IMG/VR virus record: IMGVR_UViG_3300031539_005138
Coordinates: 1-39,989 of that record
Direction: 5' to 3' (one strand)
Origin: a virus
Length of the DNA stretch: 39,989 nt
Part shown: positions 1 to 39,989 of the stretch, in pieces
How positions within the stretch are numbered: position 1 is the stretch's first letter
Layout: each line of letters opens with the position of its first letter
Position numbers and translations under genes: made by a program
Notes under the pieces: generated by a model
What the model was told of the DNA's origin: nothing
The model's input: the letters and a program-made list of their open reading frames with translations, nothing else
The model's database searches: none

Positions 1-483
1 TTTGACGCCGGCCTCCTGGTGGCTCGGCTGTGCAAGGACCCGTTGGAACCGAATTTCGGGATCAATATGCTTGGGATCGGAACGGGCGCCCTCGGCTCGC
101 TCCTCAACCCCGACGCCCCGAGCAAGGAGCAGCGGCGGCTCAACAACGAGATCGCCCGCAAGACCTTCTCCTCGACCACCTTCCGTGACTCCAATGGCGC
201 CGCTGTTGGCATCCCGACCAACGTGGTCGATTTCACCGCGACCTTTGGAGAGTCCGAAGCGGTCGGCGCGCTGAATGAGATGGGCCTTCTGTCCACCGTT
301 TCGGCGAACGAGGCGATCACGAACGACAACACCAACTTTGCAGGACAAGGCGGCGCAGCCTACGACCCGACCGTAGACGTTGTTCCTTTCGACATGCAGG
401 TCAACCACCTCACTTTCGGAGTGATCGTCAAGCCCGCCACCGCGATCCTGACGATAACTTGGCGATTGACGTTTGGAGGGTAA
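1..483 (+). CDS. Virion structural protein, C-terminal part (5' end outside window)
   Basis: The frame is open from the first base (reads F-D-A-G-L-L before a GTG at 19), so the gene most likely starts upstream and about 160 residues are visible. The sequence has phrases such as NMLGIGTGA, IPTNVVDFT and AVGALNEMGL and ends in a beta-rich tail (ATAILTITWRLTF). No enzyme motif is seen. It lies 7 nt before the first giant structural gene, and its last codons contain that gene's GGAGGG ribosome site, so the two are probably translated together. A tail or baseplate protein is likely from context; the exact role is unknown. Confidence 0.7.
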   Translation, partial: FDAGLLVARLCKDPLEPNFGINMLGIGTGALGSLLNPDAPSKEQRRLNNEIARKTFSSTTFRDSNGAAVGIPTNVVDFTATFGESEAVGALNEMGLLSTVSANEAITNDNTNFAGQGGAAYDPTVDVVPFDMQVNHLTFGVIVKPATAILTITWRLTFGG

Positions 484-490
484 CTAGCTA

Positions 491-3400
491 GTGGCCCGCC
501 ACGACAAATACTTTCCCGGTTCCGCTGTCTCCCGCTATCTCAAGCCAGGGGAGACGGGGTTCTCGCAAGTCGTCCATCAGGCGGCCCGGCCGGTCTTGGA
601 CTCCGAGCTAAACCTCGACCAAGAGCTTCGCACACACCTTCAGTCCGTGCTGGCCCAACGGCGCATCCCGAGCGGATGGCTGCGCGGCCAGTCGCGCGCG
701 GATGCTTACGCTGATTTCTCGTTCGACCCCCCGTGGCTTGCAGGCCCGACCCTCAACCCCGCGTTCACTGCTGACAGCTTCCACCTGCGGAAGCTCCAGG
801 CGATTGTGGCGGGGCATCTGGTCGATGTGGAGTACACGAACACCGACGCCGAGGGTGACAACCTGATCATTCTCGACCCGGCGTCTCGCTTCGACGGCAC
901 CCCTCCAACGTTCAAGCGCACGGATTTCGTGTGGCTGGAGGTCTGGCTCAAGCTCATCTCTGACAGCGCGAACGCAGAGGCGACACTCACCGTCGTCTCT
1001 CCGGTCACTGCGATCGTGGGCGACACCGTGACCGTGGCGGGGTTTGTATTGACGGGGATCGCCCCCGGCCCTCCTCCGCTGCCGACCGAATTCACCATCG
1101 ACCCGGCGAGCGCAACGATCACGGCTGCCTCTTTGGCGGCTCAGATCATCGCGTCGGTTCCGGCCGTCACTGTCCAGGTGACAGGCAACAGTCTTCGGGT
1201 CATCGCGGCGACCTCCGGCACAGCCGGCAACGCGATCACGATCTCCTCTACGGGCGTGGGTCTGCCGATTTCCCCGGGCACCGGATTCCTCGCCGGAGGC
1301 GTGGACGAGCCGGGCAAGCCCAGCGAAGATCTGATCTACCGCCACGGCAACATTCAATCATCTACCACGGTCGCTCTGCCTGACGACATTGCTGACCCCG
1401 CGTTGAGCGCCGAAACCTCCAAGCGGGTGCAGGTGCAGTATTGCATCCGGCACTCAGGCGTTGCGGAGGGGATCAACTTCAAGATCGATGCCGACGGGTT
1501 CTCAAACCCCGCTGTGTTGGCCCAAGGCCCGCAGCCCGCCCCTGTTGCGTTGTACCCCTTCGTCCCGGCCGATCTGAAATCGACGCGGGACAACAGCGAT
1601 GCCCGCGACCAAGTGGCGGGCACCGGCATTGGCTACGGCGTCGAGGATACGGGCCTGTGGATTGCTGGCGACGGCACCCTGGCCTCCGCCACGGACCTGG
1701 GCACGGTCGATGGCTATGTCTACGCGCTTCCGATCTGCTTTGCATTCCGTCGCAACGATGCCGAAGGTGGGGCAGGCTTCGCCCCTCTGGCGAACACGAA
1801 CGGGGCCCTCGCACACGACCATGCCCCCTTTGTGAACCCGGCGCTCTACTCCGTCGTGGACACCGCTGAATCGGATCGACCCGACAAAGCCTTCCACGAC
1901 GCGATTCGGGACAACGACCTTCTCGACCTTCGCCGACACACCAGTTTCCAGGGAGCGGACCTCGCGGCTGAGTTGCAGCACCAGATGAAATCCCTGCTCG
2001 ATGGGAATTTCCGTACCTGGGCTATCGACGCTGCTGACAAGAACGAGCTTGGAGCGGGCTCTGGCGACGTGTCCACGCGTTTCTTGGTCTGCAACCAAGT
2101 GGGTCGTACCGAGACGAACCCACCCGGCCTCAACGGCGTTGCGCCGTTGTCGGGTGACACGACCCGCGGTGACACGATCCGAAACTTCGACCACGTTGCG
2201 CGTCGCTTCGGCGACCAGTCGGTAGTCGAGCGGTTCGTGATCTCCTTCGTCCCCGGCGACGATTTCGCTACCAACCCTGGCCGCTACGTGACCCGTGCCG
2301 GCTTCGCAGCCGCTTTCGCAGGTTGGGCTGAGGGTGACGTGCTTGAGCTTGACCTCGCCGCACTCAACGCCACTACGCTTGGAGATTTCGACGTGGCCTT
2401 CGCTTCCTTGGCGACGGGCAACGTGTTCGATTTCATGCCGGCCGGAACTCAGATCACGGACGTGCTATCGGTCTTTCACGACGACGGCAACTACGACTCG
2501 GTGGAGGACCAGACCGTCAAGCCGACCCTGATCGCTGGTCTCGGCACAGAGCACGTCAGTATCACGCTCGACGCAAACGCGACCCAAGTGAACGCCGGCC
2601 TTGATACGGCCGGGGTCTATCACGACATGGTGGGCACGTTGATCTCGGGCGACGTGGGCTCCTCTCGCCGCATCTTCTTGGAGGTCGAGGTCACGTACCC
2701 GCTTGGCGTAGGTACGACCGATACTCCCGACCTTGAGGTGGTGCAGGACGCAGATCCTTACCCCTACGGCCCGCTGATCGAGAACGACATTACGTTGGCT
2801 CAGCGTCCGCCGGACATGGAGAATCCCCTGGCGCCGAATTTCCGCTCTGGCTTCCGTGAGGTGCACCTTGAGTACATCGCCCGTGACGCCACTGGTGGTG
2901 TCGCCAACGCGGGTGCGCCAGTGGGAGCTATCACGACAGAGACACTTGTCTCGCGCAACGACCTGGAGCTTGTGCTCGGACGACGCGCCTTCGGCTCGAC
3001 GGTCTCGACCATCGGAGTCACTGATCAACAGGACGCGGGTGGTCGTACCATCAACACGAACCTGACCGATTACGGCTCCTCGTCACGTCTCGTCACGCTG
3101 CTCAACAGCGGAGGAGGCTCTGCCGTTCCCTTGTCGGGTGCAGGCCAGACCCAAGTGGCTGTCACCTTCTTCGCCCAAGATGCGGTGCCGAACTACGGTC
3201 CTGCGGGAGCGGGCTATCAGGTCGGTGTCTACTACCGCTCCAACGCCCCGCAGACCGCAGGTGTGAAGGAAGGAACCATGACTACGGGTGGCGTCAGCGA
3301 CTTCCCGTACACGGGTGCTACCGGGCCGCTTCCAGAGGAGCTTCTGATCGAGCCTCTCGTCATGGCTGGCGAGTTGTGGACAGGCACCGTCGGCATGGGC

Positions 3401-3952
3401 AGCGTGGAGCTTCCGTTCCCGTATTTCGCCCCGCTGGACCAGATCCCGATCAACGATGGGTCCACCTCTCCGGTGCCTCCCGCCCCCGGCGATGAATTCC
3501 CCGGCGAGTGGTATTTCGCTGCGACGGCGAACATTTCGATCGATGATTTCGACGCACAGACTGGCCTGCTCGCGCTGCATCCTTTCGTTCAGGCGGATGG
3601 GACGCAGGAGTACCAGATGGGTGGCGTGAACATTGACGAGGTGCCTTTCAAGGATGCCGAGTTCCGAGCGGCATATCCCGTGATCAACAAGGACGCATAC
3701 CGTCCCACGGTGTTCTCCCAGCCTCTCAGCGGGGTCGTCCGCCATAAGGTTTTCATGCCCTTTTTGGCGAAGGCGCGGGCTGACTCCGTGCTGTATCGCA
3801 AGGACGAGCTTTTGCTTGTCGTGATCTCTCGCTGGGCTGCGTTGGACGAGAACAACACGGTGCGCTTCGTGGACACCGACTCCGGCAACCGAACCTGTGC
3901 CGGGGTGTACCGCACACGGAGCCTTCTGCTGACGGCAGGGAACGGAGAATAA
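491..3952 (+). CDS. Large tail/baseplate-type structural protein (1153 aa), paralogue of the 13034-18646 product
   Basis: Starts at GTG 491, 10 nt after GGAGGG (475-480). The N-terminal part matches the 1870 aa protein motif by motif: LDSELNL (about 36-42), VWLEVW (147-152), LIYRHGN (281-287), RVQVQYCIR (312-320), GLWIAGDG (388-395), GTVDGYVYALPIC (404-416), FRRN, then a DLLDLRRH segment. Near the C terminus, KDELLLVV corresponds to GDELQMVV in the paralogue. Residues of about 158-275 form an extra beta-rich module (TVTVAGFVL... TAGNAITI... LAGGVDEP) inserted between VWLKLI and the IYRHGN block; the paralogue lacks it there. No catalytic motif is seen. A role in the tail, baseplate or fibre network is inferred from size and position. 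Confidence 0.8.
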   Translation: MARHDKYFPGSAVSRYLKPGETGFSQVVHQAARPVLDSELNLDQELRTHLQSVLAQRRIPSGWLRGQSRADAYADFSFDPPWLAGPTLNPAFTADSFHLRKLQAIVAGHLVDVEYTNTDAEGDNLIILDPASRFDGTPPTFKRTDFVWLEVWLKLISDSANAEATLTVVSPVTAIVGDTVTVAGFVLTGIAPGPPPLPTEFTIDPASATITAASLAAQIIASVPAVTVQVTGNSLRVIAATSGTAGNAITISSTGVGLPISPGTGFLAGGVDEPGKPSEDLIYRHGNIQSSTTVALPDDIADPALSAETSKRVQVQYCIRHSGVAEGINFKIDADGFSNPAVLAQGPQPAPVALYPFVPADLKSTRDNSDARDQVAGTGIGYGVEDTGLWIAGDGTLASATDLGTVDGYVYALPICFAFRRNDAEGGAGFAPLANTNGALAHDHAPFVNPALYSVVDTAESDRPDKAFHDAIRDNDLLDLRRHTSFQGADLAAELQHQMKSLLDGNFRTWAIDAADKNELGAGSGDVSTRFLVCNQVGRTETNPPGLNGVAPLSGDTTRGDTIRNFDHVARRFGDQSVVERFVISFVPGDDFATNPGRYVTRAGFAAAFAGWAEGDVLELDLAALNATTLGDFDVAFASLATGNVFDFMPAGTQITDVLSVFHDDGNYDSVEDQTVKPTLIAGLGTEHVSITLDANATQVNAGLDTAGVYHDMVGTLISGDVGSSRRIFLEVEVTYPLGVGTTDTPDLEVVQDADPYPYGPLIENDITLAQRPPDMENPLAPNFRSGFREVHLEYIARDATGGVANAGAPVGAITTETLVSRNDLELVLGRRAFGSTVSTIGVTDQQDAGGRTINTNLTDYGSSSRLVTLLNSGGGSAVPLSGAGQTQVAVTFFAQDAVPNYGPAGAGYQVGVYYRSNAPQTAGVKEGTMTTGGVSDFPYTGATGPLPEELLIEPLVMAGELWTGTVGMGSVELPFPYFAPLDQIPINDGSTSPVPPAPGDEFPGEWYFAATANISIDDFDAQTGLLALHPFVQADGTQEYQMGGVNIDEVPFKDAEFRAAYPVINKDAYRPTVFSQPLSGVVRHKVFMPFLAKARADSVLYRKDELLLVVISRWAALDENNTVRFVDTDSGNRTCAGVYRTRSLLLTAGNGE

Positions 3953-3954
3953 CG

Positions 3955-6900
3955 ATGCCTCGCAGCGGAGATCCCAAGGACATTAAGGTCGGTACTGGTA
4001 AGGCGAACCAGGGCAGCGTTGACGCTAATTCGTTCACGCCTGACCTCGCGTCGGGCATCGGGGGCAAGCATGGGATCAAGGCTCACGTTGACGACCCGCA
4101 GGACGCTCACCCAGCTTCCGCGATCGGCACGACCACGACTCAGGGCTTCTACGACGGAGACGACGTGCAGTCGGATTTGGATGAGCTTTCGGGCCTCATC
4201 CCGCCCCGGCCCCCCTACGTCGGCACGTACCTGACCAACCTCGGCACAATGCTGACCGGCTCGTTGCTCAGCGGCATCCCTGACTGGGGCCACCTCAAGC
4301 TGAACGACGCCGGCCACATCAATCGGGGCAACGTCATCCCGCCCGTTCCCGCTACACCGAACGCCGATGCGGACGTGTACCCCTACTATCACTTTGCTCC
4401 GGCATTCGCCGACGACGCGCCTCCTTTCGATCTGCCGGGCAACGACCCGCACCACGATGCGACGTTCAATCTGAACCCCGCAGGGACAGGCGACCCCACG
4501 TACAAGGGTGGTGGTCTCGGACTCGCCCACGCAGGTGGCTTCACCCGAGGGGTGGCCGGCGGAATCGGGTCGGACGGCCCGGTGATCGAGACGGCACGAC
4601 TCATGCCCACGGCTGGTGGAGCGTTCCGGCCCATCGTGCTTTCGGGCATGGTGTACCCATCCGATCGAGGAGTGCTGGCCTTGATCCACTGGCCGGCAGA
4701 CGGTGACATTGGCGATTTCCTCGCCCAAGACCTGACCGACCGCTGCCCCGCCGCCCTTCGTCTAGGCCAGGGCCTTTTGGACAACTGCGATGGCGCTCCG
4801 GGTGGCATCTTCAGCGAAGGCGACCCTGACATTCTCGCGTACCCGGGACGAGCCAGCGGCCAGTACGATCTGGTCGAGCTTCACACGGGTCTTGTCGGAG
4901 GCACGGGCCCTGTCCTTCCGCCGCCCTTCGATGTGGGGGTTCCGAGCGCGGGTCAGGTTCGACTCGGGCAAGACCCCGGCGCAGGCGTGCCCGTAGTGAC
5001 AGGCGGGATCCCGATCCTCGGTGGTACGACCAACGCGTTGGGCCAGGACGGCGACCCCTACGCCCCTGCGGGCAACGACAACAACTTTTTCCGCTACCGT
5101 CTCCCCTACTTGGAGGACTACACGGCAGGGTCGGGTCCGACGTTCACGCCGGATGCCGAGAAGCCTCGTTACTTCTCCAAGCCTCTCGTTGCCCTCGACT
5201 ACCTGACCGATCTGACTCAGGCGGGTGACTACCCGAATCTCCCTGACGACTACTGGCATTTCCAGATCGCCCGTTACCGTCACCAATTCCTGTTTCCGCA
5301 GAACGCTCCGCTCCCGCCTGACCCTATCGACCAAGGAGCGTGGATCCTGTTTCACTTCAAGCGCGAAGCGGATTTTGAAGCGTTCGTTCGTGACGGTATT
5401 GCACCTGACGATCCGACTTTTGGATACGAGACGTGGAGTAAGCCGGTTCTCTTGTTCGCATCGAGCCCTGAGAGCACCGACAACATCGCGGACCCTGGCA
5501 CACCTTTCGATACGGCCGAGGGCTACCACGTCATCCGTGCGGCGACGATGGAGGACCCCACTGCGAACCTGATCACCTCCACCGCGAAGGAGTACACGTT
5601 CACTGCAACGTCGGACGAGGTAATGATCATCTCGGGCGTCCAGTATTTCGTGCCCGGCACCGCCGGCTCCGAGTGGACGATCGACTCGATGAGTTTGATC
5701 ATTGATCCCGGCGTCTGGACCTACAACTACAACCTTGGTCGCTTGGCCGCCTCGCCCGCCGAGATCACGACGGGGATGGCGGGGCAGTATCCGTTGTTCG
5801 TTTACCTCGGCATGTTCGCCGCGGAGACTGGGAACATTGTGGAGCCCTCGGCGACGACCTCCTTCGACGGAGACGAGTTCGCCCAGCGGCTTGAATTCCG
5901 CTACGACACTCTCGACGTTGCTAGCGGCCACGGTCCCTTCGACCTGACCAACGGCCCCACGATTGCGGACAACATGACCCTCGCCCTGTTCCCGGGCGAC
6001 CCCATGACGTTCCTCGGCGATGTGTCGGTGCCCCACTTCACCACCGACGCTCGGATCCGATCCTTCGTTCGCAAGCCGCTCGGCCACGAGGTCCCTGCGG
6101 AGACGGCTTTGGAGACTCTGTTCGACCGCCCGGCAGGCGACGGCATCCTATTCCACACGACCGACCACAACCCCACTGGTGGCACGGGAGCCTACGGCAA
6201 CTTCCTGACTGGCGCCCTGTTTACGCCCGTCCGACCAAGCCTGGAGACGGCCCTCAAGGACGTTCAGGAGCGGTTCTTGGACGAGGTGTACCGATACTGG
6301 CCGAGCAACCTGTTCTCCGTCCACGACCCCACCTGGGACGGCACACGGGGCAACATTTCGGGCCCAGGGCTGCCTTTCGCATCCGCGCCGATTGACCTCC
6401 CCGTTCGGATTGGGTCGGACGCTCCGACGCAAACCGCATCGTGGGTTCAGGCCCACATTCACCTTCTCGATGTGGGGTCAGATCCGCTCGTCACACCAGA
6501 CGCTCAGGTAGCGGGGTTGCCGGATCGTAACCCTCCGATCACGGACGGCGTGGTGGGTCCCGTTCCCTCAACAGGCATCCTGCTCTACCCGCAAACCGAC
6601 TACACCGCCGGGTTCCGTCCGCGTCTCGGGGTGGACATTACGACCCCACAATTCGACTACACCGTGGCTTCCGAGCCCTCGCGCCGGTACATCCGTATCT
6701 TCGACGCGGGGTACACCCGCGACGCGTCGCCCGAAGCAATCGCCGGAACAAAGCTGGTGCGCTTCCGCATCCGCGGCCTCCGTCTTGTCGATTTCGCATG
6801 GAAACCGAATCCCGCAGGGACTCCCCCCGGAGGTTCCGACGAGATTGCGATCTTCTGCAAGGTGCCCGGCCTCACCTCTTGGATGGACATGGGGCGTACC

Positions 6901-7200
6901 GATGGTGCGGGCCCTTCCAAGCAAGACGCGCTCAATGATGGCGCGGGTTGCAAGGTGATCGGCCCGACGACCCGGGACGCCCGCGACCCTGTGACGGGAG
7001 TTTGGTATAGCGAGGTGCTGATCAATGTTGGGCCGGCAGCCTCCTTCTTCCAGAGCAGCTTCGGCGAAGTGCCCGTCATGGTGAAGGTCGTTATGAAGGC
7101 GGCAGGGGCCTCGCTGAATTTCCAGCAGGGCGGCACCGACGGGACCACCAATGATGTACGCGGTCTGATCGGCATCGAGGTACTGCGAGGAGTTTCCTGA
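3955..7200 (+). CDS. Large phage structural protein (1081 aa), unknown family
   Basis: ATG 3955 follows the previous stop by 2 nt, with GGAG at 3944-3947. The N terminus is hydrophilic (PRSGDPKDIKVG) and carries a VQSDLDEL phrase near residues 72-79, a helix-like motif often seen near the N terminus of phage tail proteins. The middle is Gly/Pro/Asp rich with no enzymatic motif. The last 180 residues or so (from YTVASEPSRRYIRIF, about 902) look like a compact domain with conserved-looking W, GRTDGAGPSKQD, DGAGC and GEVPVMVKV phrases. The stop overlaps the next start (TGATG). A fibre, baseplate or decoration role is likely; the family is not recognised. Confidence 0.75.
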   Translation: MPRSGDPKDIKVGTGKANQGSVDANSFTPDLASGIGGKHGIKAHVDDPQDAHPASAIGTTTTQGFYDGDDVQSDLDELSGLIPPRPPYVGTYLTNLGTMLTGSLLSGIPDWGHLKLNDAGHINRGNVIPPVPATPNADADVYPYYHFAPAFADDAPPFDLPGNDPHHDATFNLNPAGTGDPTYKGGGLGLAHAGGFTRGVAGGIGSDGPVIETARLMPTAGGAFRPIVLSGMVYPSDRGVLALIHWPADGDIGDFLAQDLTDRCPAALRLGQGLLDNCDGAPGGIFSEGDPDILAYPGRASGQYDLVELHTGLVGGTGPVLPPPFDVGVPSAGQVRLGQDPGAGVPVVTGGIPILGGTTNALGQDGDPYAPAGNDNNFFRYRLPYLEDYTAGSGPTFTPDAEKPRYFSKPLVALDYLTDLTQAGDYPNLPDDYWHFQIARYRHQFLFPQNAPLPPDPIDQGAWILFHFKREADFEAFVRDGIAPDDPTFGYETWSKPVLLFASSPESTDNIADPGTPFDTAEGYHVIRAATMEDPTANLITSTAKEYTFTATSDEVMIISGVQYFVPGTAGSEWTIDSMSLIIDPGVWTYNYNLGRLAASPAEITTGMAGQYPLFVYLGMFAAETGNIVEPSATTSFDGDEFAQRLEFRYDTLDVASGHGPFDLTNGPTIADNMTLALFPGDPMTFLGDVSVPHFTTDARIRSFVRKPLGHEVPAETALETLFDRPAGDGILFHTTDHNPTGGTGAYGNFLTGALFTPVRPSLETALKDVQERFLDEVYRYWPSNLFSVHDPTWDGTRGNISGPGLPFASAPIDLPVRIGSDAPTQTASWVQAHIHLLDVGSDPLVTPDAQVAGLPDRNPPITDGVVGPVPSTGILLYPQTDYTAGFRPRLGVDITTPQFDYTVASEPSRRYIRIFDAGYTRDASPEAIAGTKLVRFRIRGLRLVDFAWKPNPAGTPPGGSDEIAIFCKVPGLTSWMDMGRTDGAGPSKQDALNDGAGCKVIGPTTRDARDPVTGVWYSEVLINVGPAASFFQSSFGEVPVMVKVVMKAAGASLNFQQGGTDGTTNDVRGLIGIEVLRGVS

Positions 7201-10200
7201 TGGCTGATTTTGAAGATTTCGATGAAGAGACCTTGGAGCGTCTACGCAAGGCGCTGGCAAAGCGATCTGACACTGGTACGGGTCTTGACCCGTGGCAGGA
7301 GCACTTTGATCGCGGCCAATCGACCTACAGCGAGCAGGTTCTCAGCAACGACATTATCCAGGGGCTTTCGGGCTCTTGGGCCGCGTCCTACGATTTCGGC
7401 TGGGGGGCCGGCATCCGCCCCGAGTCGTTGGGTCTCCAATCCCAAGACCCCTCGTTCCCGACCAAGACGCGTCCCCGCACGTCCAAGTTTGGTCGCCGTG
7501 GTGTTCCCGACATTGATTTCGTCCCCTACAACTGGAGGACCAACCGCTTCTCGATCAAGGGACCGGCCCTTGTTGGCAACCCGATCGTGTTTGAGCCCTA
7601 CGGCCCGACGCTCAAATCGGATGCGATGGATTGGACCTGGGAGATTCTGCCCGGTGGTGGGCCCAACGGCGGCGACCTTCTGCTCCAAGCGCCTCGCCCC
7701 GACGGTGCGACAGCGACAGCACTGACCATCGAGGAGATCTGGAACACCCCACCGTGGTCGATCGGAGACGCCGACGAGCCCAACGGTGGGCTGTACCTCA
7801 TGGTGACGGATTACGGGGAGATGGACGGTTCCCTCGACCCCGCGACCTCGGCCTCGATGACGCCCCTCGCTGCTCACGCGGACACGGCACGCACTGAAAT
7901 CTTCCGCGTCGCCTCCCTCTTCAACCTTCACGGCGGCCCCTACGCGCCGCACGAAGCTCGGATCGAACTTCATCCGAACAAGCCTCTCTCGGACTACTTC
8001 GACCTTCCGGCCGCTCGCTCCGTCCGAGGCGTCACACTGTTTACTCCGTACGCGGCACGTCTTGCCGCCATCCCTGAATCGGGCGCAGGGCCGGGACGCG
8101 AGCGGGTGTTCCAGGTCATTTCGCCGATGAATTCGGCGGCTTCTGACTACTACCCCCCTTACGATGGGGGGACCGGCGGAGACGGCACATGGCTTCAGGG
8201 CGGTTTTCCGTCGCACGACCCCGCTGCCCCTGTGGGCACCGGGGCGACATGGATGGGCAAGGCAACTCTGCCTATCCCCCTCCCGATCCGCGAGACCGGG
8301 GGCATCATCGAGAAGCTCGGATTTCCCGGCCCTTCGGCTGCGGACGCGGGCACGTCTCTGATCCAAGCCGTTCTCGCACCCGACCCGACTGATGTTGGTC
8401 GGATCATTCGGATTTACCACGTGGACCGCGCTGACGCGGCGTCCTTCACAACAGGAGACACCACCAAGATCCTGGGGTGGTTTGAGGTCTTGGACGTGAC
8501 GGGGAGCGACTACACGATCCGGCACGTCCCTGACGTTCCGCCGTTGACCGGGCAAGTGTTCCACGGGCAGGTCACGATGGTGGCTGCGGGCGACCCCACG
8601 ATCATGGTGGGGTTTACGATCCACGACCCTGTGTCTGAGATCTTCCGTGGGGATTTTGATCACGACAAGGTGGAGTCCGCACGGCTCAAGAACCTGATCG
8701 ATCCCCATTTGGTTGAGCGGTTTGCCAAGAAGCGTCTTGGTTCCGCGGCTCCACAATCTTCGGGAGCCTCTCCCGGCCGCGCGGATCGGGCAGCCATCCC
8801 GACTGCTTCTGTTGCAGGGGGCCCTGCTCCTGGGGTTCAGTGCGAGAACCCGGGCAATCTTCTTGACCTCGGCTTCCGCATGGTCCTGTATCCGGCGAAG
8901 GGCAACCTTGCGGGAAACCCGGTGCCCGATTTTGATCGGCCCATCGACTCGCTGGAAGCAGTCATCGACGGATCGATTACGGAGAAGCAGTACATCGAGG
9001 TCGATTACTCCAACGGTGTCGTCACGCTCAGCCATCCTCCGCCGGCCGGGGTAGACAGTCAGATCGTGCCGAACGGCGTGCTCCTCGGGCCGAACAACCC
9101 ACGTGGCGAGGTGATCCTGTACGCCTCTTGCGTGCCCTACAGCCGTGAGCCGCAGTCCAACGCTCCGGGTATTAGAGCGGCTGTCCACAATCCTGATGGC
9201 AACGACGAACACGTGGATGTGTTCTCCAACAGGATCACGTCCACCATCGATCTCATCTCCACGGCTTTCCTCGGGGGCCCTCCTTGGATCGATGAGGCTA
9301 CGGGCCTTGTTCTGACGACGACATGGGGAGGCCCACAGACAGGCATCGTTGAAATTCTGGACGGGGGCATCGGGTCCACCTCCATCGGGCGGTGGTCTTA
9401 CTCCAAGGTCGAGTCTTTCGCGCCGGGGCAGGACACCCTCAAGCTGGTCGCGTCCCTGACGGGTTCGGGCCCCCCTGCCGTCTTCGGCCCAACGATGACG
9501 GTCGTGTTGCGCCGAGAGGTTCGGACGGTAGCAACCGCCTCTCTCGACAACAGTTTCTTCATTGACGACTACCGCTTCGATACGACCTACGGAAGCACGG
9601 CGCGGTTCAACACGCTCCGGTTCGGCTCTACGATCACGCCTTTCATCGACGGCTCGGCACAGATCACCTCTGGCAGTGGTGGTTCGGGACGACTCCGCTG
9701 GGACGAGGCCCTCGACAACGGGCCAAACAGCAACGCGAATAACGCTTACATCAGCTTGCTCGATGGTCTGTTCTGGGATACCTCGGAGACGACTCCATTG
9801 GCGGGTCCCGCGTTCGCTCCGACCCCCGAGTCTCCTTTTCATGGCGGACCTTTGTACGGCAAGTTTGCCCGTAAGGGGACAGTCTCGCCCATCGACGGCT
9901 TGACGTGGACGAACATCGGCGCTCCGATCTACACGTGGGGAGCCTCGGCCAACGGCGGCGGGAACCAGATCATCGTTGAGGCCCGTATTTCGCGGAAACG
10001 CTTTTCCCCAACCGGGACTACGCAGGTTGCCATACTGAAAGAGGTGTGGACCTACAGCTTTGGAACGTGGGCAAAGGCTGAGACGATCTTGGCAACGACG
10101 CAATCGACCGTGTTCCGTTTCTTTGGATCAGGGGCATCGATCTCCTTGCAGGCGATCGATGATGCGACCTTCACCCAAGGGGTTGAGGCTGTGGTGGAGT

Positions 10201-10232
10201 ATTTCGCCGTTCCTGGGTATGCAGCTAGCTAA
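7200..10232 (+). CDS. Large phage structural protein (1010 aa), unknown family
   Basis: ATG 7200 shares one base with the preceding TGA and has GAGGAG upstream. The N terminus is acidic and helical (ADFEDFDEETLERLRKAL). A beta-rich body follows, with a low-complexity Ala/Ser/Pro/Gly linker near residues 520-545 (SAAPQSSGASPGRADRAA) that separates two parts. The second part contains QYIEVDYSNGVVTLSHPP, the style of a phage beta-sandwich repeat. No catalytic residues are evident. Its place in a run of giant coupled structural genes supports a tail or adsorption role. The long open frame on the opposite strand (7242-10103) is a coding shadow. Confidence 0.75.
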   Translation: MADFEDFDEETLERLRKALAKRSDTGTGLDPWQEHFDRGQSTYSEQVLSNDIIQGLSGSWAASYDFGWGAGIRPESLGLQSQDPSFPTKTRPRTSKFGRRGVPDIDFVPYNWRTNRFSIKGPALVGNPIVFEPYGPTLKSDAMDWTWEILPGGGPNGGDLLLQAPRPDGATATALTIEEIWNTPPWSIGDADEPNGGLYLMVTDYGEMDGSLDPATSASMTPLAAHADTARTEIFRVASLFNLHGGPYAPHEARIELHPNKPLSDYFDLPAARSVRGVTLFTPYAARLAAIPESGAGPGRERVFQVISPMNSAASDYYPPYDGGTGGDGTWLQGGFPSHDPAAPVGTGATWMGKATLPIPLPIRETGGIIEKLGFPGPSAADAGTSLIQAVLAPDPTDVGRIIRIYHVDRADAASFTTGDTTKILGWFEVLDVTGSDYTIRHVPDVPPLTGQVFHGQVTMVAAGDPTIMVGFTIHDPVSEIFRGDFDHDKVESARLKNLIDPHLVERFAKKRLGSAAPQSSGASPGRADRAAIPTASVAGGPAPGVQCENPGNLLDLGFRMVLYPAKGNLAGNPVPDFDRPIDSLEAVIDGSITEKQYIEVDYSNGVVTLSHPPPAGVDSQIVPNGVLLGPNNPRGEVILYASCVPYSREPQSNAPGIRAAVHNPDGNDEHVDVFSNRITSTIDLISTAFLGGPPWIDEATGLVLTTTWGGPQTGIVEILDGGIGSTSIGRWSYSKVESFAPGQDTLKLVASLTGSGPPAVFGPTMTVVLRREVRTVATASLDNSFFIDDYRFDTTYGSTARFNTLRFGSTITPFIDGSAQITSGSGGSGRLRWDEALDNGPNSNANNAYISLLDGLFWDTSETTPLAGPAFAPTPESPFHGGPLYGKFARKGTVSPIDGLTWTNIGAPIYTWGASANGGGNQIIVEARISRKRFSPTGTTQVAILKEVWTYSFGTWAKAETILATTQSTVFRFFGSGASISLQAIDDATFTQGVEAVVEYFAVPGYAAS

Positions 10233-10286
10233 TTCGCTGCGTTTTCCTGCCTATAGGTCGGTCCGAGTAGGGCCTTCCTGGCAGGA
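10230..10286 (+). promoter_or_regulatory. Intergenic element, copy 1 (CCTATAGG palindrome plus downstream dyad)
   Basis: Starting at the TAA of the upstream gene, this spacer shares TAATTCG, then CTGCGTTTTCC, GCCTATAGG, CGG and AGTAGG with the spacer at 12134-12203. CCTATAGG (10250-10257) is a perfect 8-bp palindrome. About 24 bp further on, TCCTG-G-CAGGA (10276-10286) is an 11-bp dyad that overlaps the AGGAG ribosome site of the next gene. A phage-specific promoter or regulator site is the best guess, with a possible hairpin before GTTTT. The repeat is seen directly; the function is inferred. Confidence 0.6.
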
Positions 10287-10291
10287 GAAGC

Positions 10292-12136
10292 ATGGCAACG
10301 AAGCGTACAAAATGGACCTTTGCGGACGCAACTGAGCGGGACACGCACGTCGGTTTTGGGTCGGGTGTCAACGACGGCGACTGCTGTATTCTCCTGAGCG
10401 ACTATTCGATGTGGGCCTACAACGGCACCGCTTGGATCCAATCTCCGGCCACCGCCTCAAGCCTGTCCGCGGTCCTCCTTGTCGGGAACACCTCGGGAGC
10501 CAGCGACATTGAGGTGTCCGCGGCCCAGGCCGTGCGCGGCGTCGATGGGGGAACGGGCGCGGGGCTGACCGTCCGCGGTGGCGCAGGGTCTACCTCGCTC
10601 GGAGGGCCGCTCACCCTTCAAGGCGGAAGCGCGGCCGGCACAGGGAACGGTGGCGACTTGATCTTGGCGGGGGGGATCGCGGCGGGCACAGGCACCGATG
10701 GCACTGTGAGCGTGACGGGTTCCACCGCCTCCGTCACCTCTTCCGACGCTGACCTCTCCCTAAACGTTTTGGGTGGGAACAACTTGGTCGTCAATGCTGA
10801 TGGCACGTTTTTCCAATCCGATTCGGGAGCGTTTGTCGTCATCGGGAAATCCCCCTTCGCAAACACGGTCAGTCTCGACCTCGCAAGCTCGGCGACAGGA
10901 ACTTTGGAGAACAGCCTCGCGGGTGGTGTCCTTGAGCTTCGGACCTTCACGACCGGAGCGGCAACGAACACCGGAAACCTGACGGTCAACACCGGAGCCA
11001 ACGCCAACGCTGTCTCGGGTGACACCGGGGACCTGATCCTTGGCACGGGGTCGGTCACGAATGCTGCGTCGGCGGGCACTTCGGGGGACGTAGCGCTTAT
11101 TGCGGGTACGGCGGCGGGAAGCGGAAACGGCGGCAACATCCTCCTGACGCCCGGAAGCACTGGAAGCGGCACCGAAGGGACGGTTCGGATCACGGGCAAA
11201 GGCCAGTCGCTCCACGGTGGAAATGCGACCCGACGATTCCAGATCCTTGGCGGCACTCAGACCGCCATCACAGGCGATTCAACAGGTCCCAGTGTTTACT
11301 TGGAAGCCCAGGGGACGGCGGCACGGGACGGAGCCCAGGTCACAGTTAGCAACTCGGTTGTAGGCAATGGCTCTTTTGTTGCTCGTGGAGGCAACGCTCT
11401 TTCGGGCACCACTGCTGGGGGAAGCGCCGACCTCATCGCTGGAATCGGTTTCGGAGCAGGAGCCGGGGCCCAATCTTCGATTCAAGCGGGTAACGGCGGC
11501 GCCACTGGCAACGGGGGCTACGCCTTCGTTCTGGCGGGCAACGCGGGGGCGACCTCCGGTAACGGCGGTGGCGTAGTGATCACGGCCAAGGACGCAACCG
11601 GATCCGGCCTCGGTGGTCCCGTCAACATTACGGCGGGTGGGTCTCCCACAGGGACCCCGGGCGATATTAACCTCACGACGGATGGTGGTCTGGTTAAGAT
11701 TCGCACGACGAGCGGGTTCGCGGGCTCTGAGAGGGTGAGTCAGACCTACGGTGTCCAGTTCACTTCGCCCTCCGGTGGCGGGGTTCTCGACATGGTGACG
11801 CTCGGCACGCTGGATACCAACGGTCGGAACCTCAAGGTCAAGCTCCATGTGACGGCGCAGAACAGCGTCGTGGACGACGACTTCATCAGCGCCGTGATCC
11901 AAACTGCGGCCTACCGTGCGGGAGGGACCGTCTCAGTTGTGACCACCCCCGCGCTGACGAGCCACGAAGGCAACTCCTCGGGGACCAACCCCACGTTTGT
12001 CGCGGATCTCTTCTTCGCGGTCGCCGCTACCGGCAACGACATTCGGCTGACTCTCCGAAATTCAAGCAGCACGACGACCTACACCCTCAACACGGCTGTA
12101 GAGTGGTCCGTCCAAGAAGGTGGCTTCTCCTCCTAA
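10292..12136 (+). CDS. Gly-rich tail-fibre-like protein (614 aa)
   Basis: ATG 10292 follows AGGAG (10283-10287). The N-terminal 50 residues contain an aromatic DGDCCILLSDYSMWAYNG / TAWIQ segment of the type that opens phage fibre proteins. The body is Gly/Ala/Ser/Thr-rich, with an irregular repeat near 109-141 (GTGNGGDLILAGG ... GTDGTVSVTG) that recurs near 270-305 (GSGNGGNILLTPG ... GTEGTVRITG) and in weaker forms later, as expected for a fibrous beta-helix or trimeric shaft. The final 125 residues are less repetitive and may form a globular tip. The gene is isolated by two copies of the same intergenic element, unlike its tightly packed neighbours. A receptor-binding or fibre role is inferred. 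Confidence 0.7.
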   Translation: MATKRTKWTFADATERDTHVGFGSGVNDGDCCILLSDYSMWAYNGTAWIQSPATASSLSAVLLVGNTSGASDIEVSAAQAVRGVDGGTGAGLTVRGGAGSTSLGGPLTLQGGSAAGTGNGGDLILAGGIAAGTGTDGTVSVTGSTASVTSSDADLSLNVLGGNNLVVNADGTFFQSDSGAFVVIGKSPFANTVSLDLASSATGTLENSLAGGVLELRTFTTGAATNTGNLTVNTGANANAVSGDTGDLILGTGSVTNAASAGTSGDVALIAGTAAGSGNGGNILLTPGSTGSGTEGTVRITGKGQSLHGGNATRRFQILGGTQTAITGDSTGPSVYLEAQGTAARDGAQVTVSNSVVGNGSFVARGGNALSGTTAGGSADLIAGIGFGAGAGAQSSIQAGNGGATGNGGYAFVLAGNAGATSGNGGGVVITAKDATGSGLGGPVNITAGGSPTGTPGDINLTTDGGLVKIRTTSGFAGSERVSQTYGVQFTSPSGGGVLDMVTLGTLDTNGRNLKVKLHVTAQNSVVDDDFISAVIQTAAYRAGGTVSVVTTPALTSHEGNSSGTNPTFVADLFFAVAATGNDIRLTLRNSSSTTTYTLNTAVEWSVQEGGFSS

Positions 12137-12203
12137 TTCGGGCTGCTAGCGCAGCGTTTTCCCGCCTATAGGACGGCTCCAAGTAGGACACCTGTGCCAC
12201 AGG
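12134..12203 (+). promoter_or_regulatory. Intergenic element, copy 2 (CCTATAGG palindrome plus downstream dyad)
   Basis: Shares TAATTCG, GCAGCGTTTTCC, GCCTATAGG, CGG, TCC and AGTAGG with copy 1. CCTATAGG is at 12165-12172. CCTGTG-C-CACAGG (12191-12203) is a 13-bp dyad centred 25 bp past the palindrome, almost the same spacing as in copy 1. Upstream, GCTGC-TAGC-GCAGC followed by GTTTT (12142-12160) looks like a short intrinsic terminator for the fibre gene. The element could therefore end one transcript and start the next. Function is inferred from sequence form only. Confidence 0.6.
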
Positions 12204-12223
12204 CGCAGGTAGAGTGAACCGCG

Positions 12224-13024
12224 ATGCGCGTCCTGATCGATTACCCCTCAAACAAGATCCTACAGGTGGAGAAAACCCCGCTTGTTGGTGAGGGGGAGCC
12301 CGTTAACGGCAAATACTCGGTTCCGATCCCAGAGGCCGTGACGGTCTACGTGAATTCGGATTCTTTTGTGGTGCCTGCTTCCAACCCGGGATCGGTTGTG
12401 GCGCAGTCCTACGCCGGCCTGCTGGCCCAATTCCCGCAGTACGAGAATATCCTGTTCAACCCCCTGATCACGGCTGCGGACGTGGACGACCTCGATTTGA
12501 CCGCTGTGTTGGTCGAAGGGATGCCTCCCACGGAGGAACACGTTACTCGCGCGCAGGTGGGCCGCCAGACCGGAGGACCCTTTACGAGCGGACAAGCCGC
12601 CAACACCACGGCCGTGCTCCCCGCCAACACGAGCGTGACCCCCACCCGCCCGGGTGTCCTGGTCACGGACACTATCGACATTGGCCCGCTGACGGTTGAT
12701 CCGATCAGTGGGCTCGTGGTTGGCGCCGACGAATTCGTTGTCTACTGGTATCTCTACGAGTTTGAGACGACCGAGGACATACGATCTGATTTTGGCGCGC
12801 AGGCGGGGACGAACGCCCCTGCACTTCGCCGTCTGATCGAAACAGATCAGGAACCCGCGGACCTACAGGTGTTCCTGTCGATCAACGATGGCGCGACCTA
12901 CACGGAGGTCCAACGGCTTGTGCCCATCGCCTTCTGCGAGCCGGGCACCCTGCTTCGGATTGCGTTCAAGAACAACAACCCCACCGGAAAAAAGTACGTG
13001 GCTGCTTACTCGGTGATGTTTTGA
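12224..13024 (+). CDS. Putative virion/tail-associated protein (266 aa)
   Basis: ATG 12224 lies 52 nt after the copy-2 palindrome; AGGTAG and AGAG upstream give only a weak ribosome site. The protein begins MRVLIDYPSNKIL and is largely beta in character, with a Thr/Val/Pro-rich middle (TAVLPANTSVTPTRPG) and a C-terminal half containing EFVVYWYLYEFET and a final KNNNPTGKKYVAAYSV. No signal peptide or catalytic motif is seen. It sits between the fibre-like gene and the largest structural gene, so a fibre-attachment or accessory tail role is possible. The family is not recognised. Confidence 0.65.
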   Translation: MRVLIDYPSNKILQVEKTPLVGEGEPVNGKYSVPIPEAVTVYVNSDSFVVPASNPGSVVAQSYAGLLAQFPQYENILFNPLITAADVDDLDLTAVLVEGMPPTEEHVTRAQVGRQTGGPFTSGQAANTTAVLPANTSVTPTRPGVLVTDTIDIGPLTVDPISGLVVGADEFVVYWYLYEFETTEDIRSDFGAQAGTNAPALRRLIETDQEPADLQVFLSINDGATYTEVQRLVPIAFCEPGTLLRIAFKNNNPTGKKYVAAYSVMF

Positions 13025-13033
13025 GGAACCCAA

Positions 13034-16000
13034 ATGGCTGATCTTGGCAACGGTACATCGCGCACCCTATCCGCAGCAATGCGGCAGTTTCAGCTTGTCG
13101 TCTACCAGCGCGGCAAGCCTCCGCTCGACTCGGAGCACAACCTGCTTCAGCAGATCCAGAACGAGACTGTGGCGCAGTGGGTTCGCAGCCAAATGTCATC
13201 GGGGTTCTTCCTTGACCCCACTCGTCCGCTCGACGCCTTCGTTACGGACCCCCTCAACGCGAACCAGTTTCGCTACGGACAGCAGAAGCGCTTGGACACG
13301 AGTGTCGAGGAGCTTGCACCGATCGAATGGGCCAACGTCAACGGTTGGCTCGTCCCGGTTGTCGGAACCAACAACGCCGAGTCAGGTGCGACGGACAACA
13401 TCGTCGCCCTCAATCCTCCCCCCGATTCCGATTCGCGGATCGATTTCGTGTTCCTTGAGGTGTGGAGGGTCAACGTCGCCCCCAACGACTCCACGGCAAA
13501 CAAGCCAAGCGCCGACAAGATCTACACCTACGGCAACGTCGAATTCGGTCAAACGAACATTAACGACGACCTGACCGACCCGGCCATCGGCTTTGAGACG
13601 ACCGAGCGGGTTCAGCTTCAGTACCGCATCCGTGTCGTCGGACAGGGCTCAGGAGCCGGTGTGAGTCCGGCCCTCGATGTATACCCCGACGGTCTGGACG
13701 ACCCGAACGTTCGCGCTCAGGGCCCCTTGACGGGACCTTCGGCCCAAGCCTACGCGGTGTGGGAGAACATGCGCGAGGAGCTTGGCGACCCAAGCCTGTG
13801 GCGTGCAGGCGACGGCGACCCTGCTAACGATTTCGGCACGATCGATGGCTACGTTTGGGCCATCCCCATGTGCGGCATCTTCCGCCGGAACAACCAGCCC
13901 TACGTCGCGGTGAATCAAGCGGGCAACCCGAACCAGAACGGCGCGTTCAACCGCACGCCCTCGTCGGCGCTCCTCACGGACCCCCGGGACGGTGCGCGGC
14001 TACTGACGACCGCCGCTCTTGTGGACGATATGCCCGGCGAGCAATTCTCCGTGCTCACTGAGGTCGAGGTTGATGGCCTTGTGGGGTCCGGCTTTGACGA
14101 CGACGGTATTTCCTTCACCAACACCTTCATGGTCATTGACGATGAGGTGATCGCCATCGACTCCATCGACACGACGGTGAACCCCGCTCGTGTCCGCGTC
14201 CCGGCCAACGGTCGTGGACAATGGGGTTCCGATCCCACCTTCCACTCGGGCCGAGAAGCTCCCGTGACCCCTGGCACGGGCACCTCGATCACGTTCTTCA
14301 ATACGCGACCCGACGGCAAGTTTGCCGACGAGATCCACCTGGACGACGTGTTCGACATGCGCCGCGGTGTGAACTTCGGCGACTGGGACTACGAACGTCT
14401 CCTCCTCCACAACGTCAGCGCGCTCATGCAGAACCGCCTGCGCTCGACGTGGAAGCAGACCGGCGTGCCCTCGGGCGACACTGAGGGTGTCACGGTCCAT
14501 GAGGTTGACTACCTGCTCCAAGATGGGGCAACGGCGGTGCCGAATGGCACCGAAGCGATGGACGGGCCCGATGGGATCCGTACCATCTTCTCCGATGCTG
14601 CCACGATGCAGTCGGACGTGACGACGTTGCTCGATAACGACGGCACGATGAATGACGGGTTCATCCAGACCTTCGATGATCTGGTGTTCTGGGACGCTGG
14701 GGCTGATTTCAAGCCCGGCGGCTTTATGAACAACCTCAACAACACGACGCCCGGCTTCAAGAACGGCACGACGATCTTCCAGTACATCGGAGGAGACTCG
14801 GGCAACGTGGGCGCGCGCAAGACCTTCCGTGACGGGTCCACCCGTGCGGTTCGGTTCCTTATGCCGAAGGAGCATTTCGTTGCGCGACAGGACGACCCCG
14901 ACACGGGCCGCCAGCGCCCTGTGACCCTGCGCTGGGTCAGCAGCGACAACGCCAACACCGGCACGGTAACGGGCGGTGCGGGTCTCCAGGCGCTCACCCC
15001 AGCAGCTTTTGGAGAGGCACCTTCTGAGCACCCGGGTCCGATGTACCCGCTCAGCTTCCTCAATTTTGAGAAGCCCTTCATCGTGCTCGGCGGCATAGTC
15101 GAGTCCTCGCTGAACCTGTCAGGCATCGCCTCGGCGACGCTCCACGACAACATCACTGACGCAGGCACTATCCCTCCTGGCGAGGGTGAGATCGAGCTTC
15201 CAGGCTTCGACTTCGACGCACTCAATGACTGGTTCACGCTCGACTCCAATGGCGAGTTTGAGCTTGCCCCAGAGCCTCCGCTCTCGTTCCCGCTCCTTCG
15301 CGGACAGCGGACGCTCTACGACATGATCACCGCAGGTGGGCGTGACCGCACGGGTTCGTCCTCCGAGTTGTACTTGATCCTGTACGGGGACATCGAAGCC
15401 GAGGCCAACAACGGTGCCTTCCAAGTGATCGGTGCAGGCACGGGCGGCATGACTCAGGCCACCGCGGGTGGGTCCAACCGACTCCGTGTGCGGTTCCTGA
15501 GCCAAGGCGTCACCACCTTCGACACCACCTCGACCGACGCGGTGAGCTTGCAGGTCCGCTCCATGTACTCCAATGCGGAGGATGGCTTGGGACAAGCCGG
15601 TGGCCCATCGGCCATGACGATCACGTTGACCGATATCGAGGCGTTGGAAGGTGGGGCCGCGAACCCGTGGAACGAAGCCAACATCAATCCCTTCACGATT
15701 GCGGGGCGGACCCTCGCGGCTCCTTTCAACGAGAAGTGTGTCGCTAATCTGACGCTCCAATACCACCCTGGCCGGGGTGCGACGGCTCGCGTTCCCGATC
15801 AGATCGAACGCGTGGCGATTCAGCAGCCCAACGTGTCCTTGCTTCGCCAATCCGCGGCGAACCTTGACACAGATTTCCCGAACGCGACGGGCGCCCCGGG
15901 TGCCCCTCCCGAGGTGGATTTCACGCCGACCCACATCCAGGTGTGGAACCGGCTGGCGGCCCTTGGACAACACGAGCCTTACGCCCCCAACTATGGCGGC

Positions 16001-18646
16001 AATGTGGTCCTGTTCTCCGAGATCGACCGCGAGAACGAGGCGTTCATCGACCGCGGGTCCAAGACGCTCCTTCTGCGTCCGTACCAAGACCTTGGCATGA
16101 CCATGCAGGGGTTCACGACGTTCGCGTCTCCCTCGCTGTTGGGTCCGACCGGCTACCCGGCGGTGGCCTTGATCCCGAACGGCTGGGACGGCCCGAAGGA
16201 CGACGCCGCCATCTTCACGCCGGGTCTGGCGATGGGCTACGTCGTGCCACAGGAATTTATGCCGCGCTTCGGCCGGCAGGACATTCCGTTCTACCAAGAC
16301 CAAGGGCCGACCTTCGGGACGGGCCGTTTCTTGGCGGGTATCAATCACCTGTTCACGGACGGCACCGACCTCACCAATCCGGTATTCAACGTGATCGGTG
16401 GTGGGGACAACTCGACGGGTGGCACCTTGGTCACGCGCTTCTTGGCGCAGACGGGCTCGACCAGTGGCTTCCTGTTCGGCCAGTATGGGACCGTCACAGG
16501 CCCCACGACCCCGGCCTACCAGGGACGCCTCCTTTCGGCTATCGGAACGACCACGGCACTTGCTGAGGAAATCACGAATCGGATCGATTCCGTCGTGTCC
16601 TCCGATTTCGGGGTTGGTATCGACGGCATCCAGCTTCCCCCGTATATCGGAATCTCTCGTCTCGTCGCGGTCTACGACCGTCGGGACTACGTGGGCAAGG
16701 GTGGGGTCTCCTTCGATACGGATCGCGTGACGCCGTTGGCAAACCGCGCGGTCAACCTGCTCCGCAAGGATGCCGACAAGCAGACCTTGTTCATCCTTCA
16801 GGACGGCGCTCGGGATCTGACGGGCGGGGACGACGACCACACTTATGTCGTGCCGTCGAACGCCATCGACATTACACGGTCTCCGAACTATGTCGCGGAC
16901 GAGGAGTTCTCGGATCTGGAGTACGTTGTCGAGTTTACGGCCTTCGGGTTCGCCCGAGGCTTCATCAACAAGAACAACTTCGTCATGGCTCGTCGCCACA
17001 ACGGCGTGGGCGCCACGATCGCGGACGGGGATAACCCCGAGCTTGAGAACATCCGCATGACGATCCCGCACGCGGCCCCTGACTCCTCTCGGGTCTACAT
17101 CGCGTACAACAGGACCGTCTATCAGGGCGACCCTTACATGAGTCGTGCGGGCTCCGTGCGGACGAACAGCGACTACGAACACCGCTACGGTCAAATCGCT
17201 GTCTCTGATGCCTTCGCCGTGGGCGACGACATTCAGCAGTACGACGGCGAAGGGGCGCAGATTCCCGAACGTCCGAACGCGCGTTCCTTTGAGGTCATGG
17301 CGTCGCTGGACTTCTACATGACGCTCGGCACCGGGAACATCGGCGGACGCCTGTACCCCGGCACCGTGACCGACGTGGGCTACACCGAGGACAACCCTGT
17401 CAGCGCGACGCGCATTCCGTTGGAGATTGGCTCACCCGCCAACCGGGTTCTTGCTCGTGCCTTCAGTGAAGGCCAGAAGGAAAACACCAGCCGCGGCTTC
17501 ATCGACCTTCGGATCGATGGCACGGCCATGACGTACTTCCCCGCAGCCGACGCTACGACGGTGACGATCAAGAAGCTCAACGGCGACCTCGTGTCTTTCA
17601 TCGCCAACAACGGTGTGACTGTGGACGAGGACAAGTTCGATGCGTCCTCGCCCGATGAGGTTGTGATCGCCAAGGAGCTTACCGACAAGATCGCCGCCCG
17701 CACCGGACTCGCGGACACCTTGGTCGCTCGGAATGACATTGACGATCAAGTCATTCGTCTCGTCTCGCGGGTCGTCGGTGCCGAAGGCAACGGCATCCGC
17801 GTCTCGATCACCGACACGGTGAACATGAGCCTCCGCAAGCCTGTGGCGGGCGAGGTCGGTCTTGACGCGACCTTCACCGACTGCTTCCTGGCTGGTGGGT
17901 TTGACCTCCCTGTCAATGGTGGCAACGGCACGACGCAGATCCATCTGACGGGCATGACCGAGCGCTTCCCGCTCGGCATCCTTTTCCAAGACTCGGACTT
18001 CATCGGGGAGAACCCGCTCGGCGACAATGCGAGTGCGGTCCAAACCACCCTCGGCGGTATCCGTCCGGTCCAGAACCTCCTGCCCCTCACCCGGAGTGGT
18101 GGCGAGGAATTCACCCGGTTTGCCGGAGCCCCTGGCGATCTGATCGGCATGGGGGACGGGGCCATCCTCCAGTACAGCGCCTTCGATGAGGATCTCAACC
18201 CTGGAGGCTCCAAGCGCTTCCGTCTGTTCCGCGGTGGCGGCTCCCTGTTCGTACTCGGCGGTCGCAACCCCGGTGGTCCGGTGGACTACGTGTCTGGCTC
18301 CCTGGAGAAACCGTTGAACCCGGTCCTCAAGGGCGGCCTGCTCGCATGCAAGGCTCTGCTCGTTCGCAACCTCACCGAGCGCGCCTTCACGACTGCTGAT
18401 GTGACCACGGAAGGTGACGAGCTTCAGATGGTCGTCGTCACCACGGGCATCTTGGGAGACGGCCGCACCCGCGAGAACGGCGTCACCCTCGACGGCGTGA
18501 TCAGCCCGACGGGCTTCGGCGAAGGCGAAGCCGCCTCCGACCGCTACCGCCTCAACGGCAAGCCCATGTGGAAGGGGCGCACACGCGTCACCCCAGACCC
18601 CGCAACGGTGCCTCTTGCCCCGTTCCCGGGCCGCGACAGCGAGTAG
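13034..18646 (+). CDS. Giant tail/baseplate-type structural protein (1870 aa), paralogue of the 491-3952 product
   Basis: ATG 13034 follows GAGGA. The N-terminal third is a diverged copy of the 1153 aa protein: LDSEHNL (31-37), VFLEVW (139-144), KIYTYGN (162-168), RVQLQYRIR (192-200), SLWRAGDG (254-261), GTIDGYVWAIPMC (268-280), FRRN, then VFDMRRG. The C-terminal GDELQMVV block also matches. Here KPSADKIYTYGN follows VFLEVW after about 12 residues, without the 115-residue insert present in the paralogue. A module with the same signature (TVTIKKLNGDLVSF ... AEGNGIRVSI ... FLAGGFDLP) appears at about residues 1495-1620 instead. The middle 1000 residues are unlike the shorter protein. It is probably a tail-tip, baseplate or fibre-scaffold protein, inferred from size and context. 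Confidence 0.8.
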   Translation: MADLGNGTSRTLSAAMRQFQLVVYQRGKPPLDSEHNLLQQIQNETVAQWVRSQMSSGFFLDPTRPLDAFVTDPLNANQFRYGQQKRLDTSVEELAPIEWANVNGWLVPVVGTNNAESGATDNIVALNPPPDSDSRIDFVFLEVWRVNVAPNDSTANKPSADKIYTYGNVEFGQTNINDDLTDPAIGFETTERVQLQYRIRVVGQGSGAGVSPALDVYPDGLDDPNVRAQGPLTGPSAQAYAVWENMREELGDPSLWRAGDGDPANDFGTIDGYVWAIPMCGIFRRNNQPYVAVNQAGNPNQNGAFNRTPSSALLTDPRDGARLLTTAALVDDMPGEQFSVLTEVEVDGLVGSGFDDDGISFTNTFMVIDDEVIAIDSIDTTVNPARVRVPANGRGQWGSDPTFHSGREAPVTPGTGTSITFFNTRPDGKFADEIHLDDVFDMRRGVNFGDWDYERLLLHNVSALMQNRLRSTWKQTGVPSGDTEGVTVHEVDYLLQDGATAVPNGTEAMDGPDGIRTIFSDAATMQSDVTTLLDNDGTMNDGFIQTFDDLVFWDAGADFKPGGFMNNLNNTTPGFKNGTTIFQYIGGDSGNVGARKTFRDGSTRAVRFLMPKEHFVARQDDPDTGRQRPVTLRWVSSDNANTGTVTGGAGLQALTPAAFGEAPSEHPGPMYPLSFLNFEKPFIVLGGIVESSLNLSGIASATLHDNITDAGTIPPGEGEIELPGFDFDALNDWFTLDSNGEFELAPEPPLSFPLLRGQRTLYDMITAGGRDRTGSSSELYLILYGDIEAEANNGAFQVIGAGTGGMTQATAGGSNRLRVRFLSQGVTTFDTTSTDAVSLQVRSMYSNAEDGLGQAGGPSAMTITLTDIEALEGGAANPWNEANINPFTIAGRTLAAPFNEKCVANLTLQYHPGRGATARVPDQIERVAIQQPNVSLLRQSAANLDTDFPNATGAPGAPPEVDFTPTHIQVWNRLAALGQHEPYAPNYGGNVVLFSEIDRENEAFIDRGSKTLLLRPYQDLGMTMQGFTTFASPSLLGPTGYPAVALIPNGWDGPKDDAAIFTPGLAMGYVVPQEFMPRFGRQDIPFYQDQGPTFGTGRFLAGINHLFTDGTDLTNPVFNVIGGGDNSTGGTLVTRFLAQTGSTSGFLFGQYGTVTGPTTPAYQGRLLSAIGTTTALAEEITNRIDSVVSSDFGVGIDGIQLPPYIGISRLVAVYDRRDYVGKGGVSFDTDRVTPLANRAVNLLRKDADKQTLFILQDGARDLTGGDDDHTYVVPSNAIDITRSPNYVADEEFSDLEYVVEFTAFGFARGFINKNNFVMARRHNGVGATIADGDNPELENIRMTIPHAAPDSSRVYIAYNRTVYQGDPYMSRAGSVRTNSDYEHRYGQIAVSDAFAVGDDIQQYDGEGAQIPERPNARSFEVMASLDFYMTLGTGNIGGRLYPGTVTDVGYTEDNPVSATRIPLEIGSPANRVLARAFSEGQKENTSRGFIDLRIDGTAMTYFPAADATTVTIKKLNGDLVSFIANNGVTVDEDKFDASSPDEVVIAKELTDKIAARTGLADTLVARNDIDDQVIRLVSRVVGAEGNGIRVSITDTVNMSLRKPVAGEVGLDATFTDCFLAGGFDLPVNGGNGTTQIHLTGMTERFPLGILFQDSDFIGENPLGDNASAVQTTLGGIRPVQNLLPLTRSGGEEFTRFAGAPGDLIGMGDGAILQYSAFDEDLNPGGSKRFRLFRGGGSLFVLGGRNPGGPVDYVSGSLEKPLNPVLKGGLLACKALLVRNLTERAFTTADVTTEGDELQMVVVTTGILGDGRTRENGVTLDGVISPTGFGEGEAASDRYRLNGKPMWKGRTRVTPDPATVPLAPFPGRDSE

Positions 18647-18649
18647 CCT

Positions 18650-18841
18650 GTGACCCCGCGAGACCTTACTCAACTTGCTCTCCGTATCGAGAAGCTGGAG
18701 AAGCTGCGGACGAACGGGTGGCCGCGTCTCAAAATGACCCCCGGCACCCGAAGCGGATGCTACGGGACCGGATGCGTGGTCGTCGCGCCTCGATCAAACG
18801 GGTGGCTGCCCGTTTCACCTCGCGCGGCGGGTAGGATCTGA
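18650..18841 (+). CDS. Small hypothetical protein (63 aa)
   Basis: GTG 18650 is 4 nt after the stop of the giant structural gene, with only a weak GCGAG ribosome site. The product is basic, with an N-terminal helix (DLTQLALRIEKLEKLR) and a Gly/Cys segment (GCYGTGCVVVAP). The stop is 5 nt before the next ATG, which fits the packed gene order. An overlapping frame from 18568 is Arg/Pro-rich and reads like a shadow. No function is recognised. Confidence 0.5.
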   Translation: MTPRDLTQLALRIEKLEKLRTNGWPRLKMTPGTRSGCYGTGCVVVAPRSNGWLPVSPRAAGRI

Positions 18842-18845
18842 CCTG

Positions 18846-19238
18846 ATGCACCACCTGTCGCAACAGCACATCGACATGAAGGTTCGCCGGCCGTATCTTG
18901 TGCGATACAAGGCACAGTTGGTCGAGGCACTAAGGGATCCGGGGCTTTCCGAGGCTCAGGTCGGAAGAGTCCGAAACAGCCTCACAAGGCTCGGAAAGCC
19001 CAAAATCTACAGTGCAGAGGCCATTTCGCCGCGTGGCGCGGTCAATCCTGGGCCTATACCGAAACGATCACTACAGGCGCGCGTCGAAATCCACTCTTTT
19101 GACCGTGAGTACCTATTCGGGCTCCCGGCATCCACCCTTGCACTCTACGCAAAACAAGAGCGGTTGGAGATCAAGGCTTCCGATCCGAAGGCAACTCTCG
19201 TCGCCGCCATTCTGCAAAACAGGGGAGACAACCAATGA
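18846..19238 (+). CDS. Hypothetical protein with SAP/HeH-like C-terminal helix pair (130 aa)
   Basis: ATG 18846 follows TAGGA. A Lys/Arg-rich N-terminal half has a helix ending in RVRNSLTRLGKPK. The C-terminal segment YLFGLPASTLALYAKQERL ... ATLVAAIL resembles the two-helix SAP/HeH/Rho-N pattern, in which a leucine-rich helix, a turn and a second helix bind nucleic acid or act as a small clamp. The resemblance is weak and made by eye. The stop overlaps the next gene's start (ATGA at 19235-19238), so the two are coupled. A second in-frame ATG at codon 11 is an alternative start. Confidence 0.6.
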   Translation: MHHLSQQHIDMKVRRPYLVRYKAQLVEALRDPGLSEAQVGRVRNSLTRLGKPKIYSAEAISPRGAVNPGPIPKRSLQARVEIHSFDREYLFGLPASTLALYAKQERLEIKASDPKATLVAAILQNRGDNQ

Positions 19239-19840
19239 CCAAACGATTCTCGTTCCTCATCGCCTTCGTGGCGGCATTCCTATTCACCGCACCTCTGGCT
19301 CTCGCGGCACCGCCCGACGCTGGAACTGCACCCGCCGCCGCGGCTGCTGACGATGCAAAGGCAGATGCCCCCGCACCCGAGGCCAAGGCCGAGGAGAAGG
19401 CTGAAGCCAAGGCTGAAGCCAAGGCTGAAGCCAAGGCTGAAGCCAAGGCTGAAGAAGCTGGTACTGAAGGTGGCACCGATGGCACCGATGGTGGAGACAC
19501 CGACGGCGCAGCCGCAGACGAGAAGCTCGGCGATCATGTCGAAGCTGCTGTCTCGGCCGCTCGCTCTGGCGAGTGGGCTCTGATGGTGTCCGCGATCATC
19601 ATGCTTCTGCTTGGAGCCGGCCGAAAGTTCGGCGTCATGGACAAGGTGCCTTCGTCCGCGGTCCCGTGGGTCTCGATGGTGCTCGGCGTTATCGCTGTGG
19701 TCGGGGACACCCTCGCCTCTGGCGGGGAGATCACGATGGAGCGTGTGCTCGCAGGCGTCATGGCCGGTGCTGCCGCCTCGGGTCTGTGGGGGATGCTTGG
19801 AAAGCACATCCTCGGGCCGAAGAAGGAAAAGAGCGAGTAG
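19235..19840 (+). CDS. Exported/membrane protein with Ala-Glu-Lys repeat linker; holin- or spanin-like candidate (201 aa)
   Basis: ATG 19235 overlaps the upstream stop and follows GGGGAG. Residues 1-24 are a clear signal peptide (MTKRF, hydrophobic core, ALA before the cut). An Ala/Pro-rich spacer and a charged repeat (EAKA units, about 48-75) encoded by perfect 12-bp repeats follow. A Gly/Thr/Asp segment comes next, then two or three hydrophobic spans near residues 113-131, 142-160 and 170-190, ending in a Lys-rich tail (GPKKEKSE). The C-terminal part looks like a small multi-span holin. A holin with a cleaved signal and long periplasmic linker would be unusual, so a spanin or another envelope protein remains possible. 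Its place at the end of the structural block fits a lysis gene. Confidence 0.6.
   Translation: MTKRFSFLIAFVAAFLFTAPLALAAPPDAGTAPAAAAADDAKADAPAPEAKAEEKAEAKAEAKAEAKAEAKAEEAGTEGGTDGTDGGDTDGAAADEKLGDHVEAAVSAARSGEWALMVSAIIMLLLGAGRKFGVMDKVPSSAVPWVSMVLGVIAVVGDTLASGGEITMERVLAGVMAGAAASGLWGMLGKHILGPKKEKSE
19400..19447 (+). repeat. Four perfect tandem copies of a 12-bp repeat (GCTGAAGCCAAG)
   Basis: Copies start at 19400, 19412, 19424 and 19436. Degenerate units flank them (GCCAAGGCCGAGGAGAAG before, GCTGAAGAAGCT after). The repeat encodes Ala-Glu-Ala-Lys inside the signal-peptide protein. Perfect DNA identity suggests recent expansion by slippage, so copy number may vary between relatives. Confidence 0.95.
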
Positions 19841-19855
19841 CTACCACGGTAGCTA
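19838..19855. promoter_or_regulatory. Perfect inverted repeat spanning a stop codon
   Basis: TAGCTACC-AC-GGTAGCTA has 8-bp arms separated by 2 bp and begins with the TAG stop of the membrane protein gene. It may act as an operator, or as an RNA hairpin together with the larger hairpin 6 bp downstream. Confidence 0.5.
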
Positions 19856-19860
19856 GCCAA

Positions 19861-19893
19861 GGAAGGCCGTTCCCGAAGTGGGGGCGGCCTTCC
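19861..19893 (+). terminator. Strong hairpin after the structural/lysis block (terminator-like)
   Basis: GGAAGGCCG (19861-19869) pairs with CGGCCTTCC (19885-19893), a perfect 9-bp stem. Inner CCC/GGG bases can extend the pairing. No T-run follows, so it may stop transcription poorly on its own or act as a processing or stability hairpin. Position, at the end of a long coupled gene run, supports a transcript end. Confidence 0.6.
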
Positions 19894-19928
19894 GCAATTC
19901 GCGCGGTGTCGATTGCCTCTCGGCCAAC

Positions 19929-19946
19929 GTCCTCGATAGCGAGGAC
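19929..19946 (+). promoter_or_regulatory. Hairpin covering the ribosome binding site of the next gene
   Basis: GTCCTCG (19929-19935), loop ATAG, CGAGGAC (19940-19946): a perfect 7-bp stem that contains the only Shine-Dalgarno-like bases (GAGG, 19941-19944) before ATG 19949. In RNA this would hide the site, suggesting translation control such as a protein-bound or temperature-sensitive switch. The structure is seen; control is inferred. Confidence 0.6.
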
Positions 19947-19948
19947 AC

Positions 19949-20659
19949 ATGGGGATCTACATTTACACAGTTCGCAAGACGGTCAAACAGTGCAGCATGG
20001 GCGGCATCGCCACCCCGGTCGCGCTTCTCAAGTTCCTGCAACGGCTTCCCCGCGACCCTGACGACTCGCTGACCTCGGCTCGTCTTGAGCGCGCGCGGCA
20101 GTGCTGGAACAGCCTCGATGTGAAGCCGGGTTATGTCGCCCTTGGCGATAAATTTGAGGACCGCGCGCACGTCTACGAGTGGCCGGCGGATGCGTACCAC
20201 TGGTACGACTGCGAGGATAAACCGCTCGGCAAGCTCGTTGGTTTCATCCGTCGTGTCCGCAACGGCCGCCGTGTTGAGTACGCTGTCGCCCCACGCTATT
20301 ACGAGGTGGTGGCGAAGTACCGCCCGCCTGGGAAGGGCCTACACAGCACTCGTGAGTACGCCTGGGATGCGGAGACGGCGAGGAAGAAGGCCGGAGCCTT
20401 GCTTCACATGCTGCACGACGTGGAATCGATCACCATCCAGTGTTACGAGGCCGACACCTCCTGCACCAACGAGATCTATTTTGAGACCGCGGATGTGGGA
20501 TTCGATCGCAAGCTCCGCGAGAGCGCGCACAAGGCTGGCATTGACTGGCGCGAGGTTTCGGACGCCCTGACCCCGACCAAGGTCGAGGTCGAGCCCGGAG
20601 TTTCGCCTCCGAAGCTCACAATCGAGGAGCTTGCACGTTTCCAAGCGCCTTTGGCGTAA
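19949..20659 (+). CDS. Hypothetical protein (236 aa)
   Basis: ATG 19949 begins MGIYIYTVRKTVK, directly after a hairpin that masks its ribosome site. The protein is a mixed alpha/beta soluble type with aromatic-rich patches (WPADAYHWYDCEDK) and a basic RRVRNGRRVEY segment. The C terminus is Pro/Glu-rich (KVEVEPGVSPPKLTIEELARF). No signal peptide, membrane span or known catalytic motif is seen. It is the first gene after the terminator-like hairpins, so it may lead a new transcription unit running toward groEL. Function unknown. Confidence 0.7.
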   Translation: MGIYIYTVRKTVKQCSMGGIATPVALLKFLQRLPRDPDDSLTSARLERARQCWNSLDVKPGYVALGDKFEDRAHVYEWPADAYHWYDCEDKPLGKLVGFIRRVRNGRRVEYAVAPRYYEVVAKYRPPGKGLHSTREYAWDAETARKKAGALLHMLHDVESITIQCYEADTSCTNEIYFETADVGFDRKLRESAHKAGIDWREVSDALTPTKVEVEPGVSPPKLTIEELARFQAPLA

Positions 20660-20667
20660 GGGAAGCC

Positions 20668-21249
20668 GTGTACGTCCGCAATGTAGAGGCCCTGACGGCA
20701 GCCCGCGGAACCCCCTTGAGTGTGTTGGACCCGGGGTGGGGTGTATTTCTCCACCAGAACGGGCATTTTCTCTGGGCCATCGTGACGCCCAAGGAGTCCA
20801 TCGTGCTCCCGGGCTGGACCGCCACACTGCGTGAGGGGCACATACGCGAGCATCCGCCATCCATCTTCATCGAACGCCCGCTCGATGAGGTCAACGAGTC
20901 CCTCGACTGCGCGATCCGTGACGGCTATGCCTTCGGGGAACCCCCGTCGGCAGAGGTTGTCTCCAGCGTGACCCGCTCCAGCCTCAAACGGGAGGCCGCC
21001 TGGAAGGGGACTCTCGTAGGCCCTCCACCGAATTCAGACGCGCCTGTAGACCCGTATGATCGAATTCGATACATCACCCGTCAAGAGAGCGATGGCTGGA
21101 CCGCATGGTCTGGCGAGGGCAAGCCGATCATGCACTTTGACGACGCAGGGGCCGAGGCCATGTACAACGAAAGGCCCGGCGAAAAGGTGAAGGACCGTAA
21201 GGGGCGCGTTATCGGCTACCGCCTGGGAGAAGTTGAGACACTCCCATGA
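20668..21249 (+). CDS. Hypothetical protein (193 aa)
   Basis: GTG 20668 is 8 nt after the preceding stop, with AAGGGA upstream. The product begins MYVRNVEALTAARG and has a beta-rich N-terminal half (GVFLHQNGHFLWAIV) and a Trp/Gly/Asp-rich C-terminal half (DGWTAWSGEGKP) with KDRKGRVIGYRLG at the end. No recognised domain. The stop overlaps a tiny ATG frame (21246) and lies 39 nt before the GroEL start. Confidence 0.65.
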   Translation: MYVRNVEALTAARGTPLSVLDPGWGVFLHQNGHFLWAIVTPKESIVLPGWTATLREGHIREHPPSIFIERPLDEVNESLDCAIRDGYAFGEPPSAEVVSSVTRSSLKREAAWKGTLVGPPPNSDAPVDPYDRIRYITRQESDGWTAWSGEGKPIMHFDDAGAEAMYNERPGEKVKDRKGRVIGYRLGEVETLP

Positions 21250-21326
21250 ACCAGGCGCAAGATGCTGCTACTCGGGTAGAATCCCAAGGTGAAGCGATTG
21301 CGGCGCGGCACGTCAAGCTCCTCTAA
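21246..21326 (+). CDS. Possible 26-codon leader ORF overlapping the groEL start (doubtful)
   Basis: ATG 21246 overlaps the preceding TGA in the ATGA arrangement used throughout this genome. It reads MNQAQDAATRVESQG then 11 more residues to TAA at 21324-21326. It runs past the GTG start of the chaperonin in another frame, so ribosomes ending here would stop 35 nt inside groEL. It could be a leader for coupling or simply chance. Confidence 0.25.
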   Translation: MNQAQDAATRVESQGEAIAARHVKLL

Positions 21327-22887
21327 GATCGCTACTGGAGCGGAGGCGCGAGAACGTCTAGTCCGAGGTGCGCGAGAATTATCGCGGGTCGTCCGTGTCA
21401 CTTACGGGCCGACCGGCGGGGTCGTCATGCTCGACCGATCCTTCGGGATGCTAGCGACACGAGATGGCGTTACGGTTGCGTGCGAGGTCAGTCCGGCGAA
21501 CCCCGTCGCACGCCTCGGAGCGCAGATGCTCCGACGTGCGTGCATCACCGTCAATGAAGAGGTCGGGGACGGTACGTCCACCGCGGCCTTGCTCGCAGGC
21601 GCGATGATCAACGAGGGGCATAAACGGATCACGGCCGGTGCGGACCCCGGTGAGCTTGCCAAGGGGATGCAGCACGCGGCAGCTATCGCGTCGGAGGTAG
21701 TAGGGCAGCTTGTGGTGCCTGTGGAAGATGAGGACACGCTTCAGCAGGTGGCACTTCACACGACCAAGCGAGACGTGGAGATTGCTGACGCGTTGGCCGA
21801 GGCGACCATGCTTGTCGGGTCGAAGGGGATGATCGTGATCGAGGACGGCAAGGGCGTAGGCATTGAGCTTGTGTCGAAGCACGGGGTCGAGATCAGTCAA
21901 GGGTGGGTGTCGATGGAATTCGGGGACGAGTGGAAAGCGGACGTGTGTCTCGTCGCCGTCGTTGCGGAACCCCTGATGAAATTCAGCGAGGTCGTTCCGA
22001 TGATGGAAGCCGCGTCGCAGGTTCCTGGCAACCTTCCTTTGCTCGTCGTGTGTGAAGGCGTCTACGGAGAAGCTCTCGCCACGATGGTGACGAACAACGG
22101 GAAAGACGTGCTCAAATGTTGCGCGATCAAGGGCCCGGGGAGGGGGCCTTTCCAGATGGACCACCTCCAAGACATTGCCGCGCTCAGCCAAGCGGTCGTC
22201 GTGGACACGAACGCCGGCATGTCCTTGGCCAAGTTTGAGTCGGCATGGCTCGGGTCGTTGCAGCAGGTTCGGGTTGGCGCACACAAGAGCACGCTTGTCG
22301 CTTTCGATGACGCCCTCCCTGCGATCCAAGATCGGATCCGAACGTTGGAGGTCCGACGTGACCGAACCGAGCACAACCATGACCGAGATCGGCTGTCCGA
22401 ACGGATCGCAAAGCTCGCCGATGGGTTTTGTGTCCTCCGTGTTGGCGGAGTGACCGAGGCAGCGGCCAAGGAGCGCCGTGGGCGGATCGAGGATGCGTTG
22501 CACGCGGTTCGCGCTGCATTGGACGAGGGCGTGGTTCCCGGCGCGGGAATGGCGTACCTCGCGGCGGCGGAGGTGCTGGAGGAGATCGGGTTCTCAGATG
22601 GCGATTTCGGGCAGGGCGAGAGGGTCGTCGTCAAGGCGCTCAGGGAGCCCGTGAGGGCGCTCGTCTCCAACGCGGGCGAGGAGCCGGCCGTGGTCCTGAA
22701 CGCGCTGAGAGAGGCGGGAGATGGCTCGTACTGGCTCGGATACGATGCTGTGGCCGGAACCATCCGAGATCTGCTAGAGAAGCCACTTTTGGCCGACCCT
22801 TTGCGCGTTGTCCGCTCCACAATTGAGGTCGCCGCGTCCGCGGCCTCGACATTGTTGACCGTAGAGGTCGCCATTACGAGTAAGTAG
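21289..22887 (+). CDS. groEL: GroEL-type chaperonin (532 aa)
   Basis: ATP-driven protein-folding ring subunit. Conserved equatorial motifs are present: VTYGPTGG (38-44) with the nucleotide-site Asp in VMLDRSFG (Asp49), TRDGVTVA (57-64), GDGTSTAA (93-100), and RIEDALHAVRAA with the catalytic Asp (Asp402, equivalent to E. coli Asp398), followed by DEGVVPGAG. The apical/intermediate segment has KGPGRGPF in place of the usual KAPGFGD. The C terminus GYDAVAG ... STIEVAASAASTLLT is typical, but the Gly-Gly-Met tail is missing and the protein ends EVAITSK. GTG is chosen because it gives a normal-length N terminus, although its ribosome site is weak. No GroES is seen in the window, so it would use the host co-chaperonin, work without one, or have one elsewhere. 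Large phages such as Pseudomonas phage EL are known to carry GroEL. Confidence 0.96.
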   Translation: MKRLRRGTSSSSKIATGAEARERLVRGARELSRVVRVTYGPTGGVVMLDRSFGMLATRDGVTVACEVSPANPVARLGAQMLRRACITVNEEVGDGTSTAALLAGAMINEGHKRITAGADPGELAKGMQHAAAIASEVVGQLVVPVEDEDTLQQVALHTTKRDVEIADALAEATMLVGSKGMIVIEDGKGVGIELVSKHGVEISQGWVSMEFGDEWKADVCLVAVVAEPLMKFSEVVPMMEAASQVPGNLPLLVVCEGVYGEALATMVTNNGKDVLKCCAIKGPGRGPFQMDHLQDIAALSQAVVVDTNAGMSLAKFESAWLGSLQQVRVGAHKSTLVAFDDALPAIQDRIRTLEVRRDRTEHNHDRDRLSERIAKLADGFCVLRVGGVTEAAAKERRGRIEDALHAVRAALDEGVVPGAGMAYLAAAEVLEEIGFSDGDFGQGERVVVKALREPVRALVSNAGEEPAVVLNALREAGDGSYWLGYDAVAGTIRDLLEKPLLADPLRVVRSTIEVAASAASTLLTVEVAITSK

Positions 22888-22892
22888 AACCG

Positions 22893-23696
22893 ATGAAGAG
22901 ACTCAGCCTAGTCCATGCACGCGGAGGTTCGATCACGGCGGACACCGCAGAGGCCCTTCGTCAGCTTGAGATGCGCTGTGCCGACCGCGGCAACCTCCGC
23001 TTGCTCGTGAAAACCGTCCCCCTCGGCGGCGTGGACGACCTGCAATGGAGGGAGCGCTTCTCCGAATGGTCGATGAAGCACACGGGACGTTGGGTGAACC
23101 TCGTCCTTGAATTCGATGAGCCCGAGGTCGAGAAGGAGAAGGAAGCGATGCACGCTCTCGCCGTGCTCTGGGCTCTCGCCATCCCCTGTGGGTTCACCCC
23201 ACAACAGCGCTATCCGATCCTCACGCTTGGGGAGTCCATCTTCCACTGTCTCGGACCGTGGCAGATCCTCTACGATCACCTCATGGGCGAGGGTCGGGGC
23301 GAGGAGGCGTGGCCCTCGATGTGCGCTGCTGCTCAGGCCGATGTGGGGACGTGGAAGGGCGATCGGGCGACGGAGCGCTTTGTCCAGGCACAGCTTCACC
23401 GTGTCGGTGTTAACGTCGGCCCCATCGACGGCCAATTGGCGCACCGTAGCCTGACCGGACTGAAGCGTCTGGGATTGGATTCGATGCCTTTGACCGATGC
23501 CGCCGTGCGGCTCGCTGAGATGGGGACGACTCAGCCGAAGCCCCAGGACCGCGCTATTGGCCACATCGTCGTCCCAGGGCAGAATTTGGCTATAGTCTGC
23601 TCTGGGCAGGTGTACTCGACCAAGACAGCTACCGGCGCGGCCCTCACAATTGATGGGCCTGGACGAGCCGTCCTCGATCTTACTCCAAAGGGCTGA
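22893..23696 (+). CDS. Protein with peptidoglycan-binding-like segment (267 aa)
   Basis: ATG 22893 is 5 nt after the groEL stop. The N-terminal region is alpha/beta with an acidic helix (EPEVEKEKEAMHALAVLW), then a Trp/His/Pro-rich block (FHCLGPWQILYDHL, about 117-130). Residues 160-197 (RFVQAQLHRVGV ... GPIDGQLAHRSLTGLKRL) have the spacing of the three-helix peptidoglycan-binding type 1 fold, with the GPIDG turn. The C-terminal 45 residues are beta-rich. No lysozyme, amidase or peptidase residues are evident, so it is not called an endolysin. It may be a wall-binding virion or accessory protein; moderate confidence in the domain only. Confidence 0.6.
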   Translation: MKRLSLVHARGGSITADTAEALRQLEMRCADRGNLRLLVKTVPLGGVDDLQWRERFSEWSMKHTGRWVNLVLEFDEPEVEKEKEAMHALAVLWALAIPCGFTPQQRYPILTLGESIFHCLGPWQILYDHLMGEGRGEEAWPSMCAAAQADVGTWKGDRATERFVQAQLHRVGVNVGPIDGQLAHRSLTGLKRLGLDSMPLTDAAVRLAEMGTTQPKPQDRAIGHIVVPGQNLAIVCSGQVYSTKTATGAALTIDGPGRAVLDLTPKG

Positions 23697-23698
23697 AG

Positions 23699-24298
23699 AT
23701 GACCGACAAGAACGCGATGGCAAACCCTGCCCTGAAGCTCCCCATTGACCTTCGGGCGCAGATGATGGCGGCGATGAACGACGGAGCGCGTGAGTTGTTT
23801 CGTCTCTACATGCCTCGGGTACTTGACACCGCGCCCCTCATCGAACGGCAGATCGACAAGGCGTCGAAAGATGCGGGGATCGATCCGAAATACACACGCT
23901 GGCTGCTTGGGCGTCCGCACTTGTGGCCCTCTATCGTGGCCTCAGACAAGGGTGTTCTTCTCCTTGCCGCTCGGATTCTGACCAAGGCAGGGGTCACTGT
24001 CCCCTACGAGGTCATGGAGCCGTCCACCAACGATCTCGCACAGGACATGGTGTTGTCCGATCTCGCTGACTGGAGTAAGCGCAACCTCATCCCTCTTTTG
24101 CAGAAACACTACATCAAGGCGGGTTGGCCGGTGGCGCGGAAGCACGCGGACACTCTACGGCTTCCGAACGACAGCACACCGGATGCGCAACAAGCTGTTT
24201 CCAAGATCAGCCGCTACCTTGAGTACCTGCTGACCGAGAAGCGCATCGGGTCCCCAAACGGGGGCCTTGTGCTGTCTGTCCTCGGTTTCATCATATAG
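23699..24298 (+). CDS. Hypothetical helical protein (199 aa)
   Basis: ATG 23699 lies 2 nt after the preceding stop. The sequence is mostly helical and soluble: an N-terminal helix rich in Met/Ala (RAQMMAAMNDGARELF), a WLLGRPHLWPSIV segment and a basic middle. It ends in a hydrophobic GGLVLSVLGFII. The hydrophobic tail could anchor it or form an interface. It ends 37 nt before the helicase gene. Function is not recognised. Confidence 0.65.
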   Translation: MTDKNAMANPALKLPIDLRAQMMAAMNDGARELFRLYMPRVLDTAPLIERQIDKASKDAGIDPKYTRWLLGRPHLWPSIVASDKGVLLLAARILTKAGVTVPYEVMEPSTNDLAQDMVLSDLADWSKRNLIPLLQKHYIKAGWPVARKHADTLRLPNDSTPDAQQAVSKISRYLEYLLTEKRIGSPNGGLVLSVLGFII

Positions 24299-24335
24299 GC
24301 GTTCCAAAACCCGGTGGCCGGGGTAAGGGAAGTGC

Positions 24336-25970
24336 ATGGACGACGCGCTCAAGGCGACCTACGAGAAGCTCAAGGGCTATCGCACGGATACCGATCTGAC
24401 GATCCGTGCCTCCCCCTTCCTCAAGAAGACCTTCACAGGCTTCGATGGGTCCGAGCACCCGCTCTCCCACCGCTACTATCAGGTGCAGGGCATCCTGCAT
24501 CTGTTCGCCATGAACCGATTCCTGCTCGGCGACGACTGTGGGCTGGGAAAAACACTTCAAGCGATCACCGCGCTCTGTTTCATCTGGGAGAAGCAGCCCG
24601 AGCAGAAGGTCATCATCTTGACGAACAAATCGGCCGTCGGTCAGTGGTGCAAGGAATTCGACAAATTCTGCAACATCGAGATGATCACGGTGGTCCAGTG
24701 CATCGGATCGCCGAAGAAGCGCACGGCAGCCTACGAGGAATTTGAGGCATCGGAAGGCCCGACCGTCTTGGTCATGGGATACGCGTCGGCCCGCCAGGAC
24801 ATTTCCCAGGTCCAAGACTGGTCCGACTACATCGTCATCTTTGATGAAGCGACCGCGTTCAAGAATCCCAAGACGCAGATTTACAAGGTGGCCCGGCACA
24901 TGTCCGAGAAGGCTGCCGGCCTCGACCGCGAAACGGGGGAGTGGCACACAGGCCGCGTGTGGGCGTTGACGGCGACGCTGATCAAGAATCACTTGCTGGA
25001 GGGCTACGGCATCTACTCCGTGATCGTGCCGGGTCTGTTGGGCACAAGCCGGAACAAATTCATTAACCGCTACTGCGTCACCCGGCTCCAACGGATCAAG
25101 GGCAACCGCCAGATCCCGATCATCGTCGGCTACCACCCGTGGGCCATCCCTGAATTTAAGGAGTTGATCGACCCGTACTACTTGGGGCGCCCCAAGCACG
25201 AGGTGGCGAAGGAGCTTCCGCCGTTGACGATCAAGCACCGGAAGGTGGGCCTCACAAGGCCGCAGAAGCTCAAGTACGCGGAGGCTATTGCGGGCCTGTT
25301 GGAGATCGACAAGACCGGCGAGGAGAAGGAGACGACCAAGCTCACTGCTCTCATCTATTGTCAGCAGATCGTGGATCACCCCGAGTTGATCGACTGCGAA
25401 GGAGGCAGCGAAAAGCTCGATACGCTCATCGACCTCCTCACCAGCGGAGATTTTGAGGAGGAGAACGTGATCGTCTACTCGCGTTTCCGCAAGATGGTGG
25501 ACCTCATGCAGCCCATCTTGGAGAAGAAGGGCGTCAAGACGGTTCGGATCACAGGCAAGGAGAAGGACCAGGAGCGGTTGGACGCGATGGAGGCGTTCCA
25601 GAACCCGAAGAACGAGGCGCGGGTCGCGTTGATCACCGACGCCGCCTCCGAGGCGATCAACCTCCAGAGCGCCAAGGCGATCATCTTCTACGACAGCCCG
25701 TGGTCGGCGGGTAACTACCTTCAGATCCTCGGCCGCATGATCCGTATCGGGTCGGAGCATGACCGCTGTTATGCCATCCACCTCGCCGCCAAGGGATCGA
25801 TTGACGAGAAGGTGATCGCCGTCCTCAAGAAGAAGATGAAGCTGATCGAGGCGGTCATGGGCAAGCGGATCAAGGGTGAGGATGACGAAACGATCGTCGC
25901 CGCCGAGAACGACATTTCGGACATTTTTGAGGCGATGAAGCAAGACGCCCTCACCTGGCTCAACGGATGA
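24336..25970 (+). CDS. SNF2/superfamily-2 DNA helicase or translocase (544 aa)
   Basis: ATP-driven DNA translocase. All main superfamily-2 motifs are readable in order: Q-like HRYYQVQG (45-52), motif I GDDCGLGKT (65-73), Ia IILTNKSAVGQW, motif II as DEAT (170-173) where DEAH is usual, motif III LTAT (211-214), motif IV VIVYSRF, motif V ITDAASEAINLQSA, and motif VI QILGRMIRIG (about 463-472) with the arginine fingers. The length suits a minimal SNF2 core with no extra reader domain. ATG 24336 follows TAAGGGA. The stop overlaps the next ATG (ATGA, 25967-25970), so it is coupled to the loader and DnaB-type genes. A role in fork restart, branch migration or recombination-dependent replication is likely. 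Confidence 0.94.
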   Translation: MDDALKATYEKLKGYRTDTDLTIRASPFLKKTFTGFDGSEHPLSHRYYQVQGILHLFAMNRFLLGDDCGLGKTLQAITALCFIWEKQPEQKVIILTNKSAVGQWCKEFDKFCNIEMITVVQCIGSPKKRTAAYEEFEASEGPTVLVMGYASARQDISQVQDWSDYIVIFDEATAFKNPKTQIYKVARHMSEKAAGLDRETGEWHTGRVWALTATLIKNHLLEGYGIYSVIVPGLLGTSRNKFINRYCVTRLQRIKGNRQIPIIVGYHPWAIPEFKELIDPYYLGRPKHEVAKELPPLTIKHRKVGLTRPQKLKYAEAIAGLLEIDKTGEEKETTKLTALIYCQQIVDHPELIDCEGGSEKLDTLIDLLTSGDFEEENVIVYSRFRKMVDLMQPILEKKGVKTVRITGKEKDQERLDAMEAFQNPKNEARVALITDAASEAINLQSAKAIIFYDSPWSAGNYLQILGRMIRIGSEHDRCYAIHLAAKGSIDEKVIAVLKKKMKLIEAVMGKRIKGEDDETIVAAENDISDIFEAMKQDALTWLNG

Positions 25971-27025
25971 AAATCAAAAACAACAGCGACGAGCCCCTTC
26001 GGGTTGCCGACGCCGTGGTCATGCCCGGCCAGATCGGTGAGGTCCGTGGCGACGTGTGGGCTCGGCTCAAAGCGGAGCGGCCTGAGTTCAAGAAGAAGAT
26101 CGAGTCCCAGGTCTACGAGGAGTTGTTGTTGCTCCCTGGCGACGGCAAGTTTGACTGCCAGTTGTGCTTGGGGCGCGGCGCCATCGTCTCGTCTGGCGCG
26201 AACGGCACGCCTACAGCGAAACGCTGCGACTGCGTGAAGTTCAAGGACGTGAAGGCGAACGTGGCGAAGATCTGGCCGCAGTTCGACCTGAACCGCGTCG
26301 GCCGACTACCCGAAGGGTCGCGCTCCCCGTTGCAAGACTACGCGAACCGCAACCTGTACGTCACCGCGTCAGAGCCCATCTTCAAAATGCACCTTCGACA
26401 CACGGCTGTGCGCCAGGGAGCCTTTTGGGGTGCGAGGGTGCATGCCGACGTGTCCTTGTTTGAGGCGTGGTTCTTTACAGCCAAAGCGAAGGGCGCCGAA
26501 ATCTACGACGTGAATGTGCGAGACACCCCCCTCTCTGAGTACCCGAGCATCCCCGAGATGGTGATCCCACCTGAGCTTCTGATCCTGCTCATGGGGGTCA
26601 AGAACAGCCGCAACGTGGCCTCGCCCGAGCTATTGCGCGAGACACTGAAGCTCCGCGATTTCGCGGGGAAGCCGACGTGGGTCGTAGACCAACCAAATCA
26701 GATCGTGACGGAGACCCACCACCTGTTCTACTCGGCTGAGAACAAGGACTGGCTGGACGCCTGGAATCACGTCACGCTCGACCTATCGCGCACGAGGGTC
26801 CAAGACCCTGATGAGATTCTGGAGAATTTCACCCCGACTGTTGAGCGCAAGGGTGCGGAACCCGGGGGCGCGGTGCAGCCTCCGACACCCACGAGGGCGC
26901 CCGGCAAATTCAAAGCCCGCCTGTCCGATCTTCATGGGGCCCATCGCGGCTCTACGACAACCGAAGACCTCGTGGAACCTGCTGACGAGTGGCAGCCTGA
27001 GAATAAGCGGGGCAAGAAGCGGTGA
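25967..27025 (+). CDS. Putative DnaC/DnaI-like helicase loader, Walker A not evident (352 aa)
   Basis: A zinc-finger-like segment CQLCLGRG (64-71) with CDC (87-89) resembles the N-terminal cysteine motif of DnaC/DnaI-type loaders. Further on, PELLILLMG (202-210) and ASPELLRETLKLRDFAGKPTWVV (218-240, with the R..GKPT core) match the style of the Walker B to sensor region of those AAA+ proteins. No GxxxxGK[ST] is seen where Walker A should be (about 131-145); the acidic Walker B pair is also absent. The C-terminal 70 residues are a Pro/Lys-rich tail. Coupled by ATGA upstream and GTGA downstream, it lies exactly between an SNF2 helicase and a DnaB-type helicase, the usual loader position. The loader call is inference; an unrelated zinc protein is the alternative. 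Confidence 0.55.
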   Translation: MKIKNNSDEPLRVADAVVMPGQIGEVRGDVWARLKAERPEFKKKIESQVYEELLLLPGDGKFDCQLCLGRGAIVSSGANGTPTAKRCDCVKFKDVKANVAKIWPQFDLNRVGRLPEGSRSPLQDYANRNLYVTASEPIFKMHLRHTAVRQGAFWGARVHADVSLFEAWFFTAKAKGAEIYDVNVRDTPLSEYPSIPEMVIPPELLILLMGVKNSRNVASPELLRETLKLRDFAGKPTWVVDQPNQIVTETHHLFYSAENKDWLDAWNHVTLDLSRTRVQDPDEILENFTPTVERKGAEPGGAVQPPTPTRAPGKFKARLSDLHGAHRGSTTTEDLVEPADEWQPENKRGKKR

Positions 27026-28584
27026 AGACGCTCCTCCGCTCTACCTTCCTCTGCAAGCCAGAGGAAAACGCTGATCTGTTTCAGCAGAATTACCTTGCCC
27101 TCGCGCAGTCGGGCCTCGGGTTTGAGACGACCGAGGACAACCTCGTGTGGACGTGGGTTCAAGAATTCTTCTTGACCCATAATCACGTCCCGACCCTCAC
27201 CACGCTCCGCGCTCACTTTGAGCGGGTCAAGGAGATGGAGGTCGTAGATCGGCTGGAGGAGCTTTCCGCCTTCCCGTCGCGCACCCGTGGCGATTTCCTC
27301 CGCCACCTGGAGGAGAAAAGCGAGGACCGGAAGATCCGATTGGTCCGTCAGCACCTCAAGACGGCCGCCGAGATCACGGAGACAGGCTACGAGGAGAAGA
27401 TTCCAGGCCAGAAGGAGAGCAAGAAGCTCTTGGGTGCCGTCGATGCGATGCGCTACCTGATGGAAAAGTCGCACGACATTGTAGCGCCGACGCTCGGGTC
27501 ACGGCTCAGCGGTGGTGTGCTCGGTGCGACAGAGACCTTCAAGGAACGCTACGCGAGGATCGAAGCCGACCCGCAGTACGGGCGCGGCCAATTCAGTGGC
27601 ATCCGGCAGCTTGACGATTCGATGGGCGGGCTGAAGAAGGGCGAGCTTTGGACGCACGCCGCATACACCGGCCACATGAAATCGAGTCTTGCAATGGCAT
27701 GGTGCTACACGCAAGCCGTCTACTACATGACGGACTCCCTCTACTTCTCGCTGGAGATGCCGTGGGAGCAGGTGCAGAACATCCTGTGGGCGATGCACAG
27801 CTTCCACGAGAAATTCCGCGAGATTCGGATCAAGCTCAAAATCCAGCCAGCATCCTCCAAGATGAGCGATGGCAGTCCGGTCCACTACGACAAGGGGCTC
27901 GACTACCAGAAGATCAAGTACGCGCAGCTTGAGAAACACGAGAAGCAATTCCTGTTCGACTACGTGGAACCGGATCTCAAGGAGGGCGCGGCGACGGGCG
28001 AGTACGGTGAGGTGCAGGTCGAAGTTGCAGACCCCGACAAGGCCGATTTCACCGTGCCCGATGCGCGGTCCCGAGCCGAGATCCTATACGCCAAGAACCC
28101 CTTTGCGATGATCGTGTTCGATCACATGGGGCTGTTGGCTCCTCGCAAGTGGGTGTCCTCCACCTCGGAGCGCACCAACGAGGTTGTCCGCGATATCAAG
28201 AAGATGGCGATGAGCTTCAACCGTGGGCAAGGCATCGCGGTTCTGGGCCTGTTCCAGATGAATCGTGACGGCTTCCGGGCCGCTGAGAAGAACGAGGGCA
28301 AGTACAACTCCACGCACTTGGCCTATGCGAACGAGGCGGAGAAATCCTCGGACGTGATCACCGCTTCGTGGATCGATGATGAGCTTCGGTCGGCGGGGAG
28401 GTTCTTCATGCAGTGTCTCAAATCTCGTGACCAAGCCCCGTTTGAACGGTTCGGGATCCGGGTAGAGTTTCACTGTCGCCGCCTCCTCACCGATGACTCG
28501 GGCGTGGAGATGATTGACGCGAGGGACAGGGCCAAACAGAACGAGGCCCTCGGCAATCAGATTGATCTACTGGACGAGCTATGA
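27022..28584 (+). CDS. dnaB: DnaB-type replicative helicase (520 aa)
   Basis: Likely hexameric helicase that unwinds the replication fork. GTG 27022 overlaps the loader's stop (GTGA). An N-terminal helical domain (1-150) leads to a RecA-type core: GIRQLDDSMGGLKKGEL (193-209) is the conserved lead-in, and AAYTGHMKSS (213-222) sits at Walker A with Lys220 kept, though both glycines of GxxxxGK are replaced by Ala and Met. Next come YFSLEMPWEQ (motif H1a-like), IVFDHMG (364-370, Walker B) and LGLFQMNRDGFRA (408-420) with the motif-3 Gln and Arg finger, then AEKSSDVI. An acidic insert (about 313-350) between core strands is extra compared with bacterial DnaB. No separate primase is seen in the window. 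Confidence 0.88.
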   Translation: MKTLLRSTFLCKPEENADLFQQNYLALAQSGLGFETTEDNLVWTWVQEFFLTHNHVPTLTTLRAHFERVKEMEVVDRLEELSAFPSRTRGDFLRHLEEKSEDRKIRLVRQHLKTAAEITETGYEEKIPGQKESKKLLGAVDAMRYLMEKSHDIVAPTLGSRLSGGVLGATETFKERYARIEADPQYGRGQFSGIRQLDDSMGGLKKGELWTHAAYTGHMKSSLAMAWCYTQAVYYMTDSLYFSLEMPWEQVQNILWAMHSFHEKFREIRIKLKIQPASSKMSDGSPVHYDKGLDYQKIKYAQLEKHEKQFLFDYVEPDLKEGAATGEYGEVQVEVADPDKADFTVPDARSRAEILYAKNPFAMIVFDHMGLLAPRKWVSSTSERTNEVVRDIKKMAMSFNRGQGIAVLGLFQMNRDGFRAAEKNEGKYNSTHLAYANEAEKSSDVITASWIDDELRSAGRFFMQCLKSRDQAPFERFGIRVEFHCRRLLTDDSGVEMIDARDRAKQNEALGNQIDLLDEL

Positions 28585-28712
28585 CCGAGAGTGAGCGCAA
28601 GAAACGAAAACTGCCGAAGCACTGCGAGTGCGGGGGCAGGCTCATCTACGTGGCAGCTTTCAGACGCGTGTTCTGCCATTGCGATACCTGTACGCCCGAG
28701 GCGCTCGGGTGA
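28581..28712 (+). CDS. 43 aa zinc-ribbon-like protein
   Basis: ATG 28581 overlaps the helicase stop (ATGA), and its own TGA overlaps the methyltransferase start (GTGA at 28709-28712), so it is locked into the operon on both sides. It has a Lys/Arg-rich N terminus (ERKKRKLPKH) followed by five cysteines: Cys15, Cys17, then Cys32, Cys34 and Cys37, with His33 nearby, spaced as a small zinc ribbon. The length is too short for an enzyme. It may bind nucleic acid or one of its neighbours. Perfect coupling at both ends makes it credible despite its size. Confidence 0.75.
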   Translation: MTESERKKRKLPKHCECGGRLIYVAAFRRVFCHCDTCTPEALG

Positions 28713-29146
28713 CTCAGATCGTCTTGCGGACGGGTGACTGCCGTGAGGTGCTCGCGTCGATCCCCGATAACTCGATCGACGTTGTAATTTGCGATCCCCC
28801 ATACGAGCTAAATTTCCTGGGCCAAAATTGGGACGGCAGCGGCGTCACCTACGACCCCGAGGTTTGGGCCGAAGTGTTTCGGGTGCTCAAGCCGACCGGC
28901 GTGATCAAGGCGTTCGGGGGGACGCGGACCTTTCATCGTCTTGCCGTCGCTCTGGAGGTTGCCGGCTTTGAGGGCGTGGGCACCCACCTGGAAGCATGGA
29001 CCTATGGCAGCGGCTACCCGAAATCTCTCAACGTTGCGAAGGCCCTGCGGAAGATCGAGTCCCCTGCGGCCGAGGTCTGGGAGGGGCATGGCACCGCCCT
29101 TAAGCCAGCCTGGGAGCCTGTTTTGGTCGGGAGGAAGCCAGGGTGA
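28709..29146 (+). CDS. DNA methyltransferase, N-terminal part with DPPY (145 aa)
   Basis: GTG 28709 gives MTQIVLRTGDCREVL, the usual start of a phage beta-class amino-methyltransferase; earlier in-frame starts would run into the zinc-ribbon gene. Catalytic motif IV DPPY is at residues 29-32, and VFRVLKPTGVIKAFGG (56-71) is the following strand-helix. The frame stops at 29146 just after WEPVLVGRKP, while the next gene starts at GTG 29143 and soon reads LGRKPLVSTVV, the expected continuation. The family is normally one chain, so this is half of an enzyme: two coupled subunits, a -1 frameshift product, or an assembly error. It adds a methyl group to adenine N6 or cytosine N4; which one cannot be told. 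Confidence 0.85.
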   Translation: MTQIVLRTGDCREVLASIPDNSIDVVICDPPYELNFLGQNWDGSGVTYDPEVWAEVFRVLKPTGVIKAFGGTRTFHRLAVALEVAGFEGVGTHLEAWTYGSGYPKSLNVAKALRKIESPAAEVWEGHGTALKPAWEPVLVGRKPG

Positions 29147-31476
29147 GAGCCATAACCCTTGGTCGTAAGCCGTTAGTCAGTACGGTTGTGCAAAACGTGA
29201 CTGAGCACGGGTGCGGGGCGTTCAATGTGGGCGCGACCCGTGTGGGGTCCGACAACGGCCGCTGGCCATCGAACCTCGTCCTCGCCCACCATCCCGGTTG
29301 CAAACAGGGTGGCACCACTATGGTGCCGGGGTACACGATCAACCGCTGGTCTGACGGGGCCAAGCCCTTCGGCGGAGGGGCGGGTCACGAGTACGAGAGT
29401 GAGAAAAAACCCGACGAGCATGTAACCGTGTGGGATTGCGCGCGAGGGTGTGGGACGGAAACTTTCAAGGTGCAGGGCCGCTCCTCGGGACACTACATCA
29501 AGGGGAGCCGCAAGGTCGGGGCCAAGCACGGGCCTGCCTCGATCCCGATTGACGGTGTTTTGTCTCGGTCCTATGCAGACGCGGGCGAGGCCACTCGCTA
29601 TTTCAAGCAGATACAGGAAACGAGCACGGGCGAGCTACCGCAGGAATTGATCGACTACTTGGAAAAGATGATCACCCCTCCCGATGGTGAGGTCTTGATC
29701 GTGCCGGACGTGTCGGCCGTCAACTGGGCGGAGTACGAGGATGCCCAACTTCACGGGGTCGTTGTCATCGGTACGAAGGCTGACGAGTTCAGCGGCAGCG
29801 ACACACTCGATCAGATCTGGCGCGTGCTTCGACCTGGGGCTCACGTTGCCATGATTGCACCCGACGAGCAGCAGACAGGGCACACGAACACCTGTGCCCT
29901 GGAGGACCGGGGGTTTGAGATCCGCGACTCCATCTTGCTTGTGCAAGAGCCAGGGCGTATCCACTACGTCGCCAAGGCCAGCACGCGAGAGCGGAACGCA
30001 GGCATCGCTCCGATCAAGAAGGAGGTCCAGATCGACTGGTGCTACCCCCGAGAGGACACGGACCTGGACGACCTCGCCGATGCCCTGGCCGAGATTCTCG
30101 ACTCCGAGATTCTTGAGGCCCTTGCTGATGAAGGGGTTGCGAAGGCTGAGATCCCCAAGGAGTTTCGGGACCGCTTCGACACCGTGAAGCTCAACAAGAT
30201 CATCACCGTGCAAAATGACCATCCAACGCTAAAACCAAAGGCGCTCATGGAGCGGCTCATGGCTGACGTGCCCGAGGGGGCGACAGTGCTTGACCCCTTC
30301 ATGGGGTGTTATGACGACCAGACGGAGGTACTGACGCGGACAGGGTGGAAACCATTCTCCGCTGTGGGGTTCGGGGACTGGTTCCTAACTCGATGTGGAT
30401 CGGGCAAAATCGAGTATCAGCTACCTACGGACTTACACCGCTATGCCTACTGCGGCGAAATGGTGCGTGTAAAAAGCCGGAGCACGGATCTCCTTGTCAC
30501 GCCCAACCACAACATGTGGGGGCTTACTCATGCCGATTTTAACGCAGGCAGGGAGCCCCGCATGGTGCGGGCGGACGCTTTGGACAGATCGGTTTACCGA
30601 ATTCCATCGGGAGGCCAGTACAAGCCTGAGCACGACCTGTTTGATCGTGCCACGATGTACCTCTTGGGGCTTTACGTCTCAGAGGGGTATCTTGACAGTG
30701 ATCGGCGCTACCCGAACGTGATCGTGACGCAGAATCAGGGGGAGAATTGGGACCAAATCATGGAGTGGTTGGCTCCTTTTGACCCGACGACGAAAGGCGA
30801 GCGCCGTATCTCCATCAGGGTTCCTTGGAGTCTTTACGGGCTCATTTACCAGCATTGCGGCGAATCAAAGTACAACAAGTTTCTGAGCGCAACGGTGTTG
30901 TCGAACAAGCATCTGGATGCCTTATTCGACGCGATGGTGCTGGGTGATGGGCACGTCCACAAGAAGCATGAGCAGGTGCAGTATTGGACGGTTAGTCCTC
31001 GGCTGGCGGGGGGTTTTCAAGAGCTTTGCGTCAAGCTGGGCTTCGGTTCCACGTTGCGCGTCTTGGACCCCAAAGACTCAGTGATGAGTGATGGGCGAAG
31101 GGTGCGAGGAACGACTGAATGCTTCAACATTTGCGTTACCCGATCGGCACATCGAAAGGTGTTGCCAGATAAACACCTCACCACCGAGCTTTATGATGGC
31201 GAGGTATTTTGCGTGACGGTCCCGAACCACACCCTCTATGTTCGTCGCAACGGACGCACTACTTGGTGTGGGAACAGCGGGACCACCGGGCTCGCCTGCA
31301 TAGCGACGAACCACAGCTTCATGGGCATCGACCTTGACGAGCACCACGTCAAGATCGCCAGTGCGCGTGCGCATTACTGGGAGTCGTGTGAACGTCGCCC
31401 GTGGTCGGCTGAGATCGACGCCGACGTTGAGCCGGAGGAACAGCCGGATCCCTTTGCCGGGATGTTTGAAGGCTAG
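29143..31476 (+). CDS. DNA methyltransferase, C-terminal part with embedded intein (777 aa precursor)
   Basis: Begins at GTG 29143 overlapping the N-terminal part's stop. TVVQNVTEHGCGAFNV and GRWPSNLVL are the typical mid-part of beta-class phage methyltransferases. An extra module of about 150-290 follows (PDVSAVNWAEYE ... WRVLRPGAHVAMIA ... DRGFEIRDS), which looks like a second, degenerate Rossmann-type segment without DPPY. NDHPTLKP leads to the SAM-binding motif LDPFMG, interrupted by an intein (codons 389-711). The motif resumes as SGTTGLACIATNHSFMGIDLD. After splicing the chain would be about 454 aa. It ends in a short acidic tail and shares CTAG with the convergent gene's stop. Motif order (IV before I) supports class beta. 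Confidence 0.85.
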   Translation: MRAITLGRKPLVSTVVQNVTEHGCGAFNVGATRVGSDNGRWPSNLVLAHHPGCKQGGTTMVPGYTINRWSDGAKPFGGGAGHEYESEKKPDEHVTVWDCARGCGTETFKVQGRSSGHYIKGSRKVGAKHGPASIPIDGVLSRSYADAGEATRYFKQIQETSTGELPQELIDYLEKMITPPDGEVLIVPDVSAVNWAEYEDAQLHGVVVIGTKADEFSGSDTLDQIWRVLRPGAHVAMIAPDEQQTGHTNTCALEDRGFEIRDSILLVQEPGRIHYVAKASTRERNAGIAPIKKEVQIDWCYPREDTDLDDLADALAEILDSEILEALADEGVAKAEIPKEFRDRFDTVKLNKIITVQNDHPTLKPKALMERLMADVPEGATVLDPFMGCYDDQTEVLTRTGWKPFSAVGFGDWFLTRCGSGKIEYQLPTDLHRYAYCGEMVRVKSRSTDLLVTPNHNMWGLTHADFNAGREPRMVRADALDRSVYRIPSGGQYKPEHDLFDRATMYLLGLYVSEGYLDSDRRYPNVIVTQNQGENWDQIMEWLAPFDPTTKGERRISIRVPWSLYGLIYQHCGESKYNKFLSATVLSNKHLDALFDAMVLGDGHVHKKHEQVQYWTVSPRLAGGFQELCVKLGFGSTLRVLDPKDSVMSDGRRVRGTTECFNICVTRSAHRKVLPDKHLTTELYDGEVFCVTVPNHTLYVRRNGRTTWCGNSGTTGLACIATNHSFMGIDLDEHHVKIASARAHYWESCERRPWSAEIDADVEPEEQPDPFAGMFEG
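30307..31275 (+). other. LAGLIDADG intein (323 aa) inside the methyltransferase SAM motif
   Basis: Self-splicing insert. It starts with Cys1 (CYDDQTEVLTRTGWKPF, block A) right after DPFMG. Block B is LLVTPNHNMWG. Two dodecapeptide-type motifs of a DOD homing endonuclease follow: LLGLYVSEGYL and LFDAMVLGDGHV. Block F is VFCVTVPNHTLYVRRNG, ending WCGN with Ser as the +1 residue. The last Asn and +1 Ser are canonical; the penultimate residue is Gly where His is usual, which is known in some inteins. Removal restores DPFMG-SGTTG. The DNA looks lower in GC than its flanks. Both acidic positions of the endonuclease motifs are present (SEG, GDG), so it may be active. Confidence 0.93.
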
Positions 31477-32408
31477 GCGGCTTTGGCCTGATCGAGCAGC
31501 TTGTTCATGTCCTTGGAGATACCGAGAAGGTCTCGGGCCCAAGTCTTGAAGGAAGCCGTAGCGCGGACGATCTTGTTCCACAGCGAGGACAACATGCCCG
31601 CCGTCTTGGAGCCTGCGACGGCCATTGGGGCCGCCTCGACCGAGGTGTTGAACTGTGCAAGCTGCATGAGAACCTTCTGCGTGATCTCCTGTTGGGACAG
31701 GTCCCGCAGAGCTTCTTTGAGGAGAGCTTGGAAGCGCTCCTCAAACGCGATGGAGGGAGCCTTGTGGGTCTCGTGCCGGGCAGCGGCCTCTTGGACCTCT
31801 TGGACGGAGCCCTTGACCTCCTCGATCTCCTTCAGCAGTTGATCCAGATCCGTCTCCGCCTTCGCCAGCCACTTTTCACGCTGCTTGACGCGGGAGCCTT
31901 CGGCGATGCCAGCCTTGTGCTTGGCGATCTTCTCCTTGGCTTCCTCGATCTTGTCTTGCAACGACGAGCAGACCATCTCAGCCTCGATGGCCGAGCGACC
32001 AACCGCGGCGATCAGACCCTCGGATTTGAGACGGGCGCGAACCCACTCCTCGATCGCATCACCGCCCTTGATCGGGAATCCTTTGGAGACCCCCTTGCCG
32101 CCCATGCCAGTCAGGAACCCTTCGTCCAGGTCGATCCCGAGCTTGGCGCACTTGTTCCGCCAGTACGAGACGCCGGCACCGTAGCTGAAGTGATCTCCCA
32201 GCTTTTCGACCACGAGTTTCCAGGCGAGCAGCGCCTTCGGGTCGAGACGACCCGAGTGGACCGCTGCGGCGACGCCGACCGGAGGTCGCATCGACACGTC
32301 AGGTGTCCCTGGAGCCCGTGCTTCACGGATAAGGGGGAGAAGCGCGTCCCGAAGCTCGGGCTTCTCATACGCCAGCCTGACAATGGAATTGCGCAGATTC
32401 ACATCCAA
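31473..32408 (-). CDS. Coiled-coil protein of unknown function (311 aa), only minus-strand gene
   Basis: Starts at ATG 32408 reading leftward; a GTG two codons later is an alternative, and no good ribosome site is visible. The N-terminal motif NLRNSIVRLAYEKPELRD is a short helix-rich signature I associate with phage proteins, but I cannot name the family. A central segment (about 60-110) precedes long charged helices (about 150-245: KIEEAKEKIAKHK, KAETDLDQLLKEIEEVK) that should form coiled coils. An amphipathic C terminus follows (LWNKIVRATASFKTWARDLL). It runs against the rest of the operon and ends on the same CTAG as the methyltransferase. A scaffold, membrane-contact or host-takeover role is possible. 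Function unknown. Confidence 0.75.
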   Translation of the reverse strand: MDVNLRNSIVRLAYEKPELRDALLPLIREARAPGTPDVSMRPPVGVAAAVHSGRLDPKALLAWKLVVEKLGDHFSYGAGVSYWRNKCAKLGIDLDEGFLTGMGGKGVSKGFPIKGGDAIEEWVRARLKSEGLIAAVGRSAIEAEMVCSSLQDKIEEAKEKIAKHKAGIAEGSRVKQREKWLAKAETDLDQLLKEIEEVKGSVQEVQEAAARHETHKAPSIAFEERFQALLKEALRDLSQQEITQKVLMQLAQFNTSVEAAPMAVAGSKTAGMLSSLWNKIVRATASFKTWARDLLGISKDMNKLLDQAKAA

Positions 32409-32459
32409 GGCGTTCTATAGCCGGAGTTTCGATCCGATGCTGCACGTCGTTCCAGTAGC
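32409..32459. promoter_or_regulatory. Divergent intergenic region, probable promoters
   Basis: This 51-bp spacer separates the minus-strand coiled-coil gene from the + strand zinc-finger gene and must hold control signals for at least the minus gene. It contains TTCTATAGCCGG, which read on the minus strand (CCGGCTATAGAA) puts a TATAG-like -10 about 15-20 bp before the minus ATG. It also has one copy of the AGCCGGAGTTTCGA repeat. No exact CCTATAGG is present. Confidence 0.4.
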
Positions 32460-32513
32460 ATGAAGGAACCATGCCGACGGTGCGGGGGAAACGGCTTCAA
32501 GCCGGAGTTTCGA
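32419..32513 (+). repeat. 14-bp direct repeat AGCCGGAGTTTCGA, two copies
   Basis: Copy 1 at 32419-32432 in the divergent spacer, copy 2 at 32500-32513 inside the zinc-finger coding region, 81 bp apart. An exact 14-bp match at this distance is unlikely by chance. It may be a binding site for a regulator, possibly the zinc-finger protein itself. Confidence 0.7.
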
Positions 32514-32837
32514 CACGTTCAGAGCGGAATCTGCTTCCGTTGCGGCGGGACCCGCGTGGACCCTGGGGTCGCCCCGAGACGCCGGACGATCCGAAACCCT
32601 CGTCTTCTCTCGGATGCCGCGCGGGCTCGACTGGTCGCTCTCATGGTTTCGGGAGGGGTTTCGCGCTTTACGCGCCTGACCGATGTGGGCCGGGAGCTTG
32701 TGCGAGAGCGTCTCGTTGAGATCGATTTCACCGACGATGGTCGAATTGGGCTCGCCACCGCAACGGATCGGGGCTCTAAGAGCTTCGTACACGCGGTTCG
32801 GGCGGGTTTGGTTTCGGCACAGGCGCCGCTGGCGTAA
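32460..32837 (+). CDS. Zinc-finger, possibly winged-helix protein (125 aa)
   Basis: ATG 32460 has no strong ribosome site. The N terminus CRRCGGNG (5-12) and CFRCGG (25-30) forms a four-cysteine DnaJ-like or ribbon-type zinc site. A basic linker (APRRRTIRNPR) leads to a helical segment with VGRELVRERLVEIDFTDDGRIG (about 82-103), which looks like the recognition helix and wing of a winged-helix domain, and ends ATDRGSKSFVHAV. A DNA-binding regulator is a reasonable guess, given the divergent promoter and the repeated 14-mer at its own start. By-eye call. Confidence 0.6.
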   Translation: MKEPCRRCGGNGFKPEFRHVQSGICFRCGGTRVDPGVAPRRRTIRNPRLLSDAARARLVALMVSGGVSRFTRLTDVGRELVRERLVEIDFTDDGRIGLATATDRGSKSFVHAVRAGLVSAQAPLA

Positions 32838-32845
32838 GTAGGAGC

Positions 32846-33391
32846 ATGGTGATCCCCGCACGGACCTTCGCGCTCGATGCCCACACAGGGCAAATGTACG
32901 GCGACCAGCCCTACAGCATCCATCTTGACGCCGTGGCGGGCATCGTGCTCCAGCAATTCAAAGCCAATGCGACCGCCTTGGTCAACATGGGCGCTCCCGG
33001 GATGGAGGTGGCGGTGAGCGCCGCGTATCTCCACGATGTTGTGGAGGACACCGACGTGACCCTCGATCAGATCGAGGAAATGTACGGCGAGCACATCGCG
33101 GATGCCGTCGGGCTTTGCACCGACGAGCCGGGCAAGAATCGGAAGGAGCGGAAGGCGGCGACCTACGCCAAGATCGCCAGCCTCGACCGTGACCGCAACG
33201 GGGTCATCATCGGTCTCGTCGTCAAGGCGGCCGACCGTCTGGCCAACCTCAAAGCGTGCGTCGCCAGTCGGAATGACGATCTGCTGTCGATGTACCGCAA
33301 GGAGCACGCAGCATTCAGCGAGGCGGTGTGCGTCCCCGGTCTGTGTGACGACCTGTGGGCTCAGATCAACGCGATCGTGGAGGCGGGCTGA
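32846..33391 (+). CDS. HD-domain hydrolase of the RelA/SpoT/Mesh1 type; likely (p)ppGpp hydrolase (181 aa)
   Basis: Small HD enzyme. HTGQMYGDQPYSIHL (13-27) with His26, YLHDVVEDT (61-69) with His63-Asp64 and Glu67-Asp68, and VKAADRLANL (126-135) with Asp130 give the full metal-binding set and order of the RelA/SpoT HD hydrolase domain. Length fits a stand-alone small alarmone hydrolase, with no synthetase or TGS domain. It would cleave (p)ppGpp and relieve the host stringent response, or degrade a related nucleotide. AGGAG ends one base before ATG 32846; the GTG at 32849 would have better spacing. Two Cys near the C terminus (VCVPGLCDD) are unusual. Substrate is inferred from family. Confidence 0.82.
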   Translation: MVIPARTFALDAHTGQMYGDQPYSIHLDAVAGIVLQQFKANATALVNMGAPGMEVAVSAAYLHDVVEDTDVTLDQIEEMYGEHIADAVGLCTDEPGKNRKERKAATYAKIASLDRDRNGVIIGLVVKAADRLANLKACVASRNDDLLSMYRKEHAAFSEAVCVPGLCDDLWAQINAIVEAG

Positions 33392-33392
33392 G

Positions 33393-33779
33393 ATGCAACA
33401 CCGAGAAGTATCTTTCCCCGAGGCGGCCAGCATGGGCGACCTGTTTGATGCCATCGAGGGCGTGGACGGGCACAACGAGGACCCCTTTTCCGCCGACCAC
33501 GTGTCGCTCCCCGGGAGTTCCGTGATCGGATCCTTTTGCAGCGGGCATCGCCTCAAAGCGGAAGCCCGCTACATCCGGGTGAAGCCGAACGCCGCCGTGG
33601 TCGATGCGATCCGCTTGCGCGCGCTCACCGACCACGACACTTGGTCCTTCGGGCTCGTGGAGAGGGCCGACGGAATGGTCCTGGTCACGGCGCAGCCCAG
33701 CAAAATTCTCAGCAGCCTGTGGCTGGCACTCATCCCAGTGGGCTCGATCCCGAGCCACCTTTTTGAACCGGAGACCTAA
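33393..33779 (+). CDS. Hypothetical protein (128 aa)
   Basis: ATG 33393 is the start closest to the preceding stop, with GGAGG about 10 nt upstream; the frame is open further upstream only as a shadow of the HD gene. The product is acidic at the N terminus (FDAIEGVDGHNEDPF), then has alternating hydrophobic strands (WSFGLVERADGMVLVTAQ) and a LSSLWLALIPVG segment. No known domain is recognised. It is followed directly by the next ATG. Confidence 0.65.
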   Translation: MQHREVSFPEAASMGDLFDAIEGVDGHNEDPFSADHVSLPGSSVIGSFCSGHRLKAEARYIRVKPNAAVVDAIRLRALTDHDTWSFGLVERADGMVLVTAQPSKILSSLWLALIPVGSIPSHLFEPET

Positions 33780-34087
33780 ATGTCAACAATCGATCTGAGC
33801 ATGGGAATTAGCTGGCAAGCGAAAGCGACGTTGGCCTACCTGTTCGCAGTGGGAACAGTGTCCATCGGGTGTCAGCGTTGGGAGCCGCGAAGGCTCTGGG
33901 GATCACGATCCCTGACTACGAGGATCTGGAGCACTGGGTCTGTGACAGGTGTCTGCGAATCTGTGCTCGGGGAGTCCGCGAAGCCATCGAGTCCATGCCT
34001 GTCCCGAATGCACGAGATTACTACTGCCGTTCAGGTGGATTGTTGGTGCAGTCCTCATCAAACCATCCCCATGGAAAGCATTTCTGA
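33780..34087 (+). pseudogene. Small membrane protein with C-terminal Cys motif, frame-split (about 102 aa if joined)
   Basis: ATG 33780 follows GGAG with 6 nt spacing and reads MSTIDLSMGISWQAK, then a hydrophobic span (TLAYLFAVGTVSIG). After about codon 29 that frame turns into Arg/Ser/Trp-rich sequence. The -1 frame there reads SALGAAKALGITIPDYEDLEHW, CDRCLRIC and a later Cys, and ends at 34087. The GTG at 33869 has no ribosome site. The two halves join naturally with a -1 shift between 33812 and 33870, giving one membrane-anchored zinc-type protein. The split may be programmed, true decay, or one missing base. Confidence 0.5.
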
Positions 34088-34110
34088 CCAGAGATACGCG
34101 AGGGAAAACC

Positions 34111-34347
34111 ATGGAAGCCGTTGACATCACTACCGCCAACGAGGCCACCCTGATGGATACACAAGAACACTGGCGCGGGGAGTACAGGAGGCACACTGAC
34201 GCAGGTATGCGTGTGATTGCACTGTGCGAATTACAGCGCATCGAGAACGAGGTCGCCGCACGTCGTGATCTTGGGCTATGGCGCACTGGCGCCTATCCAG
34301 GTGTTTCCAAGTTCAAAGAAATCCAAGGGGCCAAGGATGGCGATTGA
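34111..34347 (+). CDS. Small hypothetical protein (78 aa)
   Basis: ATG 34111 (MEAVDITTANEATLMD) is chosen over upstream starts because GCGAGGGA lies 6-12 nt before it and the sequence ahead reads as the overlapping gene's shadow. Mostly helical and charged (QEHWRGEYRRHTDAG ... ELQRIENEVAARRDLG). The 3' end overlaps the next gene by 11 nt in another frame. Function not recognised; DNA here looks lower in GC than the structural block. Confidence 0.6.
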   Translation: MEAVDITTANEATLMDTQEHWRGEYRRHTDAGMRVIALCELQRIENEVAARRDLGLWRTGAYPGVSKFKEIQGAKDGD

Positions 34348-34603
34348 CGTGTTCGTGAAGCCAGGGATGCGGGTGCGAGCGGAGTGGTTCGATGCGCAAT
34401 TGGCTTGTCTGTCCGGCATGCAGTTAAAGTTGGGCGCGACCCTTGTCGCGGTCGAAGGTGTAGTCGTCGGCGTCCGCGGTGATCATCCGACTCACCCTAC
34501 GGAGATCGGGTTAGAGATCAGGAAAGACGACGGGAAAACTGCCATGGTCAAGTTGAAGCACGTCAAGGCCGTGCTGACGGATAAAGGATGGGCAACGAGA
34601 TGA
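34337..34603 (+). CDS. Small beta-rich hypothetical protein (88 aa)
   Basis: ATG 34337 follows AAGGGG by 6 nt. MAIDVFVKPGMRVRAEW opens a compact beta-type sequence (GATLVAVEGVVVGVRGDHP ... VKLKHVKAVLTDKG) with the look of a small SH3-like barrel. The stop overlaps the next ATG (ATGA, 34600-34603). Function unknown. Confidence 0.6.
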   Translation: MAIDVFVKPGMRVRAEWFDAQLACLSGMQLKLGATLVAVEGVVVGVRGDHPTHPTEIGLEIRKDDGKTAMVKLKHVKAVLTDKGWATR

Positions 34604-35108
34604 CGAAGATTAAAGCGGAAGTCGGCCCAAGCCCAGAGGACAGGCCCGCAGGAGAGAGGCAACCCCATACACGAGCGCAGGGCTCAGCTAGCGTGGGTAA
34701 CATCCCAAGACCAGGGTCGCCGGAGTACGAGTCTCTTCCGATGCACGCACAGGCCGACTCGTCGGGGGAGAGGAATCCTTCGCGGATGCTGCCCTCTACA
34801 TCCGGTCCTGGGCGTACTACAACGGGCGAGAGCGTGGCTACTGTTTGGAGGTCCGGCACGAGAACGAGCTTATGCCCGAGCAGGACGCTCTACTTCTGTA
34901 CTTCGCCGAGGACCGAGGATCCGACGGCCTGTTTGTGCAGGTGGAGCGGGCCGACCTTCCGTTCTCGATGGACCCCTCAAACTACCGCACCGAGGTGGCA
35001 TACCAGACTCGGTTCTGCACGGACGAGGGAAACGTCGTTGCTGCGGGCGACTACATGATTGATGAGATCGAGAAATTCTACGGACAACAGAAGGCAAAGG
35101 CAGCATGA
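34600..35108 (+). pseudogene. Hypothetical protein, frame-split (about 169 aa if joined)
   Basis: ATG 34600 is coupled by ATGA to the preceding gene and reads MTKIKAEVGPSPEDRP, with a Pro/Gly/Ser-rich N-terminal part. The good C-terminal part lies in the -1 frame: ADAALYIRSWAYYNG, HENELMPEQDALLLYFAED, GDYMIDEIEKFYGQ, ending at 35108 with ATGA coupling to the next gene. That frame opens at 34701 and has only a TTG (34845) as a start, inside what looks like protein. A -1 shift near the GGGGG at 34764-34768 would join them. Either one missing base or a real shift. Confidence 0.5.
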
Positions 35109-35998
35109 TGGGTTTACGACGAGGACACGGAAGCGATTGTGCGGGCCCGGGATTTCTGACCGACGAGGGGGGCAAACTCATCGCGGTCTCACTCGGCGCG
35201 GACTACTGCGCCGAGCATGAATGTGGCATCGGGCCACTCCGCGAAGCCTTCGGGCTCGGTGGTGCGGAGCGCGAGACCACTGTCGGCATCGAGCGGTATC
35301 AGGTGACGCAGGCGCCCAAGGCCCTGCACCTGATCGAAGGCGAGGGGCACACTTGCCTCCTCTACTACCCCTACTACGAAGAGGGTCGTGACCTTCCCCG
35401 CGACCTGACGCCTCTCAAACTCTGGAAGGGCGACGACGACTACGACCCGAAGGACAAGAACAAGGTCGAGTCGTTCGTCTCGGGTTGGTCCGATGGCACC
35501 TTCGGAGTTTACGCCCGTGGTGAGGGGCGTGAGTACCTTCGGGAGCTTCATGCCGCCTTCCTTGACGGGGACGCTGCGATCTGGCTCGCGGGGGGCGACA
35601 GCCCCTTTGGCCGTTCCGGTTTGATCCTTGGCATCGTTTCACGCGCTCCCGAGGACGCGAAGGAGAACATGGCTGAGGCGCATCGGGCATGGATCCGCCT
35701 CGCGGAGACCGAGGAAGCCGTGGAGGCCGAGACCGGCGTGAAGGCCAAGCTCGCGGCTGCGGGCTGCTCGTACTACGCCTGCTCGGCACGACTCCGCGGA
35801 CCGGAGAACTTCGCAGGGTTGCCAACGAAGTACCCGGTCGTTTACTGGCTCAACCCTCAAGATCAGCAGCGTAACCACTATGGGTACGTCTCGGTCGAGG
35901 ATCTGTTGGCGTGGGCCAAGGGCGAGGGCCCCATTCCGGGGGCCGAGGGTCACTCAGGAATCGAGTGGCACGTCGGACAGGAGCAAGAGCAAGCATGA
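35105..35998 (+). CDS. Hypothetical protein (297 aa)
   Basis: ATG 35105 overlaps the preceding TGA. A Gly/Cys-containing N terminus (HGSDCAGPGF) leads to a mixed domain with VTQAPKALHLIEGEGHTCLLYYPYYEE and a charged loop (WKGDDDYDPKDKNKVE). A helical stretch (ENMAEAHRAWIRLAETEEAVEAE) follows, and the protein ends with VYWLNPQDQQRNHYGY and VEDLLAWAKGEGPIPG. Soluble, no membrane span. The stop is coupled to the next gene (ATGA at 35995). Family not recognised. Confidence 0.65.
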   Translation: MMGLRRGHGSDCAGPGFLTDEGGKLIAVSLGADYCAEHECGIGPLREAFGLGGAERETTVGIERYQVTQAPKALHLIEGEGHTCLLYYPYYEEGRDLPRDLTPLKLWKGDDDYDPKDKNKVESFVSGWSDGTFGVYARGEGREYLRELHAAFLDGDAAIWLAGGDSPFGRSGLILGIVSRAPEDAKENMAEAHRAWIRLAETEEAVEAETGVKAKLAAAGCSYYACSARLRGPENFAGLPTKYPVVYWLNPQDQQRNHYGYVSVEDLLAWAKGEGPIPGAEGHSGIEWHVGQEQEQA

Positions 35999-36798
35999 TC
36001 CCCTGGTACGACTCACGAGAGGGACTGGAAGCGAAGCTGGAAGAGGGCGTCTCTGGCCTGCGCGAGATCCAAAAGGCTCGTCAAGCCGCGGGCTACGACC
36101 GCAAGGAGCGACTGGGCGAGTGGTGCTTGCTCGGTCGGTATCGGCTTGACACCTGCGGTAACTTCATGCGGATTACCGAAGGGGCCCCCGCGGACGGTCA
36201 CTACTTCCGCGACTATGAAGCAGAGCCCAAGATGACCGACGTAATGGACTGGGCAACGACGGGCAAGGTGCAGCCGGGGATGATGACGTGCACGATGGAG
36301 GGCACGATTCCACCGGAGGATGAGACGTGTGATCGCTGTGGTGTCGGCTGGAGAACGCTTCGCAGCTTGGAGTCGTACTACCAGACCCGGAACCATGAGG
36401 GCTTCCTGCATCGACACAAGGGCTGCCACCGCCTCGCCATCATTGACGAGGAGCGCGAGTACATGATCGGCTTGCTGGACGAAGCCGAGATCCCGTACAC
36501 GGGCATGGCGATGATCCCGAGTGGCTATCACTCCGATGATCTGTTCTTCGGGCCCTGGTTTGTCGTGCAACTCGCAGAGTACGGGAAGACGAAAGGCGAG
36601 CTTGTGATCGGTTGGCGCAAGCGTGTGATCAACATCGACTGGTCGCGTGCTTCCCTCCCTGATGGCACCACCTTGTTTGCTGACGAGGACGTGACCAAGG
36701 GTCCGACCATGATCCACGCGTGGGGTAAGAAGCCCGCGATCAGATACCTGCGTTCCCTTTGGCTTGGCGAAGCTCAAAAGGCCCCCGAGAAGGAGTAA
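35995..36798 (+). CDS. Hypothetical protein with a Cys pair (267 aa)
   Basis: ATG 35995 overlaps the preceding stop. MIPWYDSREGLEAKLEEG is a helical start. A central CDRCGVGW with downstream HRHKGCHR may form a zinc site. The C-terminal half has VINIDWSRASL and a DEDVTKGPTMIHAWGKK segment. Coupling and order suggest it works with the 297 aa protein upstream. No known catalytic motif. Confidence 0.65.
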   Translation: MIPWYDSREGLEAKLEEGVSGLREIQKARQAAGYDRKERLGEWCLLGRYRLDTCGNFMRITEGAPADGHYFRDYEAEPKMTDVMDWATTGKVQPGMMTCTMEGTIPPEDETCDRCGVGWRTLRSLESYYQTRNHEGFLHRHKGCHRLAIIDEEREYMIGLLDEAEIPYTGMAMIPSGYHSDDLFFGPWFVVQLAEYGKTKGELVIGWRKRVINIDWSRASLPDGTTLFADEDVTKGPTMIHAWGKKPAIRYLRSLWLGEAQKAPEKE

Positions 36799-36806
36799 TT
36801 GACCCC

Positions 36807-37058
36807 ATGGGTTTCGGCTCCTTCATGGTCATCCTCGTCGGCGTGGTCGGCGTCCTTCATGGGTTGGAGGAGATCCTTGCCCACCGGGAGCGCATGAAGA
36901 TACTGACGGTCGGCGAGAAGACGGCCCAAGCCATGCTTCAAGCGGCCCCCGAAGAACGAAGCGCGCTCGCAAAGGAGCTTCTGGAAGCCTACGACGAGGC
37001 GGGCCAGTTCGATGCCGACGAATTCAACCGCCGGCTCAAGGAAGCTGAATCCAAATGA
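36807..37058 (+). CDS. Small single-span membrane protein (83 aa)
   Basis: ATG 36807 is 8 nt after the previous stop; AGGAG lies 11 nt upstream, slightly far. Residues 3-19 (FGSFMVILVGVVGVLHG) form one membrane span, followed by a charged helical tail (ALAKELLEAYDEAGQFDADEFNRR) that should sit in the cytoplasm and may form a coiled coil. The stop overlaps the next ATG. It resembles a phage-shock-like or small holin-type anchor only in layout; function unknown. Confidence 0.6.
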   Translation: MGFGSFMVILVGVVGVLHGLEEILAHRERMKILTVGEKTAQAMLQAAPEERSALAKELLEAYDEAGQFDADEFNRRLKEAESK

Positions 37059-37678
37059 CCAGCGGGCCGTGGATGGACGACTCCCCCGTGCTGTGCGCCG
37101 GGCACCAACGTGTCCTCGTCGTAGGGGCGATCAACAGCTACCGTCGCAGGTGGGGCCGTGTTCTTGAGCGTGACAACCAATTCGTTGCCGAGCAGGGGCC
37201 GACGGTTTGGATGCCCCCGTTGAGCCCGATCAAGCTGGATTCGTGCAGCCCGGGAGCGGCAATCGTGGAAGGCGAGGCCGCACACGCTGGGCTCGTCGCC
37301 TGGGTGGACTGGCTTGGGGAGGACGTGAAGGTGCGTGCTCTCCGCATCCCCTCTCTGAACGCATGGCGAAGGGTCGCCCCTCACAGAGTCGCACACGCCC
37401 TCGTGACGCTCATGCGCGAGGTGAAGGTGCTTGCCCGCGCCGAGTGCCAGGAGCGCGGATGGTGGACGACAAAGTGCCCTGACGGCAAGTTCCACCCTTG
37501 CGCGTCAGGAGTGCCAACGAAGATCCCTGATCTGAGGCGATGGGAACACGTTTGGAGGTACGGGAAAGACCCGCACATCGAGACCAAGCTCGTGAGTCCC
37601 AAGGACCTCAAGCGCATCGTGGAGCGCGTCACGAACCTCGACACGATGCTGGAAGAGGTGGACCGGCTTTCGGAGTGA
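37055..37678 (+). CDS. Hypothetical protein (207 aa)
   Basis: ATG 37055 overlaps the previous stop. Contains AGHQRVLVVGAINSYRRRWG, then beta/alpha segments, a basic patch (AWRRVAPHRVAHALVTL), and C(Q)ERGWWTTKC with a further Cys. The C-terminal helix is DLKRIVERVTNLDTMLEEVDRL. No known motif. It is 28 nt before the ligase gene. Confidence 0.6.
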   Translation: MTSGPWMDDSPVLCAGHQRVLVVGAINSYRRRWGRVLERDNQFVAEQGPTVWMPPLSPIKLDSCSPGAAIVEGEAAHAGLVAWVDWLGEDVKVRALRIPSLNAWRRVAPHRVAHALVTLMREVKVLARAECQERGWWTTKCPDGKFHPCASGVPTKIPDLRRWEHVWRYGKDPHIETKLVSPKDLKRIVERVTNLDTMLEEVDRLSE

Positions 37679-37706
37679 AGGCCCGTCGTCGTACTGGAAA
37701 AGAGCC

Positions 37707-39692
37707 ATGACCGTTACCGATGTAGAAGCTATCGCCACGCTGCTCCGCCAAGCAGCCGACGCCTATTACAATTCTGACCCGATCATGTCGGACGCCGAGT
37801 ACGATTCGCTGGAGGACCAGCTACGCGAGGCGGAACCAAAGCATGAATTCCTGAAGCACGTGGGGGCGAAGGCGTCGAGTGGTTGGGAGAAGGCCGCCCA
37901 CATCGTTCCGATGGGTTCGCTCGACAAGGTGACGGATATCGAGTCCCTCGCTGCTTGGTTTCACAACCGCGAGGGTGCAGTCCTCGATTGGTACACGAAC
38001 AACCTCCGTGGCGTGGAACAGACGGCGGCGAAAAATACCTTCCGCGATCAGGGTGAGGTCGTCGTCTCGGAGAAATGCGATGGCATCTCGATCAGTCTTC
38101 GGTACGAGGATGGTGTGCTCGTCCAGGCGATCACGCGTGGTGACGGCGAAGAGGGCGACGACATTACGCGCAACGTGAAGTTGATGAAGGGGGTCCAACA
38201 CGAACTCGCCGATTTCTCAGGCCATCTACGCGGCGAGATTGTCCTGTTCCGATCCGATCACGAACAGATCCCCGACTACAAGAACCCTCGCAACGCTGCG
38301 AGTGGCATCGCCAAACGGCAGTCGGATCCGAGTCAGTGCAAGTACCTCACCGTGCTTCACTATCGGGCCCTCCGTGACGGAGGCAAGACGATCAAGGACA
38401 AAGCCACCGAGTTCAAGTTGCTGGAAGCGCTCGGGTGTACGACGCCCTTCTGGACCGTCGTCCCAGGTCGAGCCGTGAAGATCCAAGAGGTCTACGACGA
38501 GTACGTCAGCGGGAAGCGCGAGAGGATCGATTGGGAGATCGATGGCCTCGTGGTCGAGTACAACGTCCCCGACTACATGGACATTCTGGGGGTGTCGAGT
38601 GGTAAGCCCAAGGGTGCGGTCGCTCTGAAATTCCCCCACATGGAGGCGGTGACGACCATCCTCGATATCGTGTGGTCGGTCGGCAAGGCGGGTCGGATCA
38701 CGCCGGTCGCCATCGTGGAGCCTGTGAACCTTGCGGGCGTGACCGTCACCAACCCGAACCTCCACAACATCGCCAAGATCGAGAATCTGGCTGACGACGT
38801 GGGCAAGGAATTCCTGGCTCCGGGTGATCAGGTGGTCGTGTCTCGACGCAACGACGTGATCCCCTACATCGAGCGTGCGCTCCTCGGCGGGAAAGGGACG
38901 CCCTTTGCGATTCCTGACAAGTGCCCGTGCTGCGACTATCCCACGGAGCGCGAGGGCGCGTACCTCGTGTGTCCGAACGGCTCGTTGTGTTCGGCGCAGA
39001 GGGTCGGCACCATCCGCCGTTGGGTTGAGAAGCTCGGGATCAAGCACATCGGATCCAAAGCCATCGAGGCGATGGTCGAGAACGGGGTCAACGAAATCTC
39101 CGACCTGTACGCCGTCGTTCAGAACCCAAAGGCGCTCGGGGCAATGGAGGTCGGCGGGAAGAAGCTCGGGCTCTCCTCCGCCAAGAAAATGAAGGCGAAC
39201 CTGGAGGCTCGGATGGAGCTTTCGATCTCCGAGTTTCTCGGCTCGATGGGCATCCCCCTGTGTGGGCGTTCGACGTGCATGACAATCACCCGGGACAACA
39301 GCGTGACGTTGCAGGAGCTACGCGAGGGCTACGACGAGAGCACCCTCTCCGCCATCGACGGCATGGGTGCGAAGCGTGCAAAGGCGTTCTTCAATGGCTT
39401 CCATGCTCGTGAGAAGCAGATCGCCAATCTCCTTGCTGCTGGGATCACACTCAAGAAGCCTGTGACCGATGGGGCGCTTCAAGGCAAGACCTTCTGCTTC
39501 ACGAATTTCCGAGACAAGAAGGCCGAGCAGGCCATCGCCGATGCCGGGGGCGTCGTCAAATCCAGCGTCGGCAAGACGCTGAATTACCTTGTCACGTCCG
39601 ATCCCTCCGCCACGACCGGCAAAACCAAGAAGGCCCGCGACTACGGCGTCACGATTCTATCCCCCGACGAATTGCGGCTCCTGCTCGCCTAA
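37707..39692 (+). CDS. ligA: NAD-dependent DNA ligase with BRCT domain (661 aa)
   Basis: Seals nicks using NAD+. All LigA parts are present in order: Ia domain YYNSDPIMSDAEYD (20-33), nucleotide-transfer motif KCDG with Lys123, TRGDGEEGDD, LRGEIVLF, NPRNAASG, EIDGLVVEYN, KPKGAVALKF, and an OB fold with SVGKAGRITPVA. The zinc finger has Cys406, Cys409, Cys422 and Cys428. Helix-hairpin-helix repeats (LGIKHIGSKAIEAM, IPLCGRSTC, IDGMGAKRAKAF) and a BRCT domain (about 591-661, GKTFCFTNFRDKKAE) complete it. Length and parts match bacterial LigA, with none truncated, which is less common in phages than the ATP type. ATG 37707 has a modest GGAAAAG site. It likely serves phage replication with the helicases upstream. 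Confidence 0.97.
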   Translation: MTVTDVEAIATLLRQAADAYYNSDPIMSDAEYDSLEDQLREAEPKHEFLKHVGAKASSGWEKAAHIVPMGSLDKVTDIESLAAWFHNREGAVLDWYTNNLRGVEQTAAKNTFRDQGEVVVSEKCDGISISLRYEDGVLVQAITRGDGEEGDDITRNVKLMKGVQHELADFSGHLRGEIVLFRSDHEQIPDYKNPRNAASGIAKRQSDPSQCKYLTVLHYRALRDGGKTIKDKATEFKLLEALGCTTPFWTVVPGRAVKIQEVYDEYVSGKRERIDWEIDGLVVEYNVPDYMDILGVSSGKPKGAVALKFPHMEAVTTILDIVWSVGKAGRITPVAIVEPVNLAGVTVTNPNLHNIAKIENLADDVGKEFLAPGDQVVVSRRNDVIPYIERALLGGKGTPFAIPDKCPCCDYPTEREGAYLVCPNGSLCSAQRVGTIRRWVEKLGIKHIGSKAIEAMVENGVNEISDLYAVVQNPKALGAMEVGGKKLGLSSAKKMKANLEARMELSISEFLGSMGIPLCGRSTCMTITRDNSVTLQELREGYDESTLSAIDGMGAKRAKAFFNGFHAREKQIANLLAAGITLKKPVTDGALQGKTFCFTNFRDKKAEQAIADAGGVVKSSVGKTLNYLVTSDPSATTGKTKKARDYGVTILSPDELRLLLA

Positions 39693-39705
39693 CACGGAAC
39701 ACACC

Positions 39706-39950
39706 ATGACGATCAAACTCGACCCTCTCGGGGGCTCCAACATTTCTGACACCTGCCGCGAAGCGGCTTACATCGCACTGTGGGCGGAAGCCAACCCCAC
39801 CATTGTTGCCGAGAACGACGGCAACTATGTCCGGCTCGTCCAAAGATCGAACCTTTCCCCTCTCCCGCATCTTGAAAAGAGGGCGACGATTTTGAGCGTA
39901 TGGACCCACCCACCTTCATAGAATTCTGCCGCAAGCGCGTGGTGAACTGA
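39706..39950 (+). pseudogene. Small hypothetical protein, frame-split (about 81 aa if joined)
   Basis: ATG 39706 is 13 nt after the ligase stop and reads MTIKLDPLGGSNISDTC, continuing to about NLSPLPHLEK; its frame then ends at 39921 as low-quality sequence. The -1 frame reads EGDDFERMDPPTFIEFC and ends with TGA 39948-39950, which overlaps the next ATG (TGATG), the arrangement typical for real gene ends here. A shift between 39876 and 39921, near AAAA/GGG runs, would join them. One missing base or a true split. Confidence 0.5.
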
Positions 39951-39989
39951 TGAGCAAGACTAAACCCCTCCCCCAACGCTTTCCTGACT
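39950..39989 (+). CDS. Start of a further gene, cut by the window end
   Basis: ATG 39950 shares its A with the preceding TGA and reads MSKTKPLPQRFPD up to the window edge. Too short to classify; the overlap suggests it continues the operon. Confidence 0.5.
   Translation, partial: MSKTKPLPQRFPD

What the first reader, a model, noticed from the sequence alone, without database searches (positions are those of the whole stretch)
32846..33391. Phage-encoded alarmone-hydrolase-like HD enzyme
Complete metal-binding set (His26, His63-Asp64, Glu67-Asp68, Asp130) in the RelA/SpoT hydrolase order, and no synthetase. It may remove (p)ppGpp made on infection, or clear a nucleotide signal used in host defence.
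Basis: partly seen in the sequence, partly recalled or inferred. Interest (0 to 1): 0.6.

Follow-up and report, generated by a model that had tools for sequence, protein, structure and literature searches.

The report
Phage small alarmone hydrolase lacking Arg-Lys
A large uncultured phage carries a small enzyme of the family that breaks down bacterial alarm nucleotides; such phage enzymes are already known, but this one belongs to a mostly phage-borne branch that lacks an arginine the classical ppGpp-cleaving enzymes need, so its real target may be a different, adenosine-based signal or a toxin's damage to tRNA.

Summary
ORF 32846-33391(+) encodes 181 aa with the full metal-binding/catalytic set (H26, H63-D64, E67-D68, D130), and no synthetase domain was found in the window. 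Homology is far above chance (PHROG_990 2.6e-29; PDB profile search 3.6e-24). AlphaFold gives pLDDT 95.7, and Foldseek's 44 best PDB hits are all alarmone hydrolases, led by Pseudomonas aeruginosa SAH. "Alarmone-hydrolase-like" is therefore right.

The implied RelA/SpoT-type ppGpp reading is weaker. HD motif 1, the Arg-Lys pair (Arg44 of RelSeq; R44Q abolishes hydrolysis), is missing, as in 52 of 52 relatives in a mainly phage and plasmid branch; 48 of 50 sequences on the side holding Rel, SpoT, Mesh1 and phage SSU5 PaSpo keep the Arg. P. aeruginosa SAH, reported to degrade (p)ppGpp and (p)ppApp, and the (p)ppApp hydrolase Aph1 also lack the Arg.

Most likely it is a small alarmone hydrolase with relaxed or adenine-directed specificity that removes (p)ppApp, (p)ppGpp or the 3'-pyrophosphate that toxSAS toxins put on tRNA. 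Substrate and role are untested. Phage SAHs as counter-defence were predicted and partly shown before: a new member of a known kind, of modest interest.

The parts
32846..33391 (+). small alarmone hydrolase-like HD protein, 181 aa (start ATG 32846; GTG 32849 also possible, since AGGAG at 32840-32844 lies only 1 nt before the ATG)
32882..32914 (+). residues 13-23 HTGQMYGDQPY: place of RSH HD motif 1; the Arg-Lys of QxRK(Y)xGxPY is deleted
32921..32923 (+). His26, metal ligand (RelSeq His53)
33032..33037 (+). His63-Asp64, the HD pair (RelSeq His77-Asp78)
33044..33049 (+). Glu67-Asp68, the ED motif (HD4)
33224..33247 (+). Lys127-x-x-Asp130-x-x-x-Asn134 (RelSeq Asp144 and Asn148): metal ligand and base/phosphate contact
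33293..33295 (+). Tyr150, conserved in all 46 sequences of the YG group
32460..32837 (+). upstream ORF, 125 aa with a CxxC...CxxC zinc-ribbon-like start; ends 8 nt before the hydrolase gene; function unknown
33393..33779 (+). downstream ORF, 128 aa, starts 1 nt after the hydrolase stop; no family match

Best explanation
The gene encodes a catalytically competent single-domain alarmone hydrolase: a metal ion (Mn2+ in relatives) held by His26, His63, Asp64 and Asp130, with Glu67-Asp68 activating water, removes the 3'-pyrophosphate from a purine nucleotide. Because the Arg-Lys of HD motif 1 that guanine-specific Rel enzymes use is deleted, its specificity is probably relaxed or adenine-directed, as in P. 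aeruginosa SAH and Aph1: (p)ppApp, possibly (p)ppGpp, possibly pyrophosphorylated tRNA ends. In infection it would undo alarmones, or the products of toxSAS-type defence toxins, that would otherwise stop host metabolism. Shown here: gene, family, conserved residues, missing Arg-Lys, modelled fold. Inferred: activity, substrate, role.
For: Catalytic set complete and conserved. AlphaFold pLDDT 95.7, pTM 0.92; Foldseek ranks 1-6 and 8 are P. aeruginosa SAH, the other top-44 hits are Mesh1, RelH, Rel, SpoT, Lmo0812, TdAct and Aph1. The profile of the branch best matches P. aeruginosa SAH, 3.6e-24. Arg-Lys absent in 52/52 YG and P. aeruginosa SAH-like sequences, Arg present in 48/50 of the other side. 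P. aeruginosa SAH lacks it and Aph1 has Asp-Lys, yet both hydrolyse (p)ppApp (PMC9765508, PMC12226406). In the careful tree Aph1 falls inside the YG branch, 96/92. SAHs from phage SSU5 and from the FaRel operon undo toxSAS products.
Against: Apart from Aph1, whose place is unsure, no member of the YG branch found here has a tested activity. Aph1 sits on a long branch and the AU test does not reject placing it (p 0.32) or the window protein (p 0.24) with the Arg-Lys group. Mesh1, which has Arg-Lys, still cleaves (p)ppApp, so Arg-Lys does not by itself set base choice. No toxSAS target or host is known; neighbouring genes give no functional hint.
Confidence: 0.55

Rival explanations
1. A Rel/SpoT-like (p)ppGpp hydrolase that relieves the host's stringent response during infection.
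For: Sequence hits to Rel hydrolase domains (3e-9) and TIGR00691; P. aeruginosa SAH, without the Arg-Lys, is reported to degrade (p)ppGpp too; 3'-pyrophosphate chemistry is the same.
Against: Arg44, needed in RelSeq, is deleted with Lys45 in the whole branch; the profile and fold rank P. aeruginosa SAH and Mesh1 above Rel.
Confidence: 0.2
2. A 3'- or 2'-phosphatase acting on a cofactor such as NADPH or PAPS, as reported for Mesh1, so that the phage tunes host redox or sulfur metabolism.
For: Foldseek hits to Mesh1-NADPH and Mesh1-PAPS complexes; some relatives lie near NAD genes: Salinivibrio next to nadE and a nicotinate-nucleotide adenylyltransferase, Caulobacter-type phages about 2.5 kb from an NMN adenylyltransferase/nudix gene.
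Against: The NAD neighbours are few and not seen elsewhere; SAHMex shows no NADPH hydrolysis and Mesh1's is weak beside its alarmone activity (PMC7644958).
Confidence: 0.1
3. An HD phosphohydrolase of another, non-alarmone kind, or an inactive or purely regulatory relative.
For: The branch lacks one motif of the family and hardly any of its members has been assayed.
Against: Catalytic residues are kept in nearly all of 102 diverse sequences; the first non-alarmone fold hit (YqeK) comes only at E 0.088 after 44 alarmone hydrolases.
Confidence: 0.12

Closest known systems
Pseudomonas aeruginosa small alarmone hydrolase SAH (PDB 6yvc, 6z3n, 6z3o)
   Same: single HD domain; same catalytic set; no Arg-Lys in HD motif 1; His-Leu at the first metal His; best fold and profile match
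   Different: about 22% identity; chromosomal; longer HD1 loop; triple proline after the Asn that the window protein lacks
Aph1 (p)ppApp hydrolase (PDB 7smg, Bacteroides caccae; immunity to MuF toxin Apk2)
   Same: small single-domain hydrolase without the HD1 Arg; placed near YG-type phage proteins in the tree, not firmly
   Different: low similarity (22% over 133 columns); Asp-Lys and His-Pro; encoded beside its toxin, whereas no synthetase is seen here
PaSpo of Salmonella phage SSU5
   Same: phage-encoded SAH, same catalytic set; undoes toxSAS tRNA pyrophosphorylation (PMC11559606); taken here to be SSU5_099, the only HD_4-like gene seen in the record
   Different: has HD1 Arg-Lys and His-Pro; lies on the other side of the tree
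HD protein of Pakpunaviruses (Pseudomonas phage Adele PaAdele_032, PMC12846349; PaYy-2 homologue L020)
   Same: PaYy-2 protein is of the same Arg-Lys-less YG type; Adele's was already named a small alarmone hydrolase
   Different: about 29% identity to the window protein; untested; that the Adele and PaYy-2 genes correspond is inferred from genus, not compared here
HD-alarmone PDEase of jumbo phages (Iyer et al. 2021, PMC7824862)
   Same: same proposed role, destroying alarmone signals in host defence
   Different: the cited example BBI90576.1 is a different, divergent 325-aa protein

Membership tests
Small alarmone hydrolase (SAH) of the RSH superfamily | HD fold of the RSH hydrolase domain | tested here: met
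   AlphaFold pLDDT 95.7; Foldseek top 44 all alarmone hydrolases
Small alarmone hydrolase (SAH) of the RSH superfamily | metal ligands H...HD...D and catalytic ED | tested here: met
   H26, H63-D64, E67-D68, D130
Small alarmone hydrolase (SAH) of the RSH superfamily | HD motif 1 Arg-Lys (RelSeq Arg44-Lys45); not a strict requirement, since P. aeruginosa SAH, an accepted member, lacks it | tested here: not met
   deleted in the window protein and in all of its branch
Small alarmone hydrolase (SAH) of the RSH superfamily | hydrolase domain alone, no synthetase domain | tested here: met
   181 aa, single domain; PF04607 absent from the window
Small alarmone hydrolase (SAH) of the RSH superfamily | Mn2+-dependent hydrolysis of 3'-pyrophosphorylated nucleotides | not testable with these tools
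   needs a bench assay
Aph1 (p)ppApp hydrolases | published specificity signature of (p)ppApp hydrolases | not tested
   the defining paper (Ahmad et al. 2023) is not held
Aph1 (p)ppApp hydrolases | shared clade with Aph1 | tested here: inconclusive
   inside the branch, but alternatives not rejected (AU p 0.32)
Long RSH (RelA/SpoT/Rel) | synthetase and regulatory domains after the hydrolase domain | tested here: not met
   single 181-aa domain

The most novel reading that the evidence does not exclude
The Arg-Lys-less YG branch, found in hundreds of phages and some plasmids, is a distinct counter-defence lineage that has given up guanine recognition and works on the products of toxSAS-type abortive-infection enzymes (pppApp, or the 3'-pyrophosphate on the tRNA CCA end) rather than on ppGpp.
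Probability: 0.2. Interest if true: 0.65.

Novelty: new member of a known kind. Interest (0 to 1): 0.33.

Why it matters
Phage HD proteins of this kind are annotated variously as GTP pyrophosphokinase, SpoT/RelA synthetase or phosphohydrolase. Showing that most of a large branch lacks the guanine-contacting Arg-Lys warns against reading them as ppGpp hydrolases and points to a testable alternative: reversal of (p)ppApp or tRNA pyrophosphorylation by phage-defence toxins. If confirmed, it would identify a common phage answer to toxSAS defence.

Tried and rejected
Other HD families (YqeK-like, general HD): only weak fold hits after the alarmone hydrolases. Genomic context: tRNA genes lie near 5 of 35 loci of the branch and 8 of 33 of the other type, with a rough automatic typing that misplaced a few, so no enrichment; RtcB, RNA ligase and Pth2 neighbours were sporadic; a metallophosphoesterase neighbour is recurrent but occurs with both types. 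Defence-gene models gave nothing for the hydrolase or its direct neighbours. A functional replacement for Arg44 by the NRKER stretch (residues 98-102) was considered; that Arg/Lys is also common on the Arg-Lys side, so it does not explain the loss. The single-clade status of the branch is not proven: AU tests do not reject alternatives. BBI90576.1, the published jumbo-phage example, is not of this type. Papers defining Aph1 and P. aeruginosa SAH are not held, so their details come from papers citing them.

Full report
Observation. The ORF at 32846-33391 (+) encodes 181 residues. Homology is well beyond chance: Pfam HD_4 1.4e-6, PHROG_990 'metal-dependent phosphohydrolase' 2.6e-29, the hydrolase part of TIGR00691 spoT_relA 4.6e-14, Rel hydrolase domains in the PDB 3e-9. 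No RelA_SpoT synthetase domain was found in the 40-kb window. The record is a linear IMG/VR contig, collinear with LR745208.1, an uncultured 485-kb phage: SNF2 helicase 56.5%, DnaB-like helicase 51%, a large 1,870-aa protein 43%. So it is a piece of a probably very large phage, and genes outside the window cannot be ruled out. The gene sits in a tight row of same-strand genes: 8 nt after the upstream ORF, 1 nt before the next.

Relatives. tblastn finds 433 phage records and 257 plasmids with related proteins, none above 60% identity. The best relative is from a Planctomycetota MAG (48%); in 199 genomes of that phylum only this one has a protein of this type (209 bits; the next, of other types, 95 bits). 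A profile search brought 80 viral loci.

The missing motif. Alignment of 102 sequences, with groups taken from the careful tree, shows a clean split. On one side, 48 of 50 sequences carry the Arg of HD motif 1 (43 with the following Lys), mostly QxRKxxGxPYxxHP; this side holds Rel, Mesh1, Lmo0812, long RSHs and phage SSU5 PaSpo. On the other side, the YG group (46) and the P. aeruginosa SAH group (6) lack the dipeptide in every case; YG proteins read HGxQxYGxxPYxxHL, with Leu in place of Pro after the first metal His in 44 of 46. The remaining catalytic residues are kept throughout: H13, H26, H63, D64, E67, D68, K127, D130 (one exception), N134 and Y150 in the YG group. The window protein reads HTGQMYGDQPYSIHL. 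The groups were named after seeing the sequences, and the motif columns were not left out of the tree, so the split is a description, not an independent test.

Why that matters. In RelSeq Arg44 contacts the guanine base and Asn148, and R44Q abolishes hydrolysis (PMC13299517); RelR44Q is also used as a hydrolase-defective control (PMC9765508). But P. [quoted passage not shown] 2021 as cited in PMC12846349; a later paper speaks of a (p)ppApp-specific hydrolase PaSAH, PMC12691689, and may mean another protein). Aph1, a (p)ppApp hydrolase, has Asp-Lys there. RelSeq, with Arg-Lys, cleaves ppGpp and not ppApp (PMC7644958). So the loss does not predict inactivity; it makes guanine-only specificity unlikely and adenine tolerance plausible. 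Mesh1, which has Arg-Lys and cleaves both, shows that the motif is not the sole determinant.

Structure. AlphaFold from 42 sequences gives mean pLDDT 95.7 and pTM 0.92. Foldseek against the PDB ranks P. aeruginosa SAH first (E 6e-6, TM 0.74), then Mesh1 and RelH; Rel and Aph1 follow, and the first non-alarmone hydrolase is rank 45. Viral models of similar fold are phage phosphohydrolases.

Tree. A careful tree puts the window protein with other Arg-Lys-less phage, plasmid and MAG proteins and Aph1 inside that group (96/92) near Pakpunavirus PaYy-2. AU tests do not reject moving Aph1 (p 0.32) or the window protein (p 0.24) to the Arg-Lys side; deep branching is unresolved.

Role. Phage SAHs acting against toxSAS are established in one case: PaSpo of phage SSU5 removes the tRNA modification made by FaRel2 (PMC11559606), and the SAH of the FaRel operon promiscuously neutralises toxSAS products (PMC11782079). 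Iyer et al. predicted alarmone-destroying HD enzymes in jumbo phages (PMC7824862), and the Pakpunavirus Adele protein was named an SAH with substrate unresolved (PMC12846349). For the window gene the counter-defence role is inferred from these cases and from the absence of a synthetase; nothing in its neighbourhood adds to it.

Verdict. The family assignment is right, with one RSH motif tested and not met, as in the accepted SAH of P. aeruginosa. The substrate is more likely (p)ppApp, both purine alarmones, or a toxSAS product than ppGpp alone. It is a new member of a known kind; the interest lies in the widespread Arg-Lys-less branch.

Noticed in passing
window 29143-31476 (+): DNA N6/N4 methylase ORF interrupted by an intein-like insert: starts CYDDQTEVLTRTGW, ends near WCGNSGTTG, with a LAGLIDADG_3 match at residues 595-641.
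   Followed up: partly
window 21289-22887 (+): Chaperonin-60 (GroEL-like) gene on the phage contig, about 36% identical at most to those in phage records.
   Followed up: partly
window 1-32400 against LR745208.1 (L127): The window is partly collinear with an uncultured 485-kb phage, which suggests a 40-kb piece of a huge phage.
   Followed up: partly
L129 1477-1713 (-) and L128 1276-2028 (+), both LR745208.1: The related huge phage has only the N-terminal start of a YG-type hydrolase (ARQFAVQAHGDQEYGDQPYEAYL, 78-aa ORF) and a second HD protein with an Arg-Lys-type motif.
   Followed up: partly
phage loci such as L023 1447-2016, L063, L069, L074, L075, L079, L092: A metallophosphoesterase gene recurs within 1-2 kb of phage SAH genes of both types.
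   Followed up: partly
L006, L009 (phage records): Single-domain hydrolases are annotated 'GTP pyrophosphokinase' or 'SpoT/RelA (p)ppGpp synthetase', although they hold only the hydrolase domain.
   Followed up: no
window 37707-39692 (+): NAD-dependent DNA ligase gene (LigA-like).
   Followed up: no
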